Source: Prevotella sp. (GTDB lineage Bacteria; Bacteroidota; Bacteroidia; Bacteroidales; Bacteroidaceae). From it: a DNA stretch of 64,000 bases. Of this stretch, positions 1-64,000 are shown one piece after another. The position numbers and the translations under genes are program-made. The notes under the pieces are model-generated. The model saw only the letters and a list, made by a program, of their open reading frames with translations. It did not search any database and had not been told where the DNA came from. Each line of letters begins with the position of its first letter. Within the stretch, counting starts at the first letter, position 1. The stretch is taken from NCBI GenBank assembly GCA_017462915.1, contig JAFTQG010000025.1, positions 1-64,000 of the forward strand, in the 5' to 3' direction.

Positions 1-175
1 AGGCAGTATACTAGGCCATCAGGGCATTGCACTGAAGAAGGTGAGCACAGAAAGCCGCAAGGCTCTGGAACGTTTCTTCGGCAAGAGCCTATTCCTTGAG
101 GTGTTTGTCAAGGTGGATAAAGACTGGAGAAGTTCACAGCGCGAACTGGACAGCTTCGGATATAATAATATTTAA
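1..175 (+). CDS. era: GTPase Era, C-terminal end (host gene, partial)
   Basis: The frame starting at base 2 is open from the window edge to TAA at 173-175. It encodes the end of an Era KH domain, with ERFFGKSLFLEVFVKVDKDW followed by RSSQRELDSFGY, which matches the conserved Era terminus. Era is a ribosome-assembly GTPase that binds 16S rRNA through this domain. Only about 57 residues are present. This is the only clear host chromosomal gene in the window, so it marks the side on which the prophage is inserted. It reads towards the integrase. Confidence 0.9.
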   Translation, partial: GSILGHQGIALKKVSTESRKALERFFGKSLFLEVFVKVDKDWRSSQRELDSFGYNNI

Positions 176-258
176 GTTGATGAGTTGACAAGTTGATGAG
201 TTGACAAGTTGATGAGTTGACGAGTTGACAAGTTGACAAGTTGACGAGTTGACAAGTT
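176..258. repeat. Tandem minisatellite after era
   Basis: Imperfect tandem copies of units such as TTGACAAG and TTGATGAG (TTGAYRAG) run directly after the era stop codon. Such arrays are common in Bacteroidales intergenic DNA. No gene or hairpin is seen in it, and it probably belongs to the host side of the junction. Confidence 0.75.
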
Positions 259-262
259 GGAT

Positions 263-339
263 GCATTAAGAATTAAGCATTAAGCATTAAGAATTAAGCA
301 TTAAGAATTACGCATTAAGAATTACGCATTAAGCATTAC
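263..339. repeat. Second tandem array, GCATTAAGAATTA type
   Basis: Repeated units of GCATTAAG and AATTAA/AATTAC make a second short tandem array of different sequence from the one before it. It has no spacers of the kind a CRISPR would have. It is probably host intergenic DNA. Confidence 0.7.
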
Positions 340-356
340 ATATGGGAAACTTAGTA

Positions 357-580
357 GCGAAAGTGAGGGCGGAGAAATGCTAAACTCCCTAATTGTGGCG
401 AAAGTGCCATAAATAAAGGGATTCGAGCAAGCGCCAGTCGTAGAAACTTATCAAAAAACAGTTGTCGGACTGTTGTCGGAAGCCCATTTTTGCCACATAG
501 ACGAACCGTTTTGTTGTCGGAGAAATTTAACTCTTATTAAGGATATGAAGCTAAAGCCAACGATACTTCCAGCGAAAGTG
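357..580. repeat. Three copies of GCGAAAGTG around the integrase start
   Basis: Exact copies of GCGAAAGTG lie at 357-365, 398-406 and 572-580, the last inside the integrase gene. Short direct repeats beside an integrase gene can be arm-type binding sites of tyrosine recombinases. Here this is inference from position only. Confidence 0.3.
461..520. repeat. Three copies of GTTGTCGG before the integrase
   Basis: Exact copies of GTTGTCGG lie at 461-468, 472-479 and 513-520, in the 85 bases before the integrase start. They could be recombinase, excisionase or repressor binding sites, or part of the attachment site. The exact host-phage junction cannot be read without the other prophage end. Confidence 0.35.
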
Positions 581-1777
581 CTGCAGGACGGCACTCACCG
601 CATTCGCATAGCGATGTCACACCGTGGCACCACTCGTTACTTCCAAACTCGCTTCATTATCCCATCAAAGTCTAACCTTCTCGGTGGCCAGGTCATTGGA
701 ATACCTAATGCCTCTTACATCAACCAGCAACTTCTCAAGCAGATGTCGGAGATATACCAGGCTTTCGACAAACTGGAGGACACAGATTACATGACTTGCT
801 CCCAGCTGCTCACCATGATAGAGGAAACCATCAAAGGGAACAAACCTATTACTCTGCATGAAGCCTTCGACCTCTACAGACAGAACAAGCTACGCTCAAC
901 GTCTGACTCTACAATCAGAATACTCGACACGGCCATTGCAGCTATTGAGCCATTTTTCCCAGAGGACTATGCTCTGAAACGGTTGGATGCCATGAAGCTT
1001 TTTGAGCTGCGCGACTACCTGGCAAAGAAGAAAAAGCTGAACTCCACCACTCAGCTCATGTACCTTGGCTATCTGCGTGGTGCTGTCGCCTTTGCCGTGC
1101 GCCATAAGAAGGTGCAGTATGATGTAATGCCTTTCAGAGACTTTGAAATGCCAAAGAACAAAATCCGTGACGTGTCCCTATCTATTGAGCAGCTACGAGC
1201 CATTCGTGATGCAGAGTTTGAAGGCCAGTACAAAGAGCAGATGACTTTCTCGCGTGACCTTTTTATGCTGTCTTTCTACCTATGCGGAATGAACCTTGTC
1301 GATATTCTCCGGCTCGATTTGAGCAAGGATAGTGTGCGCTTCCTTCGCCAAAAAACAGCCAGCAGAAGGTCTGAGGACAAATCTACGGAGTTTACTATTC
1401 AGCCGGAAGCGCGTGTTCTCATTGACAAACTTATAAAAGACGGCCAGATTATATATAAAAAGAGGTGGAGGACGTACTACTCACTCACCCGGACACTCAA
1501 CAGGCACCTGAAGCATGTAGCTGAAGCCTGCAAGATAGATCGTCGGCTTATCTACTACTCAGCCCGTAAGACATTTGCCCAGCTTTCCAACGAACTGATG
1601 ATAAAGGATTCCATTATAGAGTATTGCATCGGCGACTCTATCTCTATGGCCAGCCGAACCATAGGCAACTATATCCATATAAACAAACGGATGGCCGATG
1701 CAGCCATCCGTAAAGTGTTCGATGCAGTTGCATCCACTAAGAGCATGGACGAACTGGTTGAGGAAAGCGGTCTATAG
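545..1777 (+). CDS. int: Phage integrase, tyrosine recombinase (Bacteroidetes type)
   Basis: This 410-residue protein integrates and excises the prophage by site-specific recombination. The start at 545 (MKLKPTILPAK) is chosen because Bacteroidetes recombinases typically begin this way, although the frame is open back to 473. The N-terminal half has the arm-binding and core-binding (SAM-like) regions. The catalytic half shows SFYLCGMNLVDIL in place of the usual box I, YYSARKTF around residue 339 with the conserved arginine, and the likely nucleophile tyrosine in GNYIHI near residue 374. Box I lacks the usual arginine, as is known for some Bacteroidetes recombinases. It is the first phage gene after era and one of only two phage genes on the + strand, which places one attachment site just to its left. 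Confidence 0.92.
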   Translation: MKLKPTILPAKVLQDGTHRIRIAMSHRGTTRYFQTRFIIPSKSNLLGGQVIGIPNASYINQQLLKQMSEIYQAFDKLEDTDYMTCSQLLTMIEETIKGNKPITLHEAFDLYRQNKLRSTSDSTIRILDTAIAAIEPFFPEDYALKRLDAMKLFELRDYLAKKKKLNSTTQLMYLGYLRGAVAFAVRHKKVQYDVMPFRDFEMPKNKIRDVSLSIEQLRAIRDAEFEGQYKEQMTFSRDLFMLSFYLCGMNLVDILRLDLSKDSVRFLRQKTASRRSEDKSTEFTIQPEARVLIDKLIKDGQIIYKKRWRTYYSLTRTLNRHLKHVAEACKIDRRLIYYSARKTFAQLSNELMIKDSIIEYCIGDSISMASRTIGNYIHINKRMADAAIRKVFDAVASTKSMDELVEESGL

Positions 1778-2005
1778 TACCAGGAGTGCAGCGGCAAAGC
1801 AGATAGCCAACGCAATCAGGACTAACCACCATTTTCTTCGCTTCTTTCTAAACCTCATTTCTTCTTGCGAATAAGCGTCTACTGCCCTTCCCAATTCTGC
1901 CATGCTTTCGGCAGCTTTATTGACTGAGGATGCAGACATTGAAAACGCCTTGCCTAATTTTGACAAGCTCTCGACCGACTGGCTAAAATCAACTGTTGTA
2001 TTCAT
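1772..2005 (-). CDS. Small membrane-anchored protein, unknown function
   Basis: A 77-residue protein, not recognised. The first 50 residues are helical and polar. A basic stretch (RFRKKRRKWW) then leads into one C-terminal membrane segment of about 18 residues (LVLIALAICFAAALLVL), so it looks like a tail-anchored protein facing the cytoplasm. It overlaps the convergent integrase by six bases and is the last gene of the operon started at 4164-4195. Confidence 0.6.
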   Translation of the reverse strand: MNTTVDFSQSVESLSKLGKAFSMSASSVNKAAESMAELGRAVDAYSQEEMRFRKKRRKWWLVLIALAICFAAALLVL

Positions 2006-2046
2006 TTCTCTACCAATTTACTTGCTTTTTTGGTTACTATATATAA

Positions 2047-2133
2047 AGAGGTGGTGCAGGGGTTTGCTTTTAAGTCTGCCTTATCCTGCATTTGCGATAG
2101 CCGACTGGCACTATCTTTCAATACACCACCTCT
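2047..2133. other. Possible structured RNA or large terminator with a three-way junction
   Basis: A perfect 10-base inverted repeat (AGAGGTGGTG at 2047-2056, CACCACCTCT at 2124-2133) encloses two smaller hairpins: CAGG/CCTG (2057-2060 with 2085-2088), and GATAGCC/GGCACTATC (2096-2115, with a two-base bulge). On the + strand it ends in TATTTTTC. On the - strand it lies between two genes. It may be a terminator, a leader structure or a small RNA. The fold is read by eye only. Confidence 0.35.
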
Positions 2134-2138
2134 ATTTT

Positions 2139-2372
2139 TCAATCATAATACTTCACCTTTGCCCCATTGTCTATCCGGGCCTGCAGATACTTTTTATACT
2201 CCTCCTCGGTGTCGCAGGTGACAGAATCCACATAGTCGTATGGAGAGTATTTCTCCTGCTGCTCCAAGATGTTGTCTATCTCCGACCTTTTCTGCTGGCC
2301 GTAGGCAGCAACATGGACGGTGCCGCCCTCATCCCATTCTTCAGTGAAGAACCATTTATGCCTTCTGCTCAT
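2139..2372 (-). CDS. Hypothetical phage protein
   Basis: A 77-residue acidic protein, not recognised (MSRRHKWFFTEEWDEGG at the start). ATG at 2372 overlaps the end of the upstream gene. A GTG six bases further upstream (2378) would also be possible. Tight packing with its neighbours supports it as a real gene in the 4.1-1.8 kb operon. Confidence 0.6.
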   Translation of the reverse strand: MSRRHKWFFTEEWDEGGTVHVAAYGQQKRSEIDNILEQQEKYSPYDYVDSVTCDTEEEYKKYLQARIDNGAKVKYYD

Positions 2373-2374
2373 AG

Positions 2375-2863
2375 TCACTCACACCCATATTTGTCACACC
2401 ACTCTTGCTTATCCTTATAGAACTCAGAGAGGGCAGCGTCCCATGCAGCCTGCTCAACGCGGTTGAAGCATGGTTCTACCGAATATCCATTCTCGCAGAT
2501 TCTTACATTGTGCATGGCACGGAGAAAGTACAGAGGCATTTCTTTTCTGGCACGGTCTATTAGCTGGCCTTTTGTGACACAAGCCACGCAGTCGCTAATC
2601 TGGCTCCTGAAATGAAGTGTCTTGTTCTCAGGAATGTCTTTCAGAGTGTTCTCAATGTTCTTCCTGTAACTCTCATGGAAGAAAGGCAGTCCATCGGTTT
2701 TCGCTCCGAACTTCACGTTGTCGAAATCTCCATCATCAAGGACAATCTCGCTCTTGCGGTACATTTCGTTTACCTTAGCCTCGGCATTTCCTTGACTCCA
2801 TGCCTCGACCTCTACCACCCTTTTCAGGGTCTCTACAATCTCTACTTGATACTTCTGATTCAT
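2375..2863 (-). CDS. DpnD/PcfM-like phage protein
   Basis: A 162-residue protein whose first 50 residues (KYQVEIVETLKRVVEVEA, then an EAKVNEMYRKSEIVL segment) resemble the small DpnD/PcfM family found on mobile elements. Its function is unknown. The remainder is a mixed helical region with scattered cysteines and no known motif. It overlaps the next gene at the GTGA/ATG junction near 2375, which suggests translational coupling. Confidence 0.6.
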   Translation of the reverse strand: MNQKYQVEIVETLKRVVEVEAWSQGNAEAKVNEMYRKSEIVLDDGDFDNVKFGAKTDGLPFFHESYRKNIENTLKDIPENKTLHFRSQISDCVACVTKGQLIDRARKEMPLYFLRAMHNVRICENGYSVEPCFNRVEQAAWDAALSEFYKDKQEWCDKYGCE

Positions 2864-2874
2864 AACTCTTTTCT

Positions 2875-3120
2875 TTATAGGTCCAACGTATATCCTTTTG
2901 CAGTCAGGGCAATAGCCACCTCTTTAGGCAGCTCAAAGCAACCATCATAGTCAATGACTGTGCAGCCATCTACAACGTAGCCGCCACTTATATAGGTGTC
3001 CTCATCGTCGCCTTTCTGGTACTCCCATGTTCCTTCACCGGGAGTGAGGCAAACCCAGGCACCATTATCAAAGGTGTACTCATGACCACCTTGCTCGTTC
3101 ACTTTCTCAACTACTTTCAT
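2875..3120 (-). CDS. Hypothetical phage protein
   Basis: An 81-residue protein starting MKVVEKVNEQGGHEYTF. The frame is open further upstream, but ATG at 3120 leaves normal spacing from the gene before it. It is rich in tyrosine, glycine and acidic residues and is probably a small beta protein. The family is not recognised. Confidence 0.6.
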   Translation of the reverse strand: MKVVEKVNEQGGHEYTFDNGAWVCLTPGEGTWEYQKGDDEDTYISGGYVVDGCTVIDYDGCFELPKEVAIALTAKGYTLDL

Positions 3121-3136
3121 ACTGATCCTCCTTCCT

Positions 3137-3568
3137 TTACCATGTTGTCCCAATCCAAGGATTTCTTCCACTGTTGATTTCGTCGAGTATCTTCTTCTCG
3201 ATATACTCTTCGGTTTCCTTTGCTTGTTTGGGAGAGTAATACTTCTCCAGTTCCTCTCGTGGAGCCACCAGCAACATCATCATGCGGTGGTTGTCGATTG
3301 CCGGGTTCCAGTTGGCACCACTCAGCCAATTCAAATCGTGTACTTCGGTGTTCAAGACTACATAGTCCAGGCATTTGCTAGGCTTCTGATATTCCGGCTC
3401 TGTCCTTCCTAAGTTATACCACTGCCAAATGCAGTTTATCGGGGTGCTGTGATAAACCATGCGCTTGTAGTGTGAATGAACTTCCTGAACTTCGCCCTCC
3501 ATGAAAGCAAGACGAGTGCAAGATTCTGGTTTGATGCCTAACTTCTGTAAATACTCATGTACGGTCAT
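3137..3568 (-). CDS. Hypothetical phage protein
   Basis: A 143-residue soluble protein, not recognised. It has an N-terminal helix (TVHEYLQKLGIKPES), a tryptophan-rich centre (CIWQWYNLGR) and a basic-acidic helical C-terminus. There is no signal peptide or membrane segment. It is the third gene of the operon that begins at 4125. Confidence 0.6.
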   Translation of the reverse strand: MTVHEYLQKLGIKPESCTRLAFMEGEVQEVHSHYKRMVYHSTPINCIWQWYNLGRTEPEYQKPSKCLDYVVLNTEVHDLNWLSGANWNPAIDNHRMMMLLVAPREELEKYYSPKQAKETEEYIEKKILDEINSGRNPWIGTTW

Positions 3569-3586
3569 ATCTTTTCCTCCTATTCT

Positions 3587-3778
3587 TTAGTACATCTTCT
3601 GAACGTGGGTCTTATTTCCCCAGCTGTTGATGTAGGTAAACCATTTCTCTCTCGGCTCACATGCCAGAGGAAAACTATTCTTTCTGTTCTCGTAGAAGGC
3701 ATCGGCATCCTCCTTGGTGTTGAAACGCTTGTTTTCAGTTTTCATTGACGACCAGTTGAAAATCTTAATGATAAACAT
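3587..3778 (-). CDS. Hypothetical small phage protein
   Basis: A 63-residue basic protein (MFIIKIFNWSSMKTENKRF). It is short and not recognised. It is kept because it sits in a same-strand gene run with 15-20 base gaps on each side. Confidence 0.5.
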   Translation of the reverse strand: MFIIKIFNWSSMKTENKRFNTKEDADAFYENRKNSFPLACEPREKWFTYINSWGNKTHVQKMY

Positions 3779-3792
3779 AGCTGCCTCCTTTC

Positions 3793-4125
3793 TTAGAAAT
3801 CAATCTTCTCAAATCCGTAATTGTCAACGTAGTAAGCGGTGCCATCGAGAACTATCACGTCCGATACTGAGAGGCTGTGACCAGTATAGCCTTCCGGCTT
3901 TCGGCCCTGGAACTTCACAAAGAGTGTATCGAGCGTATCTTCAACGGACTCTTCTTCCTCGACCTGTCCCTCATAGACCTTGGTGTAGAGGTCACTGTCG
4001 AGCTTGCATAAATCACCTTCCATCGTGCAAAGGTTGTTCTCCTTTACAAAGTCAAGACTGGAAAACTTGATGTGGCGGGCATTAGGTGCATCGCTCTCAA
4101 TCTGATAAATCGAATACTGTCTCAT
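3793..4125 (-). CDS. YodL-like domain protein
   Basis: A 110-residue protein, first gene after the promoter at 4164-4195. It carries the YodL pattern: YSIYQIE near the start, LYTKVYEGQV in the middle, then TLFVKFQGRKPEGYTGHSLS and VSDVIVLDG, ending YYVDNYGFEKIDF. YodL-type domains are common on mobile elements of Bacteroidales and Firmicutes, and their role is not settled. It is preceded by the leader CTTCAAAACTTAAAGAAC shared with other operons of this phage. Confidence 0.72.
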   Translation of the reverse strand: MRQYSIYQIESDAPNARHIKFSSLDFVKENNLCTMEGDLCKLDSDLYTKVYEGQVEEEESVEDTLDTLFVKFQGRKPEGYTGHSLSVSDVIVLDGTAYYVDNYGFEKIDF

Positions 4126-4163
4126 GTTCTTTAAGTTTTGAAGTTTATATCTTATTTACACTA

Positions 4164-4195
4164 CAAAGGTACAAACAATTTATCAAATACGCAAA
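4164..4195 (-). promoter_or_regulatory. Early-family promoter, copy 1
   Basis: On the - strand, TTTG, 20 bases, then TACCTTTG, matching the Bacteroidetes -33/-7 promoter. The spacer begins CGTATTTGATAAA like the other copies. It drives 4125 to 1772. Confidence 0.88.
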
Positions 4196-4229
4196 TTTTA
4201 CCGCTTGTTTTTTCGGAAAAATGCAAAGA

Positions 4230-4256
4230 AAAAGCGGGAGGTAAAACCCTCCCATC
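4230..4256 (-). terminator. Rho-independent terminator
   Basis: On the - strand, GGGAGG, a TTTTA loop region, then CCTCCCGC followed by TTTTT. It ends the 5240-4268 operon, just before promoter copy 1. Confidence 0.8.
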
Positions 4257-4267
4257 TTTTCCTGGTA

Positions 4268-4414
4268 CTAAGCATCCTCCATCTTTGCAATTCTCCACTT
4301 CGGATCATCTTTGATGGCGTTCTGGTCACGGTTGATGGGCTGCAGTGTCAGCCCTTGCTTTGACAGCTCATTGAGCAATTCAGGTGTCGGTTGCATCATA
4401 GCTACGTCCTCCAT
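4268..4414 (-). CDS. Hypothetical 48-residue phage protein
   Basis: A small frame of 48 codons (MEDVAMMQPTPELLNELSKQ at the start, KMEDA at the end) fills the space between the stop of the 4417 gene and the terminator at 4230-4256. ATG lies two bases after the previous stop codon, which suggests coupled translation. Not recognised. Confidence 0.55.
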   Translation of the reverse strand: MEDVAMMQPTPELLNELSKQGLTLQPINRDQNAIKDDPKWRIAKMEDA

Positions 4415-4416
4415 CG

Positions 4417-4863
4417 TTACTTGGCAAGCAGAGCAAGCAGGAGAGAGCGATCTTTTTCACTCGTCTCATATCCTCGATTCAGCTTACGGATAATATACTC
4501 TTTCTCGCCTATCAACTCAATAGCCTTGGCTCTCAGGGTATCGTCGTCAGTCTCGTAGGACTGAACCAGGAGCCAGTCGGCCATGTCGCTGACAAACTTC
4601 TGGTGAGCGGCCTTCTCTTCCTGAAAGCGTTTCTCCGCTCTATCCAAAGCATTCTCATAGCTCTTGATGTTCTTGTCAAGCTCATTGATATGCTCTCGCA
4701 TTCCGTTGACAAGACCATTGGGCTTCTTGTTGTTTTCCAACCACAGCTTGCAGAACTCATCTTTATCCATGTTATCGCAAGCCATATACATTCTCTCGAT
4801 AGTTGCATACTCAGCAGGTGTGACCTGCAAACCCGTCCGAATCTCAAACTCTTTCTGTAACAT
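4417..4863 (-). CDS. Coiled-coil phage protein
   Basis: A 148-residue protein. The N-terminus (MLQKEFEIRTGLQVTPAEY, then IERMYM) is a compact helical domain. Residues 55-95 (heptads in INELDKNIKSYENALDRAEK) should form a coiled coil, and a helical tail follows. No enzyme motif is visible. It is the second gene from promoter copy 2, so probably early. Function unknown. Confidence 0.6.
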   Translation of the reverse strand: MLQKEFEIRTGLQVTPAEYATIERMYMACDNMDKDEFCKLWLENNKKPNGLVNGMREHINELDKNIKSYENALDRAEKRFQEEKAAHQKFVSDMADWLLVQSYETDDDTLRAKAIELIGEKEYIIRKLNRGYETSEKDRSLLLALLAK

Positions 4864-4898
4864 AGTCTCTGAATTTTGAAGTTAATATCTCATTTGCT

Positions 4899-5240
4899 TT
4901 ACTCTTCTACCGTTACCTCATCAATGCACTCGTAACCTTCTTCACCAATTTCACCGTTAGCTTTCATTTCGTTTACAGCAAAAGATGTGAAGTCAACGTA
5001 CAAGACGCCTGATTCTTCTACCTCTACGATATACCAGCCATCGTTATACATCACCTCGCCGTCCTCGTGAATGGCTTGTATTAGGGTACGACCATCTGCC
5101 ATGACTGAGCTTGCCAGCTCATGGGGATTCCTGATTGTGCCATTATCTGCATTGCAGATGTCACTCATGGCTTTCAGTGCTCTGTTAGCCAGTTTCCGAC
5201 GAGTATCGAACTTCTCTGTGTAGATATATGTAGCGTTCAT
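4899..5240 (-). CDS. Hypothetical acidic phage protein
   Basis: A 113-residue protein, first gene after promoter copy 2. An N-terminal basic helix (TRRKLANRALKAMSDICNA) is followed by a beta-rich acidic part (WYIVEVEESGVLYVDF). It has no known motif. First-gene position behind a strong promoter suggests high early expression. Confidence 0.6.
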   Translation of the reverse strand: MNATYIYTEKFDTRRKLANRALKAMSDICNADNGTIRNPHELASSVMADGRTLIQAIHEDGEVMYNDGWYIVEVEESGVLYVDFTSFAVNEMKANGEIGEEGYECIDEVTVEE

Positions 5241-5282
5241 ATTCTTTAAGTTTTGAAGGGTTAAATATCTTATTTGACATTA

Positions 5283-5314
5283 CAAAGGTAGGCATAAATT
5301 ATCAAATGCGCAAA
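5283..5314 (-). promoter_or_regulatory. Early-family promoter, copy 2
   Basis: TTTG, 20 bases, TACCTTTG on the - strand, with spacer start CGCATTTGATAA. It drives 5240 to 4268. A copy of the TACGTTAGTTTCTTTTAAG element lies upstream at 5343-5361. Confidence 0.88.
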
Positions 5315-5342
5315 TTTACCAACTTTATTTTCTCGTCCAAAA

Positions 5343-5361
5343 CTTAAAAGAAACTAACGTA
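5343..5361 (-). promoter_or_regulatory. Upstream element TACGTTAGTTTCTTTTAAG, copy 1
   Basis: The 19-base element lies between a terminator and promoter copy 2. Identical or near-identical copies lie at 8071, 9571 and 50834, always in the same place relative to a promoter. This suggests a regulator binding site or an upstream promoter element. Confidence 0.55.
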
Positions 5362-5392
5362 TAAAAGGGCAGTAGTCAACGGCTACCACCCT
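5362..5392 (-). terminator. Terminator after the ParB-like gene
   Basis: On the - strand AGGGTGGTAG and CTACTGCCCT pair around a seven-base loop, followed by TTTTAT. It ends the 7968-5413 operon. Confidence 0.75.
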
Positions 5393-5412
5393 CTCTATTC
5401 AGGATGCAGACA

Positions 5413-7065
5413 TTACTCTTCCTTGCCGTTGAGCTGGTCGATGTCAGCCTGAATCTTCTCGCGCTGGGAAGCGTACTTCTTGCTTACCTCGTCTGTGATA
5501 GTGGCTGTGGTATCGGCCATCGTCTCACCCATCAGAGCGTCGAGCATTCCCTGAAGGTCATGTGCAAAGCAAACGCTCTTCTCACTCAGCATGGACTTGA
5601 TGAACTCTCGCTTAATGGCGTTCCTGTTTTCCTCCAGCACCTTTGAAGCCTGCTGGTACCAGTCAGCGGTATTGCTCCACTCCAGTCCGATACTCTTCTT
5701 GAACTCAGGCGAAAGACGCTTGATGAGTACAGCATGGAACAAACGCTGCTCCTCTGCTGTCAGCATAGCGTTACTTGCTGAGTAAGTGGAATCAGCAAGG
5801 GCCTGGCGCTTCCGCTCTACCAGCTCCTCGTTCTCACGTTCCTCATTCTTCAGCAGACAATCCTTGAGCTTCGTGATCTGCTCTTTCGTGCGGTCACTGG
5901 TGGCAATATCGTCGCTATCCTGTGCACCAGCAGGGATTGAGTAAGCGTACTTGTATTCACCACTCAGCTTGCCGTCGAAGCATATCTCATAGACCTGCTG
6001 CACGTTGCCGTCTGCAATGTTGCTATCGAAGATGGCACGGACATGGCGGTAGTTATCCATACGCTTCTCGTACACTTCCTCGTCCGAGAATGAAGATTTG
6101 TCCGGCTCAACAGGACAAAGGACGTAGGAGCGGCCAGTCATATCCTGCAGCGACAATCCGTATTCCTTTGCAGCCTTGATAATCTCCTCGTTGCCCTGTC
6201 CTTGATAGACAACAGGCATATCCAATCCCTTTGCAATACGGAAGATGTTCTCCTGCACCTTCTGCCGGAAACACTTCATATCCATGCAGCGCGGGCGAGC
6301 GGTGTCACCATAGCTCTCAGGCTTATTCTTCGTGTTGAACGGACAGCCCTCACAATCCTTGCCGCAGCTGAAAGATGCGTCTCCGAGCGGGAACGATGCA
6401 GTGTCGAGATACTGCATGACGTGCTCGTCTATCCACTGCTTCAAGATGTCAATGGTGATGTACTTAATTGGCCACCGGGCAATACTGGCCTCCGTGAAGC
6501 AGTCACGGAAAAGGACCTCCTGCTGCTCCTTCGTGAGCTTCGCAATCTCGATGAGCTGATTCAGGTAGATGTTTCCATTCCTCAGCAGCGGGATATACTC
6601 AGGCAGCACATTGTTCAGCTGAATGCGGCTCACCACATAGCTTGATGACTTGCCAAGAATCTTCGCTATCTCCTTCACCTGCATGGTGCCCTCGGTTGAG
6701 AGCTTGTAGAAGGCAGCGGCCTCTTCCAGTGGGTCAACGTCCTTGCGCTGCAGGTTCTCAATAATCATTGCAGCGAAAGCCTTCTTATCGTCCAGCTCCT
6801 TGATGATGCACTGGATTTCCGTCATACCGGCAATCTGCGAGGCCCTGTAACGGCGTTCGCCACAGACAATCTCATATCTCGTATCACTACCCTTCGGCAT
6901 CTTTCGTACCGTGATGGGCTGAATGAGTCCATTCTCCTTGATGTTATCGGCCAGTTCCATCAATGCCTCCTGGTCAAAGGTCTTTCGTGGGTTAAGACTG
7001 CTCGGGGTGATGTCAGTCAACGGAATGTTGCGCACAGAAGCGACTTGAATGTTTCTCTTTTCCAT
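5413..7065 (-). CDS. ParB/Spo0J-like DNA-binding protein
   Basis: A 550-residue ParB-family protein. Residues 10-115 form the ParB N-terminal (CTP-binding) domain, with NPRKTF, GERRYRA near residue 70 and ENLQRKDVDPLEEA near 105. A helix-turn-helix follows (MQVKEIAKILGKSSSYVVSR, residues 130-155). The C-terminal half is specific to the mobile-element branch and has a cysteine cluster (CGKDCEGCPFN, then CMDMKCF, roughly 235-275) likely to bind zinc. It is more than twice as long as chromosomal ParB and has no ParA partner in the window. Phage ParB-like proteins can act in partition, in transcription control or as nucleases. Its operon with a clamp-like protein suggests a DNA-processing role. 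Confidence 0.85.
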   Translation of the reverse strand: MEKRNIQVASVRNIPLTDITPSSLNPRKTFDQEALMELADNIKENGLIQPITVRKMPKGSDTRYEIVCGERRYRASQIAGMTEIQCIIKELDDKKAFAAMIIENLQRKDVDPLEEAAAFYKLSTEGTMQVKEIAKILGKSSSYVVSRIQLNNVLPEYIPLLRNGNIYLNQLIEIAKLTKEQQEVLFRDCFTEASIARWPIKYITIDILKQWIDEHVMQYLDTASFPLGDASFSCGKDCEGCPFNTKNKPESYGDTARPRCMDMKCFRQKVQENIFRIAKGLDMPVVYQGQGNEEIIKAAKEYGLSLQDMTGRSYVLCPVEPDKSSFSDEEVYEKRMDNYRHVRAIFDSNIADGNVQQVYEICFDGKLSGEYKYAYSIPAGAQDSDDIATSDRTKEQITKLKDCLLKNEERENEELVERKRQALADSTYSASNAMLTAEEQRLFHAVLIKRLSPEFKKSIGLEWSNTADWYQQASKVLEENRNAIKREFIKSMLSEKSVCFAHDLQGMLDALMGETMADTTATITDEVSKKYASQREKIQADIDQLNGKEE

Positions 7066-7098
7066 AATTCTTATGCTTTTATTGATGAATGATTCTTG

Positions 7099-7728
7099 TT
7101 AGATGGCCCAGGCAAGTTCTTCTTTCGCTGGAGCCTTTTTCCATGAGTTGAAAACGTAATCGTTAATGAAGTTCTCATAGCTGAGCACAACAGGCTCACC
7201 CAGCTCTGCCTCTGCGTCCACGTTCTCGTCAACAAAGAGCGTAGGCATGATAAGACAGCGCAATACTTTTCCATTCTCAACGACAACTGCGTGAGACCTA
7301 TCCTTCGAGGTGAATTTCACTTCCTTGGTGCCGGCTAACATTATCGTTGTCAGCAACCGGAGCATGGTGCAGATATTGAAACCTACGCCGTTGATGACCA
7401 CAGCATCCTTGTCAGTCGTCTCTTGCTTGCGGGCATGGTAAGCACAAGCTTCTTTGAGCTGCTTCACGTCAAGGACAAACTCTGTGTCGCTATCCTCATG
7501 CCTCGGGAAAACACTATCGACATTTGGATATCGCCCCTCGATCTCCTCACCGATGATACTGAGGGTTTTCCCATCCAGTGCCTTGCTGCCCTCGTTCAGG
7601 ATAACCAGTACATGGCCATCAGAGGCATAGCAACGGCCTTCTTCAAAATGCACACCGTTCATAATAGGTCTGCAAACGTCTTTTGCTACGATGTTCTGAT
7701 ACATCGCCTTGATAATCTTCTTGTTCAT
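7099..7728 (-). CDS. Sliding-clamp-like protein (possible DNA polymerase III beta-like)
   Basis: A 209-residue protein. The stretch RPIMNGVHFEEGRCYASDGH followed by VLVI resembles the N-terminal domain of beta clamps (usually NGV, ATDGHRL). The remainder is beta-rich, with another clamp-like piece (KEVKFTSKDRSHAVVV). It is just over half the length of a bacterial clamp (about 370), so it would need to form a higher oligomer or act as a decoy. It lies next to the ParB-like gene in the same operon. The call rests on motif resemblance only. Confidence 0.5.
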   Translation of the reverse strand: MNKKIIKAMYQNIVAKDVCRPIMNGVHFEEGRCYASDGHVLVILNEGSKALDGKTLSIIGEEIEGRYPNVDSVFPRHEDSDTEFVLDVKQLKEACAYHARKQETTDKDAVVINGVGFNICTMLRLLTTIMLAGTKEVKFTSKDRSHAVVVENGKVLRCLIMPTLFVDENVDAEAELGEPVVLSYENFINDYVFNSWKKAPAKEELAWAI

Positions 7729-7749
7729 ACGATTAAAGCTTTATTGATT

Positions 7750-7968
7750 TTACATTGTATAGTCACTGCCTTCATTGTAGCCAAGGCTAAACATTACCTG
7801 CTCTACCTCGCGCTTGTTTTCCTCATCCTCCGTTTCATCAGGGAAAGACATAGAGAACTCGTGGCTGCTGGAGCGGTCAAACTCTCCAACCATCCCGTTT
7901 TCTTCTAACACATTGCTAAATTCATTAGCTTCGCTTACGCTCTTGAACTCAATTACTACGAATTTCAT
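7750..7968 (-). CDS. Hypothetical acidic phage protein
   Basis: A 72-residue acidic protein (MKFVVIEFKSVSEANEFSN at the start, NEGSDYTM at the end), first in the operon from promoter copy 3. It may be a small ferredoxin-like alpha-beta fold, but it is not recognised. Confidence 0.58.
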   Translation of the reverse strand: MKFVVIEFKSVSEANEFSNVLEENGMVGEFDRSSSHEFSMSFPDETEDEENKREVEQVMFSLGYNEGSDYTM

Positions 7969-8009
7969 ACTCTTTTGTTTTGAAGGGTTATTGTATCTTA
8001 TTTACACTA

Positions 8010-8041
8010 CAAAGGTAGGTATATTTTATCATATACGCAAG
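8010..8041 (-). promoter_or_regulatory. Early-family promoter, copy 3
   Basis: CTTG, 20 bases, TACCTTTG on the - strand (the -33 element has C instead of T in its first base). It drives 7968 to 5413. Confidence 0.85.
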
Positions 8042-8070
8042 TTTTACTTACCATTTTTCCTTTGTCTAAT

Positions 8071-8089
8071 CTTAAAAGAAACTAACGTA
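8071..8089 (-). promoter_or_regulatory. Upstream element TACGTTAGTTTCTTTTAAG, copy 2
   Basis: An exact 19-base copy 30 bases upstream of promoter copy 3 and just after the stem-loop that follows the DUF932 gene. Confidence 0.55.
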
Positions 8090-8092
8090 ATT

Positions 8093-8123
8093 GAGGGGCT
8101 GTAAGAAAACCCTACAACCCCTC
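8093..8123 (-). terminator. Stem-loop after the DUF932 gene
   Basis: GAGGGGTTGTAGG and the matching CTTACAGCCCCTC on the - strand form a strong stem. The - strand side lacks a clear T-run, while the + strand side has CTCTTTTAG. It probably ends the 9466-8132 operon. Confidence 0.6.
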
Positions 8124-8131
8124 TTTTAGCG

Positions 8132-9238
8132 TTATACTGCAGTCACCAGCTCGTATGCCTGTTGCACCTTCTTGGAAGCGTAGCCAGTCATCAGACTGTC
8201 AAACTTCTGCTCCTCATTTTTGAAATCGTACTCGTTCTGGTAGAACGTCGTCAAGCCATTGATGAGCCACATTCCCGTACCCTTGGCACCTACGTCCTGA
8301 CCGATGCCAGTCTCAATCGTGCCTCTCACCTTGTCGAACTGGTTCTTTGCGAAGGTGCTAATATCGGCGTGATGAGCGTCGCCAGTGGCCTTGTAGATAG
8401 CCTTGTTCTTATCAGAGTACAGAACTTCTGCCAGGATGCGGTCAAGGTCTCGCTCGGCCAGCTTAATGCTCTGCAGGTGGGTGAAGCGTTCCTCCATCGA
8501 CTTCTTATAGATTTCGTACATGTGGAGCGTCTGGTAGGCAAACTCGGCATTCTCCTTGTTTGTCAAATCGAGACGGCTGTTAATCTGTGAAGTGTGTCGC
8601 AGGCTGATCTTACCGAAGTTGTGGGCCATTGCGAAGTTCAGGGTATTGTTACATACCACGCGGACGGGCGTAACCATGCAGTTCACGGCAGCGGTGCCAT
8701 CATGGGAGGTCGTAAACACAACGTACATTTCTACCCGGTCATCACCCTTGTTGTCGAGGATAACCTGCTCAGGGAACTTGGCACTGATGAAAACGCGCTC
8801 ACCGTGTCCGAGGACTCCAGCTGTCTCAATGACAGGCACATGGTCATTACCCAGTTCACCAGAGCAAAGGGTATCTACGAACTTGAAAGCGTCCTCATTC
8901 TGAACTACACCATAGTAGTCTGAGACAACGCCTAACGACTCTTGCGTGTCGAGTCTCACCGTAGCCTTCCGTCCGCTAATCTGAGCACTCAGGATTGCAT
9001 CGCAGATAGCTTCTGCATTATTGCTGGCCATAGCCTCAGACAGAGCGGGTGTGATTGCCACTACTGGCTGCAACGCCACCTGATAATCAGCATGGGAGAG
9101 CTTCAGGGCCTGCTCTACCGTCATTGGACCGTCAAACACTTGGCCGAGATTGTGCCATGCACGCTCTTTTCTGCCGTTCTCTACAAAGCTGGCGACTTCC
9201 ACGCCATTCACTTTCTTAATCTCTAAATTGTGAGCCAT
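8132..9238 (-). CDS. DUF932 family phage/plasmid protein
   Basis: A 368-residue protein of the DUF932 (phage/plasmid-like TIGR03299) family, with the typical AWHNLGQVFDGPMTVEQAL near residue 28, GVVSDYYGVVQNEDAF near 107, and VTPVRVVCNNTLNFA near 187. It is common on large phages and plasmids of Bacteroidales. Its role is unknown, though it is sometimes linked to DNA metabolism. Length is normal for the family. It follows the small gene at 9281 in one operon, separated by a 42-base gap that keeps the leader-like TCTTATTTGC but has no promoter. Confidence 0.88.
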   Translation of the reverse strand: MAHNLEIKKVNGVEVASFVENGRKERAWHNLGQVFDGPMTVEQALKLSHADYQVALQPVVAITPALSEAMASNNAEAICDAILSAQISGRKATVRLDTQESLGVVSDYYGVVQNEDAFKFVDTLCSGELGNDHVPVIETAGVLGHGERVFISAKFPEQVILDNKGDDRVEMYVVFTTSHDGTAAVNCMVTPVRVVCNNTLNFAMAHNFGKISLRHTSQINSRLDLTNKENAEFAYQTLHMYEIYKKSMEERFTHLQSIKLAERDLDRILAEVLYSDKNKAIYKATGDAHHADISTFAKNQFDKVRGTIETGIGQDVGAKGTGMWLINGLTTFYQNEYDFKNEEQKFDSLMTGYASKKVQQAYELVTAV

Positions 9239-9280
9239 AATCTTAAATGGTTTTGAGGGTTAAACTTATCTTATTTGCTT

Positions 9281-9466
9281 TTACTGTTCTCTTGTGTCAT
9301 ACGAATACTGGAGGTCATCAGGAATCCGCTTCACGTCCTCTTGTGTGTATGCAAAGCTGAGCTTGTCAACCAGCTCATCGAGGGTGTTGCATCCATAGAA
9401 GTTTACTGTGTAAGCCAACACCTCAAAATTGAGGGTAGCGAGTTCTCTTAAAATCTTTGCTTTCAT
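9281..9466 (-). CDS. Hypothetical small phage protein
   Basis: A 61-residue helical protein (MKAKILRELATLNFEVLAY at the start, YDTREQ at the end), first gene after promoter copy 4 and upstream of the DUF932 gene. Not recognised. Confidence 0.58.
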   Translation of the reverse strand: MKAKILRELATLNFEVLAYTVNFYGCNTLDELVDKLSFAYTQEDVKRIPDDLQYSYDTREQ

Positions 9467-9508
9467 ATCTCTAAGTTTTGAAGTTGTTATTTATCTTATT
9501 TGACACTA

Positions 9509-9540
9509 CAAAGGTACAATGATTTTATCATATACGCAAA
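9509..9540 (-). promoter_or_regulatory. Early-family promoter, copy 4
   Basis: TTTG, 20 bases, TACCTTTG on the - strand, with spacer start CGTATATGATAAA. It drives 9466 to 8132. Confidence 0.88.
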
Positions 9541-9570
9541 TTTTACTCAGAAATTTATCTGTAGCTATGG

Positions 9571-9588
9571 TTAAAAGAAACTAACGTA
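9571..9588 (-). promoter_or_regulatory. Upstream element TACGTTAGTTTCTTTTAA, copy 3
   Basis: An 18-base exact copy, without the final G of the other three copies. It lies between the terminator at 9586-9616 and promoter copy 4. Confidence 0.55.
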
Positions 9589-9616
9589 AAATAGCACCCC
9601 GGAATGGAGTGCTATT
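9586..9616 (-). terminator. Rho-independent terminator
   Basis: AATAGCACTCC and GGGGTGCTATT pair on the - strand and are followed by TTTACG. It overlaps the stop codon region of the gene at 9612. Confidence 0.75.
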
Positions 9617-9833
9617 GATTGCTTTTGCTTGGTTTTCGTGGGCCATATCGACCATAGAGCTTGCGTAACTTTTCCCACCAATATTCAGAGTAGGGATTGC
9701 GAGAGCGGAGCGATGTCTGCTTCCCTGCTTTCGTCCAAAAAGAGACTATCGTTACACCTTTGCCTGTATAGACCCACACACCATAAGGGGCAAGCATCGT
9801 CGGCTTCCTTTTCTTGATGTATTCGCAAATCAT
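9612..9833 (-). CDS. Hypothetical basic phage protein
   Basis: A 73-residue basic protein with many aromatics (GVWVYTGKGVTIVSFW, then YWWEKLRKLYGRYG). Its ATG overlaps the stop of the preceding gene by four bases, and its stop lies in the terminator stem. Not recognised. The composition would fit nucleic-acid binding, but that is a guess. Confidence 0.55.
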   Translation of the reverse strand: MICEYIKKRKPTMLAPYGVWVYTGKGVTIVSFWTKAGKQTSLRSRNPYSEYWWEKLRKLYGRYGPRKPSKSNQ

Positions 9834-10039
9834 GGCAGCACGTCGATGTTCTTTGAATAGTCTGATGCAATGCGCTTGCGGACTTCACGTAAAAGGGCGT
9901 CCGTTTCATCCTCGCAAGCCAGCATAGCCTTATAATTCTCTGTATTCTTTTGCCGTCTGAAGGTTGTCTGCTTCCTTCTGCACTCACGTACCTTGTCAAT
10001 GAGCGCAAGAAGCGTAACGGCTTCTACTTTCTTTGTCAT
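9830..10039 (-). CDS. Hypothetical helical phage protein
   Basis: A 69-residue, mainly helical, strongly basic protein (VECRRKQTTFRRQKNTENYK region reads RECRRKQTTFRR). It is four-base coupled to the next gene. No promoter is seen between it and the terminator at 10056-10094, so it is probably expressed by read-through from the lysis operon. Confidence 0.55.
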   Translation of the reverse strand: MTKKVEAVTLLALIDKVRECRRKQTTFRRQKNTENYKAMLACEDETDALLREVRKRIASDYSKNIDVLP

Positions 10040-10055
10040 AGGCAGTAAGGTTTAT

Positions 10056-10094
10056 AAAAATAGCCCCTCACCTGTCTGCTGGCGGCAAGGGGCT
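10056..10094 (-). terminator. Terminator of the lysis operon
   Basis: AGCCCCTTGCC and GGTGAGGGGCT pair on the - strand, followed by ATTTTTATAAA. It lies between the last lysis gene and the two small genes at 9.6-10.0 kb. Confidence 0.8.
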
Positions 10095-10121
10095 CAGTAT
10101 CTCGGAAGTTGGCTAACTATC

Positions 10122-10799
10122 TCAGCTTCGTTGTCGGTACTTCGATTTTACCCAGTAGGCAAGGATGCCTACAATGATGAGCAGAGACAAGGCCAGCAAA
10201 GCACCTGTAGCGTAAGATAGTTGCTTCGTCTCTGTTGCGGCAAGGTCTTTCTCGCTCGATTTGGTTTCTTCTCTCTTAGCAGACTCTTCCTTGATAGCTG
10301 CTGAATTATTCACGGAGGTAAGGGCGTTCTCATTCGTTGTCTCATTCTTCTGATCGCCTTTGCGCTCAGTAGTCCGGCCTTTATGCTTGACAATCGTCTG
10401 CTTCTCTGTTTTCAAGACAGGAGAATGGCCGGAGCTGTCGGACTTGCTGGTGTCGTACCAGGTCGTTTCGGTCGTAATCACCACTTCTGTACTATCGTCA
10501 GTACGCTCAGTGAGCGACGTCTGGGTGACAGATGAAGATTGAGAGCTTGCGGTTGCCTCTGTATGACTGGTAGCTGTCTCAGTGGTATTCACCTGTTCCG
10601 TTCTCTCTGTGTTCTCCTTAACCGTTTTCTTGTATGAGCCACAAGACGAGAAAAGGGCGCAACAAATCAGAAGGACAACGAAAGCAGCCAAATAAGCCAA
10701 AGAGCAACAGCAGCCGATTTTGAAAGCTTCTTTCGGCTTCAAATCCTTCTGAGGGGGTAGCCAGTATTCGTTTGGGTCGTGATAATCGTACATAGTCAT
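10122..10799 (-). CDS. Spanin-like or other lysis-associated envelope protein
   Basis: A 225-residue protein. A cytoplasmic N-terminus of about 28 residues leads into a membrane segment ending ALFSSCGSYKK, which looks like a lipobox. A long Ser/Thr/Glu-rich region follows (about residues 55-190), and a second hydrophobic segment lies near the C-terminus (ALLALSLLIIVGILAYWVKS). With two hydrophobic ends and a flexible stretch across the envelope, next to the endolysin, it could act in outer-membrane disruption, but it does not match a named spanin family. It starts four bases from the end of the endolysin gene. Confidence 0.5.
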   Translation of the reverse strand: MTMYDYHDPNEYWLPPQKDLKPKEAFKIGCCCSLAYLAAFVVLLICCALFSSCGSYKKTVKENTERTEQVNTTETATSHTEATASSQSSSVTQTSLTERTDDSTEVVITTETTWYDTSKSDSSGHSPVLKTEKQTIVKHKGRTTERKGDQKNETTNENALTSVNNSAAIKEESAKREETKSSEKDLAATETKQLSYATGALLALSLLIIVGILAYWVKSKYRQRS

Positions 10800-10804
10800 T
10801 GCAG

Positions 10805-11473
10805 TTAGATTCTCGAATATTCATCTTTCGCCGAGAAACACGGGCATTCTTTGAGCCATTCCCACGGCTCGATGATACCATTGTGATTCTTATCCGGCGA
10901 ACAGTCTCTATGCCCTAAGATTTTTGCATGAGGGTATAGCTTCCGCAGGTCGAGCAACAGGCAAAGGAGGGCGTTCTTCTGTGCTTCTGTGCGTGTGTCT
11001 TTTGCCTTGCCGTTCTTATCAAGACCGCCGACATACACCACCCCTATTGTATGGCTGTTGCGGTTCTCTACATGAGCACCTGATATGTCAACGTCTCTAC
11101 CGTTGTGAACGCTGCCGTCCAGGTACACGACATAGTGATAGCCAATGGTCGAGAAATTCCGCGCCTTGTGCCAGCGAGTAATGTCATCAACCGTCACCTC
11201 CTGGCCTTCTCTCGTAGCCGTACAATGGATGATAATCTCATCTATCCTACGCTTTGAGCGTTTCAGGTGAAAGACTGAGGCTGTCACTTTCGGCAACAGC
11301 TTTGCAAGGGTGGCAGGGCCGACGACTCCATCAACCGTAAGGCCGTGGTCTCTCTGGAACTCCCTAACCTTTTCTTCTGTGAGACGGCCATAGATACCAT
11401 CGGGCCAAAGATTCAAAGCCTTCTGTATCTGTTTGACCACTTCTCCACGCGAATTTCTCTTGTATATCTCCAT
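10805..11473 (-). CDS. Endolysin: peptidoglycan-binding domain plus N-acetylmuramoyl-L-alanine amidase
   Basis: A 222-residue endolysin that cuts the amide bond between muramic acid and the stem peptide. Residues 1-60 form a peptidoglycan-binding domain (GEVVKQIQKALN, DGIYGRLTEEKVREFQRDHG, VDGVVGPAT). Residues 80-215 are an Amidase_2/PGRP domain with the zinc ligand motifs IIIHCTATREG and GHRDCSPDKN, and YHYVVYLDGSVHNGRD between them. The start at 11473 (MEIYKRNSRGEVV) is used rather than an upstream in-frame start inside luxS, since it leaves a 16-base gap and begins at the domain. There is no signal peptide, so export depends on the holin. Confidence 0.9.
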   Translation of the reverse strand: MEIYKRNSRGEVVKQIQKALNLWPDGIYGRLTEEKVREFQRDHGLTVDGVVGPATLAKLLPKVTASVFHLKRSKRRIDEIIIHCTATREGQEVTVDDITRWHKARNFSTIGYHYVVYLDGSVHNGRDVDISGAHVENRNSHTIGVVYVGGLDKNGKAKDTRTEAQKNALLCLLLDLRKLYPHAKILGHRDCSPDKNHNGIIEPWEWLKECPCFSAKDEYSRI

Positions 11474-11489
11474 TTCTATAACTTGTTGG

Positions 11490-11969
11490 TTAATCTTTCG
11501 GATAGCTGAGGTTTTCAGCGGTGATGTTGTAAAGACACTCGATGTATTCAGCAGCCACCTTCTTTGCTTCCTGAAGGTCATGGTACAGATAATTTCCGCA
11601 CTCCTTCATCGTGGCTCCTGGTATCTCTCCCTTATAGTCACGGATAAAGGCCATGAGCCTTATCATCGTATCAACGAGCTGGTGGCTGTCCCACTCTCCT
11701 TGAAGAATAAGGTAGAAGCCTGTAGCGCACCCCATAGGGCCGAAATACACAACCTTGTCACCAAGCACAACGTCATTACGCAACCACGTCGCCCCAAGGT
11801 GCTCTATGGTGTGCATCGCTTTGGGCTGAATATACGAATGGTTCGGCCACTGCATACGAATATCAATAGTGGTCAGTATATCACCGCTCGGCGTGTTGTC
11901 TCTCCTTGAAACGTAGAGACCTTCTGACATTCTCGTATGGTCAACGAGGAAACTCTCTATCTTCTTCAT
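11490..11969 (-). CDS. luxS: S-ribosylhomocysteine lyase LuxS (AI-2 synthesis)
   Basis: LuxS splits S-ribosylhomocysteine into homocysteine and DPD, the precursor of the signal AI-2. At 159 residues it is full-length. All key residues are visible: zinc ligands His53 and His57 in MHTIEHLG and Cys124 in MKECGNY, the catalytic Cys81 in FGPMGCATGFY, and the substrate-binding stretch SGDILTTIDIRM. Its ATG overlaps the pfs stop by four bases, and pfs overlaps metK in the same way, so the three are translationally coupled. It sits directly before the endolysin gene in the lysis operon. Intact motifs argue for an active enzyme. Confidence 0.96.
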   Translation of the reverse strand: MKKIESFLVDHTRMSEGLYVSRRDNTPSGDILTTIDIRMQWPNHSYIQPKAMHTIEHLGATWLRNDVVLGDKVVYFGPMGCATGFYLILQGEWDSHQLVDTMIRLMAFIRDYKGEIPGATMKECGNYLYHDLQEAKKVAAEYIECLYNITAENLSYPKD

Positions 11970-12634
11970 TTGAACTCACGGATAATGTTAGCTAACTGAC
12001 GGAAAGAAGTCTGAGCAGCAACCCGCCAAAACGCGAAGTAATCTCCTTCGCTGCAGCTGTCACTGATAACACGGACGGACACCATCGGGACGTGATATAG
12101 GTGGCAGACATGGGCAATAGCTACGCTCTCCATATCCACGGCAATAGCCGTCGGGTGTTTATCGATGACTGGCTGCACATCGCTGACGAACTGATCGCCG
12201 CTGACAATAAGCCCGTGATGAGCAATGGGGCAAGCCTTCAAGACGACACCCAGCAGCCACTCGTCGGCTTGGAATACAGCAGGAAGGCCCTGCACCTGCC
12301 CTGGCTCCAGCCCTTCACCACAATAGACATCATGGTAAGCATAGCGTTCGCCAACCACACTGTCTAAAGGTTTCACGTTGTCGGCCAACGAGCCGGCCAC
12401 ACCAGTTGAAAGCACTACGGCAGGGCGGTAGGTATTGAGCATTTCAGTCACGCCAACCGCAGCGTTCACCTTACCAATGCCGCATTTCTGTATGACAACG
12501 GACACTTCACCCATGGTGCCGACATAGTAGAGGTTAGCGCCTTTGTGCTCACAGGAAAGGTTGGAGACATGCTGCTTCAGCTGCTCCAACTCTTTCTCCA
12601 TGGCAACGATAATTCCTACCTTGAACTCCTTCAT
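11966..12634 (-). CDS. pfs: 5'-methylthioadenosine/S-adenosylhomocysteine nucleosidase (Pfs/MtnN)
   Basis: Pfs removes adenine from S-adenosylhomocysteine (SAH), giving the substrate of LuxS, and also acts on methylthioadenosine. The 222-residue protein has the nucleosidase fold signatures: [14 protein letters not shown] with the acid Glu13, [25 protein letters not shown] with the catalytic Glu169, and SDSC with the general acid Asp192. Length is normal (E. coli 232). It overlaps metK and luxS by four bases each. SAH inhibits methyltransferases, and this phage has two, so Pfs may keep them working. Confidence 0.96.
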
Positions 12635-13920
12635 TTGGAATGGGTCTTGAAGTAATCGTTAATCTGCTCCACTGCATCGAGGGCTTCCCATGTGAACAGA
12701 GCCACTCCATAGGTCTCTCCCTCAATGGTCTTGTTGATGCTGGTACACTCACGGCCAAAATGTCCGTATGCAGCGGTTTCCTCATAGATAGGATGGCGCA
12801 GCTGCAGTCTTTCCTCAATGGCTTTTGGCCGGAGGTCGAACAGCTCCTCTATGACACCTGCCAGCTCTGCATCTGAGAAAGCGGTCTGGTTGGTGCCAAA
12901 GGTGTTCACGTTTACGCTCACTGGCTGAGCTACACCAATGGCATAGGACAGTTGCACAAGCATTTCCTTCGCCACTCCAGCCGCTACCATGTTCTTTGCC
13001 ACATAGCGAGCCATATATGCTGCCGAGCGGTCAACCTTACTGGGGTCTTTACCAGAGAAGGCACCGCCACCATGTGCGCCTTTGCCACCGTAGGTGTCAA
13101 CGATAATTTTACGACCAGTGAGACCAGTATCACCATTAGGACCACCGATAACGAACTTGCCAGTAGGATTGACCAGCACCTTCGTCTTATCGTCAAACAG
13201 GGCAAGGATAGCCTCGTCCTTTATGTGGTCTTTCACACGCTCGATGATAAGCGTCTTAACGTCATCCTCAATGACAGCGTGCATGGCTTCGTCGTTATCT
13301 CTCATACCCTCTGTTACTCTGAGGCGCACACCAGGAAACTCGTCATGCTGTGTGCTGATAACGATAGTGTCAATGTGGGTGGGCTTGCCGTCCTCACCAT
13401 ATTCGACTGTCACCTGACTCTTTGAGTCCGGGCGCAGATAGTGCATACCGATGTGCGTCTTTCTGGCAATCGCCAGCTCCTTCACGAAAAGGTGAGCAAG
13501 ATACAGAGGCAGCGGCATGAAAGTCTCTGTCTCGTCGGTGGCATAACCGAACATCATACCTTGGTCGCCGGCACCTTGGTCAAGGGGATTCTCACGCTCT
13601 ACGCCACGGCGTATGTCGGCGCTCTGCTCATGAATGAGGCTGATGATACCGCAGCTATCGTCAAAGCCATATTCAGGCTTCGTGTAGCCGATACGCTTGA
13701 TAGTCGAGCGCACGACGCCCTGAATGTCAACGTAGGCAGACGAGCGGACTTCTCCAGCTACAATCACCTGCCCCGTGGTTACTAACGTCTCGATAGCCAC
13801 CTTCGCGCTTGGGTCTTTCGCCAGGAAAGCGTCAAGGATAGCATCGCTGATCTGGTCGGCCACCTTATCAGGATGACCTTCGGAAACTGATTCCGACGTG
13901 AACAAACTAAATTTCTTCAT
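12631..13920 (-). CDS. metK: S-adenosylmethionine synthetase (MetK)
   Basis: MetK makes SAM from methionine and ATP. At 429 residues it is the usual Bacteroidetes length, with canonical motifs: [11 protein letters not shown] at the start (His16), [12 protein letters not shown] near residue 117, and [16 protein letters not shown] near 285. No damage is seen. Its start lies inside the end of the holin gene (14-base overlap) and its stop overlaps pfs, so it belongs to the lysis operon. A host copy is almost certainly present elsewhere, so this one is an auxiliary metabolic gene. Strong conservation suggests recent capture or strong selection. Confidence 0.97.
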
Positions 13921-14491
13921 GCTGATTATTTTGTTTTTGGGTTTCTTCTCCCTTTTTCCCCTCTATGTCTCTAAGGTCATGGAGGTCAACTTCAAAATGT
14001 CTTTCTGTTTTGTCGATAAGTATTTTATGTAGAACCTTCCAAAATCGGCTCTCTTGCTCCGTATCTCTGCATGACGCTTCATTCTCCAGTATCGAAAGAC
14101 CTTGCTCAAATGCTATTGCTCCAGCAACAACGTAACTCAGCGGAATGCTAACATGAACAAAAATCCAATGCTCAACGATGAAAGCAAGAATGATAAGCCA
14201 AAGCCTTTTAGGTATCGTCTGACGAATGACCTTTCCAAAAGCGAAACTGGTGAAGTGTGCCTTTTCTCGTTTTGTCTTATCCGGGTACTTCAAATGCACT
14301 CGCTGGTCAAGCTGATACGCCGTCCATGCATCGTACAGAATCAGGATAATCACCACAATCATCAAAGGAAATGTCGGCTGAAACTCAGCCACGAACCATC
14401 CGAAGATACCACCAAGGAAAGCCCAAACGCCTTTCCAGCTCAAGCACCAGTTTATGCAACCAATGCACCAGTTAAACAAAGTATTCGTCAT
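13907..14491 (-). CDS. Phage holin
   Basis: A 194-residue membrane protein. It has hydrophobic segments near residues 18-35 and 40-57 ([17 protein letters not shown]) and two more around 95-135 ([20 protein letters not shown], then [11 protein letters not shown]), followed by a charged cytoplasmic tail. This is the pattern of the toxin-secretion/phage-lysis holin family of Bacteroidetes phages, including the [14 protein letters not shown] signature. It would open the inner membrane to release the endolysin. It is the first gene after the late-type promoter at 14503-14510 and overlaps metK. Confidence 0.8.
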
Positions 14492-14502
14492 GCCTTTTTC
14501 GG

Positions 14503-14541
14503 CAAAGTTACAGAATTTTTCACCCTGTATGCCGTAGGCAT
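14503..14541 (-). promoter_or_regulatory. Late-type promoter of the lysis and AI-2 operon, with a palindrome
   Basis: On the - strand TGTAACTTTGCCG includes TAACTTTG, a -7 element (14503-14510), 12 bases before the holin ATG. A 13-base palindrome, ATGCC-gta-GGCAT (14529-14541), occupies the -33 region where no TTTG is found, suggesting control by a bound regulator. The same TGTAAYTTTGCCG precedes the capsid operon. Confidence 0.6.
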
Positions 14542-14558
14542 GACGAACTTTTAGTGAA

Positions 14559-14571
14559 CTGCAAAGTGCAG
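14559..14571. promoter_or_regulatory. Palindrome CTGCA-AAG-TGCAG
   Basis: A 13-base inverted repeat between the DGR remote target gene and the lysis promoter. It could be a weak stem after the 14610 gene or an operator. No T-run follows on the - strand. Confidence 0.3.
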
Positions 14572-14609
14572 AAAGAACGGCTCGCTTTGGCTCGCCGAGG
14601 GCGGCTTCA

Positions 14610-15482
14610 CTACTCTTTTTCCTTCTTTACTGGGCGGAAGTTCAAGGCAGCATACAGCTCAATGAACTGACGGCCGGCGTACTCGGCCCGTTCCCGTGTT
14701 TTGAAGGCCAGGCGAGCGCCGATGTACGAGTGCGAGAACGAGAAAGCGGCATCCGAGAGCGCGGACGAGAGACCGCAGCGCGCACCGTAATCCGCGTGAC
14801 CCCCGACGTACAGCAGCTGTGCCTTGTCATCCTCATCCATACGGTCTATCTCTTCCTGAGTGTAGAGGTAGAACCAAGGATAATAGCGGTACTCGTCAGT
14901 AGTGAACTTCGGGAACTCGTCAAGGGTGGTCTCAGAAAGTCCGTTGATAGCAGCACAGATAACGCGCAACTTCATGAAGGCCACCACGTCGGCACCGAGC
15001 AAATCAAGCGTTCTGTCATCAATGGGGAACGTCATACCGGTTGCCATCATTGCATCCTCGAAGGTGCGGATTGCCTCATAAGGCTCACATTCCTCAAACT
15101 CGCAATCTTCAGCGTTCCAACGTTTCTTATCCTTTGCGAGAGCCTTGATAAGAGCCTCCTTCTCCGCATCTGTTGCAGGACGCAAGGTGTCAGCATTCCA
15201 ATAGGCTTCCTCTTCTTCGAGTTCGCCACCGACATTGATGTGAGCATAGCAGACAATCTTGTCTTTGGTGCCGCAATACCATTCCTTGAAGATGCCGACA
15301 AGCAGCCCTTCAACGCAAGAATCGTCACCAAAAGCAATAAACTCGCCTTCTTCAGGGTTATACACTTTGCGGGCTTCCTGTGTCTCACCTACAGAAGCGC
15401 CACAATTTTTCATCAGAGTTGCCAGCTTTGTGACAAACTCTTCTGCCCGATCATCGGGCACGTTCAAAATAATATTCTTCAT
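14610..15482 (-). CDS. Remote DGR target protein (variable domain at residues 222-258)
   Basis: A 290-residue protein diversified by the DGR whose reverse transcriptase lies 19 kb away. The N-terminus (MKNIILNVPDDRAEEFVTKL) and the acidic middle (residues 80-215) are not recognised. Residues 222-258 are encoded by a variable repeat: invariant LLxVGG, CGLS, AF and GARLAF with variable residues between, as in formylglycine-generating-enzyme/C-type-lectin DGR targets. A short tail of about 30 residues follows, so the repeat is not at the very end. It has its own early-family promoter (15520-15551). There is no signal peptide or membrane segment, and it lies apart from the virion genes, so a role inside the cell or on release is more likely than a fibre role. 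Its ligand is unknown. Confidence 0.85.
   Translation of the reverse strand: MKNIILNVPDDRAEEFVTKLATLMKNCGASVGETQEARKVYNPEEGEFIAFGDDSCVEGLLVGIFKEWYCGTKDKIVCYAHINVGGELEEEEAYWNADTLRPATDAEKEALIKALAKDKKRWNAEDCEFEECEPYEAIRTFEDAMMATGMTFPIDDRTLDLLGADVVAFMKLRVICAAINGLSETTLDEFPKFTTDEYRYYPWFYLYTQEEIDRMDEDDKAQLLYVGGHADYGARCGLSSALSDAAFSFSHSYIGARLAFKTRERAEYAGRQFIELYAALNFRPVKKEKE
14709..14818 (-). repeat. DGR variable repeat VR2 (remote)
   Basis: 110 bases aligning without gaps to the template at 35941-36050. There are 17 differences, every one at a sense-strand adenine of the template (T on the + strand). The GC-rich end GGCGCTCGCCTG, likely the initiation site of mutagenic homing, is unchanged. Confidence 0.95.
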
Positions 15483-15519
15483 AATCTCTCAGTTTTGAGG
15501 GTTTATCTTATTTACACTA

Positions 15520-15551
15520 CAAAGGTACAAAGAAGTTATCAAATGCGCAAA
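15520..15551 (-). promoter_or_regulatory. Early-family promoter, copy 5
   Basis: TTTG, 20 bases, TACCTTTG on the - strand, with spacer start CGCATTTGATAA. It drives the remote DGR target gene at 15482. Confidence 0.88.
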
Positions 15552-15552
15552 T

Positions 15553-15840
15553 TTACTCATCTGAATTTTCCTTGTTTTTCTCTTTGGTCAGTACATGGTG
15601 AGGTGCAGGGATGCTTGGCGGTAATATCTTCTGCCCCATGCGCTCCACCACCATATCTATGTCTTCCCTGCTGTAGCACAACGAAAGCATAGCTTTATAC
15701 AGGCGACGAATGACTCCGGCAGTGATACGGTCGTGCTCCTCACCATAGTGCTTGTTAAAGCGATTCTGCATGAATAGCGTACCCAGCAGAAAACCCACCA
15801 ATACGCTGTAGATAATCAATAACACCATTATTGTAGTCAT
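15553..15840 (-). CDS. Small membrane-anchored phage protein
   Basis: A 95-residue protein with one N-terminal membrane segment (IMVLLIIYSVLVGFLLGTLF) and a charged helical cytoplasmic part. Unknown function. It is the last gene of the long operon that begins at 24311, and its stop lies against promoter copy 5. Its ATG overlaps the preceding stop by four bases. Confidence 0.62.
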   Translation of the reverse strand: MTTIMVLLIIYSVLVGFLLGTLFMQNRFNKHYGEEHDRITAGVIRRLYKAMLSLCYSREDIDMVVERMGQKILPPSIPAPHHVLTKEKNKENSDE

Positions 15841-16244
15841 AGTTCTCCCGCCTCCTTCGGGGTTTCGTTTTCTGTTTCCTGCTCAGGCATCCCGAGCATT
15901 TTGCGTAGCTGCTTCTGGGCCGAAAGATGCTCCTTGGTCATGTCATAGAGAAGTACACGTAACTCAGCAATAAGCCGTTTCTTGTTTGGTATCTTCTCTA
16001 TTTTGTCATGTGCTGCATAGCGGAATATCCCCACCTGTGCTGCTTTGTAGATATGCTCCATGCGACGAATATAGGCTATCAATGCCAATCGCTCTCGGAA
16101 CATTCTCTGATAGTCACCAACTATATACTGAAGAACGCGCTCGTCCGGCACATTATCCTGCGGACGCGGCCTGTTGTCGGGCTGTTCAAGGTATTGCCTC
16201 ATGTGACCCATGACTTTCGTCTTAATCTCTGTAAAAATGTTCAT
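15837..16244 (-). CDS. Hypothetical helical phage protein
   Basis: A 135-residue helical, basic protein (MNIFTEIKTKVMGHMRQYLE at the start). Long amphipathic helices run across residues 40-120. No motif is recognised. It is coupled to the downstream gene by a four-base overlap. Confidence 0.58.
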   Translation of the reverse strand: MNIFTEIKTKVMGHMRQYLEQPDNRPRPQDNVPDERVLQYIVGDYQRMFRERLALIAYIRRMEHIYKAAQVGIFRYAAHDKIEKIPNKKRLIAELRVLLYDMTKEHLSAQKQLRKMLGMPEQETENETPKEAGEL

Positions 16245-16245
16245 G

Positions 16246-16719
16246 TTAAATTCCTTTTTTCTCTCGCCAAATACGATAGATTTCTCTCCTTATATCACCA
16301 CACTCATCATGGATTCCGTTCTGACTGAAATACAGGCTCACGGCATTCCTGAGAGCATTTTTGCTATCTACCGTCCTTATTTCTTCAGGCAGCTCCTTGA
16401 AAATGTTCTCAGCCATTCTCGATACCGTCTCGCCTTTATTTGTGAGCAATCGGTCTATCCTGTCAGTTCCCTTTTTGCTAATCATGCGTCTATAGGCTCC
16501 TATGAGTTCATCTGTCCGCGACTCATAGACTGGCTTGTAAGAGCGGTGTGAGATATGCCAACCACAGCAGGAAGGGCAGTAATACGCCCGGAGCGTTTCG
16601 CTGCCTGTAGCCAAGTCGTCACCATTCCATTTTATGAAGTCGTTGGCTTTGCGCTCCGTCTCAAAGAGCATCTTCGGGCGGTTGCAGTCAGGGCACCAAA
16701 TCCTATTTTTCGGCTTCAT
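16246..16719 (-). CDS. Zinc-ribbon phage protein
   Basis: A 157-residue protein with two CxxC pairs in the first 55 residues (WCPDCNRPKMLFE and YYCPSCCGWHISHR), which should form a zinc ribbon with a following histidine. The C-terminal 90 residues are helical and basic. Such proteins are often nucleic-acid binding regulators on phages, but the exact role is unknown. It overlaps the preceding gene by 17 bases. Confidence 0.65.
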   Translation of the reverse strand: MKPKNRIWCPDCNRPKMLFETERKANDFIKWNGDDLATGSETLRAYYCPSCCGWHISHRSYKPVYESRTDELIGAYRRMISKKGTDRIDRLLTNKGETVSRMAENIFKELPEEIRTVDSKNALRNAVSLYFSQNGIHDECGDIRREIYRIWREKKGI

Positions 16720-16972
16720 TCTTTTTAGAAGGGAATAAATCGTTTACCAAATCCATCGCTTGAAGCTGTCCTCTGACGATTTCCAAACAATCATTATATC
16801 CGTAGCAATAGCCACTAACGAACATATCCTTTGCGAAGGCTTCTGTATTTGGATTGCTGTCGAGGACAAAACCTGACTCTGCAGCCTGTTTCTTGAACGT
16901 CTGCCAGGAGTTCTCTATGAATTTTCCCATTTGCTCTGCATCGGGGAGAAAAATCTTTTTATCCATACTCAT
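16703..16972 (-). CDS. Hypothetical phage protein
   Basis: An 89-residue protein (MSMDKKIFLPDAEQMGKF). ATG at 16972 gives an ATGA overlap with the preceding stop. The frame continues upstream but would run deep into the other gene. The sequence is helical with a central GYCYGYNDCLE. Not recognised. Confidence 0.58.
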   Translation of the reverse strand: MSMDKKIFLPDAEQMGKFIENSWQTFKKQAAESGFVLDSNPNTEAFAKDMFVSGYCYGYNDCLEIVRGQLQAMDLVNDLFPSKKNEAEK

Positions 16973-17778
16973 TGTTTTTCGTTTTCGATGTTTACTATTG
17001 GGGCCAAACGGTGGTAGCCATGCTTTGCATAGGGATTGATGTAGATGAGCTTTTTCGTCCACTGCCCTTCTTCATCCTTGCATGGTTGCAGCCTAAAGTG
17101 GCCCGACACCAAGAAACCCTCGTCACGGCAGATGGTGGTGAACCAGCGGGAATCAAGCACCTGCACGTCGATGCCTGTCTCATTGATGGCCTTCTCGTTC
17201 AGCATCTTCGACCTGATCTTCTTACTTTTCGCAACGGTCTCAATATCCACCTGGCCGTATTTCTTCAACATCATCAGCAGGTAGAAGTAGGCCACACACG
17301 ACCTTTCAACGGCTAGTGTGGTTGTCGAGAACTGCGTCTCGAAGCGGTCATCACCAACAAATCTAAAGGCAAACGAGGTAAAGAGCGCTCCCTCCTTATG
17401 CAGACGAATTATCCTTATCCATCCGTTAGGAGCTGTCTTCACCACCCACAGAATATCTTCGTCGATAAAAGCGCAATCCTCATGCACCTTTTCGCACGCC
17501 TCCTTTGACCCGAGCATTTTGTAGAGGGCAAGGCAACTTTTATTCAGGGCCTCGCGGAATGTCTTAGAGATATAGTAGAGCTTCATGCCGACGGTATAGA
17601 AGCCGTAGCCTATCTCCATCGTCACAAAGCCCTTCACCTTCTCAATATCCTCAGCCGAGAGCAATTCGTTTTGGTCAAGGGTACAGAAAATATGCTCATA
17701 GTCTGACCGCATGAACTCAGTACATTTGGTGACGTCCACCACCTGAAGAGCCGCCCAGTTTCTATAATTGATTCTCAT
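16969..17778 (-). CDS. Hypothetical Bacteroidales phage protein
   Basis: A 269-residue protein starting MRINYRNWAALQVVDVT at 17778, just after the preceding stop. It is a mixed alpha-beta soluble protein with no motif I can name. Its C-terminal part (SRWFTTICRDEGFLVSGHFR) has the look of a small beta domain. It is followed by the next gene with a four-base overlap. Confidence 0.58.
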   Translation of the reverse strand: MRINYRNWAALQVVDVTKCTEFMRSDYEHIFCTLDQNELLSAEDIEKVKGFVTMEIGYGFYTVGMKLYYISKTFREALNKSCLALYKMLGSKEACEKVHEDCAFIDEDILWVVKTAPNGWIRIIRLHKEGALFTSFAFRFVGDDRFETQFSTTTLAVERSCVAYFYLLMMLKKYGQVDIETVAKSKKIRSKMLNEKAINETGIDVQVLDSRWFTTICRDEGFLVSGHFRLQPCKDEEGQWTKKLIYINPYAKHGYHRLAPIVNIENEKQ

Positions 17779-17789
17779 AACAGGCCCTC

Positions 17790-18866
17790 CTATACGTTGA
17801 AAGCCACCCATGACAGCAACCGCAACACGTCACGGTCACGCGCCAGCCAGTAGCAAGTACCATTGTTATCATCTTTCACCAATGCGACGCGATACTCTTT
17901 GATGTCCTCCGAACAGCAGAGAGCCGGCATGTCGTACTGGAACATTTCGCGTATATGGTAGAAGTCACTGAAGGCAGTCTTGATTTGCCGTACTACAGCG
18001 TTGAGCAAGGAAACATCATAGCAGCGGCTCATGTAATCTTCTCCGTTGTCAATGGGTATCAGTGGCCCAAGCGCATAGCGGTATGGTGAAGAGCCAACAG
18101 ACGGCAGCGGATGAATACCCGTATTCTCGTAATCGTTCAAAGGCAGGTCATTGGCAAACACATCTACTGGCTTGCTCTCTTTCTCCTTTCCAAGCACATA
18201 GAACAGACCATTTGCATTGTCGGCTTTCCAGCGGTAGCCGCTGCGGGTCAAGGCACCAAGGAACCTTGCTACTTCGTTTCCCTTTGCAAGTCTTATGTCA
18301 GGATTGCCGAGATAGCTGCTCGATACCGTATTCTCATAGACACGCTCTACACCATCTTCGCCCTTCATGGTCTCATAGCTCCAGAAGAACCTATCGCCCT
18401 CTATTTTGCTGACAAGGTGGAGCATTCCACCGTCACGACCTTTGCGGAAAACAATTTGGCCCGGCTTGTATAGGGGTAGAGGTGCAGCCTTCGCCTCTTT
18501 CTTCTGAGGTGCCTGGGAATCTGCCAATGGCTGTGCTGACTGAGTAATGGTAATCTGTACCATTCTATCACTACCTTGCGACACCTTGCCATCACGGAGG
18601 AAATCAGTAGCCAATCGGCCGATTGTGTCTCTCAGTGTCATCTTTGCATCATGCTTGCCGATAACGTCACGCACCATGCGGCTGTACTGAGGTGTCACCT
18701 GTGAGACGGTCATCTTGTCAAGGTTCATCTTGAAAAACTGCTCCTTCGTCAGTGCCGTACAATGCCACTTGCGGGCAATGTTTGACATTCCCTTTAGCGA
18801 CTGCGTTTTCTGAAACAGCTCAACGAGTTCGCAAAGGTATCTGTGAAATGAATTGTAATCAATCAT
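17790..18866 (-). CDS. Hypothetical phage protein with an SH3-like region
   Basis: A 358-residue protein starting MIDYNSFHRYLCELVELF at 18866. The N-terminal 110 residues are helical. The middle (YKPGQIVFRKGRDGGMLHLV, then RFFWSYETMKGEDGVERVYE) looks like a small beta barrel. The C-terminal half is mixed. It overlaps the upstream gene by eight bases. No family is recognised. Confidence 0.55.
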   Translation of the reverse strand: MIDYNSFHRYLCELVELFQKTQSLKGMSNIARKWHCTALTKEQFFKMNLDKMTVSQVTPQYSRMVRDVIGKHDAKMTLRDTIGRLATDFLRDGKVSQGSDRMVQITITQSAQPLADSQAPQKKEAKAAPLPLYKPGQIVFRKGRDGGMLHLVSKIEGDRFFWSYETMKGEDGVERVYENTVSSSYLGNPDIRLAKGNEVARFLGALTRSGYRWKADNANGLFYVLGKEKESKPVDVFANDLPLNDYENTGIHPLPSVGSSPYRYALGPLIPIDNGEDYMSRCYDVSLLNAVVRQIKTAFSDFYHIREMFQYDMPALCCSEDIKEYRVALVKDDNNGTCYWLARDRDVLRLLSWVAFNV

Positions 18867-19152
18867 GTTTCTCTCCGTTTTCGTTATTACTCTCGTTGGT
18901 CTGATCGCCTTCGCCTTGTGGCTCGTCGTAAGCGTCAAAGTTCTCCTCATCCTCGTCCGGGTCAAGTTCTGGCAGGGTAGAGAACTTAATTTCGTGAATC
19001 TTCGGATGCTCCTTCATAAAGTTGATTGCTGCTTCTGCAGCGTCATGGCTGAGCTGAGAATAAACTTCAGGGTCAACCCAAACCATTTCCTCCTTTGAGG
19101 CTACGTTTACAAACTGAATCTGTTTGTTTCTGTTTCTTACGATAAGTTTCAT
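18859..19152 (-). CDS. Hypothetical acidic phage protein
   Basis: A 97-residue protein. A structured N-terminal part (MKLIVRNRNKQIQFVNVAS) is followed by a strongly acidic, probably disordered tail (ELDPDEDEENFDAYDEPQGE). Unknown function. A DNA-mimic role could be imagined from the charge but nothing else supports it. Confidence 0.55.
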   Translation of the reverse strand: MKLIVRNRNKQIQFVNVASKEEMVWVDPEVYSQLSHDAAEAAINFMKEHPKIHEIKFSTLPELDPDEDEENFDAYDEPQGEGDQTNESNNENGEKHD

Positions 19153-19185
19153 AATTGTTTTGTTTTAAGTGAATAACTATCGGCT

Positions 19186-19659
19186 TTATGCCGTTTCTTT
19201 CTTTGAATCCCAGTAGTGGCTCAATTTCCTGACTATTTCCTTTACGACATCAAAATTGTCGTCACCCCATTCCTTCGCCACTTGAAAGGAGAGGTTGTAT
19301 TCAGGATTTACCTCACGCGGGCTAACAATATGAGAGGCAAGCCGGCCCTCCGTTGGCTTCAAACCTTTATCGTGCAGTTCACAAAGGCCGTCGTGGTAGA
19401 AAACGCACCACCCATTCTCTTCTTTTATCTGTATCATTGCGATGCAGTTAGGAGTGAAGCCAAGAATCACGCCAACAAGCCAATCTGTATAGCATAGCTT
19501 ATCCGCGTACCCTGCATCGATAAGTGCGAGAATATCCTGCGGAGTTCCAAGGCATGGGGTGTGACACATGGTCTTACATAAGCCACAGGAGCACTCAACA
19601 GGTTTACGACCTGTCTGCCTTGCAATCTTCTCGAATACTTCTTCTCTACTCATGCTCAT
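19186..19659 (-). CDS. Cysteine-cluster protein, YkgJ-like
   Basis: A 157-residue protein with CSCGLCKTMCHTPCLGTPQD near residue 23 and CVFYHDGLCELHDKGLKPTE near 85. The spacing of cysteines and the CELH...P..R pattern resemble the YkgJ/UPF0153 family, thought to bind zinc or an iron-sulfur cluster. The biochemical role is not known. It is a member of the 24.3-15.5 kb operon. Confidence 0.6.
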   Translation of the reverse strand: MSMSREEVFEKIARQTGRKPVECSCGLCKTMCHTPCLGTPQDILALIDAGYADKLCYTDWLVGVILGFTPNCIAMIQIKEENGWCVFYHDGLCELHDKGLKPTEGRLASHIVSPREVNPEYNLSFQVAKEWGDDNFDVVKEIVRKLSHYWDSKKETA

Positions 19660-19891
19660 GTTTCTTCACTCTGTTTTCGTCCTCTTGCTTTTCGCGCTGA
19701 CGCTCTGGAGACCAGCTGTGAGTCGTACCTTTCTCGATGCCCTTTCCGTTTTCGTATGTGCAATTCTGAAAATGGAAAAACATCGGCATTATGGCAAAGG
19801 CACTACGTTTCAGAAAGAAGAAGTAATTACCCCACCACCAACCATAACCAAATGTTATGCTAAAAATCTTAATCGGAAAATACTTTTTCAT
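19646..19891 (-). CDS. Hypothetical small phage protein
   Basis: An 81-residue protein with an aromatic, hydrophobic N-terminal half (SITFGYGWWWGNYFFFLK) and a charged C-terminus (KQEDENRVKKHEHE). It is possibly membrane-associated. It overlaps the next gene by 14 bases, so it fits the operon, but its reality is less certain. Confidence 0.42.
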   Translation of the reverse strand: MKKYFPIKIFSITFGYGWWWGNYFFFLKRSAFAIMPMFFHFQNCTYENGKGIEKGTTHSWSPERQREKQEDENRVKKHEHE

Positions 19892-19894
19892 ACC

Positions 19895-20476
19895 TTACAA
19901 AATTATTATTTCTTCCTCGCCTCGTCTGCTGACATAGGCAAAGATGTCTTTTCGATACACTTGCCGCTCTTTGATGACACGACCTTTACTTGCAGCATAT
20001 CCTTCGCACCACTCCTTATCAATCGTCCAACTGATGCCGGGGTCAGTATCACCAGGATATAGCTTGTTGTCGTAAGCCCGATAGACGGTCAGAGGAAAAT
20101 CCATGTTGTCAAGGGCTTCAGCGTCCTCCGGAGTCATAAACCACGACTTGCAAGGACGTGACGATCGCATCATCTTGCGGAAAGTCTCTGCCGTCTCTGT
20201 ACTTCCAGCAGCTACCCAAACAGTCCGCATCAACTCCCAATAGCGAGGGTTGGAAAGCAGGTGAGCCTTACGCAGAAAGATGTCAAGCACCTTTGCTTCG
20301 GCATTTCCGTCTGTACCACCTTCTCCTGCACGCACAATCTGAGCAGCAATCTTTGAGTCTCGCGCTAACTGCTTCGGCTTTAATGCAGGTATGCGTCTGG
20401 TGAAGTCAGAGCGTTCATTATAGCATTGCCCCTCCTGGTTGTAGGTAGGGACTGAGTATTTCGGAATTTCTATCAT
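19895..20476 (-). CDS. Possible ADP-ribosyltransferase-fold phage protein
   Basis: A 193-residue protein. Its C-terminal half has the order of motifs seen in R-S-E type ADP-ribosyltransferases: Arg in LTVYRAYDN, Ser-x-Thr in GISWTIDKEW, and Glu-x-Glu in SRRGEEEIII at the end. The spacing (about 25 and 50 residues) is suitable. Phages use such enzymes to modify host RNA polymerase or ribosomal proteins, but catalysis is unproven here and the fold may be inactive. The N-terminal 90 residues are helical. It overlaps the preceding gene by four bases. Confidence 0.5.
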   Translation of the reverse strand: MIEIPKYSVPTYNQEGQCYNERSDFTRRIPALKPKQLARDSKIAAQIVRAGEGGTDGNAEAKVLDIFLRKAHLLSNPRYWELMRTVWVAAGSTETAETFRKMMRSSRPCKSWFMTPEDAEALDNMDFPLTVYRAYDNKLYPGDTDPGISWTIDKEWCEGYAASKGRVIKERQVYRKDIFAYVSRRGEEEIIIL

Positions 20477-20796
20477 TCTTTCTTCCCTTCCTTCTTTTCT
20501 TTCTCAGCGATTTCAAGAGCAGCCAGTTTGATAGCGTCACTGATAAGTGTGGAATACACTTGACGCTCCCCGCTTGGCAACGTAGAAGTCTTATCCTGCA
20601 ATTTCTTCATTTCAGCAAGGATAAGGTCGCGTGTAATACGGCCCTCTCGATACATCTTCAGGACAGGCACAGATTTTAGACGCTGACCGCCAAAACTCTT
20701 GATTCGCTTCTCCATATCCTTGTTGAACTTGTCAACCACTCGGTCAAGCACTTCTATGAAATGCTCACCCTCTAATTTGATTTTTGTCTCTGCCAT
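20473..20796 (-). CDS. Hypothetical helical phage protein
   Basis: A 107-residue, highly charged helical protein (MAETKIKLEGEHFIEVLDRV at the start, lysine-rich tail). It precedes and is coupled to the ART-like gene by a four-base overlap. If that gene is a toxin-like modifier, this could be a partner or inhibitor. That is a guess from position only. Confidence 0.55.
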   Translation of the reverse strand: MAETKIKLEGEHFIEVLDRVVDKFNKDMEKRIKSFGGQRLKSVPVLKMYREGRITRDLILAEMKKLQDKTSTLPSGERQVYSTLISDAIKLAALEIAEKEKKEGKKE

Positions 20797-20803
20797 AATA
20801 GTA

Positions 20804-21007
20804 TTATTTTAGTATAACCATTCCTATATAATTCTTTGTTTCCCGTCCGTCAACATCTATGACATGATAGACGGAAATAGTTGTACCTATAGGGTAACGC
20901 TTTGACATTTTTCTTGCCAATTCCATTGCGCCCTCATTATCCTTGCAATGCTTGTTAGGATATTCGTTAATGTTCGGGCCTACGATTTTCATTAAATAGC
21001 TTTCCAT
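20804..21007 (-). CDS. Hypothetical small phage protein
   Basis: A 67-residue basic alpha-beta protein (MESYLMKIVGPNINEYPNKH). ATG lies two bases after the MazG-like stop. Not recognised. Confidence 0.55.
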   Translation of the reverse strand: MESYLMKIVGPNINEYPNKHCKDNEGAMELARKMSKRYPIGTTISVYHVIDVDGRETKNYIGMVILK

Positions 21008-21009
21008 AC

Positions 21010-21570
21010 TTAATATTGTTTACCATGCAGTTTCGGTCTGAAACGGTTGTATTTCATTTTCTGCTCAATATGCCAGTCAAGGTCGAAGTCCAGCTTGTCA
21101 GCCCAGGAATAGAGGAAATCTATGCTGTCCGTCAATCGCTTTTCGCCTGATCCCAGTACATAATAAATGATGTTATAGGCAATCTCGGTAAAAGTACCTC
21201 TAAAGAAACTCTTTTTGACACCATATCCTTTGTAGGTGATTCTGTCGCCGTACCGTTCTCCAATAAAGTCAAAGATTCGGATAGCAGCATCGGCGATTTC
21301 ATCTTCAACGCTGTCTTTGATGAACTGCTTAAAGACAAACATTCTATGCTCGATGACATGACCTACTGCCTGCTTCGTGTTGAAGTTCGCTTCAAACATC
21401 TTCCGCTGGGCGCGATGACTCTTTCTGTCAGCTTCCATTGCCTCCATCACTTCACTGATAATGAGGCAGAGCCAGTGCATATCACTCCTTGGCTCCTGAT
21501 GAAAGCCATGTTTTACAGCTGTCTCATGGGCCTGCTTCACATACTCGCGGATCTTCTTCTCGTCAAACAT
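21010..21570 (-). CDS. MazG-like all-alpha NTP pyrophosphatase
   Basis: A 186-residue protein of the MazG/HisE all-alpha pyrophosphatase superfamily. It has the two metal-binding helices: EVMEAMEADRKS (ExxExxE-like) and VEDEIADAAIRIFDF (ExxD). Such enzymes cleave nucleotides to monophosphates, and phage forms may act on (d)NTP pools or ppGpp. Its start overlaps the TrpF-like gene, with which it may act. The insertion between the two helices (about 45 residues) is longer than in short MazG domains. Confidence 0.72.
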   Translation of the reverse strand: MFDEKKIREYVKQAHETAVKHGFHQEPRSDMHWLCLIISEVMEAMEADRKSHRAQRKMFEANFNTKQAVGHVIEHRMFVFKQFIKDSVEDEIADAAIRIFDFIGERYGDRITYKGYGVKKSFFRGTFTEIAYNIIYYVLGSGEKRLTDSIDFLYSWADKLDFDLDWHIEQKMKYNRFRPKLHGKQY

Positions 21571-22285
21571 GGTTGCAGTCTCTTATTACTTCCTTACAGA
21601 TACTAAGCACACGATGAACTTTGTCAAGGTCAAACCAATCGTCAGTCCTCACGCCGCTCTCCATGTCTATCCAAAAATCACCAACCTTTGGCGATGTCAG
21701 CAGTTGGTACAGCTTATCGCCGACGTTCTCAGGATTCATGCCGCCGGCATAGCCGACTTTCTCCTTGGTTTCGAGAATATCAATGGGTGTGTCTATGCCT
21801 CGACCACCGCTTGCATCAAGAAGGACACTGATAACGTCACGGTGCGGATAAGGCTTACCCTTCCAATGGTTCAGCGTTGATTCGTAAAGAGCGAGATTGT
21901 TGTGGCCCTTCTGCTGAATTATCAACTCCTGTCCTATGACGAGAGGAATCCAGCAATACTCAGGATTGTCTTTCCGCCCGGAAAGGTTGAGCTGTACGCG
22001 CTTAAAGATGTCAAGGCTGTCTTTGGTCAGTTCGTCTATCTTCTCCCACTCCTTAACAGCTGCATCATGTGCAGCAGAGCCACAGATATGCAGAGAGAGT
22101 CTAAGCTCCTTGCCTCTAAGCATTGCTATCAATTCGGGGTCGAGATAGCGGTTGCCGTTCTCGTTCCAATGATAGCTTGTCAATACGCCGAACTCTGCCA
22201 GCGGAAACTCTTTCTGAATCCCTTGGAGTGTCTTAATGTCACTCATGGCATCTATGCCAGTAAATGTAATGTGCTTCAGTTTCAT
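21563..22285 (-). CDS. Phosphoribosylanthranilate isomerase-like TIM barrel (TrpF-like)
   Basis: A 240-residue protein with TIM-barrel features. It starts LKHITFTGIDAMSDIKTL and ends with the TrpF phosphate-binding pattern VGYAGGMNPENVGDKLYQLL and FWIDMESGVRTDDWFDLDKV (GG.NPENV, D.ESGV). TrpF opens phosphoribosylanthranilate in tryptophan synthesis. The catalytic Cys/Asp pair of true TrpF is not obvious at the N-terminus, so the substrate may differ. No other trp gene is near. It is followed by a MazG-like gene, with an eight-base overlap, and a nucleotide-linked phosphoribosyl substrate is conceivable. Confidence 0.65.
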   Translation of the reverse strand: MKLKHITFTGIDAMSDIKTLQGIQKEFPLAEFGVLTSYHWNENGNRYLDPELIAMLRGKELRLSLHICGSAAHDAAVKEWEKIDELTKDSLDIFKRVQLNLSGRKDNPEYCWIPLVIGQELIIQQKGHNNLALYESTLNHWKGKPYPHRDVISVLLDASGGRGIDTPIDILETKEKVGYAGGMNPENVGDKLYQLLTSPKVGDFWIDMESGVRTDDWFDLDKVHRVLSICKEVIRDCNHV

Positions 22286-22482
22286 ATCTTTTCGTAAAAT
22301 TTTCTAAGTTCTCGGATAATTCCCCGTGATTCGTAAAAATACGGATTGTTTTTCTTCATGTGATGGACGTAAACAACCACAGCTTTCATCCATTGCGGAG
22401 GACCTGACAGCCAACCATAGTAGCCATGTATGCCCTTACGTCTTTCTCGCATGATAATCTTCTTCGCCTGTCTGAATTTCAT
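22282..22482 (-). CDS. Hypothetical basic small protein
   Basis: A 66-residue very basic protein. The start MKFRQAKK is shared with the 33-residue protein at 52833-52934, so the two may be related. It overlaps the TrpF-like gene by four bases. Not recognised. Confidence 0.55.
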   Translation of the reverse strand: MKFRQAKKIIMRERRKGIHGYYGWLSGPPQWMKAVVVYVHHMKKNNPYFYESRGIIRELRKFYEKI

Positions 22483-22485
22483 AGG

Positions 22486-22725
22486 TCAGCCCTCCTTAAT
22501 TTCCTCACCATCTTCGGTGTACTTGCACCCGTCCTTCGTCACGATGTTGTCATCATCGTCGTACTCCCAGCAGTCCTCGCAGTAGTGACGGTCGCCGAGT
22601 TTCTTCCAACCGCATTCATCCAGTAGACCCTCAGTAGTCTCTTTGTCATCCCACCAAGTTTCTTCATCGAGCATTGAACTGCAGTTATCGCACTCAATAT
22701 TGAAAAACTCTTGCTTGCGTATCAT
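22486..22725 (-). CDS. Zinc-ribbon acidic phage protein
   Basis: A 79-residue acidic protein with CDNC (near residue 12) and CEDC (near 49), enough for one zinc ribbon, and a long acidic stretch (YDDDDNIVTKDG). Possibly a small regulator. It is coupled to the YopX gene upstream by a four-base overlap. Confidence 0.6.
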   Translation of the reverse strand: MIRKQEFFNIECDNCSSMLDEETWWDDKETTEGLLDECGWKKLGDRHYCEDCWEYDDDDNIVTKDGCKYTEDGEEIKEG

Positions 22726-23132
22726 ACCTTTTCCTCCAGCAATTCAGGGTTATCGTAAATGTTACCTATCACTTCTACAGAATCGGTCACCAGAGCAAGG
22801 CAGCTAACGTTGAACGAAGCAATATCGTATTTTACGGTGATGATGGCTTCATTGTCTACCCATTTGCCATTAACCTTTTTCTTGCCATTCACGGAACGGA
22901 TAATATCACCCTCGAAGATGTCCTTACCGTTCTTATCGGTCATACCCGTGAACTCGCCTATCGTATCTGGGTCAATGGAAACACGGCTAACCATATCGAA
23001 ATGAATATGTGGATGGCCAGTATTCCAATAGTGAAGGTCGCCAACTACCCAAGTTCCATCTACGGGTTTCTTTCCCATAGACTTCTCCATCTTTGTCTGC
23101 CTTACCTTACCTCTAAACAAAAACCTTCTCAT
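22722..23132 (-). CDS. YopX family phage protein
   Basis: A 136-residue YopX protein, known from the Bacillus phage SPbeta and many prophages. It shows the typical start RFLFRGKVR, the middle WVVGDLHYW, the core IGEFTGMTDKNGKDIFEGDI, and the end VIGNIYDNPELLEE. The molecular role of YopX is unknown. Confidence 0.88.
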   Translation of the reverse strand: MRRFLFRGKVRQTKMEKSMGKKPVDGTWVVGDLHYWNTGHPHIHFDMVSRVSIDPDTIGEFTGMTDKNGKDIFEGDIIRSVNGKKKVNGKWVDNEAIITVKYDIASFNVSCLALVTDSVEVIGNIYDNPELLEEKV

Positions 23133-23137
23133 AGCTT

Positions 23138-23413
23138 CTACTTTTTACGTTTCTTACTCTTCAACTCAGGATGGCGGTTAGCATAGATTTTCAAAGCAGT
23201 CTTTCGGTCATGGGCCATAATAGCCTCGCCGTTGATGACAAACTCATGCTCACTCTGATCTACGGCATACAGCTTATGGGCTCGCTCCTTGAAGTGCTTA
23301 TCCCGCTGTTGACGCATACGCTCTCTTCTCTCTGTGTCGAAATATGGATTCCGACCACTTGCTGCAGCAGCCATAAGCAATGCTGCCATGATTGGTAAAC
23401 TACCTCGTTTCAT
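23138..23413 (-). CDS. Hypothetical basic phage protein
   Basis: A 91-residue protein starting MKRGSLPIMAALLMAAAASG. The first 20 residues are hydrophobic and could be a signal or membrane anchor. The rest is strongly basic (RRERMRQQRDKHFKERAHK). ATG at 23413 follows the upstream stop by 13 bases. Unknown function. Confidence 0.55.
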   Translation of the reverse strand: MKRGSLPIMAALLMAAAASGRNPYFDTERRERMRQQRDKHFKERAHKLYAVDQSEHEFVINGEAIMAHDRKTALKIYANRHPELKSKKRKK

Positions 23414-23426
23414 AGGATTTTCTTTT

Positions 23427-24083
23427 TTATGTGAATAACTCTGGCCACGTCTCATTGATGACCTTTATTTCATATTCTTTTTTCTCGCGCTTCTTCTGTT
23501 CCTTTGCTTGCAGCAGAGACAATTTCTTTTTCAGGTTCCAGACTCGCATACCACAAAGCCGGAGCAGCTTCAGCTCTTCATCCACCGATAGCTTGTATTT
23601 GTTCATCCGCGTTGCACCTACATTGATACAGCAACCACCAATGCGGCTACCTCTTACTCCAACCTCTTCGGAGCTTGCATAAATGATAAGACCGCATTTG
23701 TGTGGATTGTGCTCTGTGTAACCTGTCACCGTAGAATGCTCATAGTAAATGAAACGTGCATCACACTTGTATGTTCCTTCGTAGAGCCAGTGGAAAACGC
23801 GCTCTCCTATCTTCCAAGGAACGGCATAGTAGAAATGAGACAGCTTCGGGTCATAATGCGTATGCTTCTTCTTGAAGTCTGCCATGAAGTCGCTCCATGT
23901 GCGCTTTATTTCCACCTCTGTCAGACAGCGAGCCTTTGACATAATCAGCAAGTCGGCTTCATGGTTCAGGAATCCCCAATCGACGTTTGGCACGACGATG
24001 TTCTTCCTGATATAGAAAGGCGAATCAACGTAGCCCGTTATCAGCGTCTCTATCTGTTCCAGTGTGAGCTTTGTCTCAGCCAT
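23427..24083 (-). CDS. Putative PD-(D/E)xK-fold nuclease-like protein
   Basis: A 218-residue protein. The stretch VDWGFLNHEADLLIMSKARC followed by LTEVEIKRTWSDFMADFKKK carries an HEADLL...EVEIK pattern, consistent with the D...ExK active site of restriction-endonuclease-like folds and similar to MmcB-type proteins. This implies DNA cleavage or repair, perhaps processing of host or phage DNA. The C-terminal part is helical and lysine-rich. It is the second gene of the operon. Confidence 0.55.
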   Translation of the reverse strand: MAETKLTLEQIETLITGYVDSPFYIRKNIVVPNVDWGFLNHEADLLIMSKARCLTEVEIKRTWSDFMADFKKKHTHYDPKLSHFYYAVPWKIGERVFHWLYEGTYKCDARFIYYEHSTVTGYTEHNPHKCGLIIYASSEEVGVRGSRIGGCCINVGATRMNKYKLSVDEELKLLRLCGMRVWNLKKKLSLLQAKEQKKREKKEYEIKVINETWPELFT

Positions 24084-24098
24084 CGGTGACTATCTCAT

Positions 24099-24311
24099 TC
24101 AGGATTTCTTCTCTTCGACAACCTCAGTACCTTCCAGCCAAGCATAGCGGGCCATGAAGAAAGCACCAGCAGCGAAAAAGCCGTAAATGATGGTATTGAC
24201 GTGCCACAGACACAAAGCGTAGATAGCACCTAAAAGTGATACTGCAAACATGAGGGAAGCGATAATCAGCGTCCCGAAGTCCATTTGACTTGATACAATT
24301 TTTCTTTTCAT
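24099..24311 (-). CDS. Small two-span membrane protein
   Basis: A 70-residue protein with two predicted membrane segments (LIIASLMFAVSLLGAIYALC and TIIYGFFAAGAFFMARYAW) and a short charged tail. It is the first gene after promoter copy 6. Function unknown. Such proteins in early phage operons may affect superinfection or membrane state. Confidence 0.62.
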   Translation of the reverse strand: MKRKIVSSQMDFGTLIIASLMFAVSLLGAIYALCLWHVNTIIYGFFAAGAFFMARYAWLEGTEVVEEKKS

Positions 24312-24350
24312 AATCTTGAAGTTTTGAAGTAAATATCTTATTTGACACTA

Positions 24351-24382
24351 CAAAGGTAGGCATAATTTATCAAATGCGCAAA
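24351..24382 (-). promoter_or_regulatory. Early-family promoter, copy 6
   Basis: TTTG, 20 bases, TACCTTTG on the - strand, with spacer start CGCATTTGATAAA. It heads the long operon from 24311 to 15553. Confidence 0.88.
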
Positions 24383-24412
24383 TTTTTCGGCAATTATTTT
24401 TATCAAATACAC

Positions 24413-24449
24413 AAAAAAGGCCGCACGACCCATCGCGGGCAGTCCGGCC
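24413..24449 (-). terminator. Terminator of the structural operon
   Basis: GGCCGGAC and GTGCGGCC pair (one mismatch) on the - strand, followed by TTTTTT. It ends transcription coming from the tail genes. Confidence 0.75.
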
Positions 24450-24476
24450 AAGAGTTATTCACGTTATTACTCGAAC

Positions 24477-24881
24477 CTAAGATTTCAGGTTTAACCAGGC
24501 GAACCGCTGCCTGTGAGACAGGTAGCCCAGATCCTTCTCGTTGGCGTAAGCCTCCTGCTCAAAGAAGATATTTCGGTACGCCTTGTGAGCATCGCGGCAT
24601 TGCACTAATCGGCATAGCCATTCTATGCAGTACCACCATAGGAATAGAGGCAGGGCAAGGAATGACCACCAGCCGCAACCAATCAGAGAGAGAATAGCTG
24701 CCAGCACAAGGCCGACGGCCAGCATTTCCTTCTGCTGTTCAGCATGAATGTGCTCATGGTTGTTTACCACCGTATTGTAGTGGCTTGCAGCACTGTTTCG
24801 CACAAAGATGAACGGCCAAAGGCACATCGACAAGAATCCCTTGAATGGAATGATGTCGTTAAATACTAATCTCGTTTTCAT
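24477..24881 (-). CDS. Membrane protein with a HExxH-like motif
   Basis: A 134-residue protein. VNNHEHIHAEQQKEML contains HEHIH, which fits a HExxH zinc-binding motif, followed by two membrane segments (VGLVLAAILSLIGCGWWSF, ALPLFLWWYCIEWL) and a later FFEQEAYANEKD that could supply a third ligand. A membrane zinc peptidase-like role is possible. It is the last gene of the structural operon. The family is known only as a Bacteroidetes phage hypothetical, as far as I can tell. Confidence 0.5.
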   Translation of the reverse strand: MKTRLVFNDIIPFKGFLSMCLWPFIFVRNSAASHYNTVVNNHEHIHAEQQKEMLAVGLVLAAILSLIGCGWWSFLALPLFLWWYCIEWLCRLVQCRDAHKAYRNIFFEQEAYANEKDLGYLSHRQRFAWLNLKS

Positions 24882-24893
24882 CTTGCTTTGGTT

Positions 24894-25154
24894 TTAAGAT
24901 TTGAGCATTTCGTTGAAAGCGTCGATGACGCAAGGAGTGCAGTTGTCAACGAAGGAGCGAATAATCTCTACCTCGTTGGGGTCGTACTCGGTATCGGCAT
25001 TGCCGTTGTAAATCTTCAACGCAAGGGCATGAGCAGCTATGCCGCTGCCCTGCGTATAGACGAAGTTGGCAAACTCCTTACGCATATTCTGCGTAACACT
25101 GTTTTTCTTGTCGAGGTCGGTAAAGACCTTCACGGAATCGAAGTTGATTTTCAT
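24894..25154 (-). CDS. Hypothetical phage protein
   Basis: An 86-residue soluble protein (MKINFDSVKVFTDLDKKNSV), mainly helical. It follows the giant tail protein in the structural operon and may be a tail-related chaperone by position. Not recognised. Confidence 0.6.
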   Translation of the reverse strand: MKINFDSVKVFTDLDKKNSVTQNMRKEFANFVYTQGSGIAAHALALKIYNGNADTEYDPNEVEIIRSFVDNCTPCVIDAFNEMLKS

Positions 25155-25171
25155 AATGCTACTTTTTTATA

Positions 25172-28100
25172 TTACCAGTTATTATCTCTAAATGCTCCAA
25201 TAATCAAACCAGGACTTGCCCCTGACGGAGTGGGATTCAGTATAGATGTAGGAGCTTGGAATACTTCTGCTATTTCTCCTCCTGCCCATTCTACCCAATA
25301 ACCATTTTGTATGATATACGCAGACACCTTATCATTGCCATTAACGACAAGGACTCTTTGTGATGTAGCCATTGACAGCTGATAATACTGATTTGACGTC
25401 TGTCTCAAAATGATAACGTCAACAGGGAATCCTGCTGTTCCTGATGCGTAGTCATAGCGCGGAGAATAGCATGGTATGACGTATGTCGTTTTGTTGTCAA
25501 GGGTTTTGCTTGTTAGCGGTATATAGATACCCGAAGCATTGCCCTCAAATCCCTTCACATAAACGTAGGCATAAGAGCCGTAAACAACCATGCAAGAGCG
25601 CTCTCTCGCTCCAAAAATTCCTCGGCACCAAATATCTGCTGCATAGAATCTGTAAGAACGATTATCTTTAGTACCATTGGCATAGAGGTCGCCTTCAAAC
25701 CACAGGTTGCCATCTGAACCAAAACGGATAGCACCAACTATGGTGCCACTATCATTTACGCAATTCAGTCTTTTGAAGGAGCCTGAGACACCGCTCAAAG
25801 TTCCTTCAAATGTACTATCACCACTAATAACACACCCAGAAGCATACATCTTTCCTGTCAGAGACACACGGAACGGCGCATTTGCTCTATTGGCATAAGT
25901 CGCTCCCACCCACAGAGGAAAGTCGTTATCACCACCTTCTGCTCCACCCATGCCAGCGGCCACAATACCATTGGAGTTTGTCACCAGTATGCGGTTAGTC
26001 TGAGCAAAGTTGATGACGGCATTTTCTGCCATGATGAAGTCAGTAGCGATGAACTTCAGATAATCGGCCTGTTCCCAATGCGCAGTGTCGTTGTATGGCT
26101 GTGCCGTGGAGTAGTAGCCCTCGCTCGTCGTGCGCTGTTTCATGCGCCAGTAGGTATAGGCCCCGCTTGCAGACTTCCTGGCTCTCACCACATGGCGAAC
26201 CCCAGTACCGCCTCCGAAGAAGTAGTAGGTTGATTTGTCGCCCTGCGTACTGGCTACCCAGTTGCCTACAAAGACATGCTGAATATCCTCAGCCTTGCGG
26301 TCATTGCTGCTCTCGATCCAGTCCGTCGCTGCCGTCCCTTCCTCCAGCTTCGGCATGGAAATCCAACAGTAGTGCGAATACTGTGCAAGTCTGAACAGCA
26401 CTCTATACTCCGCTGAAGAACTGAGTGAAGAAGGGGTCTTGAATGTCACAGAGTGGCGAAGTGTTCCAGCGCTCATCTGCCAAAGTACAGAACCATCGTC
26501 AGTGAAATTAACTACTGTGCCGTCATGCACATTCTCCTGCACACCGTTCACTGTCACGACATGGCCAGTGTTAGAATCCTGCAGGGAGCCGCGCGAAGTG
26601 AATTTCTTGCCGTCAACGTACCACGGTGCCGATGCAGAATGCTGAACGGCCTGCCCGTTGTCCGAACGGTTGAGGTAAGTGTTCAGCTTGCAACCTCGGT
26701 CTAAGCGTATCAACGTGATATACGCCCTGTGGTTGATGTCAGAATATGAGTTCTGCGTCTCGCTGCCATCAGTGAGGTACACATAGCCACAAACGCGGAA
26801 AAGAGCGGCTGACGTACCCGTGTTTGTCAGCTTGAAAGATTTTGTCTCTGACGAGGTGCTTGTGAAGTCAATGCTCTTTGTCATTCCTCCACCCCAATCG
26901 TCGCGGAAGCCGAATACACGCAGGAATACAGATGTTGAATAGCAACGACCCGTAACGGTTATAAGTGCCGACTGTCCCGGATCCAGCCAGAAGCTCCTTC
27001 GTGATGCTCCTATCTGCCAGTAGCTGCCACCATCAGAACCATTATACACGGAACTGGTCAACAAATCCTGATAAGACACCATTGCTCCATAGAACGATAA
27101 CGTGTACCAGGTGTTAGGCTTTAGCTTCTGAACAGTGCCGTACTTGTAAACTTTCTGCTGCAGTAGCTCCGTATATTGATCCTCCCAGACGGGAGTGCCG
27201 CCGAATGAATTGTGGTTGCCTATGGTTTTCTGGCCGATTGCGCCGTTCTTGTGGTCCCATGCTTCCATTTCTCCCTCAGAGTTGAAAGCGGTATCATCGA
27301 GAAGGTTCTCATGCACTCCGTCGATGAACTGAGCGAACAGCACGACCTCGTAGGTCACGTTTGTACTCTTGGTGTAGGTAGTCTTTTTCCGCTGCCAGAG
27401 GTAGTGGTTCACGTCACTCAGACCTGCCTCAGTTGGATAGCTGCTGGAACCCTCGTTTATCCACCCGCTGTCGGTGTTCGACGGCTGCACGAAGTTCGTG
27501 GTGAACATTCGGGCAATGGTTACGGTGTCTATGCCGTTGCCTTCATCACCTCCATCACCCTTGCTGCCGTCTCGCAGCAGGGGTATCGTCTCGCGGTCGA
27601 GGCGGGTGCCGCTGGTACGGTTGCCACGCCACAGCTCAAGCACGATATTCTTGTAGGTTGAAGCATGAGAAGTGTTGATGTTCAGGAAGCCGGCCCAGTT
27701 CGTGGTGGGGTTTGCTATACTGTCCCAGCCATAATAGATGTTATAACCACTCAGAGAGTTATGGTTTGTGATTGTCGAGCCGACAATCTTCTGTATCTGG
27801 CACGTCAGCTGGAAGCTGCCTGTCAGGTTTCCGTTGCTGTCGCGCTGGAACTGGAAGGAAGTGTAGTTCGGCAAAAGCTGGTACAGCTCTGCATCAGCAC
27901 CTTTTCCTCCGCTCTTGACAGCACACACGGTAAAGACAGCCTCACGGGTGCCGTAGGTGGCGTGAACAGCAGTAAAGGTAATCTCCGTAATCTCAGCCGG
28001 CTGGGTGTTCTGGTCGATCGTCACGATAGGAGCCGACTTGTTATCGGTGTTGACATGGAAGCCGCTTGGCAACGAGCCAACGGAAATCTCGCAAGCCGAA

Positions 28101-31100
28101 GTGACGGCTCCCGTGCCGTAGTAGGCTTCGAGGCCGAATGTAAGCTGTATCTGGGACTCCACCTTGCCCTCCGTATTCACGGGGATAGCAGCCATTTCGT
28201 TGTCAATATCGAGGATGAAGGCACTCGTACCGTTGGAACCCTTCTGTCCGTCGGCTACCACTGGCACTGTCTCTTTGTCGATAAGGCCAGTAAGTCCGCT
28301 TTCCGAGGTCAGATAGCTCTGGGTGTTCTTACAGAGGAAGAACTGCACCTTACTATACGTCGCCACGCTGAAGCCCGTCAGGTAGCTGCTCTTGTATGAC
28401 ACATAGTTGTAGATGTAGCCCCAGCCGGACGAGCGGTTATATCTTCTGAAGTAGATGCTGTAGCCATCCACGGCTCCCGTAGCATCGTCAACAGTAGTTG
28501 GCGCTGCTGTGCCTGCCTTCTTGATGTAGCCACATTTCAGCGTTGCCGTCGAGGGGTTGTAGCCTCCCGAATCCGTCCTGCCAACAGATATTTGCGACTC
28601 TGAGGGCAGCAGCTCATAGAGCACGGCATCCTCACCCTTGCCGCCCGACTTCACGGAAGCAATGGAAAACACAGCTTCGCGCTCTCCGTAGTCGCTATGC
28701 GTCACCTTGAAGCGAAGTTCCGTAATCTCCGCCGGCTGGGTGTTGGCAGCAATGGTGATGCGCGGGTTGCTCTTCTGCGTCGTGGTGTCAACGGTGAAGC
28801 CGCTGGGAGCAGTGCCGCTAAGAGCAACGGTACAGTCGTCTATCACATTCGTCTGGCCATAGAAGGCACCGATGTTGAACGAAAGTTGTATCTGGTTGAC
28901 CACCTTTCCTTCCTGGCTGATAGGAATTGAGGTCATTTCGTTGTCTATATCCACGACAAACGGTGTCTCTCCGTCGTCGCCCTTCTGTCCTTTCTGCCCT
29001 TCCTTCGTGATGGGTATCGTCTCGCGGTCGAGGCGGGTGACCTTCGTATTGCCGTTCATCTTCCAAAGCTCGATGACCAGCTGTGTGTAGTTGGCGGCAT
29101 TGGAGGCGTTCACGGTGATAGTGCCGCCTACGTTGATTTTGTTTGACGGAGTGGTCACGTTTCCGTAGCCATAGAACACGTTATAGCCGGAGAGTGAGGA
29201 AAGGATTGTAGAGTCGTTTTCCTCCGTCCGCTTCACCAGGCAGGTGATGACGTTGTTCTCGATGATAAGGCTACCGCTGCTGTTTCTGGCGAAGGACAGC
29301 GTGCTCGGTGTAGGCATGAGCTGATAGATAATCGGCGACACGCCCGGCTCGCCACTCGCCTGCGGCTGAATGGTGAAGCGTATCGTCTTGGAGCCACGCG
29401 AGCAGACTCCGGTAATATCAATGAAGATAGTCTTTTTGTAGGCAAAGGACGTGCTGCCCATGGTGACGGTGACTTTTCCCGTTTCGGTGTCGGTGGTAAC
29501 GGCAACCTCCGAACCGCAGGCTGTGCCGTCCTCGTAGGTCTTGGTTGCGGAGAATCCTGTCAGCGTCAGCGGTGACACGCCGTAGTACATCGTCGCTTTG
29601 GTCTCTCTGTTGATGGCCGTGCTGATCTTGCCGTCGCTGTCAGTGCCGAAAGCGTCTGTGTCGTTGTCAAGGTCAATGACAAAGGCAGACTCTCCAGGGG
29701 CACCATTGAGACCGTCCTTGTTGATTGGCAGCGTCTCACGGTCCACGATATTACTGTCTGCCACTGACGATGCAGAAGCGGCCGTTGTCAGCACGAACTC
29801 GTAGGCGATATGCGTCGTGCTGTTAGGGATAGTCAGATAGAAGTTGGCCGATGAAAGGTCTTTCATCCATGACCATGAGCCTGCCGTGCCGTTGGCCTGT
29901 ATCGGGCGGTAGAGAATGTTATACTTGCTGTCGATGCTCTGCAAGTCAGCCTGCTTGTCACCGACATGCTTCTCTATCGTCGCTCCCGTGGTCTTGGTGT
30001 AGCCGCAGCGGACGTTCACCGATGAAGGGGTCAGCACATTTGACGAGTTGCGGGCAAAGGAAACCTCCGTACATGAGAGCAACAGCTGGTAGATGCTCGG
30101 CGACACGCCGGGCTGTCCGCTCTTTACCACGTTGGCCGTGAAGGAGGCTCTGTAGGTGTTCCCGCCATAGCTGACAGGAATGGAAGCGATGTACTTCTCT
30201 GCTCCCAGCGTAGTGCCGGCAGGTATCGTCCATTTCACCTCCACATATTCGCTGTTCGTTGTCAGCACGGGGGTCACTCCAGCAATCTTGATATTAGCAA
30301 CGGTGGGTGCCGTACCCTGCGCCGTGATGTTCGTCGAACCCTTGTAAAGCCTGTAGTTGGTGGTCAGCACCACAGCAGCCAGCGTCTTGCCCGTGGAGTC
30401 TGCGGGAATGCTATCCATTTCGTTGTCGATGTCAAGGACTATCGAGTCATTGCCGTTCTTACCCCATACCGTAGGGCCGTCAACGATGTACTCCGTCTCG
30501 GTGTTGCCGTGACCATCGACGTACACGGTTCTGCAGCAGCGCCACAGGTAGGGCACGCTCTCGCTATAGCCTGCAGCATTGAGGGCCTTCCACTCGTTCC
30601 ACTGTGCAGCGGTGGCAGGGGTGGCAGGCTGGCTGTTGCTGCTCGTCGCCTTGAAGCGGTAGTCCTGCGACTGTATGCCCCTGCCGTCAACGCCTTGCCC
30701 ACCTTCAGCCACGACGCTGATAGTGTGTCGCTCGATCTCCACGGCTCCATACCACAGGGAAAAGACGATGACGGACACTCCGGCGGTCGAGACATTGCTG
30801 CCAAGGGTGTAGGTGGAGGTCGTGGTGTCTTTCGTCACCTTGATAGAATAGCCAGTAGGCACGGTGCTCTGTGTGTCAGCCGTGCCGTCGGCATTCCTCT
30901 TCACCAGCGCACAGGTGACATTGGCTGGCGTTCTGTTGTCATTCTCGTCCTTGATAATAGCAGAATGAGAGGGCACCAGGTCATAGTCGATACCGTTCTG
31001 ACCCATCGAGCCAGCGAACTCCACCACGGGGTCGAGGTGTGTGCCGTCGGTGAGCCATGTAATGGTCTTGTGCCATAGGTACGGGGCGGCGGGTGTCGTC

Positions 31101-31261
31101 TTTGGCGTGGGGTCGCCGGCTTCCACGAACTGCCAGCGGCTATCATCGACAGCTGGCTGTGTGCCTGTTGCCTCTACAATGTAAAAGTTGTCTATATGGT
31201 CAACGCTCACCGTCGGCTTCTGCGCGGTAATGGTGAACGTGTTGGAAATGACATTCTTCAT
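25172..31261 (-). CDS. Large tail tip/fibre protein with repeated modules
   Basis: A 2029-residue virion protein. Four repeats of about 245 residues are marked by DIDNEM-like blocks near residues 277, 530, 772 and 1019 and by xGxGxDxxLYxLLPS blocks between them, a layout like stacked Ig-like modules of fibre shafts. Residues around 1330-1650 resemble carbohydrate-binding beta domains (LKPNTWYTLSFYGA, SSEYRVLFRLAQYSHYCW-like pieces). The C-terminal region has fibre-type segments (GDSTFEGTLSGVSGSFKRLN). It shares its first residues (NxISNxFxITA) with the protein at 31327, so the two probably dock in the same way. It most likely contacts the host surface. Confidence 0.72.
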   Translation of the reverse strand: MKNVISNTFTITAQKPTVSVDHIDNFYIVEATGTQPAVDDSRWQFVEAGDPTPKTTPAAPYLWHKTITWLTDGTHLDPVVEFAGSMGQNGIDYDLVPSHSAIIKDENDNRTPANVTCALVKRNADGTADTQSTVPTGYSIKVTKDTTTSTYTLGSNVSTAGVSVIVFSLWYGAVEIERHTISVVAEGGQGVDGRGIQSQDYRFKATSSNSQPATPATAAQWNEWKALNAAGYSESVPYLWRCCRTVYVDGHGNTETEYIVDGPTVWGKNGNDSIVLDIDNEMDSIPADSTGKTLAAVVLTTNYRLYKGSTNITAQGTAPTVANIKIAGVTPVLTTNSEYVEVKWTIPAGTTLGAEKYIASIPVSYGGNTYRASFTANVVKSGQPGVSPSIYQLLLSCTEVSFARNSSNVLTPSSVNVRCGYTKTTGATIEKHVGDKQADLQSIDSKYNILYRPIQANGTAGSWSWMKDLSSANFYLTIPNSTTHIAYEFVLTTAASASSVADSNIVDRETLPINKDGLNGAPGESAFVIDLDNDTDAFGTDSDGKISTAINRETKATMYYGVSPLTLTGFSATKTYEDGTACGSEVAVTTDTETGKVTVTMGSTSFAYKKTIFIDITGVCSRGSKTIRFTIQPQASGEPGVSPIIYQLMPTPSTLSFARNSSGSLIIENNVITCLVKRTEENDSTILSSLSGYNVFYGYGNVTTPSNKINVGGTITVNASNAANYTQLVIELWKMNGNTKVTRLDRETIPITKEGQKGQKGDDGETPFVVDIDNEMTSIPISQEGKVVNQIQLSFNIGAFYGQTNVIDDCTVALSGTAPSGFTVDTTTQKSNPRITIAANTQPAEITELRFKVTHSDYGEREAVFSIASVKSGGKGEDAVLYELLPSESQISVGRTDSGGYNPSTATLKCGYIKKAGTAAPTTVDDATGAVDGYSIYFRRYNRSSGWGYIYNYVSYKSSYLTGFSVATYSKVQFFLCKNTQSYLTSESGLTGLIDKETVPVVADGQKGSNGTSAFILDIDNEMAAIPVNTEGKVESQIQLTFGLEAYYGTGAVTSACEISVGSLPSGFHVNTDNKSAPIVTIDQNTQPAEITEITFTAVHATYGTREAVFTVCAVKSGGKGADAELYQLLPNYTSFQFQRDSNGNLTGSFQLTCQIQKIVGSTITNHNSLSGYNIYYGWDSIANPTTNWAGFLNINTSHASTYKNIVLELWRGNRTSGTRLDRETIPLLRDGSKGDGGDEGNGIDTVTIARMFTTNFVQPSNTDSGWINEGSSSYPTEAGLSDVNHYLWQRKKTTYTKSTNVTYEVVLFAQFIDGVHENLLDDTAFNSEGEMEAWDHKNGAIGQKTIGNHNSFGGTPVWEDQYTELLQQKVYKYGTVQKLKPNTWYTLSFYGAMVSYQDLLTSSVYNGSDGGSYWQIGASRRSFWLDPGQSALITVTGRCYSTSVFLRVFGFRDDWGGGMTKSIDFTSTSSETKSFKLTNTGTSAALFRVCGYVYLTDGSETQNSYSDINHRAYITLIRLDRGCKLNTYLNRSDNGQAVQHSASAPWYVDGKKFTSRGSLQDSNTGHVVTVNGVQENVHDGTVVNFTDDGSVLWQMSAGTLRHSVTFKTPSSLSSSAEYRVLFRLAQYSHYCWISMPKLEEGTAATDWIESSNDRKAEDIQHVFVGNWVASTQGDKSTYYFFGGGTGVRHVVRARKSASGAYTYWRMKQRTTSEGYYSTAQPYNDTAHWEQADYLKFIATDFIMAENAVINFAQTNRILVTNSNGIVAAGMGGAEGGDNDFPLWVGATYANRANAPFRVSLTGKMYASGCVISGDSTFEGTLSGVSGSFKRLNCVNDSGTIVGAIRFGSDGNLWFEGDLYANGTKDNRSYRFYAADIWCRGIFGARERSCMVVYGSYAYVYVKGFEGNASGIYIPLTSKTLDNKTTYVIPCYSPRYDYASGTAGFPVDVIILRQTSNQYYQLSMATSQRVLVVNGNDKVSAYIIQNGYWVEWAGGEIAEVFQAPTSILNPTPSGASPGLIIGAFRDNNW

Positions 31262-31326
31262 TCTTCTTCTGCTTTATATAGGGTTGAGTATGATGAAAGG
31301 AGGCAGGGCGCTATACCCTGCGCTCC

Positions 31327-32427
31327 CTAAGAGGCGGTGACGATGCCGAACACCTTATAGCCGCATCTGGCTATGAGGTCGTAGGGGAACTGTGCAGTAC
31401 CCTTGTTGCCGCTGACGGACACGGACGGCACACCGCTGGTTATCTCGTTCTGCTCGCCGTCGTAGAGGTGCAGCACGAAAGAGGTGTACTGGGTGTTGAT
31501 GTTGGTGCTGTCCTCCATCGTGGCCACCCACATCGTCACGGTACACGTCTCGCCGGGTGCCAGCTGTCCGCTGAAATCGGCATTGTTGGCGTTCATGGAG
31601 ATATACAGATACTCCGGGTCCTGTGTGTCGTCGATAGACGAGAAGGCCGTGGCCACGCGGTTGTTGAAGCCTGCATCGGTGAAGAAGTCACAGCGCACCA
31701 TGAGGTTATCCACGAAGTCGGCACCCATGAACGATGCCTGGCGGGCGTTCCTCAGCGTCACATACTCGTCACCCGTGCCTGCGTTGAACCACTTACAGAA
31801 CCACGAGGCCGGCGACTGTCCGTCCTCGGCATAGAGCGAAGCCTTGATAGTCACGGACTGGTCCTGCGAGCTGATGATGGCCGACTCAGGAGAGAGCAGG
31901 CCGAGGAAGCCCTGCGAGGTCATCTGCGCAATCTTCACGTCCACCTGGCAGTGGAAGGCCATCTGCTTGCCTGCTACCTCCACGCTACCCTTGAAGCCTA
32001 TGGTGTCAAGGTCAACATTCGTGGCAGAGGCAAGGTTGCTGATAACCGTCAGGCACGGCACGGAATATGTCGTACCGCCAAGGTTGGCCGTCGTCGTCCC
32101 TTTCTGGAACAATGGCGCATTGTCGGCATCCTTGAAGTTTGTGCTCTTACCCTGTGCGTCGAACTCTATCACGACATCGTTGTAGAGCCACTGCCCGTTA
32201 TTGATGCCTGCTGCGGTGACATAGGACACGCCACGGCGGGCAACGAGGTACACGATGGGCTGGTCGGGATTCGGGTCGTCGGTCGTCGCCTTCCAGTTGG
32301 GGATAGCCTTGCCCGTGTTGGCGTTGAAGTTCTGCGACAACGTGCCGCTGATGCGCAGCGACCCTTGTATGGTCACTCCTTCCTGGATGGCCGTAATGCA
32401 GAAATGATTGGAGATAGCGTTTGGCAT
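31327..32427 (-). CDS. Tail/fibre structural protein
   Basis: A 366-residue beta-rich protein beginning MPNAISNHFCITAIQEGVT, similar at its N-terminus to the giant fibre protein and in overall style to the protein at 37630. A sandwich-like modular composition (SAIISSQDQSVTIKASLYAE, GETCTVTMWVATMEDSTN) suggests Ig-like domains. It is part of the tail operon. The exact role is not assigned. Confidence 0.6.
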   Translation of the reverse strand: MPNAISNHFCITAIQEGVTIQGSLRISGTLSQNFNANTGKAIPNWKATTDDPNPDQPIVYLVARRGVSYVTAAGINNGQWLYNDVVIEFDAQGKSTNFKDADNAPLFQKGTTTANLGGTTYSVPCLTVISNLASATNVDLDTIGFKGSVEVAGKQMAFHCQVDVKIAQMTSQGFLGLLSPESAIISSQDQSVTIKASLYAEDGQSPASWFCKWFNAGTGDEYVTLRNARQASFMGADFVDNLMVRCDFFTDAGFNNRVATAFSSIDDTQDPEYLYISMNANNADFSGQLAPGETCTVTMWVATMEDSTNINTQYTSFVLHLYDGEQNEITSGVPSVSVSGNKGTAQFPYDLIARCGYKVFGIVTAS

Positions 32428-32442
32428 ATTCTTTCTTCTTTT

Positions 32443-32949
32443 TTAGATTCTACTTACTATGAGGCACATTGTCAGCGTCAGCCAGCAGACGCCCTCGATA
32501 AGGAACACTCCCTTGCCGATGATGCGCTTTTCCACCGTCCAAGGAAAGACCGGGAAGCTGATGACAGCGACATACAGCGGCCAGGTTATGAGCCACCATG
32601 GGCTGATGAACGCCACGCAGACCTGTGAGAGGATGCCGGCAGCGATGGCCAGCGCATAGTGGGCGGTGTTCTTCTCGTTCTTCACCAACGGCATGGCTCC
32701 ACAGAAAGCGAGGCAGGCCACGGTGAAGAAGCCGACAAACTTCCAGCTCTCAGGCATGGCCTCCAGCAAGGCAGGAGCGATACAGAAGGCTACGAGGAAC
32801 AGCCAGAGCGTCCATAGCCACTGCCCTGCTTTCGGCAGGTCATAGACCATTGCGGACACGGACTCCGGCAGCTCTCCCTTGCTCCAGATGGCCGTGCCCA
32901 CGTAGGACACGACCAAGAGGATAGAGAATATCAGCATTGCTGTTACCAT
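32443..32949 (-). CDS. Multi-span membrane protein in the tail operon
   Basis: A 168-residue protein with about five hydrophobic segments (AMLIFSILLVVSYVGTAIW, WLWTLWLFLVAFCIAPALL, FVGFFTVACLAFCGAMPLV and two more). It is unusual within a structural operon. It may alter the host membrane, for example in superinfection exclusion together with the lipoprotein encoded just upstream. That is inference. Confidence 0.6.
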   Translation of the reverse strand: MVTAMLIFSILLVVSYVGTAIWSKGELPESVSAMVYDLPKAGQWLWTLWLFLVAFCIAPALLEAMPESWKFVGFFTVACLAFCGAMPLVKNEKNTAHYALAIAAGILSQVCVAFISPWWLITWPLYVAVISFPVFPWTVEKRIIGKGVFLIEGVCWLTLTMCLIVSRI

Positions 32950-32951
32950 AG

Positions 32952-33623
32952 CTATTCCTGTTTAGGTTCGGAAAAAGCAGGGTTCCATGTCCGTATCTCA
33001 CCTGTCACCGCATCGATGAATAGCACGTCGAACACGTCGCCGAACACCCACTGCGGGTTGCAGTCCTTCGGGCCTACAGGCAATCGGAGCGTGAGGAAGT
33101 TGCAGTCCTTTGGTAGTATGCCGTTCCATTCTTTCAGTCTATTCAGCGCATCCTCGGCACTGAGCTTGATAGGTGCGTTGCTCATGTCTTTATCCTCAAT
33201 CCACACGTCACTAATAGGGTATGGGATTTGCGTGCCATAGACTACATGGTCGGTGATGTATTGCACCTGCGGGCCAAACTTGTTGCTCCAATAGTAAAAC
33301 ACGTCGCGGATGCTGACAATGTGCAGGTCGTCGATGTTCTCGGCGGTCACGGTGTCGTTGAGAATAACGAGCGAGTTGCGCCACTGATAGTTGTTCAGGG
33401 CGATTTCGTGGCCTTGCTCCTTCAGGAACTGGATGATGTTGTACATCTTCTGGCGATGAAGGGCCTGAATGTGCGAAACACCAGCGGTGAAGTCCTGCAC
33501 AACACCGCCAAAGTCATGGTACACGGTTTCCTGCTTCTTGTTTTCGGACTGGCAGGAAGTACAGCCCGTAGCCATGATGCTGACTATCGCCAGCAGGAGG
33601 CTGAGAATGATTGACTTTTTCAT
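32952..33623 (-). CDS. Phage-encoded lipoprotein
   Basis: A 223-residue protein with a clear lipoprotein signal (MKKSIILSLLLAIVSIMATG, then CTSCQS), so it should be lipidated at Cys21 and exported. The C-terminal part (SAEDALNRLKEWNGILPKDC and VLFIDAVTGEIRTWNP) resembles PepSY-like repeats in style. Located with a membrane protein in the tail operon, it could block receptor access or DNA entry by related phages. The role is inferred from type and place only. Confidence 0.7.
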   Translation of the reverse strand: MKKSIILSLLLAIVSIMATGCTSCQSENKKQETVYHDFGGVVQDFTAGVSHIQALHRQKMYNIIQFLKEQGHEIALNNYQWRNSLVILNDTVTAENIDDLHIVSIRDVFYYWSNKFGPQVQYITDHVVYGTQIPYPISDVWIEDKDMSNAPIKLSAEDALNRLKEWNGILPKDCNFLTLRLPVGPKDCNPQWVFGDVFDVLFIDAVTGEIRTWNPAFSEPKQE

Positions 33624-33649
33624 ATTTCCTTGTATAAAAGGTTTGCGGA

Positions 33650-34327
33650 TTATTCACCAAAGACTGGCTGCTCGGGGTAGCCGGCCTTGTAGTCGTAGTT
33701 GAGGATTGCCGACACGTCGGTGAGCTGTGCCACCGCTGCCTTGTGCGATGCCGTGCGGTCGTAGCACTGGATGGCATAGAACTCCAGGGTGTCGAGCATC
33801 TGCAGCCCTGCATCCGGGGCAAGGGGTACGGCCACGCCCAGCTCCTCGAAGACGAGGTTAGAGGTTTCCACATTGTGGGCCTGCTCAGTAAGGAAGCGCT
33901 GCTTCAGCTGTGCTCTCTTCTCGGCAGGGAGCCATGTCTTGACCTGCCCGATGGCAAAGCCGTTGACCTCGTCGCTCTGGTCGTAGGCATTGATGCGGGC
34001 AAGGGCGATACGGCGGGCAAGGGCTACCTCGTCGCCGACAGGCTTGCCGTTCTGCACCTCTGACAGCAGCGTGAGAGCGGCCTGTTCCTCGGCTTTGTAC
34101 TCGTCAAAGCCTGCCTCCAGCAGAGCGGCCTTGATGCGGTCAACTGTAAGGGGCTGCTCCACACGGACGATATGGGCGAGAAAGACGGTGCGCGTCTCGG
34201 CCTCCTGGCCCTCACCTTGGTTCACAACTTCCGTACTCTCCTCGATGTCGAAGTTGATACGGGCAACAGAGCCTTCCGGCTCAATGAGCGCGGGGCGCTC
34301 GGTGAAAATTGTCTTTTTTGGTTCCAT
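33650..34327 (-). CDS. Tail-operon protein, hypothetical
   Basis: A 225-residue protein. The N-terminus is beta-rich (VARINFDIEESTEVVNQG), then helical (RIKAALLEAGFDEYKAEEQA). Small proteins of this kind at the end of fibre genes in Bacteroidales phages are often annotated as DUF4376-like, but I cannot confirm it. It lies directly downstream of the DGR reverse transcriptase and does not look like Avd. Confidence 0.5.
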   Translation of the reverse strand: MEPKKTIFTERPALIEPEGSVARINFDIEESTEVVNQGEGQEAETRTVFLAHIVRVEQPLTVDRIKAALLEAGFDEYKAEEQAALTLLSEVQNGKPVGDEVALARRIALARINAYDQSDEVNGFAIGQVKTWLPAEKRAQLKQRFLTEQAHNVETSNLVFEELGVAVPLAPDAGLQMLDTLEFYAIQCYDRTASHKAAVAQLTDVSAILNYDYKAGYPEQPVFGE

Positions 34328-34352
34328 ATTATTTGCTTTTGGGGGTTGATGA

Positions 34353-35699
34353 TTATTCTATCACATAGTCGGGCAGACCGCTTGTGTTGGCACGTTTCAG
34401 CGTGCCACGGAAAGGAAAGGCTTTCTGATCGGCGACATACTGAAGCACTTGGGTCAACTTCGCGTTGTTGGTGAAGAACTTATACTTCTGGCCGCGTTCC
34501 TCCACCTGTACGACGGTTGCCGGCTTGTTATACTTCGACTTCACGCCAAACTCGGCATCGAGAAAGATTATCTCACGGTCACAGAGCATAGAGGCAGACA
34601 CCTTCGTGCCTTCCATGATACGCTTGCCATCGGCATCCGTCCTATTGAAGGCGGGCACCTGCAAATCCTTGAATGACTTCATACCCATTACCTTGCACCA
34701 GAGATTGAATCCATCGCAGTGCATCACCCAGCCTTTGTAGCTTGTAGCCGTCTTGTAACGCCGTATCGGGTCTTTCAGACGGTGCATCTTCTGCTTGAAC
34801 TTACACTTCATCCGCTTGCGCAGGAATGTCTTTGTGGTGAAGAACTGATAGCCTACATAATCGAGGCGGTGCTTCTCGTCTATGACCTGCATTCCGATAT
34901 TGTCATGCAACGGCTGGCACATGACGTTATCAGCATAGTCACGGACGAAGTTCACTGCCTTCCATATCTCCTTCGGATCGTGGCCAAAGATGACCATATC
35001 GTCGCAGTATATCTCCACCCATACATCGAACCTCGCAACTACGAGACGGCACAGCGGCCCGGTGTAGTAGTTCGCCATCGGCTGAATGGGGAACAGCCCG
35101 ATACCCAGACCTTCGTCACAGGCAGTGACTATCTCCCAAATCAGGTAGCGAATACCTTTGTTGCCGAACTTCTTGGCCAGCTCATTGTAGATTTTCTGCT
35201 GGTCGATGCGGTGGTAGAACTTCACGAAGTCAAGCTTCGCAAAATAGATGCGGCCACGCTTGCGGTTCTTGGAGATATACTTCTTCGTCCGCTTGGCAGC
35301 GAAGTGCATACCCTTGCCCTTGATAGATGCAGAGGAATCGTAGTAGTACGCCCTCACCATCACGGGCATGATGACCTGCATCAGCGCATGGTTCTCGATG
35401 TGGTCCGGATAGTACGGCAGCTTGTGAAGCAGTCTGTCCTTGCCGCATGGGCAGTGACGGACGCACTCATGGCCCGGCGAGGTGTGGTAGGTGCCAGCCT
35501 CCAGTATGTCGTGGAGCGTCTGTAGGTTGCCAGCAGCGTCTTTGTCGAAGATGCGGACTCCCTTGTGTATTTCCTTGCCTCTACGTGCCTCATGGTCAGC
35601 AATACGCAGGTTGCCCATGTCATAGACTTGGGCGATGCGCACCTTGCGGTTCTTACCACGCAGACGTGCCTTGCGTTTGTATGCCAGTTCTTCAGCCAT
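34353..35699 (-). CDS. DGR reverse transcriptase
   Basis: A 448-residue reverse transcriptase that copies the template RNA with adenine-specific errors. The catalytic blocks are visible: SIKGKGMHFAAKRTKKYI near residue 120, FAKLDFVKFYHRID near 155 (motif A), GIGLFPIQPMANYYTG near 205, and IYCDDMVIFG near 234 (YxDD, with cysteine). The position after target gene and template is the standard DGR order. The GxxxSQ signature of most DGR enzymes is changed here to FPIQPMAN, keeping Gln. The N-terminus (100 residues, HxC-rich CVRHCPCGK) and a C-terminal extension of about 140 residues are longer than in BPP-1. No Avd homologue is seen nearby. Confidence 0.9.
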   Translation of the reverse strand: MAEELAYKRKARLRGKNRKVRIAQVYDMGNLRIADHEARRGKEIHKGVRIFDKDAAGNLQTLHDILEAGTYHTSPGHECVRHCPCGKDRLLHKLPYYPDHIENHALMQVIMPVMVRAYYYDSSASIKGKGMHFAAKRTKKYISKNRKRGRIYFAKLDFVKFYHRIDQQKIYNELAKKFGNKGIRYLIWEIVTACDEGLGIGLFPIQPMANYYTGPLCRLVVARFDVWVEIYCDDMVIFGHDPKEIWKAVNFVRDYADNVMCQPLHDNIGMQVIDEKHRLDYVGYQFFTTKTFLRKRMKCKFKQKMHRLKDPIRRYKTATSYKGWVMHCDGFNLWCKVMGMKSFKDLQVPAFNRTDADGKRIMEGTKVSASMLCDREIIFLDAEFGVKSKYNKPATVVQVEERGQKYKFFTNNAKLTQVLQYVADQKAFPFRGTLKRANTSGLPDYVIE

Positions 35700-35934
35700 C
35701 GTACTTACTTTTTTCAGTCAGAGAGAATCACTACTACCTTTTTTGTCTGCCTTCTACACTTCTCGGCTCACGGGCTTTCGGTATATGCGTACAACTGCAT
35801 TGCTTACTTGCGCGAGGGGATTCTATTTCGTACCCTACGCCTTTCATGTTTGCTCTGTCGGGATTTCTCCCTCCATCGAGACAGGCTCAATCGTGTGCCC
35901 TTTCGGACAGCGTAATAACTTATTTTTTTAGTGT
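35700..35934. other. Non-coding spacer between template repeat and reverse transcriptase gene
   Basis: No convincing gene on either strand. In known DGRs this interval is transcribed with the template and is needed for cDNA priming, so it is probably part of the DGR RNA. I see no clear promoter of either phage family in it. Confidence 0.5.
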
Positions 35935-35940
35935 GATGTT

Positions 35941-36050
35941 CAGGCGAGCGCCGATGTTCGTGTTCGAGTTCGAGAAAGCGTTATTCGAGTTCGCGTACGA
36001 GAGACCGCATTGCGCACCGTTATTCGCGTTACCCCCGACGTTCAGCAGCT
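35941..36050 (-). repeat. DGR template repeat (TR)
   Basis: A 110-base template read on the - strand. It is rich in AAC and AAT triplets (Asn codons in the target frame), which allow many substitutions without stop codons. It differs from VR1 and VR2 at 17 positions each, always at sense adenines. Similarity extends six bases further (35935-35940), where the repeats differ again only at adenines. An open frame across it is a by-product of this composition. Confidence 0.96.
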
Positions 36051-36213
36051 CCACGATTTGTTGCCTTTTCGGGCCTCTCGGCCCTGCGCCCTGCGTTCCC
36101 TGCCGAAGTAGCAGAAGGTGGGAAAACCACACCATCGACAGCGCGGGCGGTGTTCTTTGTGTGTTCAGGAAGTCAGACCATTCTCTCTTTCCTTCATCAG
36201 TTCTTTTGTTCAA

Positions 36214-36357
36214 GCAGAGGAAAAGGCCTCACAGAGCGCGAGGCTCTCCCTCTGGAATATTTCTTAAATTGTTTCTTGATTCAATTACTTTTTTTCGTTT
36301 CCCCGCCCGGAGGCGGGGCGTGTTTCGTTCTTGCTTCTCTGTCAGCGCTGGCTTTGC
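36214..36357. other. Gap between DGR target gene and template, with GC hairpin
   Basis: The stretch holds the inverted repeat CCCCGCC-cgga-GGCGGGG (36301-36318, four-base loop), about 100 bases after VR1 in the sense direction. It has an A-run, not a T-run, on the - strand side, so it is not a standard terminator for the target gene. No gene is seen here. Confidence 0.45.
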
Positions 36358-37605
36358 TTACGCTGCAGCCAGTGCAGCCAGTTCCGCGCCGCTCACGATT
36401 GTCGGTTCTCCGTAGAAGGCCAGGCGAGCGCCGACGCGCGCGCTCGAGTGCGAGAAAGCGCCATCCGAGCTCGCGTACGAGAGACCGCATGGCGCACCGC
36501 TATACGCGAGACCCCCGACGCGCAGCAGCTGTCCACCTGTAGCAGCCCAAAAGCCGTCAGTGTAGTATGTGGAAGCACCTGCACCCGTAACGTTCTGTGC
36601 AATCATATCCCACCATTCGCCAAGCTCCATGCTCTTGACATATGCGCCGGAGGCAGATGTAATAGAGCAGATGAACTCACGGCCTGTAGCGGTGTTGCTC
36701 ACCACATTGCCGGGATAGACGATAGCATAGCGCACGTCGTCGCGCATCTCAAAGCGGATGCCGGGACGGAACTCCCACAGCTTACCCCACAGGTCCTCGA
36801 AGCCGAAAAGCTTCACGGGGTACTGGTCGCCGATGGTGGCGTCAGTGTAGTACACCTTACCGCTGCCATCACCCAATGCTTTCAGCAAGCCCATTGGAAC
36901 ATCACGAGCAGCCTCCCAGCTTGAAGTCTGGAAGCCAGTACCGATTGTTTCCTGTGAGTTGAGGTTGCCATAGCGTGCCTGGTACAACGCATTGATAAGG
37001 CAGTGGAAGCCGTAGTTGGCCAAGCCGAACTCCGAGCCGAGGGCCTGCGCCTCCTGCCAGAACTGGCTCATGGTCTTTGAGTGCTGAGGTGCAACGTCAG
37101 GACGTGAGTGTGCCTTGCCGTCTGCGAGGCTGATCTTGTAGGCTCCTACCCAATGGGGAGAGTCGAACACATGACCGCCGTCGATAGGCACCGTACCGCC
37201 GAAGTTCAGCGTCTTGCCCTCACCTTTGAAATGGCAGTCAGGAACGTGCACCATCGTCTCGGTGGCCTGCTCCAGTGCGGCTGTAAATGCTGTGCCGTCG
37301 GCAAAGCGCGTCCAGTCACCGCCGTTGAGCTTTGCGGCATAGACCTTACCATCCTTGATAAGGAAGGCGTAGCCGCCCATCTGTGCCTGGTAGAGCTCAG
37401 CGGCACCACGGTTGATAACTGAGAAGGCGGGGCTGCTGTTCTGCTCCAGCGTGTGTCTCGATGCAAGGGCACCGATGACGGTAGAAGGCACTGCAGAGCC
37501 AGCTACTTCTTCCGGACTGGCCTCGTAGAGTTTGCTTTCGCTGGTCACACAGAGCACTTTTGCGATACCCTCACCAGCGTCGAGTGTTGTTTTTGCTTTA
37601 ATCAT
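36358..37605 (-). CDS. DGR target: tail protein with C-type-lectin-like variable domain
   Basis: A 415-residue protein, likely the tail adhesin that DGR variation retargets. Residues 359-395 come from VR1. The region before it (WVGAYKISL near 150, GTGFQTSSWEAARDVPMG near 240, GREFICSITSASGAYVKSM near 310, YYTDGFWAATGGQLL near 345) has the layout of formylglycine-generating-enzyme/C-type-lectin folds used by DGR targets. The variable part ends at GARLAF, and a 20-residue tail follows. It lies between fibre genes and the template, in the structural operon, so it is virion-linked by position. Confidence 0.86.
   Translation of the reverse strand: MIKAKTTLDAGEGIAKVLCVTSESKLYEASPEEVAGSAVPSTVIGALASRHTLEQNSSPAFSVINRGAAELYQAQMGGYAFLIKDGKVYAAKLNGGDWTRFADGTAFTAALEQATETMVHVPDCHFKGEGKTLNFGGTVPIDGGHVFDSPHWVGAYKISLADGKAHSRPDVAPQHSKTMSQFWQEAQALGSEFGLANYGFHCLINALYQARYGNLNSQETIGTGFQTSSWEAARDVPMGLLKALGDGSGKVYYTDATIGDQYPVKLFGFEDLWGKLWEFRPGIRFEMRDDVRYAIVYPGNVVSNTATGREFICSITSASGAYVKSMELGEWWDMIAQNVTGAGASTYYTDGFWAATGGQLLRVGGLAYSGAPCGLSYASSDGAFSHSSARVGARLAFYGEPTIVSGAELAALAAA
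36421..36530 (-). repeat. DGR variable repeat VR1 (next to template)
   Basis: 110 bases aligning without gaps to the template. The 17 differences are all at template sense adenines (A to C, G or T). It is bounded by GC-rich GGCGCTCGCCTG, the likely mutagenic-homing initiation site. Confidence 0.96.
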
Positions 37606-37629
37606 AATCTTTTTATTGTTAAAGGGTTA

Positions 37630-38847
37630 TTATGTTCTGATGGCCATCGTCTCGCCGTTGCTCATCTGGAACACCTCGCCGTTCTCATCAGCGATGATGT
37701 CATACACGTCACGGATGCCGCAGCGTGGGTCAACGATGTATTTCTTTCCTTGTGTGTTGAACAGGTAGGCTTGCGGTACGTCCACCTGCAGCCCCCATGC
37801 TCCCAATTCTCTCGGGGTATTCTGGTTGCCCTGCTCACGGATGCACCAGCTTGTCAGCAGCCAGTGGCGTTTCTGCGCCTCGGTCATGTCGTCATGCTTT
37901 GGAACATGGACGATAAGGCCGAAGGTCATGCTCACCGTTTCCTTGAACACCCTGTCACCACCATAGCTGAACACCACGGGTGTCACCTTCGGGAATCTCC
38001 AGGCAATGGAAGCCGTGGCCTCGTTAGGCTGGTCAATGGCAGCAGTGTTCTTGCCGTTCTTCGTGCCGATGCGAGCCCTCACCATGAGGTTGCTGATGAA
38101 GTCCACGTCAACATTCAGCACTGAGGCATTCTTACCGCTGCGGTACCAAAGACAGTCGTCGGTTATCTGCTGCCATGTGGAGCCATTGTTGAGTGAATAG
38201 TCCCAGAACCACGCCACGGCACTTGTCTTATCCACGCTGCCCAGCCTTGCCTCTGCCTCAAAGGAGTAGAGCGGGCTGGCCGACAGGGGAAAATGCTTGC
38301 GTGTGCGGTCGCATAGGATGGCTATGCTCCACTGCTCGTCGGCCTGCAGGATGCCGGAGAGAGGCACGGTGTCAGAAAGCACCATCGGGGTATTGGAGCG
38401 CGGATCGGTAAAGCGGGCCTCGCAATAGACAGACACACCGTCAAGGTGGGTGAAGTTCTTCCTCACGTAGAGGTCACGGCCAACGATATAATAGTCGTCG
38501 GTCTGGTCGGTCGAGGTCACCTGTGTGCCGTTGGTCTGCGTGTCAGAAGCCTTTGCCGGAGTGTTATCCTTGATGAACCAGTATATCTGCGGTATGAGCG
38601 AGCTCGTATCAAAGGAATTGTCTGGGTCTGTAATGCCATAGTCAGCATGAAGGCGCAGTGTGCCGTCCGTCTGCTTGCCGGAGACCACCGTGACTTCCTT
38701 CGTATGGTCAGGAATCCACTCCTGCGTCGTCTGCCTGTAGAACTGTGTCGTTGACAGGCCACCCAGCGCAATGATTTTGAACTGCGTGTGAAGCGGCCGG
38801 AATGTCGTTGACACCGCAAACGGCTGTGAGTTGTTCAGCTGTTTCAT
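37630..38847 (-). CDS. Tail/fibre structural protein
   Basis: A 405-residue beta-rich protein with an N-terminus SQPFAVSTTFRPLHTQFKII and modules (ISNLMVRARIGTKNG, VNVDFISNLMV) that resemble the protein at 31327 (VDNLMVRCDFF). The two are probably divergent copies of a tail or baseplate component. It overlaps the next gene by one base. It is the gene before the DGR target in the operon. Confidence 0.62.
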   Translation of the reverse strand: MKQLNNSQPFAVSTTFRPLHTQFKIIALGGLSTTQFYRQTTQEWIPDHTKEVTVVSGKQTDGTLRLHADYGITDPDNSFDTSSLIPQIYWFIKDNTPAKASDTQTNGTQVTSTDQTDDYYIVGRDLYVRKNFTHLDGVSVYCEARFTDPRSNTPMVLSDTVPLSGILQADEQWSIAILCDRTRKHFPLSASPLYSFEAEARLGSVDKTSAVAWFWDYSLNNGSTWQQITDDCLWYRSGKNASVLNVDVDFISNLMVRARIGTKNGKNTAAIDQPNEATASIAWRFPKVTPVVFSYGGDRVFKETVSMTFGLIVHVPKHDDMTEAQKRHWLLTSWCIREQGNQNTPRELGAWGLQVDVPQAYLFNTQGKKYIVDPRCGIRDVYDIIADENGEVFQMSNGETMAIRT

Positions 38848-39221
38848 TATTCACCCTCCGTTTCTTTTGGAATTGCGAGAACGTCATAGTCAAGGACGGC
38901 ATCGAGAACATAGTCAATAATCTTTGCCGGGGCGATAGAACACGGCTTGCCGTTGGTGTCGATGGCCATGAGGCGGGCGACTACGGCACCATTGCTGACC
39001 TCGGTGGATTCCTGCTCGTTGGTAGCGGCTTCGATAGCTGCTGAAGCATCGAAATACTTCGCCCACCAAGCGGTATCGGTGACAGGGTGGCCGAGGTTAT
39101 TGGGCTTCTTGCTCTGATAGACGCAGACACCGCTCTGCACCTGGTCCAACACGTCATAGTTATAATCCTTGTCGTACTCGCCTTTACTGAAGGGTAGTAC
39201 ACGCGCAACATTCTTCTTCAT
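38847..39221 (-). CDS. Small tail-operon structural protein
   Basis: A 124-residue protein. MKKNVARVLPFSKGEYDKDY, then the WWAKYFDASAAIEAATNEQE stretch, followed by a C-terminal part. Proteins with a start like YDVLDQV and a WWAKYFD segment are seen as short fibre-related phage proteins that present a small carbohydrate-binding-like domain. The name is not certain. Confidence 0.55.
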   Translation of the reverse strand: MKKNVARVLPFSKGEYDKDYNYDVLDQVQSGVCVYQSKKPNNLGHPVTDTAWWAKYFDASAAIEAATNEQESTEVSNGAVVARLMAIDTNGKPCSIAPAKIIDYVLDAVLDYDVLAIPKETEGE

Positions 39222-39235
39222 ATTCGTCTGGTTTT

Positions 39236-39700
39236 TTATTCGTTAGTTTCAAAGGTGAGGTAACCGCTCTCGTAGTCAATGCCGAAGTTGCCACTGCTGA
39301 CTCCCTCCTGCTCCAGGTAGCCTGTGTCGAAGTTCGTTGTCAGCACCAATGGCTCTTGCCCTTCTTCAAGGTCGGCCACTCTCTCGTTGAGGGCTGCGAT
39401 GGCTTCAGCGTCAGAGGAACTGCCCGGCGTGGCGATGGCCTCATAGCTGGCCTGCAGAGCCGTGGCGTAGGAAATGATACGGAACTGCTGGGTGGCGGCA
39501 CAGTCAGGCAGGGATATGTTCGTGGCGTTCCTTGCTGCCACTGTGCTGTGCTTCGTCCACGGCAGGGAGCTGCTGATGCGTGTCTCTAAGGCAAGGGGAT
39601 AGGTGCCCGTCTTTGGAAAGACCACCTGCACATTGACATTGCCGGGGAAAGCCTCAGAGACATACACGCCGTCTGCTTTGTTGAAAGTGATATTCGTCAT
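39236..39700 (-). CDS. Small tail-operon structural protein
   Basis: A 154-residue beta-rich protein (MTNITFNKADGVYVSEAFPG) with a short helical linker (AEAIAALNERVADLEEGQ) near residue 105, which may be a trimeric coiled coil before a C-terminal strand region. This is typical of small fibre or baseplate proteins. The family is not named. Confidence 0.58.
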   Translation of the reverse strand: MTNITFNKADGVYVSEAFPGNVNVQVVFPKTGTYPLALETRISSSLPWTKHSTVAARNATNISLPDCAATQQFRIISYATALQASYEAIATPGSSSDAEAIAALNERVADLEEGQEPLVLTTNFDTGYLEQEGVSSGNFGIDYESGYLTFETNE

Positions 39701-39713
39701 ACGCTTGTATTTT

Positions 39714-41969
39714 TTATATGGTTACTATATTCGGTATCTCCAGCCCGTCGTAGTGGGCAGTGATGATGAAGTTCACTATCGGCCCGCTGCCCCATGTCGG
39801 CGGCATATCATCGTTGGTGATGCGGATGATGCGCGTCATGGGTACTGATGGCCAGTGCTGTGCCGGCCACCCTTGGTCTGCCTGTTTGTCAGCAGCGTCA
39901 CGGGTGTCAACAGCCTCGCCGTAGTTGCCTGTGTACCTCTCCCACGTCCAGTCGCTATCCTGCAGGCTGTCCGTGATGTCGTAGTTACCACAGAGCAAGT
40001 GAGGGTCAAGGTATATATCCACGTTGCCGGGGTACTGCTGGGCGTTGTAGATACGCTGGCCGCTCTCGTTGTAGAAGCGTATCTCAAGGTCGTTGATTCC
40101 GTACACCATGCCCCACACGGCAGAAAGAGGATGCGGCTCGTCGCCCGTGCTGGTCGGCACCTTCAAGTACCATTTGCAGCCTCCGTGTGTCACGGTGGGA
40201 TATGAACGAGGGGAGCGTGTGTAGGTCGTGAGTTTGTCCCATGGGCCTTTGAAGTCCTCCGTGATGACTGCTCTCATCAGCACGAAGGAGGCTGAGGTGG
40301 TGTAGGTGTCCTCGTTGCCCTGTGCGTCGATGACTGGCCTGCTGGCAGCAATGACAAACACGGCTCCCGACTCCGGAATGTCGGCGTAGGTGAAGTACAG
40401 CGAGGCGGGGATGCCGTCGGGGTATTCCGCTGCCTTTGCTGCGTTCCATGCTGCATCGGCTTCTGCGTCACCCGTCTGCCTGGTGATGCTCAGCGTGTAG
40501 TCGCTGGTGATTATCGTGCCCTCGATGTCCTTCAGCGTGAAGTCAGCGCGTAGCTGCTCACCGTCGGCAATCGTGCCGTCGGCCCTCGACAGTGTTATCT
40601 CCAGCTTGTCAGAGAATCGGGTGAACTGCTCCAGTATGCCGTAGATGTGCGCGTCCTTGGTGATGAAGCCCTCACCGTTGAACTCCTTGCGGTAGATGAC
40701 ATGCTCGTCCTTATCCAGCTCCATCATTGTGAAGCCAGTCAGGTCACCCCATGCTCCCATGAGGTTGTGGTCTTGCCACTCCCAGGTATTCACGCCTTCA
40801 AAGCGTGCCATGTAGGTTGTTGTGTAAACGAAGAAGTTCTGACGCTCTGGACGGTTGTTGTCAAATGAGCCGGACACTGAGAGCACAGTCCATTGTTCAG
40901 GATAAGGGGACCAACGGATAGTCTGTCCTTGTTCGTTGACATACGGACGCACCATGACAGTCACTAAGCCAGCGTCCATTACGATGTCACCCTCACGGCT
41001 CTTATAACTTGCGTCTTTTGCGAGATAAACGACTTCTTCATCATAGTGTCGCTCCACGACATTTTCCACTTTCGTCACACGGCAATAGATAGACATGAAG
41101 CCAGCTCTCTGAATATTGCCATGTTTGTCGTCGCTGTTTGCAGAGGCGTTTTTAGTACCGTCGATATTGTGCCAAAAACCACGTAGAATGTCACCTATAA
41201 CAAACTCACCAGGCTCTCCGTCGCTGAGGTCAAGGACAAAGGTGCAGAGGTGATTATCTTCGTCTATGCTGATAATCTCCTTCACACGACCTTTTCCTGC
41301 CGAATCCCAACGAGTACCCGAAAGCACCTCTATCTGGTTGTACTTGATAGTAGGCACCATCAAAGACTCAGACAGCTCCAGTGATCGTGCTATGATACTG
41401 CCATCAGGATTCATGCGGATGCCTTGGCGAGAACCAATCCCCACTTGCGCGTCCTTCTGAAACTCGCCCACCGTAGAGACAGATTTCAGAACGGTCTCAC
41501 CATCGACAATAAGCGTATTTTGGACGTTGGTACTCGCAAAGCGGGCGTTTCCTTCCTTGTCAATGCCAAACAAAGCCTTGGCTTTTATCCACAGCCCTTT
41601 GAGAAAGCCAATCTCGCCCTCTGCAATATCATCTTCGACACGGCTCAGAAAGCGTTTCAAGGCAGGGGAGTCACTGGAAATATCTGCAGCTACGTCAGCT
41701 TTTGTAGCATGGTCAGCCTCTTTCGCGTGGTCAGCATGCTTGGCATGGTCAGCCTCGTATGCTTTATCAGCAATATCGGCAAATGTTTTTTCGCCATTGC
41801 CTCCGCTACCGCTTCCGCTCCCCGTGCCTGTAGATGAAGAAGTGCCAGTACCACCAAACTTGCGGTTCTGCAGTTCTATCACAGCTTGCACAAGAAGCTT
41901 CCACCTCTCAGAAGAAGTCTTTCCGAGAGCGTCCAATCCTCCATTGAGCAAACTGCGAATATCTATCAT
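39714..41969 (-). CDS. Large tail protein (fibre or tip) with collar repeats
   Basis: A 751-residue protein. Residues 1-35 are helical, followed by a Gly/Ser/Thr-rich linker (residues 38-60) and a stretch of KADHA-like heptads (YEADHAKHADHAKEADHATK) suited to trimer formation. The middle is beta-rich, with an oligonucleotide-binding-like tail-tip style (GRVKEIISIDEDNHLCTFVL). The C-terminal half has Ig-like modules (ADFTLKDIEGTIITSDYTLS). It follows the connector gene and is probably the tail tip or anti-receptor. Function by position and composition. Confidence 0.62.
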   Translation of the reverse strand: MIDIRSLLNGGLDALGKTSSERWKLLVQAVIELQNRKFGGTGTSSSTGTGSGSGSGGNGEKTFADIADKAYEADHAKHADHAKEADHATKADVAADISSDSPALKRFLSRVEDDIAEGEIGFLKGLWIKAKALFGIDKEGNARFASTNVQNTLIVDGETVLKSVSTVGEFQKDAQVGIGSRQGIRMNPDGSIIARSLELSESLMVPTIKYNQIEVLSGTRWDSAGKGRVKEIISIDEDNHLCTFVLDLSDGEPGEFVIGDILRGFWHNIDGTKNASANSDDKHGNIQRAGFMSIYCRVTKVENVVERHYDEEVVYLAKDASYKSREGDIVMDAGLVTVMVRPYVNEQGQTIRWSPYPEQWTVLSVSGSFDNNRPERQNFFVYTTTYMARFEGVNTWEWQDHNLMGAWGDLTGFTMMELDKDEHVIYRKEFNGEGFITKDAHIYGILEQFTRFSDKLEITLSRADGTIADGEQLRADFTLKDIEGTIITSDYTLSITRQTGDAEADAAWNAAKAAEYPDGIPASLYFTYADIPESGAVFVIAASRPVIDAQGNEDTYTTSASFVLMRAVITEDFKGPWDKLTTYTRSPRSYPTVTHGGCKWYLKVPTSTGDEPHPLSAVWGMVYGINDLEIRFYNESGQRIYNAQQYPGNVDIYLDPHLLCGNYDITDSLQDSDWTWERYTGNYGEAVDTRDAADKQADQGWPAQHWPSVPMTRIIRITNDDMPPTWGSGPIVNFIITAHYDGLEIPNIVTI

Positions 41970-41970
41970 A

Positions 41971-42507
41971 CTAACCTATCCTTCTTATTGTGAATCCACC
42001 GATAGAAGCCTTTGGCTTACCGGCTTTCTTGATAAGTCCTTTCTCCTTGCAGTAGGCCACACATTCCTTCAGGTAGTTATTGGCCACCTCCAGCGTATTG
42101 TTGTATGCGTCTGAACGCTCCTTCGACGAAAGGCGGTCTGAGTAATCGCCGCTTTTCACCACAGAGCCATAGCGGGTGCTTTCAACGTCACCAACCATCA
42201 AGTTCTGAGCATAGACGAAATAGGAAATAGCCACTTTCAGGCCCATGAAGCTGTGAATGGTTTCATCGCCACAATCGTCTGTGGCGACATAGGAGCCGCC
42301 ATCAAGGAGCATAGTCTTGTCTTTGTCCTTCTCCTCGTCAGCTTTGTCTTGCTCATTGAGAAGGGCTATAAACAATTCATCACCGAGAATGGGCTTTATA
42401 TGTAGTTGCTCGGCTTCGGTGATGTATGCTGTCAGTTTATCGTCGGCAACCTTGCCGATAGGTCTCCCGAGCGTTCGTAGCTCGTCTATTGTTAGCAGGT
42501 GTTTCAT
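41971..42507 (-). CDS. Head-tail connector-like protein
   Basis: A 178-residue mostly helical protein directly after the portal gene, four bases overlapping it. The pattern TIDELRTLGRPIGKVADDKL, then ITEAEQLHIKPILGDELFIA, is typical of small adaptor proteins following Bacteroidetes phage portals (DUF6712-like). It probably closes the head or joins it to the tail. Confidence 0.62.
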   Translation of the reverse strand: MKHLLTIDELRTLGRPIGKVADDKLTAYITEAEQLHIKPILGDELFIALLNEQDKADEEKDKDKTMLLDGGSYVATDDCGDETIHSFMGLKVAISYFVYAQNLMVGDVESTRYGSVVKSGDYSDRLSSKERSDAYNNTLEVANNYLKECVAYCKEKGLIKKAGKPKASIGGFTIRRIG

Positions 42508-43673
42508 TTCGTATCTTTGTTGCTTACATATACAAGTGGTTGAACCTCATAGTCATTGGTCTCGTTGGCTATCTCAAACCAATGCTCAAAGACACGGCGC
42601 AGTGCACGGCTGATGGCGCGACGCTCCTTATTGACATAACTGTTATAGTATTCGTAAGTCTCTGCCAATACCTCGCTGCTGAAGCCCAGGCTACCCGTTC
42701 TCATTCTATAGAAAGGCTCCTGACCAAAGGCAGCATAGATACGGCTCGTTACGCTTTCCTCAGTGACCTTGTAGGCTCCATCGTAGTTTGAGGTTTGGAA
42801 TCTCACAAACTTCGGCTCATCCTCATCGCTCTCAATAGTCACGTCCATAATGGCGCAAGCGTTCTCGTCACCTTGGAAGATATTAAGGCTTTCGCTGATG
42901 TCCGCATTGTCAGTATTCTTTATCTCCTTGCCGTTATCGTCAATTCCTAACGTCTGACCTTTCTTGTGCACCAGCATTCCGGCAGTCAGGAAGTTATTAC
43001 GGACGTTGCGATACTTCACGTTGTCAAGTCCTTCGTCTGTAGAAAGGGCGGTAACAACCTTATCGTAGATAGGTACAGGGTAGTCCCACTTGCCATCCAT
43101 CGAGAACCAAAGAATCTGACCGCGATAGCTCTCTATGCCACCACTGGCCATAATCTGAGCCATCACCACCTCCTTTCGCGGATTGAAGGCAAAAATCTTC
43201 TTTGCATTCTGTTTGTTCACCTCGATCTTCTTTCCTTTGCGCGTTTTCCTTCCGCTCCAGTCAGGGTGAACATAGATATGTACGACCTTTCCGTCAGGTG
43301 TCTCTTCTTCCAGCCGACATTGCATAAAAGGTACATGGTGCAGCTCTACTATCTCGCACATCATATTGTAGTTGACGTGAAGCGCAAAGCCATGGAACAA
43401 AGCCATATCTTGTGCTATGAGGTGGTAGATGTCATCGACGGTCTGCCCGGCTCTATTACACTCGTATTCAGAAAAGTCAGTATTATTCAGCCCGTTACCC
43501 TCTATGAATGTCAGGTATCGCTCCAGGCAGGTGCCGCCATTGGTACTGCTACGGATAAGGTCATACATTCGCTGGGGGTAGAGGTTGTCTTTTCCATAGG
43601 TCTGTATGCCGATGTTGCTCTGATAAGTGCTCTCAAAGCGTTTCTGTGAGCGTTTTACATTATTGATATTCAT
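42504..43673 (-). CDS. Portal protein
   Basis: A 389-residue portal protein, the dodecameric gate for DNA in the capsid. Its features are those of Bacteroidetes phage portals: NLYPQRMYDLIRSSTNGGTC at the start, a central wing region, and a helical C-terminus with VTSRIYAAFGQEPFYRMRTG and VNKERRAISRALRRVFEHWF. It lies between connector and the coiled-coil protein, downstream of capsid genes. No terminase is found in the window, so packaging genes must lie beyond the right edge. Confidence 0.8.
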   Translation of the reverse strand: MNINNVKRSQKRFESTYQSNIGIQTYGKDNLYPQRMYDLIRSSTNGGTCLERYLTFIEGNGLNNTDFSEYECNRAGQTVDDIYHLIAQDMALFHGFALHVNYNMMCEIVELHHVPFMQCRLEEETPDGKVVHIYVHPDWSGRKTRKGKKIEVNKQNAKKIFAFNPRKEVVMAQIMASGGIESYRGQILWFSMDGKWDYPVPIYDKVVTALSTDEGLDNVKYRNVRNNFLTAGMLVHKKGQTLGIDDNGKEIKNTDNADISESLNIFQGDENACAIMDVTIESDEDEPKFVRFQTSNYDGAYKVTEESVTSRIYAAFGQEPFYRMRTGSLGFSSEVLAETYEYYNSYVNKERRAISRALRRVFEHWFEIANETNDYEVQPLVYVSNKDTK

Positions 43674-43715
43674 AGAAAATAACGGGCTGAACGATAATAA
43701 CGGAATGAGAAGGGC

Positions 43716-44477
43716 TTACTTGCCCTCCTCTTGTGTAGTCTCAGTAGCGGCATCCTTGGCAGCTGTGGCCTTGTTTGCCTTGGCTTTCAGAGCCTTCTCC
43801 AGCTCCTTAGTCAGACGCTCCACCTCGGCCTTCAGGTCGGCATTTTCCTTGTTCAGGTCAGCAACCTCCTTCTGGGCCTCGGCCTTGCACTTGTCAAGCT
43901 GCTCATTGGCGTTGACTACCTCCTGACGGAGAGCGTCAGCCTCCTCCTGGGCAGCTTCAAGGTCAGCCTTCTGTGTGTTCACCTGCTCAGTCAAGGTGTT
44001 GATAAAACCTTCCTTGGCCTCGGCTTCACCAGACAGCTTGTCAGCGATAGCTTTCAGCTCGTCGTAGGTGGGAGCAACCACAGTTCCTTCCAGACGTGCC
44101 TTCACACGGCTCTCGTAGTCCAAGGGATAGGTCTCGAACTGGTTGATGAACTGAGGGAATTTCGCAAGGTAACGCTCTGCTACCTCATCGGGACAGTTGC
44201 CAAGCGTGTAGAACTTGTTTACTCCAGGCTCCTGAAGTACCACGCCAGCTTTCAGTACATAATTTGGTTTCTTTGGCATAGTTCCTAATCTTTTTAGTTT
44301 ACTTCTTACCTCGATGAAGGCATCGCGCCAGCAATCCCTGCATCCGGTGTTTTTTACTCTCTTTCCGCAAATCTCGGAATAAAGTGTTTCAATAACAGCC
44401 TTGTCGGAAGATGAGAAGCCGGAGTCAAACCGACTTCTCATTTCTTCAAGCTGTGACATGGCAACCTCGTAGCTCAT
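43716..44477 (-). CDS. Coiled-coil phage protein in the head operon
   Basis: A 253-residue protein. Residues 1-65 contain CRDCWRDAFIEVRSKLKR, and a short beta part follows (VLKAGVVLQEPGVNKFYTLG). Residues 120-240 form a long coiled coil (KADLEAAQEEADALRQEVVN). Position between portal and the next structural gene suggests a head-assembly or head-tail role. Unknown family. Confidence 0.58.
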   Translation of the reverse strand: MSYEVAMSQLEEMRSRFDSGFSSSDKAVIETLYSEICGKRVKNTGCRDCWRDAFIEVRSKLKRLGTMPKKPNYVLKAGVVLQEPGVNKFYTLGNCPDEVAERYLAKFPQFINQFETYPLDYESRVKARLEGTVVAPTYDELKAIADKLSGEAEAKEGFINTLTEQVNTQKADLEAAQEEADALRQEVVNANEQLDKCKAEAQKEVADLNKENADLKAEVERLTKELEKALKAKANKATAAKDAATETTQEEGK

Positions 44478-44483
44478 AAGCCG

Positions 44484-45086
44484 TTAGGAGTTGGTGCCAG
44501 TCACAAGAGATTCGAGGGCAGCGCGAGTAGTGGCGATGCTCGTCTTAAAGAGGAACATGCCGCTCGAAGGAGCATTCGTCTCCTGAAGGTTTACGAGCCA
44601 GCCACCGTCTGTGTCCTCTGAATACTTGTCATTGGTCATTTCGGTAGCAGCGAGACCAGTCTCTAAGCCGTAAATCTCGAAGGTGTTGTCCTTGTTGGCA
44701 CCCTGGTACTTATTCTCGAAGATGAACACGAAGCGTCCGTTGGCCAGCTGGTCGATAATGTTCTTCGACACGTCAGGACCGCTGTTCAGCACGACTATTG
44801 CAGCCGTCTTGTTGAACTTGTTCTTATACGTGCCAGCGACCATTGCCGACTGCGTTCCCGTAAACGGAGTGTTGCCGGGAACAACAACCTTATAGGCTTT
44901 CTTGCCAGACAACAGAGCCAGAGTCTCAACGATGCTTGCATTGGTAGAACTCTTAACGAGTGCGTCCCAGTCAATATCATCGAAGTTCATAATGTAGCCC
45001 GTATTCTTCAGGCCAGCAACCTGCGGGTTATCGCAAGAGCCGCTGATGTCCTGGGCAATTCTGAAATCACAAAGTTCTGCAGGCAT
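44484..45086 (-). CDS. Virion structural protein
   Basis: A 200-residue protein directly downstream of the major capsid gene. It begins MPAELCDFRIAQDISGSCDN and has a mixed alpha-beta body without enzyme motifs. Its size and position would suit a head decoration or tail tube protein. Which of these cannot be said from sequence. Confidence 0.62.
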   Translation of the reverse strand: MPAELCDFRIAQDISGSCDNPQVAGLKNTGYIMNFDDIDWDALVKSSTNASIVETLALLSGKKAYKVVVPGNTPFTGTQSAMVAGTYKNKFNKTAAIVVLNSGPDVSKNIIDQLANGRFVFIFENKYQGANKDNTFEIYGLETGLAATEMTNDKYSEDTDGGWLVNLQETNAPSSGMFLFKTSIATTRAALESLVTGTNS

Positions 45087-45115
45087 AATCTTTCTGTTTT
45101 AGAGTTTATAAATGT

Positions 45116-45169
45116 GGGCGCGGTGTCCGAGGCTTTTAACCGTGGTTTCACGTACACCACACCGCGCCC
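45116..45169. promoter_or_regulatory. Large hairpin after the major capsid gene
   Basis: GGGCGCGGTGT (45116-45126) pairs perfectly with ACACCGCGCCC (45159-45169), an 11-base stem around a 32-base region with smaller pairing (CGTGGTTTCACG). No T-run follows on the - strand, so it is less likely to be a full terminator. It may stabilise capsid mRNA or lower downstream expression. Confidence 0.6.
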
Positions 45170-45180
45170 AACACGTGACT

Positions 45181-46275
45181 TTAGATAGCAACCTGAATCA
45201 GGTTATCCTCGCCTACCAGCGTGCCGAGGTTGGACTCAGCATAGATGAAGTTGTCGCGCTTGCGGTCGTCGAACTTCACGGTGAGAGAGGCCATGCGATC
45301 CTTGTCGGAAGTACCGACGAACAGGTTCTGAGGCGAAGCCAGCACAGCGCGGTGCGGGCAGTTCAGCTTAGAGGTGGTCACGGCGCTTGCGCCCTCACCA
45401 GAGGTCGTTGTAATGGTCTGGTACTTCTTAATCATGCGGTCCCAGATGTCGAGAACCAGCACGGGATGACCATCGTACTCAGAGAGCAGAATGCCCTCGG
45501 TGACTACCTGAACGGTCATCTGGTACTTGGTTATCTTATAGACATCGGTACGCAGAGCCTTGAACAGCGAGTTCGTCATGAAGATGGCGTGGTCAGGCTT
45601 GTCAAAGATGCGACCGTCGGCCTCAGAGAGCAGGTCGTCGATGATACCCATAGCGTAGCCTTCAGCGCGGACGGCAGCCTTCTGAGCGGCATACGTCTCA
45701 GCATTGTTGGCAGAGATTTCAATCTGCTGGCCGGGATTTTCGGCGATGATAGTCAGCAGACGCTTCCAAAGACCATCGCAGACGGTCAACAGCTTGGTGT
45801 CGATGCCATCGGTGATGACGCCACCCTCGGTAACGTTCTTTGCACCCTTGTCGCCGAACCACGACAGACGCCAGAACATATCGATGATTGCGCTCTTCAG
45901 CAACGGCATGAGGAACTTATCCCAGTAGGGAGTGTCCTGCAGGTCAGCACGCTCGGTGCCTTCCTTCATGCCATAGCGGGCGATGGTGTCCTCCAAGTCT
46001 GTGTAGCAGATGCTCTTGGGGATTTGCCACTTGCCGAGTTCCCAGGTCTTCTCGAAGCCTGTAATCTCGACGCTCGTATAGGTGGGGTCGCAACCACCAC
46101 CAGCCATACCTACATCGCCCATGCGGTCAACGTAGCCCAGCTTCTTGCCGTTCTCAACATTGACCATAGGAGTGATGACACGCTCCAGGTCGGGGTCGTT
46201 GAACACGGAGGTGAACAAGAGCTCGTTAAGGTCTCTTATCGCACCATTGTCTACAGTGAATTGTTCAAAGTTCAT
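45181..46275 (-). CDS. Major capsid protein
   Basis: A 364-residue protein, the likely shell protein of the head. It follows the capsid protease/scaffold gene, the standard order. Features include an N-terminal MNFEQFTVDNGAIRDLNELL, VEITGFEKTWELGKWQIPKS, and a spine-like IDDLLSEADGRIFDKPDHAI region, as in HK97-fold capsids of Bacteroidetes phages. Length is right for the family. There is no delta-domain of the HK97 kind, in keeping with a scaffold fused to the protease. Confidence 0.8.
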   Translation of the reverse strand: MNFEQFTVDNGAIRDLNELLFTSVFNDPDLERVITPMVNVENGKKLGYVDRMGDVGMAGGGCDPTYTSVEITGFEKTWELGKWQIPKSICYTDLEDTIARYGMKEGTERADLQDTPYWDKFLMPLLKSAIIDMFWRLSWFGDKGAKNVTEGGVITDGIDTKLLTVCDGLWKRLLTIIAENPGQQIEISANNAETYAAQKAAVRAEGYAMGIIDDLLSEADGRIFDKPDHAIFMTNSLFKALRTDVYKITKYQMTVQVVTEGILLSEYDGHPVLVLDIWDRMIKKYQTITTTSGEGASAVTTSKLNCPHRAVLASPQNLFVGTSDKDRMASLTVKFDDRKRDNFIYAESNLGTLVGEDNLIQVAI

Positions 46276-46306
46276 TGCACTATAAGTTTAAGAGTTATAC
46301 TTCTGT

Positions 46307-47668
46307 TTACTTGTTGAGAGCTTTGCGCTTCGCCTCCTGACGCTCGCGCTGTTCACGGAGCATCTGCTGGGTGCGGGTCTCGCCCTCCATACGCTTGCCG
46401 CTCTCTACGAAAGTGCGGTTGCCCGGGTGGAACGTGGACTGCAGCTTGCACACGTTATCCAGCCATGCCTTGCCGCCTGCCTTGGCTACGGTATCGAGGA
46501 TAGCGGAATCCTCCTCGCTCTTCTGGTTCTCAGTGAGCGTCTGCTTCTCAGCTTCGAGGTTGGCCTTGTCAGTGACAAGAGCCTGCTTCTCAGAGGTCAG
46601 CGTACCTACGGCGGCGGTCAGGTTCTCCTTGTCAGTGGTCAAGGACTGCACCTGCTGTTCGAGAGAACTCTTTTCGGATTCGAGGTTAGACTTCTCCTCC
46701 TTCAGAGCGGTGTTCTCAGCAGTCAGCGTCTCTACCTGTGCGGTAAGGTCTGCCACCTGCTGCTTCAGAGCGTTCACGTCCTCATCGTTGTTGTCGTCGG
46801 CGGGGGTGATGCTCTCAATTACCTCATCAGCGACAACAATCACGGTGCCGTCGTCAAGGGTGTACGTTCCGTTAGGATAGGCTTTGTCACCTACCTGCGG
46901 GTCACCATCCTCACGCTCAACCGTGAACTCGCTGCCGTCAGCTGCGGTAATCTTCTGATTGAGGATTGCGGATTCCACGTCCTCAATCTTGCTGAGACCC
47001 AACATGCGCAGAGCCTTATCCAGCAAATTCTTCTTTACTTTTGTCTCTTCCATATTTTTTATTATTTTGGTGGTTTTCGTTGCCGTATTGGGGGCAAGAG
47101 TGTCGGAGATAAAGCCAAGCTCCTTAGCCTTCTCCATATCCACGAACTTATCCTCATTCATCAAGTTCTGTAGCGTCTCTCGGTCTGTGCCAGTACGCTC
47201 AACATAGAGGTCAAGAATTTTCTTCTGCTCTTCCATGAGGGCGATTTGCTGAGCATCGAGCTTACCCTTCATCTTCTCCAGCTCATCTGCCGTCAGGCGC
47301 TCCATGGTGCAGAGGTCAAGCCATGCGAGACTCGGGTTGTGAATACACATCTTGGCATTTGCGAAAGCAAAGCGTCTCTCCTTTGGGGCTGCAAGTAGGA
47401 TGATAGTTGCCATTGACGAGCACTGCCCTTCAATGGTAGCCGATATTTCCTTGCCTGACTGACGAAGAGCGTCATAGATGGCCCATCCCTCGATGCAGTC
47501 ACCGCCGGGGCAGTGCAGCTTCAGTTCGATGGCGTTATCTCCCTCGTCGATGTTGCTGATGAAGTCGTGAATGTCCTTGTAGCATACTGCGTCCATTCCG
47601 AACCAATCGCGATACATCACTTTGGTTTCTTCGTCAACGATTTCGTTGTAGATACATAGTTTTGCCAT
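46307..47668 (-). CDS. Capsid maturation protease (ClpP-like) fused to scaffold
   Basis: A 453-residue protein. Residues 1-190 form a ClpP-like serine protease: CPGGDCIEGWAIYDALR near 55, the nucleophile serine in IEGQCSSMATIILLAA near 85, and the histidine in AKMCIHNPS near 110. Residues 200-400 are a long coiled coil (heptads such as VETLTAENTALKEEKSNLES), expected to be the scaffold. The C-terminus is basic (RQEAKRKALNK). It is the first gene of the structural operon, behind the late-type promoter at 47694. Confidence 0.85.
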   Translation of the reverse strand: MAKLCIYNEIVDEETKVMYRDWFGMDAVCYKDIHDFISNIDEGDNAIELKLHCPGGDCIEGWAIYDALRQSGKEISATIEGQCSSMATIILLAAPKERRFAFANAKMCIHNPSLAWLDLCTMERLTADELEKMKGKLDAQQIALMEEQKKILDLYVERTGTDRETLQNLMNEDKFVDMEKAKELGFISDTLAPNTATKTTKIIKNMEETKVKKNLLDKALRMLGLSKIEDVESAILNQKITAADGSEFTVEREDGDPQVGDKAYPNGTYTLDDGTVIVVADEVIESITPADDNNDEDVNALKQQVADLTAQVETLTAENTALKEEKSNLESEKSSLEQQVQSLTTDKENLTAAVGTLTSEKQALVTDKANLEAEKQTLTENQKSEEDSAILDTVAKAGGKAWLDNVCKLQSTFHPGNRTFVESGKRMEGETRTQQMLREQRERQEAKRKALNK

Positions 47669-47693
47669 TTTCTTCCGGTGTTTGATTCTACGG

Positions 47694-47701
47694 CAAAATT
47701 A
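47694..47701 (-). promoter_or_regulatory. Late-type promoter of the structural operon
   Basis: On the - strand TTGTAATTTTGCCG includes TAATTTTG (TAnnTTTG), about 25 bases before the protease ATG. TGTAAYTTTGCCG is shared with the lysis promoter at 14503. No -33 TTTG at 20 bases, so an activator may be needed. Confidence 0.6.
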
Positions 47702-47773
47702 CAATAATAAAAAACACGAATCATTATTATCTGTCTGCTTTCCGCTGAACTGAAAAGTGCAGTCCAGATACCT

Positions 47774-47805
47774 AAAAAAGCCCCTAAATGTAGCGGTTTT
47801 AGGGG
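47774..47805 (-). terminator. Rho-independent terminator, second of a pair
   Basis: CCCCTAAA and TTTAGGGG pair on the - strand around a short loop, followed by CTTTTTT. Together with the next one it isolates the capsid operon from upstream genes. Confidence 0.85.
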
Positions 47806-47817
47806 AAGGTATAGACA

Positions 47818-47853
47818 CAAAAATGCCTGCTATCCATCACGGACGGCAGGCAT
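47818..47853 (-). terminator. Rho-independent terminator, first of a pair
   Basis: ATGCCTGC and GCAGGCAT pair perfectly on the - strand and are followed by TTTTTG. It ends the operon 49034-47937. Confidence 0.85.
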
Positions 47854-47936
47854 CCCTTCAAAACTTAATACTGAGTAAGGTGTGCTATTCACCATCACTC
47901 AACTAAACAAACGGCTAAAGCACCATTCGTTATATC

Positions 47937-48113
47937 TTAGCAAACATCGTAGGGGTGTAACCCTTGTATCTCCCACGCTACCGATTTTGCATATTCAAGG
48001 TTTTCTGACAAGTACGCAGATACCTCGCTAAAGTTCTCTTTATCGCCGTGAAAATCTTCACAACCCATAGCCTCACAAAACGCGATGGCTCTTTTCTGTC
48101 TCTCTGTTGTCAT
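47937..48113 (-). CDS. Hypothetical 58-residue phage protein
   Basis: MTTERQKRAIAFCEAMGCED to ...HPYDVC. A good small frame that fills the gap before the terminators. Its ATG overlaps the stop of the next upstream gene (ATGA). Not recognised. Confidence 0.58.
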   Translation of the reverse strand: MTTERQKRAIAFCEAMGCEDFHGDKENFSEVSAYLSENLEYAKSVAWEIQGLHPYDVC

Positions 48114-48241
48114 TGCTCAAACTCTTTACAAGCGGTATTCCAAGGCTCTACTAAGCCTCTGCCACAGCCACATATCCAATCGTCGCCGTCCTTTGAGAGA
48201 TAAATGCAATCACTACAGATATGCTTACTATTTTTCTTCAT
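48110..48241 (-). CDS. Small cysteine-rich phage protein
   Basis: A 43-residue protein with two cysteine pairs (CSDC and CGCG) and a final CKEFEQ, likely binding zinc. Similar in style to the 43-residue protein at 51540 and the 47-residue one at 56014. Four-base overlaps on both sides. Confidence 0.58.
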   Translation of the reverse strand: MKKNSKHICSDCIYLSKDGDDWICGCGRGLVEPWNTACKEFEQ

Positions 48242-48348
48242 GTCTTTTTCGCAATGAAGATGCAGCAGCTTGCGGATCTTCCCGTAACGTGGGCTCGTAC
48301 TTGCGGACTACCTGACGCCAATTCGTCACCACAAGCGCTGCATCTAAT
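48238..48348 (-). CDS. Possible small zinc-ribbon protein with a non-ATG start
   Basis: An open frame (IRCSACGDELASGSPQVRAH region) runs from just after the preceding stop to a TGA that overlaps the next ATG (ATGA), as expected for a real coupled gene. No ATG is in frame. ATT at 48346-48348 or ATA just upstream is the only candidate start. It may be a real gene with a rare start, or one that has lost its start. Confidence 0.33.
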   Translation of the reverse strand: MRCSACGDELASGSPQVRAHVTGRSASCCIFIAKKT

Positions 48349-48350
48349 TG

Positions 48351-48656
48351 TTATACCTTGAAGCCATGCTTGGCGTTGTACTCTTTCTGCCGCTTATAAT
48401 AAGCCAGCAAAGCCTTCCACTCTTTCGCATTGTTGCAGGAGTTCCCCTGATCTTCCGACCAAAAGGTCACACTCAAGCATTTCTTCTTAACTCTATTATT
48501 CTCCGTGTTCACATAAGCCGATACCGTAGTCCAGTCTTTCATCGGCATTACTTGTACGCTCATGCAGACCTTATCTTTGTAAGACTGCTTATTCAGTTCA
48601 AGCAGAGCCTCATGTATCTCTGCTATTGTCTTGGGGCATTTTGCTGGAATTTCCAT
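48351..48656 (-). CDS. Hypothetical phage protein
   Basis: A 101-residue basic alpha-beta protein (MEIPAKCPKTIAEIHEALLE). No known motif. It lies in the operon from promoter copy 7, 45 bases after the preceding gene, with a leader-like TGAAGTTTTGAAG before it but no promoter. Confidence 0.6.
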   Translation of the reverse strand: MEIPAKCPKTIAEIHEALLELNKQSYKDKVCMSVQVMPMKDWTTVSAYVNTENNRVKKKCLSVTFWSEDQGNSCNNAKEWKALLAYYKRQKEYNAKHGFKV

Positions 48657-48701
48657 AATTCTTTGAAGTTTTGAAGTTACTATTTCGGTTATTACTCTCT
48701 C

Positions 48702-49034
48702 TCATGCTACTGCAAGTGCCTGGTGGATGGCCCAGAAGTCTTTCTCGGAGACCTTCATTTCGTCACCGTCCTCGTTGTATGCGGTTACAGACAGCAGCTC
48801 TACATCGCAGGGGCACCAGTAGGACAAATCCTCTATGTTGTTATAGGCAAACTCATTGTGGACGTTCAAATCCTCAATGTAGTCAGCGGTCACGTTGTAG
48901 TCAACGTAGATGATGTTTTTGCCTTGCTCAAACTCAGCCTCTTTCACATTGGTAAAGCTGCTGTGTACCTCGGTAGCGTTGATGAACTCAGCAATGGCCT
49001 TGATGGTCTTTGGGGATAATTTAATAGCTTTCAT
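48702..49034 (-). CDS. Hypothetical phage protein
   Basis: A 110-residue acidic protein (MKAIKLSPKTIKAIAEFINA), first after promoter copy 7. The middle is beta-rich (NIIYVDYNVTADYIEDLNVH). Not recognised. Confidence 0.6.
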   Translation of the reverse strand: MKAIKLSPKTIKAIAEFINATEVHSSFTNVKEAEFEQGKNIIYVDYNVTADYIEDLNVHNEFAYNNIEDLSYWCPCDVELLSVTAYNEDGDEMKVSEKDFWAIHQALAVA

Positions 49035-49073
49035 ACTCTTTTGTTTTGAAGGGTTATATCTTATTTGACATTA

Positions 49074-49105
49074 CAAAGGTAGCAAGAAATAATCAAATAC
49101 GCAAA
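49074..49105 (-). promoter_or_regulatory. Early-family promoter, copy 7
   Basis: TTTG, 20 bases, TACCTTTG on the - strand (spacer start CGTATTTGATTAT). It drives 49034 to 47937. The mobile cassette with the GNAT gene is inserted just upstream. Confidence 0.87.
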
Positions 49106-49137
49106 TTTTACCACAAAAATTTTATCATTCCTACAAA

Positions 49138-49145
49138 TTATTTTT
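49138..49145. repeat. Target-site duplication, left copy
   Basis: TTATTTTT directly outside the left inverted repeat. The same eight bases follow the right inverted repeat at 49559-49566. Confidence 0.75.
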
Positions 49146-49558
49146 GGTAACGATATACCTGTTGGCTATATCTTTAATTTATTCGTTATAAAGTATGTTT
49201 CATCCATACGTAATCAGCATCTTCACCATCGTAACATAAATCACTATATTCGTGATTAGCATACCAATCGTGTACCCAAGATGTTTTTAGCACTTTCAGA
49301 CAGATTACAGTATAATTGTACTTCTTGGCTTCTTTATCAGCAAGTTCAAGTATTCTGTTACCAAGTCCACGACCTCTTGCTGATTGTTCTACCTTTACGT
49401 TTGATAAATACATAGTATTCTTATCATCATTATAAGCATATAGAGCAAATCTACAGCAATCATTCTTGTAATAGTAAACTATACCCCAATCTGTTGTTTC
49501 TTTCGTGATGTCCATATCTTATTTACACACATTTGTAGCCAACAAGTATATCGTTACC
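49146..49558 (-). mobile_element. 413-base mobile insertion cassette carrying a GNAT gene
   Basis: The ends are inverted repeats of at least 21 bases (49146-49166 and 49538-49558, one mismatch), beginning GGTAACGATATAC and continuing GTTGGCTA for two more matched bases. Exact 8-base direct repeats (TTATTTTT) flank the element. That is the structure of a transposed unit, yet it holds no transposase, only an acetyltransferase gene. It was probably moved in trans by a related insertion sequence. An 8-base duplication occurs in, for example, the IS1595 family, but the family here is not known. Confidence 0.8.
49186..49515 (-). CDS. GNAT family N-acetyltransferase
   Basis: A 109-residue acetyltransferase. 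VKVEQSARGRGLGNRILE is the acetyl-CoA pyrophosphate loop (Q/RxxGxG/A), followed by the helix and strand AKKYNYTVICLKVLK. It is short for the fold. The gene is richer in A and T than its neighbours and lies wholly within the inverted repeats of the cassette. Substrate unknown. Such cargo genes often modify antibiotics, polyamines or proteins. Confidence 0.82.
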   Translation of the reverse strand: MDITKETTDWGIVYYYKNDCCRFALYAYNDDKNTMYLSNVKVEQSARGRGLGNRILELADKEAKKYNYTVICLKVLKTSWVHDWYANHEYSDLCYDGEDADYVWMKHTL

Positions 49559-49566
49559 TTATTTTT
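49559..49566. repeat. Target-site duplication, right copy
   Basis: TTATTTTT following the right inverted repeat. It overlaps the TAA stop codon of the gene at 49565, which survives the insertion. Confidence 0.75.
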
Positions 49567-49900
49567 ACCCTTCGTCTCGGAAAAAGAAACGCTGGTACAG
49601 GCAGTAACGATCGTCGGCCTCATGCTCTATTATAGAGAACACGTTTTGCTCCTCGCTCTCCATGTCTTTTAGCCGTTCCTCCAGTATCTTGAAGGCACTA
49701 ACATAGTCACCGCCAAACTCCTTCGATACGTGCCATGTGACCACGTTGTAACTCCAACTCACCATCACCACACAGCCCTCGACATATCCAATGGCCCTGT
49801 TCTTATCGTAGATGACGGTGTAGTTCTCAAACATGCTCTCAATCCAATCGGTCGTTACGTCTTTCTCGTTGACCAAAGCAGGTATTCTTTTTTCTCTCAT
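49565..49900 (-). CDS. Hypothetical phage protein
   Basis: A 111-residue protein (MREKRIPALVNEKDVTTDWI). A GNAT- or profilin-like mix of strands and helices (RAIGYVEGCVVMVSWSYNVV), but no motif is sure. It lies directly upstream of the GNAT cassette, whose insertion left its stop codon intact. Confidence 0.58.
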   Translation of the reverse strand: MREKRIPALVNEKDVTTDWIESMFENYTVIYDKNRAIGYVEGCVVMVSWSYNVVTWHVSKEFGGDYVSAFKILEERLKDMESEEQNVFSIIEHEADDRYCLYQRFFFRDEG

Positions 49901-49902
49901 AG

Positions 49903-50151
49903 CTATTCCTCTCCAAGTGCAAAGAAAACATCATCTTCATCGCCGAACTCTCGCCACCAATCTTCTTCGAGGTCATTGTCCTGGCCGTACTCATCCATGA
50001 GCTCACTGATTTCGTCCGCTATCCTTTGGCTGGCAAAGGTAATGTCACAGCGGAAATTGCCGATCCGCTCCAATGCCACCTGATTCTCTGCCTCCGACCA
50101 ACGATGATTATCTCGGACGTACTGGATGGCTTTCTGATAATGATTTCCCAT
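49903..50151 (-). CDS. Hypothetical acidic phage protein
   Basis: An 82-residue protein starting MGNHYQKAIQYVRDNHRWSE at 50151, which overlaps the upstream stop (TAATG). The longer frame to 50181 would run into the preceding gene. The C-terminus is very acidic (EEDWWREFGDEDDVFFALGE). Not recognised. Confidence 0.58.
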   Translation of the reverse strand: MGNHYQKAIQYVRDNHRWSEAENQVALERIGNFRCDITFASQRIADEISELMDEYGQDNDLEEDWWREFGDEDDVFFALGEE

Positions 50152-50384
50152 TATGCTCTGTATGTCGGTTTGTGCTCCCATTGATTTACCACTCTATTCT
50201 TATAGTCATAGACTTTCACCTCGAATTTCTCAACAGGAATGAAATTCTGCCTTCCGGCTCTTTCGACGATGAAATCATTGACAACGTTCACAATTTCTTC
50301 CTTCTTGCTCTCGATCTTGACGATAACGGAAATTTTACCAGTCCTCGTCTTTCGGACTAAATGCTCTGTGATGATTGCTTTCAT
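50151..50384 (-). CDS. Hypothetical phage protein
   Basis: A 77-residue basic alpha-beta protein (MKAIITEHLVRKTRTGKISV). Not recognised. It is coupled to the following gene by the TAATG junction. Confidence 0.58.
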   Translation of the reverse strand: MKAIITEHLVRKTRTGKISVIVKIESKKEEIVNVVNDFIVERAGRQNFIPVEKFEVKVYDYKNRVVNQWEHKPTYRA

Positions 50385-50397
50385 GGCCTGCCCTCCT

Positions 50398-50727
50398 TTA
50401 GTTCATTAAGAGGGTCAGGTCATAGGCTCCCATCGGGTCTGCCATTGTTCCACAGAAGGCAGCTACAATCTGCACGTCGATGTCGGCTTTCAGTTCTTCG
50501 CTGCTGATAGTGTAGCGGTAAACCTTGCGATGGCCACATTCACCAAGGACTCCCTCGTAGTCGCTGCTGATGAAGGTCAGTGTTGCGCCCAGATTCTCAA
50601 CTACTCCGTTGATGTCGGACAGAAGGAATGACAGGCCGCGCCAATCAGTATCGCGGTAGATATGAGAAGTTGAGCGTGACTTTTCAACTGCTTTGTAAAT
50701 CCGGTTTGTGAAAGTTCTCTTTTGCAT
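50398..50727 (-). CDS. Hypothetical phage protein
   Basis: A 109-residue protein, first after promoter copy 8, with a basic N-terminus (MQKRTFTNRIYKAVEKSRST) and beta-rich C-terminus. Not recognised. Confidence 0.6.
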   Translation of the reverse strand: MQKRTFTNRIYKAVEKSRSTSHIYRDTDWRGLSFLLSDINGVVENLGATLTFISSDYEGVLGECGHRKVYRYTISSEELKADIDVQIVAAFCGTMADPMGAYDLTLLMN

Positions 50728-50773
50728 AGCTCTGAAGTTTTGAAGGGTTTATTATTGTATCTTATTTACATTA

Positions 50774-50805
50774 CAAAGGTAGGCATATTTTATCATATAC
50801 GCAAA
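50774..50805 (-). promoter_or_regulatory. Early-family promoter, copy 8
   Basis: TTTG, 20 bases, TACCTTTG on the - strand, spacer start CGTATATGATAAA. It drives 50727 to 49565 and, by read-through, the GNAT gene. Confidence 0.88.
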
Positions 50806-50833
50806 TTTTACTAAACATTTTTACCCTCCTAAT

Positions 50834-50852
50834 CTTAAAAGAAACTAACGTA
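50834..50852 (-). promoter_or_regulatory. Upstream element TACGTTAGTTTCTTTTAAG, copy 4
   Basis: An exact 19-base copy, 28 bases upstream of promoter copy 8 and directly after a terminator, the same layout as the copies 40 kb away. Confidence 0.58.
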
Positions 50853-50853
50853 A

Positions 50854-50883
50854 AAAAGGGGCATCCACGCTCGGACACCCCTA
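50854..50883 (-). terminator. Rho-independent terminator
   Basis: AGGGGTGTCC and GGATGCCCCT pair on the - strand around GAGCGT, followed by TTTTTT. It ends the 55240-50944 operon. Confidence 0.85.
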
Positions 50884-50943
50884 ACCCTCCCTATGAAAGT
50901 TCAAAACTCCAAAAGTGTAAATAAGATATCGGGAAGGCTTGGC

Positions 50944-51222
50944 TCAGAAGATGACGATAATGGGAATTGTCGTCTCACCATCATCTTCTACAGATGCGTA
51001 AACACTGAGGTCCAGCTCACTACTGAATCTCACGATGTCAGGCAAGCAGAAAATCGTCTGCTGGTCTGTGTTCAACGGACTCGGCTTTACCTTGATGGCG
51101 GGTGTCACACCACCGTCCAGGAATGGCTCTACCTCACACTTGCAATCCTCGATGCACTCTTCATCGAGCATCTTCCGTAACTCAGCGGCAAAGTACCGCA
51201 TTTCTGTCTCGTCATGTTTCAT
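50944..51222 (-). CDS. Hypothetical acidic phage protein
   Basis: A 92-residue protein from ATG at 51222 (MKHDETEMRYFAAELRKMLD). A TTG two codons earlier is possible. Beta-rich C-terminus. It is the last gene before the terminator. Not recognised. Confidence 0.58.
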   Translation of the reverse strand: MKHDETEMRYFAAELRKMLDEECIEDCKCEVEPFLDGGVTPAIKVKPSPLNTDQQTIFCLPDIVRFSSELDLSVYASVEDDGETTIPIIVIF

Positions 51223-51234
51223 TCTCAAAATGCT

Positions 51235-51543
51235 TTATTGGTTCGTATTACTTTTGTACCTTATGACAACCCCAGGGTGTTCTGTCGGATCTTCGTTTGG
51301 CTCGAATTGCACCTTGCCACTATGCAGAGCAAACTCCTTCATCTTTTTGAAGTCGAATCCATGGTTGATGTAGATTTCTCTATCCCAGTACATGTCGTAA
51401 CGAGGTTCGTCCGTCGTACTTGTAAACATTTCGTAGAGCAGGGCATTGAGCTTATCTTTATCCCCATCATCCTTGATAGGGATAAGAGCGTTCAGCTGCT
51501 TGCACAGCTTTTTCATCTTGCTAAAATATTCTCTCCGTCTCAT
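51235..51543 (-). CDS. Hypothetical phage protein
   Basis: A 102-residue charged protein (MRRREYFSKMKKLCKQLNAL). Its ATG overlaps the stop of the small cysteine protein upstream (ATGA). Unknown function. Confidence 0.6.
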   Translation of the reverse strand: MRRREYFSKMKKLCKQLNALIPIKDDGDKDKLNALLYEMFTSTTDEPRYDMYWDREIYINHGFDFKKMKEFALHSGKVQFEPNEDPTEHPGVVIRYKSNTNQ

Positions 51544-51671
51544 TTGTCATCGTGCTTTTTGGGTCGAAAAGCTGTTTTCTTGCCATCTGGAGTGTGGCAT
51601 ATTCCTGGATAGGTGCAACCTAACTTGCCGCCATCCACAATAATACACCACTCGCAATCTCTACAATTCAT
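51540..51671 (-). CDS. Small cysteine-rich phage protein
   Basis: A 43-residue protein (MNCRDCEWCIIVDGGKLGCT start, basic tail) with five cysteines in CRDCEWC...C...C, likely zinc-binding. Four-base overlap with the next gene and a three-base gap to the previous stop support it. Confidence 0.6.
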   Translation of the reverse strand: MNCRDCEWCIIVDGGKLGCTYPGICHTPDGKKTAFRPKKHDDK

Positions 51672-51674
51672 ACT

Positions 51675-51851
51675 CTAATCTTCTAACGGTTCGTACATCG
51701 TGCAGTTGTCAGGGTCAGGACTGTTGTAGGTAGCCCACTCGTCTTGAATCTCCTTCGACTCTCCAGCAAGCCACGCTCTATAGCATGACTTTCGTCTGGG
51801 GCAGTTCTCTGTGCCGCAATGAGCCACGTCTGAAATATAGACTTTCTGCAT
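51675..51851 (-). CDS. Small cysteine-containing phage protein
   Basis: A 58-residue protein (MQKVYISDVAHCGTENCPRR start, YEPLED end) with four cysteines, three of them in HCGTENCPRRKSC. A longer open frame on the same strand in another phase overlaps it. This one is preferred since it fits exactly between the stop at 51855 and the start at 51671. Confidence 0.58.
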   Translation of the reverse strand: MQKVYISDVAHCGTENCPRRKSCYRAWLAGESKEIQDEWATYNSPDPDNCTMYEPLED

Positions 51852-51854
51852 GGG

Positions 51855-52187
51855 CTATTTGTAATCAGTACAGACAAAAGAGTCAGATGCGACACGCCCA
51901 GCATGGAGCCGGCACATTCCAAACCCCGTGTCAGTTATGCCATACCACTTGCAGCTTCCGCACCGGACACGCTCTATTGGCATGTCTTCCTTTCTCGCCT
52001 TCAACTCTTGGGCACGTCCAATCAGATAGTTTGCGAGGTCTTTCAGCTCCTTAATGCTTTCAAAATTCACAATGATTCCTTTGGAGGTCTCACCTGACGA
52101 TTTCTTTATTTTCAGCTCTACATCAAAAGCCTCACCTTCTCCCTCTATAAAAGAGGCAATGATATTCAACTTACCGTACTTCTTCAT
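51855..52187 (-). CDS. Hypothetical phage protein with C-terminal cysteine motif
   Basis: A 110-residue protein. N-terminal half beta then helical (IIVNFESIKELKDLANYLIG), C-terminal CGSCKWYG...CRLHAG...FVCTDY looks like a small zinc knuckle. Same cysteine style as the neighbouring small proteins. Unknown function. Confidence 0.6.
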   Translation of the reverse strand: MKKYGKLNIIASFIEGEGEAFDVELKIKKSSGETSKGIIVNFESIKELKDLANYLIGRAQELKARKEDMPIERVRCGSCKWYGITDTGFGMCRLHAGRVASDSFVCTDYK

Positions 52188-52191
52188 AATC

Positions 52192-52821
52192 TCAATCTTT
52201 TAGTTCAAACGTATATGCTATCGCCCAAGGATTGCTCTCCATGGTTCCCTTACCACTAAGGCGGTCTATGAGTGCAGTGTAAGCCCCGAAAGGACTGAGG
52301 AACACGTCTAAGATACGCTCACGCTCCAATCCATCGGCATAGAGCCCATCAACATGGTAGGTTGGCGTCGCCGTCGCTGGCTCAGCACACTGGAATACTC
52401 CTTCCCTCATGCAATCCTCACTGCTGATGTCCTGCAGTCGCTCGATCTTCCTATCTGTGATGCAGATATGGTGAGGCATAAGGCTTGCTTTTACGAACAT
52501 CTTATTTCTCCATCCTGCAGACTTGCGCGACTCAGTTTCATCTTGCGCTTTGAAGGCTTCGTATATTGGGTTGCTTGGGTCTTTCTTCATTTCCCGGTAG
52601 ATGACTCTATAGGACTGAGCAATAGCCACTACATCGCCCACGTCAAAAGGTGCGTAAATCTTCAGCATGTCTTTCTTCCACCTTTCTTCGAGTGCAGGAA
52701 TTTCCGACCACTCCAACACCAGCTCATCTTTGAACTTGATGATGCGCCTGGTCATTGTCTTTCGGCGTTTCAGAACATCGTCTGTAAGGCCGAACTTATC
52801 AGCAAACATTATCTTCCTCAT
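52192..52821 (-). CDS. ASCH-like domain phage protein
   Basis: A 209-residue protein resembling phage ASCH/PUA-like proteins: KTMTRRIIKFKDE near residue 21, a FDVGDVVAIAQSYRVIY strand pair near 60, ITDRKIERLQDISSEDCMRE near 120, and ALIDRLSGKGTMESNPWAIA near the end. ASCH domains are thought to bind RNA or modified nucleosides. Its direct target is unknown. Confidence 0.62.
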   Translation of the reverse strand: MRKIMFADKFGLTDDVLKRRKTMTRRIIKFKDELVLEWSEIPALEERWKKDMLKIYAPFDVGDVVAIAQSYRVIYREMKKDPSNPIYEAFKAQDETESRKSAGWRNKMFVKASLMPHHICITDRKIERLQDISSEDCMREGVFQCAEPATATPTYHVDGLYADGLERERILDVFLSPFGAYTALIDRLSGKGTMESNPWAIAYTFELKD

Positions 52822-52832
52822 AACTTCATCTT

Positions 52833-52934
52833 TTAGTTGTTAGACATTCCGATACACATAATCATTATACATATCCAAATGAAAACTATTGCTTCGTAAT
52901 CCATACCTTTTTTCTTTGCTTGACGGAATTTCAT
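52833..52934 (-). CDS. Very small membrane protein
   Basis: A 33-residue frame: MKFRQAKKKGMDYEAI followed by a hydrophobic stretch (VFIWICIMIMCIGM). The MKFRQAKK start is the same as in the protein at 22282. It follows the gene at 52939 with a few bases overlap of its context. Small, so uncertain. Confidence 0.42.
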   Translation of the reverse strand: MKFRQAKKKGMDYEAIVFIWICIMIMCIGMSNN

Positions 52935-52938
52935 ACGC

Positions 52939-53118
52939 TCATTTCTCCTTCCCGATAGTCTTTTTTGCTAACTCGGTCATCTGCTCCTGAGTTACCTCTA
53001 TAATGACCTTGATGCCGACAGGCTTCTTCTTCACTCTAAACTCCGTCTGAAACGGTGTGGTTCGCAACATATCAGCAAGGCTCAGGATAACCTGCTCTCT
53101 TTTTTCTTCTGTTGTCAT
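52939..53118 (-). CDS. Hypothetical 59-residue phage protein
   Basis: MTTEEKREQVILSLADMLRT at the start, lysine-rich centre, ending KKTIGKEK. A good small frame that fills the gap between two known genes. Not recognised. Confidence 0.55.
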   Translation of the reverse strand: MTTEEKREQVILSLADMLRTTPFQTEFRVKKKPVGIKVIIEVTQEQMTELAKKTIGKEK

Positions 53119-53134
53119 AATTTTGTATAACTTT

Positions 53135-53524
53135 TTATTCTTCGCTTTCTTCTAATGAATCTTTCTCTGGTGCCTGAATCTGCCTCGGTTTCTTCAAGGC
53201 AGCAATGAGGTTGTCGGCATGAGCCACAGAATCACTTGCTATCAGTTCTGACACATTCTTGAAGCCTTCATTTACTGCGCGTCGTGCCATCTGCTCCATG
53301 AGCATAGGACTTTGAATTATCCCGGTCCACATAGCTTGCATGGCCATACCTGCAAACTGAGCTCGATACGGCTCATAGTCGAAACTGTCTAAAAGTTCCA
53401 CTTCTTCAGCGTCTAAGGTCAAGCCACCTTCCAGCTGTACCCTGCCATTATCACAAATTTTCTCTACAGACAGGACAACACCCGAGCATTTTATCCTTGC
53501 CTTAATTACTGCTTTGTTATTCAT
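53135..53524 (-). CDS. Hypothetical phage protein
   Basis: A 129-residue protein (MNNKAVIKARIKCSGVVLSV). The first 45 residues are beta-rich, suggesting a small SH3-like or OB-like domain (VEKICDNGRVQLEGGLTLDA). The rest is helical with methionines. Four-base overlap with the upstream gene. Unknown function. Confidence 0.58.
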   Translation of the reverse strand: MNNKAVIKARIKCSGVVLSVEKICDNGRVQLEGGLTLDAEEVELLDSFDYEPYRAQFAGMAMQAMWTGIIQSPMLMEQMARRAVNEGFKNVSELIASDSVAHADNLIAALKKPRQIQAPEKDSLEESEE

Positions 53525-54051
53525 TCTTCTTTGAAATCAATGGTCTTTAGAATCTTCAAAAGTCGCGCCAACTCGAAATTTCTGTAGGCGGTCATAGCGT
53601 AAGTGTGGGGGTGTGAGTGGTTGTAACCGAAGCGGCTGATATACTCCTTACAGGCCCGCTTGGTGAGGAAGGCACCTGTCTCGCGGCTGATGAAAGACAC
53701 GTCGGAGACCTCTACTATATCGGCCTGCATCTTCAGCTCATCACGGATGAAATCGGCCACATCGCCGATGTCGTCGTGGTCAACGTCCTCATGCCAGATG
53801 CGGCAGACTTCCTCGGGGTAGTCGCAAAGGTACTCTCCCACAAACTCTATGCAGCCCTTCAGGTCTCGCACATCGCCGTCGCCAAGGTGCACCTTCGTCT
53901 CGCCACACCCATCGGGCACGGCATCCTCTTTCGTCTCGATAATCCCCCAATACACAGGGTCAGCATTTCCGTCGTTTTCTTGGGTGTTCAACTCATGCTG
54001 CAATTCCTTCAGGAAATCATAATCTTCTTTCGGTAATTCTATCTTTTTCAT
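53521..54051 (-). CDS. Hypothetical acidic phage protein
   Basis: A 176-residue protein with many acidic residues and a histidine-containing central part (CRIWHEDVDHDDIGDVADFI). C-terminal NHSHPHTYAMTAYRNFELAR. No family recognised. Four-base overlaps on both sides. Confidence 0.6.
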   Translation of the reverse strand: MKKIELPKEDYDFLKELQHELNTQENDGNADPVYWGIIETKEDAVPDGCGETKVHLGDGDVRDLKGCIEFVGEYLCDYPEEVCRIWHEDVDHDDIGDVADFIRDELKMQADIVEVSDVSFISRETGAFLTKRACKEYISRFGYNHSHPHTYAMTAYRNFELARLLKILKTIDFKEE

Positions 54052-54476
54052 TCTTCGTCCTCCTCTTGTTTGAATATCGGTTTGTCACATTTGCACATCT
54101 GCATCTTTACTTCGTCGGTAATGAAAAGCTCGTCGCCTTCGGCAACCGCATTTTTGATGTCCTCACCAGTATCAGGGGCAACGCCATATCCCAAGGCAGC
54201 AGCAAAGTACACACGGCCACACTTTGCACAGCGGACAGCGAGTATAGGCTGTTTAATCGGGTTGGTGTCTATGTACTCCTTCTGTCCGGCCAATGCCTGA
54301 ACGATGCAGAACTCAGCTTTTCGCAGCCATACATTTGCCTTGCGAAGTTCCAAGCATCTATCTCGATCTTCCTTTGGCATCGGCTGGCGACTCTGGGAAG
54401 CCAGCTTGTTATAGTGCCGGATTTGATTCTCATTCCTGGTCACTATCTCTTTGATAATCTCCAATCTCCTACTCAT
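54048..54476 (-). CDS. Zinc-binding phage protein
   Basis: A 142-residue protein starting MSRRLEIIKEIVTRNENQIR at 54476 (overlapping the previous stop by eight bases). An N-terminal helical hairpin is followed by RCAKCGRVYFAAALGYG and MCKCDKPIFKQ, whose two CxxC-like pairs could bind zinc. Function unknown. Confidence 0.6.
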   Translation of the reverse strand: MSRRLEIIKEIVTRNENQIRHYNKLASQSRQPMPKEDRDRCLELRKANVWLRKAEFCIVQALAGQKEYIDTNPIKQPILAVRCAKCGRVYFAAALGYGVAPDTGEDIKNAVAEGDELFITDEVKMQMCKCDKPIFKQEEDEE

Positions 54477-54870
54477 GACCATCCTCCATTTCATCAAGTT
54501 CATCTTCAATGGCCCGCTGTGCGAAAGCCTTGATTTTGTCATTGGTCATTCGCTCATCGGTCTCAAACAGGTGCTCCACCTTGCGCATAGACATAGCACC
54601 ATCCAGCAGATACATTCGCTTGCCTAAATCCAAGTCGAAAGACCTTTTAGGCTCAGCAATGTTGAACGAGGTCTGCTTACCTCTCGGATAAGCAAGACCA
54701 GTGTTCGTCTCCTTGATATGCTGGCGGTTCTTCATAATGAGAACGCCAATCTTCGTCCTCGCATCTTTGAGGATAGCTTCAAGCTGGTCTTTCAATTCTT
54801 CATCCACTACGATGCCAGCCAATAGGTTGTACCCCATTTCGTAGTATGGCTCCTTAACTTTCGTAATCAT
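54469..54870 (-). CDS. Hypothetical phage protein
   Basis: A 133-residue helical protein (MITKVKEPYYEMGYNLLAGI). No recognised family. Overlaps the next gene by eight bases. Confidence 0.58.
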   Translation of the reverse strand: MITKVKEPYYEMGYNLLAGIVVDEELKDQLEAILKDARTKIGVLIMKNRQHIKETNTGLAYPRGKQTSFNIAEPKRSFDLDLGKRMYLLDGAMSMRKVEHLFETDERMTNDKIKAFAQRAIEDELDEMEDGHE

Positions 54871-54901
54871 GTCTTATCTATTTTAAGTTACTCAATCATG
54901 G

Positions 54902-55240
54902 TTAGAGCAAGCTGGCAATGCTGAACGAGCGAAAAGCCTCTTTCTCCAAATCCCAATAGGACACAGCAGAATAACAGGGCTTGCGGTCTGTTCCTTTGTA
55001 CTCATAGCTGATAGCAGAGCCTTTCAGTGTGCCGATGGCCTTGCGAATCTCACCATTAGCCTTGCGGAAGGTGAACTCTACCACTCCTACAGACATCTGG
55101 GCCTTGATTTTCATTGCCTGCCATGCTTTGCGAAGTGCTTCAGCAATGGTGCCGACGTCCTTTCTTTTGAGGATAGCCCAAGCAGCTTTCATTACCATAC
55201 TCTTACTGACTCTCACGTTGTTTGATGCGATAGTTGCCAT
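54902..55240 (-). CDS. DUF2693/WYL_2-like phage protein
   Basis: A 112-residue protein. The C-terminal part VEFTFRKANGEIRKAIGTLK, then CYSAVSYWDLEKEAFRSFSI, matches the small SH3-like family known as DUF2693 (WYL_2) on Bacteroidales mobile elements. N-terminal helix (KAAWAILKRKDVGTIAEALR). It is first after promoter copy 9. Confidence 0.72.
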   Translation of the reverse strand: MATIASNNVRVSKSMVMKAAWAILKRKDVGTIAEALRKAWQAMKIKAQMSVGVVEFTFRKANGEIRKAIGTLKGSAISYEYKGTDRKPCYSAVSYWDLEKEAFRSFSIASLL

Positions 55241-55278
55241 AATCTTTAAGTTTTGAAGTTTGTATCTTATTTACATTA

Positions 55279-55310
55279 CAAAGGTACAAATAGTTTATCA
55301 AATACGCAAA
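55279..55310 (-). promoter_or_regulatory. Early-family promoter, copy 9
   Basis: TTTG, 20 bases, TACCTTTG on the - strand, spacer start CGTATTTGATAAA. It drives 55240 to 50944. Confidence 0.88.
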
Positions 55311-55350
55311 TATTACGGCAATTATTTTATCAAATCTGCAAATTATTTTT

Positions 55351-55731
55351 CTATCTCACCAAGCCAAACTTTCTCAGTATTCTACGGTACTCAGAATATA
55401 TCCGATATTTGTCTGTGTAGCTGAGAATATTGACTATATCCAAGGAGTAAGACGTGCAGCAATATTCCACCTTATCCATCTTTCCGCCCATAGGATTCCT
55501 GTAGTGGCCGATTGCAGATTTCAAGTGTGCGCGGTCTATATCCATAGTGACGCAGTAATCAGGGTCACAGCAGCCACTAAGCCAGTGGATAGCCTCGTCT
55601 GGAGGCTCCACAAAGAAGCAAAACCCAACGCTCGTAGTCAGGTAACCCTCATGCTTGCTTTTGTTCCTGAGGGTTTCACCTTTGCGGAGCGAAAGAAACT
55701 CATCTTCTGACATGAATCTGTGTACTATCAT
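55351..55731 (-). CDS. Hypothetical phage protein
   Basis: A 126-residue protein: VHRFMSEDEFLSLRKGETLR near the start, then GFCFFVEPPDEAIHWLSGCC and CVTMDIDRAHLKSAIGHY. Distantly similar in style to ADP-ribosyltransferase-fold proteins (RFMS, then GFCFF, then an acidic EYC), but the match is weak, so no function is given. Confidence 0.5.
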   Translation of the reverse strand: MIVHRFMSEDEFLSLRKGETLRNKSKHEGYLTTSVGFCFFVEPPDEAIHWLSGCCDPDYCVTMDIDRAHLKSAIGHYRNPMGGKMDKVEYCCTSYSLDIVNILSYTDKYRIYSEYRRILRKFGLVR

Positions 55732-56012
55732 TCGTCTTTTGGTTTTAGTTCCTGAATAATCATATCAACCTCCAAGGCCATGACAGCAAGGGCAGAATGA
55801 TAAGCCTCTGTGTCGCTGACCTCGGTCAACCCCTGTGCATAAGCATCAAGCATTCGCTGTTTGGCTACCCATAACTTAGTGTAGATGTCACTGACTCCAA
55901 AGTAGTAGCCATTCTTCCATGCCGATAGCTGGCTACCGTTAATATTGAAATCTTTGTCTGTAGCGAGTGCTTTCAACCTCTCCATGGCGATCTTATCTAT
56001 TGCTTTGCTCAT
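55728..56012 (-). CDS. Hypothetical helical phage protein
   Basis: A 94-residue protein starting MSKAIDKIAMERLKALATDK at 56012. Helical, with a central SAWKNGYYFGVSDIYTKLW. Overlaps the following gene by four bases. The longer frame would run into the small cysteine protein upstream. Confidence 0.58.
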   Translation of the reverse strand: MSKAIDKIAMERLKALATDKDFNINGSQLSAWKNGYYFGVSDIYTKLWVAKQRMLDAYAQGLTEVSDTEAYHSALAVMALEVDMIIQELKPKDE

Positions 56013-56013
56013 A

Positions 56014-56157
56014 CTACTCTTCCTCGTAGTCCTTCCAGTCAGAGCATGAGTCAAAGCTCTCTTTCTTCTCGTCAGTGAGAGCGCACTTGTATGAAGGGCA
56101 GAAAGTACCCTCGTTCTTTACGTGCTTGCAGAAGTAGCAAATTCTTTCTTTTTCCAT
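56014..56157 (-). CDS. Small cysteine-rich phage protein
   Basis: A 47-residue protein (MEKERICYFCKHVKNEGTFC start, DYEEE end) with five cysteines (CYFC, C, C, C), likely zinc-binding, and an acidic tail. One base separates its stop from the next ATG. Third member of the small cysteine-rich group in this phage. Confidence 0.6.
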   Translation of the reverse strand: MEKERICYFCKHVKNEGTFCPSYKCALTDEKKESFDSCSDWKDYEEE

Positions 56158-56168
56158 AGCTTTTCTTT

Positions 56169-57740
56169 TTATGTGAATAACGTCATTTCAGTAGTCGTAG
56201 CTTTCGCCTTGCGCTGGGGCTTCTTAGGCTCCTTCTCTGTTTTCTTTGGAAGATTCCAACCGCGCTGCTGGGCGACGGTGTAGTTGAACTTGAACCACAC
56301 TTCTTCATCCAAAAACTCAAAGTGCATGGTGCCCTTCTTGTAGCCCCTGCAGCGGAAGAATCCCCATTCAAACCATTCGCCCCACTCCTTACCAGGATTG
56401 AAGTTGCCTGAATAGCGCGAATAGTTCACGCAATCGAACAATGAGCCTATTTCATCGAAGTTCTTTCCCGTCATGTTGCACAGGGCCTTGCAGACATCAT
56501 CCATCTGGTTACGTCCGTAATCTGAAAGTTCAACATACGGCTTTGGCTTATGGTCGTACCAGTCATAGCCGGAGCAAATGCTTGGCACGATGAAACGCTT
56601 GTTGACCATGTAATTCGCATTGGTTTTCCACGTTTCGCCTGCTGTGCTGTTCTCTGCACTGAAGGAACAGATGAGGTCAAAGGCTTCAATGAGCGTCCGG
56701 AGCATACGCTGGCCGTTGGTCTGAATGACCATATCAACCACTCGGTAGATATTCCCCATGGTGAAAGGCATACTTGACTGAGATTCCACGAACTTATTTA
56801 TCTGTTCGCGCAGCTCTCTGGTTGCATATTTCTCCATATTGAGCTTTCGGAAGATGATACGCCAGTAATGCTTTTGCAGCTCCTTCTTATAGCGTTGGTG
56901 ACTCACTTCTGTACGCCTGTCATCAGCTGTGAAGGCTCCAAAGCGGATAGGCAGATAACCATAGGTATTCTTGACCTGCTTTGCCTCTCCGGTCTTTTCG
57001 TCTATCTCTGTACGGAAATCAAAGAAATCGGCAGTTTCGTTAATCTCCTTTGACATCTTCATTACCTCGTCAAACATCTTCACGGCTGACACGTAGCGAT
57101 TCACGATGTCACGGACAAAATTGTACTGCATGAGTCCTTCACGTTCACCGCCCATTGCATCCACTTCATACTGATTGAAGAAATAGCCAGTGAACTCATT
57201 GGCACCTTCTCCATCCTTATACAGCTTCACAAGGGCGACATGAACGTCTGTCTTTCTCTCGGCCGTCTTGAACACCTGGCCAAGAAATTCTTCGCGTCCG
57301 TAGTTCTCGATCGTCTCTATCAGCTGGCGTTTCTTTCTGCTATCTGCATAACCATGATTGACGCTCTCGCTATTACAGAGGGCAACAATGGTACAGCCAG
57401 CTGGAGCTATATCAAAAGCGTGTAAGATATGCTCCACTCCTTTGCTAAATGGTGGATTCATCACTATCATGTCGATGTGGCTAACCATGTCTGAGGTAAC
57501 TGTCAGGAAATCCTCGGCTATCACGTCACACTTGCCGTTGAGCAGCTTCAGGTTGTTTTGGTCGTTCTCACAGGCAATGACCTCACCAGCACCATTCTTT
57601 TTCAGCCAGTCAACGATGTTTCCCTTGCCAGCTGATGGCTCCAGTATCGTCTTACCTATAAAGTCCTCACCCATCATCATCTGCTCGATGACTGCTGTAG
57701 GGGTGGGGTAGAAATCCGGGTTGTCTGTAAAAATGTTCAT
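56169..57740 (-). CDS. SAM-dependent DNA methyltransferase-like protein (DUF4942)
   Basis: A 523-residue protein. The N-terminal 190 residues form a Rossmann methyltransferase: SAM-binding motif I ILEPSAGKGNIVDWL near residue 33, an acidic loop VIACEND near 54, and catalytic motif IV MNPPFSKG near 95 (NPPF, typical of N6-adenine enzymes). Residues 200-490 match the DUF4942 region found on Bacteroidales mobile elements, with YPTPTAVIEQMM at the start as in the family. It may modify phage or host DNA, for example to resist restriction. It uses SAM and so depends on the pathway MetK supplies. Confidence 0.85.
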   Translation of the reverse strand: MNIFTDNPDFYPTPTAVIEQMMMGEDFIGKTILEPSAGKGNIVDWLKKNGAGEVIACENDQNNLKLLNGKCDVIAEDFLTVTSDMVSHIDMIVMNPPFSKGVEHILHAFDIAPAGCTIVALCNSESVNHGYADSRKKRQLIETIENYGREEFLGQVFKTAERKTDVHVALVKLYKDGEGANEFTGYFFNQYEVDAMGGEREGLMQYNFVRDIVNRYVSAVKMFDEVMKMSKEINETADFFDFRTEIDEKTGEAKQVKNTYGYLPIRFGAFTADDRRTEVSHQRYKKELQKHYWRIIFRKLNMEKYATRELREQINKFVESQSSMPFTMGNIYRVVDMVIQTNGQRMLRTLIEAFDLICSFSAENSTAGETWKTNANYMVNKRFIVPSICSGYDWYDHKPKPYVELSDYGRNQMDDVCKALCNMTGKNFDEIGSLFDCVNYSRYSGNFNPGKEWGEWFEWGFFRCRGYKKGTMHFEFLDEEVWFKFNYTVAQQRGWNLPKKTEKEPKKPQRKAKATTTEMTLFT

Positions 57741-58024
57741 GCTGTCAGTTCTTTATATGCCTCAGTGAATCGTACAGAGTTCTGAAGCACGTCAATAAGT
57801 TCTTTCTTCTTCTCGTATCTCCAAGGCAAGTTAGCGAAAGTGTAGGGTACAAATATTCCACCTTTTCGCTGGAAGGTCTCTAACGTCCAGTAGGAGCCTC
57901 GATAGGCTATCTGTCCGCGCTTCTCTATCTGATTGGCTCTACGTATAGCAACGAGCTTATACGCTCCATCGTTGCTATAAGCAACGATGCGCCTTACCGT
58001 ATTCTCAAAAACTTTGTTTGCCAT
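57737..58024 (-). CDS. Hypothetical phage protein
   Basis: A 95-residue basic alpha-beta protein (MANKVFENTVRRIVAYSNDG). Four-base overlap with the methyltransferase gene. Not recognised. Confidence 0.58.
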   Translation of the reverse strand: MANKVFENTVRRIVAYSNDGAYKLVAIRRANQIEKRGQIAYRGSYWTLETFQRKGGIFVPYTFANLPWRYEKKKELIDVLQNSVRFTEAYKELTA

Positions 58025-58027
58025 AGT

Positions 58028-58360
58028 TCAGAGGGTGTAAATATACTCACGAACTTTCTTCAAATCATCCAGCTTGAGCGAATCAAGATAGTTGTGCAGA
58101 ACGTTCAACAACTGGTTACGTTCTGTACGCTTTTTGCAGTAGTCATCGTAGTCTGCTTTGCTACCAAGGAAAATGTTCCAACCACACCAATCTGCGCAGG
58201 TCATTGTTTCCTTCTCGAATTTCCGACGCCATTGTGGGCCATCAGTGGTGATGTACTTAGGGCCGATACTAACGACCTTTTCCTCTACGCCCTCATGCCT
58301 CGTGTCATTGGAGTAAACATAGACGACATCGCCTTTTTTCAGTTCTGAAAGTCTTTTCAT
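58028..58360 (-). CDS. Hypothetical phage protein with an SH3-like N-terminus
   Basis: A 110-residue protein: KRLSELKKGDVVYVYSNDTR then VVSIGPKYITTDGP is typical of a small beta barrel (KOW/SH3-like). The C-terminus is helical. First after promoter copy 10. Unknown function. Confidence 0.6.
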   Translation of the reverse strand: MKRLSELKKGDVVYVYSNDTRHEGVEEKVVSIGPKYITTDGPQWRRKFEKETMTCADWCGWNIFLGSKADYDDYCKKRTERNQLLNVLHNYLDSLKLDDLKKVREYIYTL

Positions 58361-58399
58361 AATCTCGAAGTTTTGAAGTCAATATCTTATTTGCATGAG

Positions 58400-58431
58400 C
58401 AAAGGTACAAAGAATTTATCAAATACGCAAG
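58400..58431 (-). promoter_or_regulatory. Early-family promoter, copy 10
   Basis: CTTG, 20 bases, TACCTTTG on the - strand. The initiation region reads CTTTGCTCATG, not CTTTGTAGTG as elsewhere. It drives 58360 to 55351. Confidence 0.82.
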
Positions 58432-58439
58432 TTTTTAGC

Positions 58440-58884
58440 GTAAATTTTTCGTCATTCATACTATTTACTCTCTTACCACCATTGGTGGGGTGTTGATTAC
58501 TGGTTGTCGCCTCCAGAGGATGATAAAGCGTTCTCTCTGCTGCCTGGGTGATACGTGCGGCCACGGTTTCTGATAGGTTGGCTCCGGCTGCACAAACGCA
58601 TTTGGTTTCGGGGTTGCGAGTGCTTTCTGCTATCCTCGGACTGATCTGGCGCAGTTCTAAACGCCTCGGCACATATAAAACCTCTTTGCCGGCTCGGTGG
58701 TTGGTATGGGCTTTCCCTTGCCCCTCCCTTATAGCGAGGAGTCGCGCATCGCTTTCAAGTTCCTTTTTTGTTTCTGAGGTGGAAAGCAACTTCAAAGGTG
58801 CTACCGAAAATACGGATAAAACCACCTGGCCCTAATGAGGGGCTTTGTTGGTGCCGGAGGCTTGAACTCCAGCGCACAGCCTTA
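58440..58884. other. Unexplained 440-base region between two operons
   Basis: More G and C than its neighbours, with no convincing gene. The longest - strand frame (to 58825) runs through promoter copy 10 and lacks the composition of neighbouring proteins. At the right end, GGAG-ttcaag-CTCC and GCCCCTCATTAGGGC on the - strand look like stem-loops that could end the MutS-like gene's transcript. The rest could hold a structured RNA. Confidence 0.4.
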
Positions 58885-59499
58885 TTACTGATTCACCACT
58901 GCAGGCTTCACAAGTTCTGTGATACCACGCTTGACTGTTTTCTTCGGGGCTTCCAGTTGGTCACAGATAGCAATCCTGTAGCCAGCCCTCACAAGCTTCG
59001 GAAGGTATGTGTCGAGTGCATGGTGAGGGAAACCTGCCATTCTTGTGCGGTCTGAGTTGCGCTTGGTAAGCGTTATTCCGAGGGTCTTTGCACATTTCTC
59101 TGCATCTTCATCGTAGGTCTCATAGAAGTCACCGCAACGGAACAGAATAATAGCGTTCGGGTGCTTCTCCTTCAAGTCACGGTACTGCTTCAATATCGGA
59201 GTGAGTGCAACCACCTTGTGCTCAGGATGAGCGTCGATGAACTCCTGCAGGCGTGTCTCGCACTCCCATGAGAAGCAGATGTTGTTCTCGCATGAAGGGC
59301 TCCAGTTGAAATCAAACGCCTTCTGACCGTATTCGTTGCGAACAGCACCTTTGCAGTGCTTCTCATTAGCCACCTTAATGCAGTAGTCTTGAATCTCGTC
59401 GAAGGTCTCAACACCTTCCAACTGATAGCTGGTAGTGATATTGGTAATCTCACCTGTCATGTCACTGTAGGTCTCAACTGAGAAAAATTTCTTTGCCAT
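58885..59499 (-). CDS. Free-standing MutS domain I-like protein
   Basis: A 204-residue protein from ATG at 59499 ([20 protein letters not shown]). The C-terminal 120 residues are MutS domain [39 protein letters not shown] with the Phe-x-Glu mismatch-reading motif, [20 protein letters not shown] and CDQLEAP. The ATPase and other MutS domains are absent. In MutS this domain touches mispaired DNA. Alone it could bind DNA, or compete with host MutS. The N-terminal 85 residues are a separate small domain. A monocistronic unit from promoter copy 11. Confidence 0.85.
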
Positions 59500-59542
59500 A
59501 ATTCTTAAAGTTTTGAAGTTTATTATTATCTTATTTACACTA

Positions 59543-59574
59543 CAAAGATACAGAGTTTTAATCATATACGCAAA
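59543..59574 (-). promoter_or_regulatory. Early-family promoter, copy 11
   Basis: TTTG, 20 bases, TATCTTTG on the - strand (T in place of C in the -7 element). It drives the MutS-like gene. Confidence 0.85.
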
Positions 59575-59617
59575 TTTGCCAACTTTTATTTTGGTTAGCT
59601 GATGTTAAAGTTTTGGC

Positions 59618-59842
59618 TTATACTTCGTAATCTTCTGTGTCGATGTCAAGGTCTGTAATTGTGAACGTCCGTATGCACGACATGAGGCCAGTCTGACCGT
59701 ATGGATAAAGCGTCGATGCAGTGTAAACACTCTTGCGGAAGTTCTCTAATGCTATGGCCTTGGCTTCCTCGTCTGAATTGGCAATAAACTCATGCAGTCT
59801 GGCAATCTTTGGTGCCTGTGGATAAACTTGAACGTATCTCAT
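59618..59842 (-). CDS. Hypothetical phage protein
   Basis: A 74-residue protein (MRYVQVYPQAPKIARLHEFI start, DTEDYEV end). Not recognised. Second gene of the short operon from promoter copy 12, four bases after the preceding stop. Confidence 0.58.
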   Translation of the reverse strand: MRYVQVYPQAPKIARLHEFIANSDEEAKAIALENFRKSVYTASTLYPYGQTGLMSCIRTFTITDLDIDTEDYEV

Positions 59843-59846
59843 ACTC

Positions 59847-60131
59847 TTACTTGTTAGCGTTTAGTCTCTCATTTATCCAATCAAGTCTCTCTTGGTAGGC
59901 TTGCTGCTGGCCCTGCAGCATAGCAATGACCAGCTCTGCTTTGTTTACTTCTTCAAGACTGAGTGCAAACACCACGCCCTGCTCCACGTTCCTAATGCGC
60001 TTGCGAAGGCTTGCGATAGTAGCCTTGATAGCTTTGATATTGGGGATTCCTCCCTTTGCGAAGGCAGCGTCTAACTGCTCCTTAATGGAAGTGTACGACT
60101 CCTGCTTTATCTGCTCTGTTGTCTGTGCCAT
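59847..60131 (-). CDS. Helical phage protein
   Basis: A 94-residue, all-helical protein (MAQTTEQIKQESYTSIKEQL) with likely coiled coils at residues 35-90. First after promoter copy 12. Unknown function. Confidence 0.58.
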   Translation of the reverse strand: MAQTTEQIKQESYTSIKEQLDAAFAKGGIPNIKAIKATIASLRKRIRNVEQGVVFALSLEEVNKAELVIAMLQGQQQAYQERLDWINERLNANK

Positions 60132-60173
60132 AATCTCTAAGTTTTGAAGGGTTAAATATCTTATTTGACACTA

Positions 60174-60205
60174 CAAAGGTAGTCATTATTTATCAGATAC
60201 GCAAC
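60174..60205 (-). promoter_or_regulatory. Early-family promoter, copy 12
   Basis: GTTG, 20 bases, TACCTTTG on the - strand (the -33 element is the weakest of the twelve). It drives 60131 to 59618 and lies back to back with the + strand promoter at 60278. Confidence 0.82.
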
Positions 60206-60277
60206 ATTTACCACCTTTATTTTCAGTTAGCTTGTGTTAAATTTATCACTTCTGCAACGTGTCTCGAAAATAAGTTG

Positions 60278-60285
60278 TATCTTTG
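60278..60285 (+). promoter_or_regulatory. -7 element for the lipoprotein gene
   Basis: TATCTTTG on the + strand, 18 bases before the ATG at 60303. No TTTG lies at 20 bases upstream, so the unit may be weak or independent of the phage's own promoter family. Confidence 0.5.
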
Positions 60286-60302
60286 CAGAAAAATTCGTGA
60301 GT

Positions 60303-61073
60303 ATGAAAAGAATCCCCAAATTTATAACCGTTTTCCTTCTCTTTTTCGTTGTTTCTATACATTTCTCATGTTCAAATAAACAACTAAAAGAAAGTGCTTC
60401 TACTGAGCAAGTTTCTCAACGTGAAGCAGATTCCCTCCTTCTTGAAAAATGCAAGAAGCTTTATACAAAATTAGATTCCATAAAAGACACCAAAGATTTT
60501 CCCACCTATGGCTTTTCTGTAGATGGCCCGTATAGCTGGTGGCTTAACGAAATACACGCTTTCTCTGAATCCGAAAACAAATCTCTTTTTTCTGCCTATG
60601 GTATAACACAATCAGACATCGAACAGGTTGCGCTTGATTATGTTAATTCTAATACCATTTTAAGCGTCGAAGAAATTAAAGCTGCAGATGAAAGGCGTAA
60701 TAGAGTTGAAAGAATCCTTTATTTCGGCATTCGTCTTGATTCTGATTTTAGCTCTGAAATTGCAAGCGCCATCAATAATAGTTCAAAAACCATTCTTGGC
60801 AGGTGGAAACTAACAGCGCACCAAGCAAAAACGCTATCATATATTCTTGAAGTTTTTAGTGTAAACGATAATTACTATTTCACGCAATCTTATACAAATG
60901 GGAATGAGCCTACCAGTGGCAAGCTCATTCGAAGAGGACATGCTTTCTATGAAGTCCCCAGTGTCTCAGGTGATTATTTTGTCATTCTCGATGACATTCT
61001 CTTTCTTGCTGACGATGGTGGCGAATACGAAGATGGCACAAAGGGACTTTACTCTATCACTCCATTAAAATAG
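60303..61073 (+). CDS. Phage lipoprotein (moron)
   Basis: A 256-residue protein with a lipoprotein signal (MKRIPKFITVFLLFFVVSIH, then FSC), so it should be lipidated at a cysteine near residue 23. The mature part is unknown, with a beta-rich C-terminus (LIRRGHAFYEVPSVSGDYFV). The ATG at 60303 is used because it begins the signal peptide. It is the only + strand gene inside the phage besides the integrase, has its own -7 element, and is clearly richer in A and T than its neighbours, so it looks like a late acquisition expressed from the prophage. It overlaps the convergent methyltransferase by nine bases. Confidence 0.8.
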   Translation: MKRIPKFITVFLLFFVVSIHFSCSNKQLKESASTEQVSQREADSLLLEKCKKLYTKLDSIKDTKDFPTYGFSVDGPYSWWLNEIHAFSESENKSLFSAYGITQSDIEQVALDYVNSNTILSVEEIKAADERRNRVERILYFGIRLDSDFSSEIASAINNSSKTILGRWKLTAHQAKTLSYILEVFSVNDNYYFTQSYTNGNEPTSGKLIRRGHAFYEVPSVSGDYFVILDDILFLADDGGEYEDGTKGLYSITPLK

Positions 61074-61814
61074 CGTCTGCTGTTTAGCCTCTCCCTTCAG
61101 CCGATTCTCAGCAACAGCATAGAACTTCTCATTATTCTCTATGCCGATGTATTTCCTGCAAAGCCTTTGAGCGGCAACAGCCGTAGTGCCTGAGCCCAGG
61201 AATGGGTCAAGCACCACGTCACCTTCATTCGTTGACAAGCGGATGAAACGCTCCATTATCTCAGCGGGTTTCTGTGTTGGATGCAGCTTCTTACGGACTG
61301 ACTGAGCATGGAGAATACGGCTATACATTTCGCTATCATCCATAGCTTTCAGTCCAGTACCAAGCTCATAGATACGAATGATAAACTCAGCGTTTTGAGC
61401 AAAGCGTTTCTTGTTGATGATTCCCAGAGGTTTCTCCCAAACCAGCAGGGCGAACTTATAACCGTGCTCTATAGCCCACTGAGCGTATAGCGGTATCTGG
61501 TCCTCGCAACAGAAGATGTATGCGTTCATCTTCTTCATCAGCCGTGGTGTCAAATCCAGCCAACGGTAGATGTCATCCTTCGTGAACTGCACCTTGATCC
61601 TACACTCTCCACTCTCGTCATTGTAGTCATAGAGCGAAGTGTTGCTATGGCACTTCTCATTCTCACCGCGCTCAAACTTGCCGTTGTGCTTACTGAAGCA
61701 ATACGGCGGGTCGGTCACAATGAGGTCAATGCTATATGCTGGCAGGTCATCCATCACCTGCAGGTTGTCGCCGAATATCAGCCGGCTTTCCTTGATAGTG
61801 TTGATGTACCTCAT
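61065..61814 (-). CDS. DNA methyltransferase (N6-adenine or N4-cytosine, DPPY type)
   Basis: A 249-residue enzyme that transfers a methyl group from SAM to a DNA base. IVTDPPYCFSKHNGKF is the catalytic motif IV near residue 33, and VVLDPFLGSGTTAVAAQRL near 213 is motif I, with YIGIEN after it. The order catalytic-then-SAM motif is that of beta-group methyltransferases. HPTQKP near 180 is typical. No restriction endonuclease is next to it, so it is probably an orphan that protects phage DNA. It lies between the tape-measure module and the lipoprotein. Confidence 0.9.
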   Translation of the reverse strand: MRYINTIKESRLIFGDNLQVMDDLPAYSIDLIVTDPPYCFSKHNGKFERGENEKCHSNTSLYDYNDESGECRIKVQFTKDDIYRWLDLTPRLMKKMNAYIFCCEDQIPLYAQWAIEHGYKFALLVWEKPLGIINKKRFAQNAEFIIRIYELGTGLKAMDDSEMYSRILHAQSVRKKLHPTQKPAEIMERFIRLSTNEGDVVLDPFLGSGTTAVAAQRLCRKYIGIENNEKFYAVAENRLKGEAKQQTLF

Positions 61815-62044
61815 AGCTTTACCCTCTTAGTCATACGGTCAATGAGTTTGTAGATGCCTCGCTCGGACATCTGGTATTTCTCCGAAAGGTGGTAAACGAT
61901 ATATCCCACCTTGTGATGCTTCGCCTTCATGTCCTTATATTCGGCCATGAGGTCAAGGTATTTGACATCTTTCGGGTCGATGCCGTTCTCTACTAAAGCC
62001 TCCATCAGAGACTTGTTAAGCTGAAATAATTCGTATCTGGTCAT
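61811..62044 (-). CDS. Hypothetical helical phage protein, possible HTH
   Basis: A 77-residue protein (MTRYELFQLNKSLMEALVEN). The C-terminal part (GYIVYHLSEKYQMSERGIYK, then LIDRM) resembles a helix-turn-helix. It could be a small regulator or an operon partner of the methyltransferase, which it overlaps by four bases. Confidence 0.58.
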   Translation of the reverse strand: MTRYELFQLNKSLMEALVENGIDPKDVKYLDLMAEYKDMKAKHHKVGYIVYHLSEKYQMSERGIYKLIDRMTKRVKL

Positions 62045-62066
62045 AATAACGTGATTTGGTTCTTAC

Positions 62067-64000
62067 TTATAGGTTGTCAAGACTCTCGATAACATCTACT
62101 TTACGCTGTGCGTCCGCAATCTCCACTACAGACACCACGGGACGAATCTCCTGAGCTGCCTCAGTATAGACGCGCTGTAGTTCCTCCGTGGGCATGGTGT
62201 AGTCTCTGTAGGCATAGCTGGCCTGCATCGGCACCACACCCTTACCTACCTCGTTCATAGCAGCCAGCAAAGGCTCATAGAGTTTAGTGGCCCTTGCGGT
62301 CATCACATACTCACCATTACTGAGCATAGCAGGGATAGAGTCAGACGTGCCAGTGCCCGGCCCTGTCACCTTGCCACCTGTGGCGTACTTGCTACCTTCT
62401 GATTTTTCAGAACGTATGCTGTCTATCTGGCTGTTGGCTTGCTTCACCGTACTGATAGCAGTAGCGATATTGGCAAGCACCGTAGCCACCGTCGTAGCGA
62501 TAGCTGCAAGGTTAGCCGGGTAAGGCAGGGATGCAGCGGAAGCGATACCAGCGGACAAAGCACGACCTGTGTCAATGGAAATCTGTGCCAACGTGATTAT
62601 CTCGCTAAGTCTCACCATTGCCTCGTTGTTGTCAGCAAGAGCGTTGGCAAGAGATACAAGGCTGTTGGTCACTGAGCGTACTGCTGTGAAGTATGCCTTG
62701 CGATTCTTCAGGTCGGCATTGCGGAAAGCGGCCATTGCAGCATATTTGTCTTTCTCAGCATTGAGCCGGCGGGTGTTGAACTGCTGTTCAGTCTCACCTT
62801 CCAACTGCCCCTGACGCACGATGTCCTCATACTTCTGTGCCGCTGCCTGCTGACGCACGGCAAGGATAGCAAGCTCGCTGTCGTTCACCACGTCAAGGCG
62901 AAGCTGTTCCAGGCCCATTTGCTGCTCTACCCAGTCCTCACCGTTCTGCTGTTCACTCAGAATGCGCTGGGTTTCCCACATTTCCAGCTCGGTAATCTGG
63001 TTCATCAAAGCTTGCTGACGTTCACTTGCGAGCTGCTGCTGGTATTGCTGTTCAAGAATGAGGTTTTGACGACGTGACGCCTCCAGCACATTATTCTCCC
63101 TCTCGGCATATTCTTCTTTGACAGCAAGAATAGCTTCAGACCCTTTCTGTTGGATTTGCAGAAGGTTAGCTTGTGCCAATGCTGCGGCATCGGATTCAGC
63201 ACCATACTGAGCAACGGCAGCGTCATATTGCTGCTGCGCTGCTGCGTCGGCAATACGCTTCTTTTCCTCTGCATCAGCCACACGGTTTTCTCTCTCACGC
63301 TGCAGAGCGATAAGGTCAAGTTCTGCTTTCTGCTCATTCTGCTCTTTCTTCAGTTCTAACTCCTGACGGGAGCCTTTCATTGCAACAGAGAGACGTGACT
63401 GAATAAGTTTCTGCTGATCCTGCACCTGACGCTCCCACTCCTTGTCATCGAGTTTGGCCAGTTCCTCGTTTTTCTTCTGCTCTTTGGCAAGGATAGTACG
63501 CTCAATAGCAGACCGGGCAGTCTCAGTGAGGTTCTTCTCAGTAGCCAGCTTCACCTTCAGCTTGCGGATTTCGCCGTCATACTGCTGCTCCAGCTGTTGG
63601 CGACGTTTTGCAGCAGTATCTTTCATCAGGTCAAGCATGGCCTTCTCTGCTTCTTCGAGTGCCTTTGCTTCTAACTCAGCCTGTTTCTGTGCAGTGGTTT
63701 TGCCATTTCCGCCACGTCCACCACCACCGCTGCCGCCTTTGCCTTGGCCAATCAGCGTATTATAGTCACTAAGGGCATCGTTCATCTTCTTTCGAGCGTC
63801 AAGCACCTGCTGGGTCGTGGCAGACTGGTCTTTGATGATTCGGTGATACTCATCCTTCGCGTCTTGCCATGCTTTGAGGTGAGCCTGAACGTCTTGGGTG
63901 TAGGTAAGTTCTGGAGTGCCATCAGAGCCTCCCCCTCCTGTTCCACTACCTGAACCACCAGTAGGATTGTTCATCTTATTTATCTCACCCTCTAAATAAG
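62067..64000 (-). CDS. Tape-measure protein, C-terminal part (partial)
   Basis: The frame is open to the window edge, so the visible methionine at 63974 is probably internal. Visible features: Gly-rich linkers near the edge, a very long coiled coil (about 350 residues, rich in Gln, Glu and Ala), hydrophobic segments (ALSAGIASAASLPYPANLAA, then IATTVATVLANIATAI), and the C-terminal signature YATGGKVTGPGTGTSDSIPA with MLSNGEYVMTARA, typical of tape-measure proteins. It sets tail length and helps DNA entry, so the phage has a non-contractile or contractile tail of Caudoviricetes type. Confidence 0.85.
   Translation of the reverse strand, partial: YLEGEINKMNNPTGGSGSGTGGGGSDGTPELTYTQDVQAHLKAWQDAKDEYHRIIKDQSATTQQVLDARKKMNDALSDYNTLIGQGKGGSGGGGRGGNGKTTAQKQAELEAKALEEAEKAMLDLMKDTAAKRRQQLEQQYDGEIRKLKVKLATEKNLTETARSAIERTILAKEQKKNEELAKLDDKEWERQVQDQQKLIQSRLSVAMKGSRQELELKKEQNEQKAELDLIALQRERENRVADAEEKKRIADAAAQQQYDAAVAQYGAESDAAALAQANLLQIQQKGSEAILAVKEEYAERENNVLEASRRQNLILEQQYQQQLASERQQALMNQITELEMWETQRILSEQQNGEDWVEQQMGLEQLRLDVVNDSELAILAVRQQAAAQKYEDIVRQGQLEGETEQQFNTRRLNAEKDKYAAMAAFRNADLKNRKAYFTAVRSVTNSLVSLANALADNNEAMVRLSEIITLAQISIDTGRALSAGIASAASLPYPANLAAIATTVATVLANIATAISTVKQANSQIDSIRSEKSEGSKYATGGKVTGPGTGTSDSIPAMLSNGEYVMTARATKLYEPLLAAMNEVGKGVVPMQASYAYRDYTMPTEELQRVYTEAAQEIRPVVSVVEIADAQRKVDVIESLDNL

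Follow-up and report, generated by a model that had tools for sequence, protein, structure and literature searches.

A metK-pfs-luxS cassette packed between a holin-like gene and the endolysin gene of a prophage

We found that a prophage carries genes for three predicted enzymes, the S-adenosylmethionine synthetase MetK, the nucleosidase Pfs and the S-ribosylhomocysteine lyase LuxS, which by sequence are intact and belong to the correct families. The genes are tightly packed as an operon, with a holin-like gene on one side and the gene of an amidase endolysin on the other. Together with any methyltransferase, MetK, Pfs and LuxS make up the activated methyl cycle as far as homocysteine. The reading we favor, with a probability of roughly 55%, is that the phage carries this cycle to supply SAM and clear SAH, and would express it with its lysis genes. 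The window, meaning the whole stretch of DNA analyzed here, corresponds to the first 64,000 bases of contig C58 (104,715 bp), which belongs to a genome bin (G000) of 2.93 Mb and 59 contigs.

The lysis unit lies on the minus strand. Its first gene encodes a holin-like membrane protein of 194 aa (13907..14491) and is followed by metK (12631..13920; 429 aa), pfs/mtnN (11966..12634; an MTA/SAH nucleosidase of 222 aa), luxS (11490..11969; 159 aa), the endolysin gene (10805..11476) and a gene for a spanin-like protein (10122..10799). Adjacent genes overlap by 14 nt at the holin-like/metK junction and by 4 nt at each of the metK/pfs and pfs/luxS junctions, and 13 nt separate the end of luxS from the homologue-supported start of the amidase; the endolysin ORF is open from 11581, and the homologue in the related phage contig L013 begins at the equivalent of 11476. 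An initial annotation of this DNA had given the coordinates and four-base overlaps of metK, pfs and luxS exactly, and the tight packing bears out the shared operon layout with the lysis genes that it described.

Its description of full-length enzymes with intact active-site motifs likewise agrees with profile scores above equivalog cut-offs and with invariant key residues. MetK scored 515 bits against the equivalog profile TIGR01034 (cut-off 309.4) over residues 6-398 of 429 and has three Pfam domains; Pfs scored 174.7 bits against NF004079 (cut-off 169) and 144.1 bits against TIGR01704 (cut-off 73.8); and LuxS scored 191.9 bits against NF002604 (cut-off 158). All three also exceeded Pfam cut-offs (PF02664 for LuxS), and each matched solved PDB structures of its own family (MetK, MTAN and LuxS, respectively). 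Residues H53, E56, H57, C81 and C124 are invariant in 8/8 aligned phage LuxS proteins, and we take this HxxEH motif and these cysteines to be metal-binding or catalytic. In Pfs, E15, E169 and D192 are invariant in all seven aligned proteins (six phage, one bacterial) and presumably correspond to the E. coli catalytic acids E12, E174 and D197.

The identity of the predicted endolysin is certain from its family matches (PG_binding_1 and Amidase_2), and the holin and spanin labels come from position and membrane features. The holin-like protein has hydropathy peaks and 27 relatives in viral contigs, and it matched no Pfam or PHROG family at E<=0.001, with sub-cut-off matches only at E<=1. Phage_holin_4_1 matched one of 11 holin-like members (E 0.0072), and the structural model is all-helical with low confidence (pLDDT 65), too weak for a fold search. 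Of the earlier placement between holin and endolysin, the gene order and the endolysin stand; the name holin comes from position and predicted helices only, and we write holin-like. The spanin-like protein, which we take to be a unimolecular spanin, has a lipobox-like N-terminal part and a C-terminal membrane helix (by eye), and its homologue is retained after the endolysin in relatives.

The surrounding DNA is a genuine prophage, as had been proposed. A 13-base att core occurs at position 348, within attL (342..360), and again at 104518 of the contig (attR, outside the window). C58 aligns end to end, in blocks, with contig G124:C5, which contains a stretch of JAEEZX010000064.1 (107,776 bp, 'Bacteroidaceae bacterium isolate Tb.RUG.95'), in which the repeat also lies near both ends. 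To the left of the prophage, C58 has the end of era (NF000908, E 1.7e-13); to its right, both contigs have the start of der (TIGR03594 best match). The att core at both ends, together with the era and der flanks, indicates a phage of about 104 kb inserted at the 5' end of der. Portal, head protease and terminase genes are present, and a tyrosine integrase beside attL (473..1777, plus strand) is assigned from its position and a weak XerC match that lies below the cut-off (E 9.7e-6).

We considered whether a host locus had been misplaced in a phage, as would be suspected if the host had the three genes only here, and rejected this: the bin has its own metK and luxS elsewhere (67% and 48% identical to the phage copies), and the cassette recurs in other phages. 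Within the bin, canonical pfs was found only in the phage. Three PNP_UDP_1 genes lie in the bin outside C58, two of them DeoD-like and uridine-phosphorylase-like by eye. The third, on contig C39, is nucleosidase-like and scored 60 against NF004079 (cut-off 169) and 45 against TIGR01704 (cut-off 73.8), under both cut-offs, leaving no canonical pfs in the bin beyond the phage copy; a search of the bin for AhcY gave no match. Queried with the phage Pfs, 210 of 399 genomes of the family gave a match at E<=1e-20; of the 32 others listed from the genus of G000, 31 did. In G000 and G124, both lysogens and both draft genomes, the single match at this threshold is the phage copy. Two lysogens are too few for any conclusion.

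The cassette is conserved in related phages. We scanned viral contigs with luxS, pfs, holin and metK, and genomes with luxS, the latter giving 10 loci, one of them phage-type. All counts are lower bounds because pattern scans miss relatives; the luxS of L152 and the holins of L152-L156 were missed by the luxS and holin scans and found only via metK. In 14/14 family records carrying any of the three genes (window included), metK directly follows the holin-like gene. The full triad is present in six of these, at the same place: C58, G124:C5 and four IMG/VR contigs (L010-L013). The suggested search for metK, pfs and luxS near the lysis genes of other phages thus returned five further records. Two records have metK-lipoprotein-luxS (L152, L232), three have metK-pfs with no luxS seen (L154, L155 and L266, the last at the locus only), two end inside pfs (L156, L276) and one has no cassette gene but metK (L026). 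Searched over the whole record, L026, L154 and L155 gave no LuxS, and L152, L232 and L026 gave no PNP_UDP_1; L152, L154 and L155 are fragments of 8.6-17.7 kb. Among the 27 holin relatives, 22 (L027-L048) had none of the three genes by tblastn, seven of them with <6 kb downstream, and in at least 7 of the 13 whose ORFs were read (L029, L030, L032, L034, L040, L042, L044) the gene after the holin looks endolysin-like by eye. That another phage lineage keeps the same order, at 76% (luxS) to 92% (metK) protein identity, excludes chance.

A second arrangement occurs in more distant phages. In contigs L236, L237 and L238 (98, 59 and 102 kb) the tightly spaced genes run pfs-luxS-metK and lie about 350-600 bases downstream of a different lysis gene, of Amidase_3 type in L236 and L237 and of GH19 type in L238. 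With terminases that share 58-60% identity with the C58 terminase, these are distant relatives of the C58 phage. Two contigs of 124 kb and 120 kb have metK and pfs close together and luxS elsewhere on the record. L233 and L243, outside the family (L243 being a short fragment), carry luxS on records that gave no PNP_UDP_1 match, and in L233 a DAM-like methylase gene comes after metK and luxS.

The gene trees answer the suggested comparison with host copies: phage copies form their own clades, apart from the host copies sampled. Copies of the holin-metK family (group A) form one clade, with support of 96 for luxS, 99 for metK and 97/98 for pfs, and copies of the pfs-luxS-metK phages (group B) form another, with support of 95, 100 and 100/100, respectively. 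Both are apart from copies labeled chromosomal in all three trees, a label given mostly to best-scoring matches; neighboring genes were read for L007, L008, L016, L017, L234 and L235, and L073-L081 and most rows from G-numbered genomes carry the label without context reading. L161 and L166 duplicate the L237 and L238 contigs and were dropped from the trees, and the luxS tree has a weak backbone and several long branches. An independent origin of the cassette in A and B might be read from the differing order and separate clades, but a single A+B clade is not rejected by AU tests (p 0.249 for pfs, 0.175 for luxS and 0.479 for metK, with L161, L166, L239, L240, L244 and L163 dropped where present), and independent origin is not shown. 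One old acquisition followed by rearrangement is possible from these trees.

Between the window and L013, NG86 dN/dS is 0.066 for metK, 0.097 for pfs and 0.113 for luxS, with 0.063 for the holin-like gene and 0.083 for the amidase; as dS is 0.84-2.1, these ratios are rough. By this measure the three phage genes are under purifying selection. Compared with L010/L011, pfs of the window has a dS of 0.97 and metK and luxS have a dS of 0.04-0.08, and pfs alone was probably swapped by recombination between the window phage and L010/L011. On these grounds the cassette would count as auxiliary metabolic genes: host-type metabolic genes that lie inside phage DNA and are conserved there.

What might a phage gain from these genes? 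In the model we favor, MetK would make SAM from methionine and ATP, and phage methyltransferases would consume it, leaving SAH, their strong inhibitor. Pfs would split SAH, as well as MTA and the 5'-deoxyadenosine left by a phage radical-SAM protein, and LuxS would convert ribosylhomocysteine into homocysteine, which the host can re-methylate, and DPD, the AI-2 precursor, which would here be a by-product. SAM synthesis and SAH clearance would rise with the lysis operon as host supply fails, at the time when new genomes and proteins undergo modification. The selected benefit would then be support of the methyl cycle. The phage itself has several candidate SAM users: an N6_N4 DNA methylase (61065..61814, minus strand; PF01555, 113 bits), a DUF4942 protein (56169..57740, minus strand; PF13708, no NCBIfam match) whose N-terminal part is methyltransferase-like by eye and which is thus a putative SAM user, a ParB_N+methyltransferase fusion and the radical-SAM protein. 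The earlier count of two phage methyltransferases was therefore too low, the phage having more than two SAM users. Of 13 phage records searched for an N6_N4 methylase, seven gave matches, four strong and three (group B) weak and split; the other six, several of them fragments, gave no match, and no methyltransferase gene lies inside the window's metK-pfs-luxS cassette.

Several observations argue for this model. Among the family records with the cassette, metK is never missing, and pfs and luxS sometimes are, which favors SAM supply and SAH clearance over a role in AI-2 production only. The one canonical SAH-clearing gene found in the bin is the phage's, and the several SAM users, like the DAM-like methylase after metK and luxS in L233, point the same way. 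Against the model, luxS is not needed for SAH relief, which Pfs provides, yet it is under purifying selection; the lack of a methyltransferase gene in the cassette and the six records with no N6_N4 methylase match also count against it. The initial annotation had put forward a lysis-timed AI-2 signal to neighboring cells or prophages; on this reading lysis would release a burst of DPD/AI-2, and metK and pfs would serve to feed LuxS. It is one of three live options, and we regard it as unlikely. The selection on luxS and the position of the cassette between holin and endolysin fit such a signal, and induction of an E. coli lysogen of T1 type by AI-2 has been reported (PMC6737242). The occurrence of luxS without a PNP_UDP_1 match in two family records (L152, L232) and in L233 and L243 keeps AI-2 or homocysteine production alive as an explanation, and luxS without pfs is the best argument that one of these products is the goal itself. 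However, no luxS was found with metK or metK-pfs in L026, L154 and L155, searched whole, or in L266, searched at the locus only, three of the four being fragments under 19 kb. In addition, the bin already has its own luxS, and a bursting cell could release host AI-2 anyway.

The third live option is that the genes are expressed in the lysogen, where they would recycle SAM and SAH, above all by providing the missing Pfs, so that the host is altered or becomes dependent on its prophage. We consider this slightly less likely than the AI-2 signal. It would accommodate the finding that the only Pfs match of G000 and G124 at E<=1e-20 is the phage copy, against the 31 of 32 other same-genus genomes listed, along with the unmatched AhcY in G000 and the long branch of the bin's own luxS; a prophage metK in Streptococcus agalactiae has also been linked to autoaggregation and biofilm (PMC8223999). 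However, these are two lysogens only, both drafts, the divergent nucleosidase on C39 may serve despite falling below both family cut-offs, and lysogens usually keep genes located with lysis genes silent. A bolder and quite improbable version combines the two: temperate Bacteroidales phages would have taken over the host methyl cycle, lysogens would lose their SAH nucleosidase and become prophage-dependent, and at lysis the operon would turn the SAM pool of the cell into an AI-2 burst that is sensed by other lysogens. If true, a metabolic cassette doubles as a phage-to-phage broadcast. That the cassette is passive cargo, a piece of chromosome caught by a phage and unselected, is close to refuted. 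Although pfs and luxS are often neighbors in Bacteroidaceae genomes (for example, G005) and the pair could be caught in one step, dN/dS values of 0.07-0.11, the lack of stop codons, the same place in two diverged lineages and the phage clades in all three trees speak against it.

The timing assumed by the favored model depends on how the operon is expressed. Directly upstream of the holin-like gene lies a TANNTTTG box (14503..14510, minus strand), which we take to be the -7 element of Bacteroidetes promoters. Its positions are invariant, directly before the holin, in 9/9 aligned records, of which three are nearly identical and two (L030, L042) have no cassette. This placement fits one lysis transcript, and the cassette is likely co-transcribed with the holin-like gene. 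The evidence that this holin-promoter layout recurs near C58 76877 is only suggestive. Scans for Sigma-70 promoters and terminators found no more than chance. A promoter-like repeat of the form TTTGCGCATTTGAT...TACCTTTG (15520..15551, minus strand) is one of 11 close copies on that strand of the contig. The minus strand has 15 matches to it, where 20 first-order Markov sequences average 0.7, and 11 of the 15 share TTTGCGYATWTGAT; the plus strand has three against 1.35 expected. The repeat at 15551 lies one gene upstream of the holin-like gene and is kept in L011 and L013, not in L026 and L232. With this copy upstream and several others preceding non-structural genes, strictly late expression is not established. 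Minus-strand sites include 4195, 5314, 9540, 15551, 24382, 49105, 50805, 55310 and 59574; the repeats, which are up to about 85 nt long, precede many small phage operons and are possibly a shared regulatory site. At 14484-14547, the holin start codon falls within an arm of an 11-base inverted repeat formed with the upstream region (by eye), which might hide the ribosome site of the holin.

The comparison with known systems clarifies what is new here. The initial annotation had noted that single metabolic genes are common on phages, and the wide occurrence of phage metK agrees. Of the 50,697 records that make up the phage collection, 136 match metK (90 bear the name Streptococcus, some others look bacterial, and one match overlaps an adenine methyltransferase annotation), as do at least 583 IMG/VR stretches, some presumably bacterial. 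In pig-gut prophages, metK follows dcm when auxiliary genes are ranked by frequency (PMC12454387), and deletion of a prophage metK in Streptococcus agalactiae affected aggregation and biofilm, with metK alone restoring them in part (PMC8223999); the metK and mtnN named in a jumbo-phage survey belong to the bacterial host rather than to the phage (PMC13037316). The metK of Streptococcus phages, pig-gut prophages and many IMG/VR contigs is likewise a phage-borne SAM synthetase, but no Streptococcus phage record matched luxS in the luxS search, whereas here three genes form one operon between holin and endolysin. Chromosomal Bacteroidaceae have the same two enzymes as an adjacent pfs-luxS pair in several genomes; the phage copies differ in forming their own clades, in being joined to metK and in lying in a lysis operon. 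Bacteroides phage BS-TP3 (PQ571276.1; 57.5 kb) shares a portal 52% identical and integrase genes, but its 'holin family' gene (22% identical) stands directly before the endolysin with nothing between. Neither phage luxS nor the triad came up in our searches of the open-licence literature. Arbitrium, phage LuxR and VqmA-Qtip are phage quorum-sensing systems. The cassette could likewise tie lysis to small-molecule signaling; those systems, however, come with a receptor and regulate lysis-lysogeny (PMC7790227), whereas what we see in the cassette is synthesis enzymes.

On phage contigs more broadly, luxS appears to be an overlooked gene. It is present in 28 IMG/VR contigs, 27 found by luxS scans and one via metK (L152); at least two of these look bacterial (L234, L235), possibly also L257, and for the others any judgment was made from short flanks. 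Three are very large: L254 (673,114 bp), which also has a distant pfs (L268), L255 (344,746 bp) and L257 (411,604 bp), the one that may be bacterial. Among named phage records, luxS matches 12 of 50,697. The three best (MT835487.1, MT835691.1 and MT835476.1), labeled 'Bacteriophage sp.' (UNVERIFIED), proved to be bacterial chromosome in the stretches opened and were rejected; the other nine comprise a 691 kb Salmonella record and about eight from Listeria, Staphylococcus or Enterococcus, one of the nine being named 'Bacteriophage sp.'. Phages are known for single metabolic genes, and here a whole recycling module has been assembled, kept and reshuffled in a lysis operon. The cassette connects methyl-donor economy with DNA modification and lysis in a way that can be tested, and the natural series of triad, metK+pfs, metK+luxS and metK-only loci can be used to ask whether phages make AI-2 for its own sake.

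Two further features of the phage lie outside the cassette. A diversity-generating retroelement comprises a reverse transcriptase (RVT_1, 34353-35699), a template repeat (35935-36052) and two variable repeats, one at 36415-36532 in a tail gene (36358-37605) and one, 21 kb away, at 14703-14820 in the 3' part of the gene upstream of the holin-like gene (14610..15482, minus strand); in each variable repeat, 20/22 differences from the template fall at template adenines. At C58 90575-92040 (L015 10575-12040), ThiF-family and E2-like (Prok-E2_D) genes lie side by side, presumably a PRTRC-type cassette.
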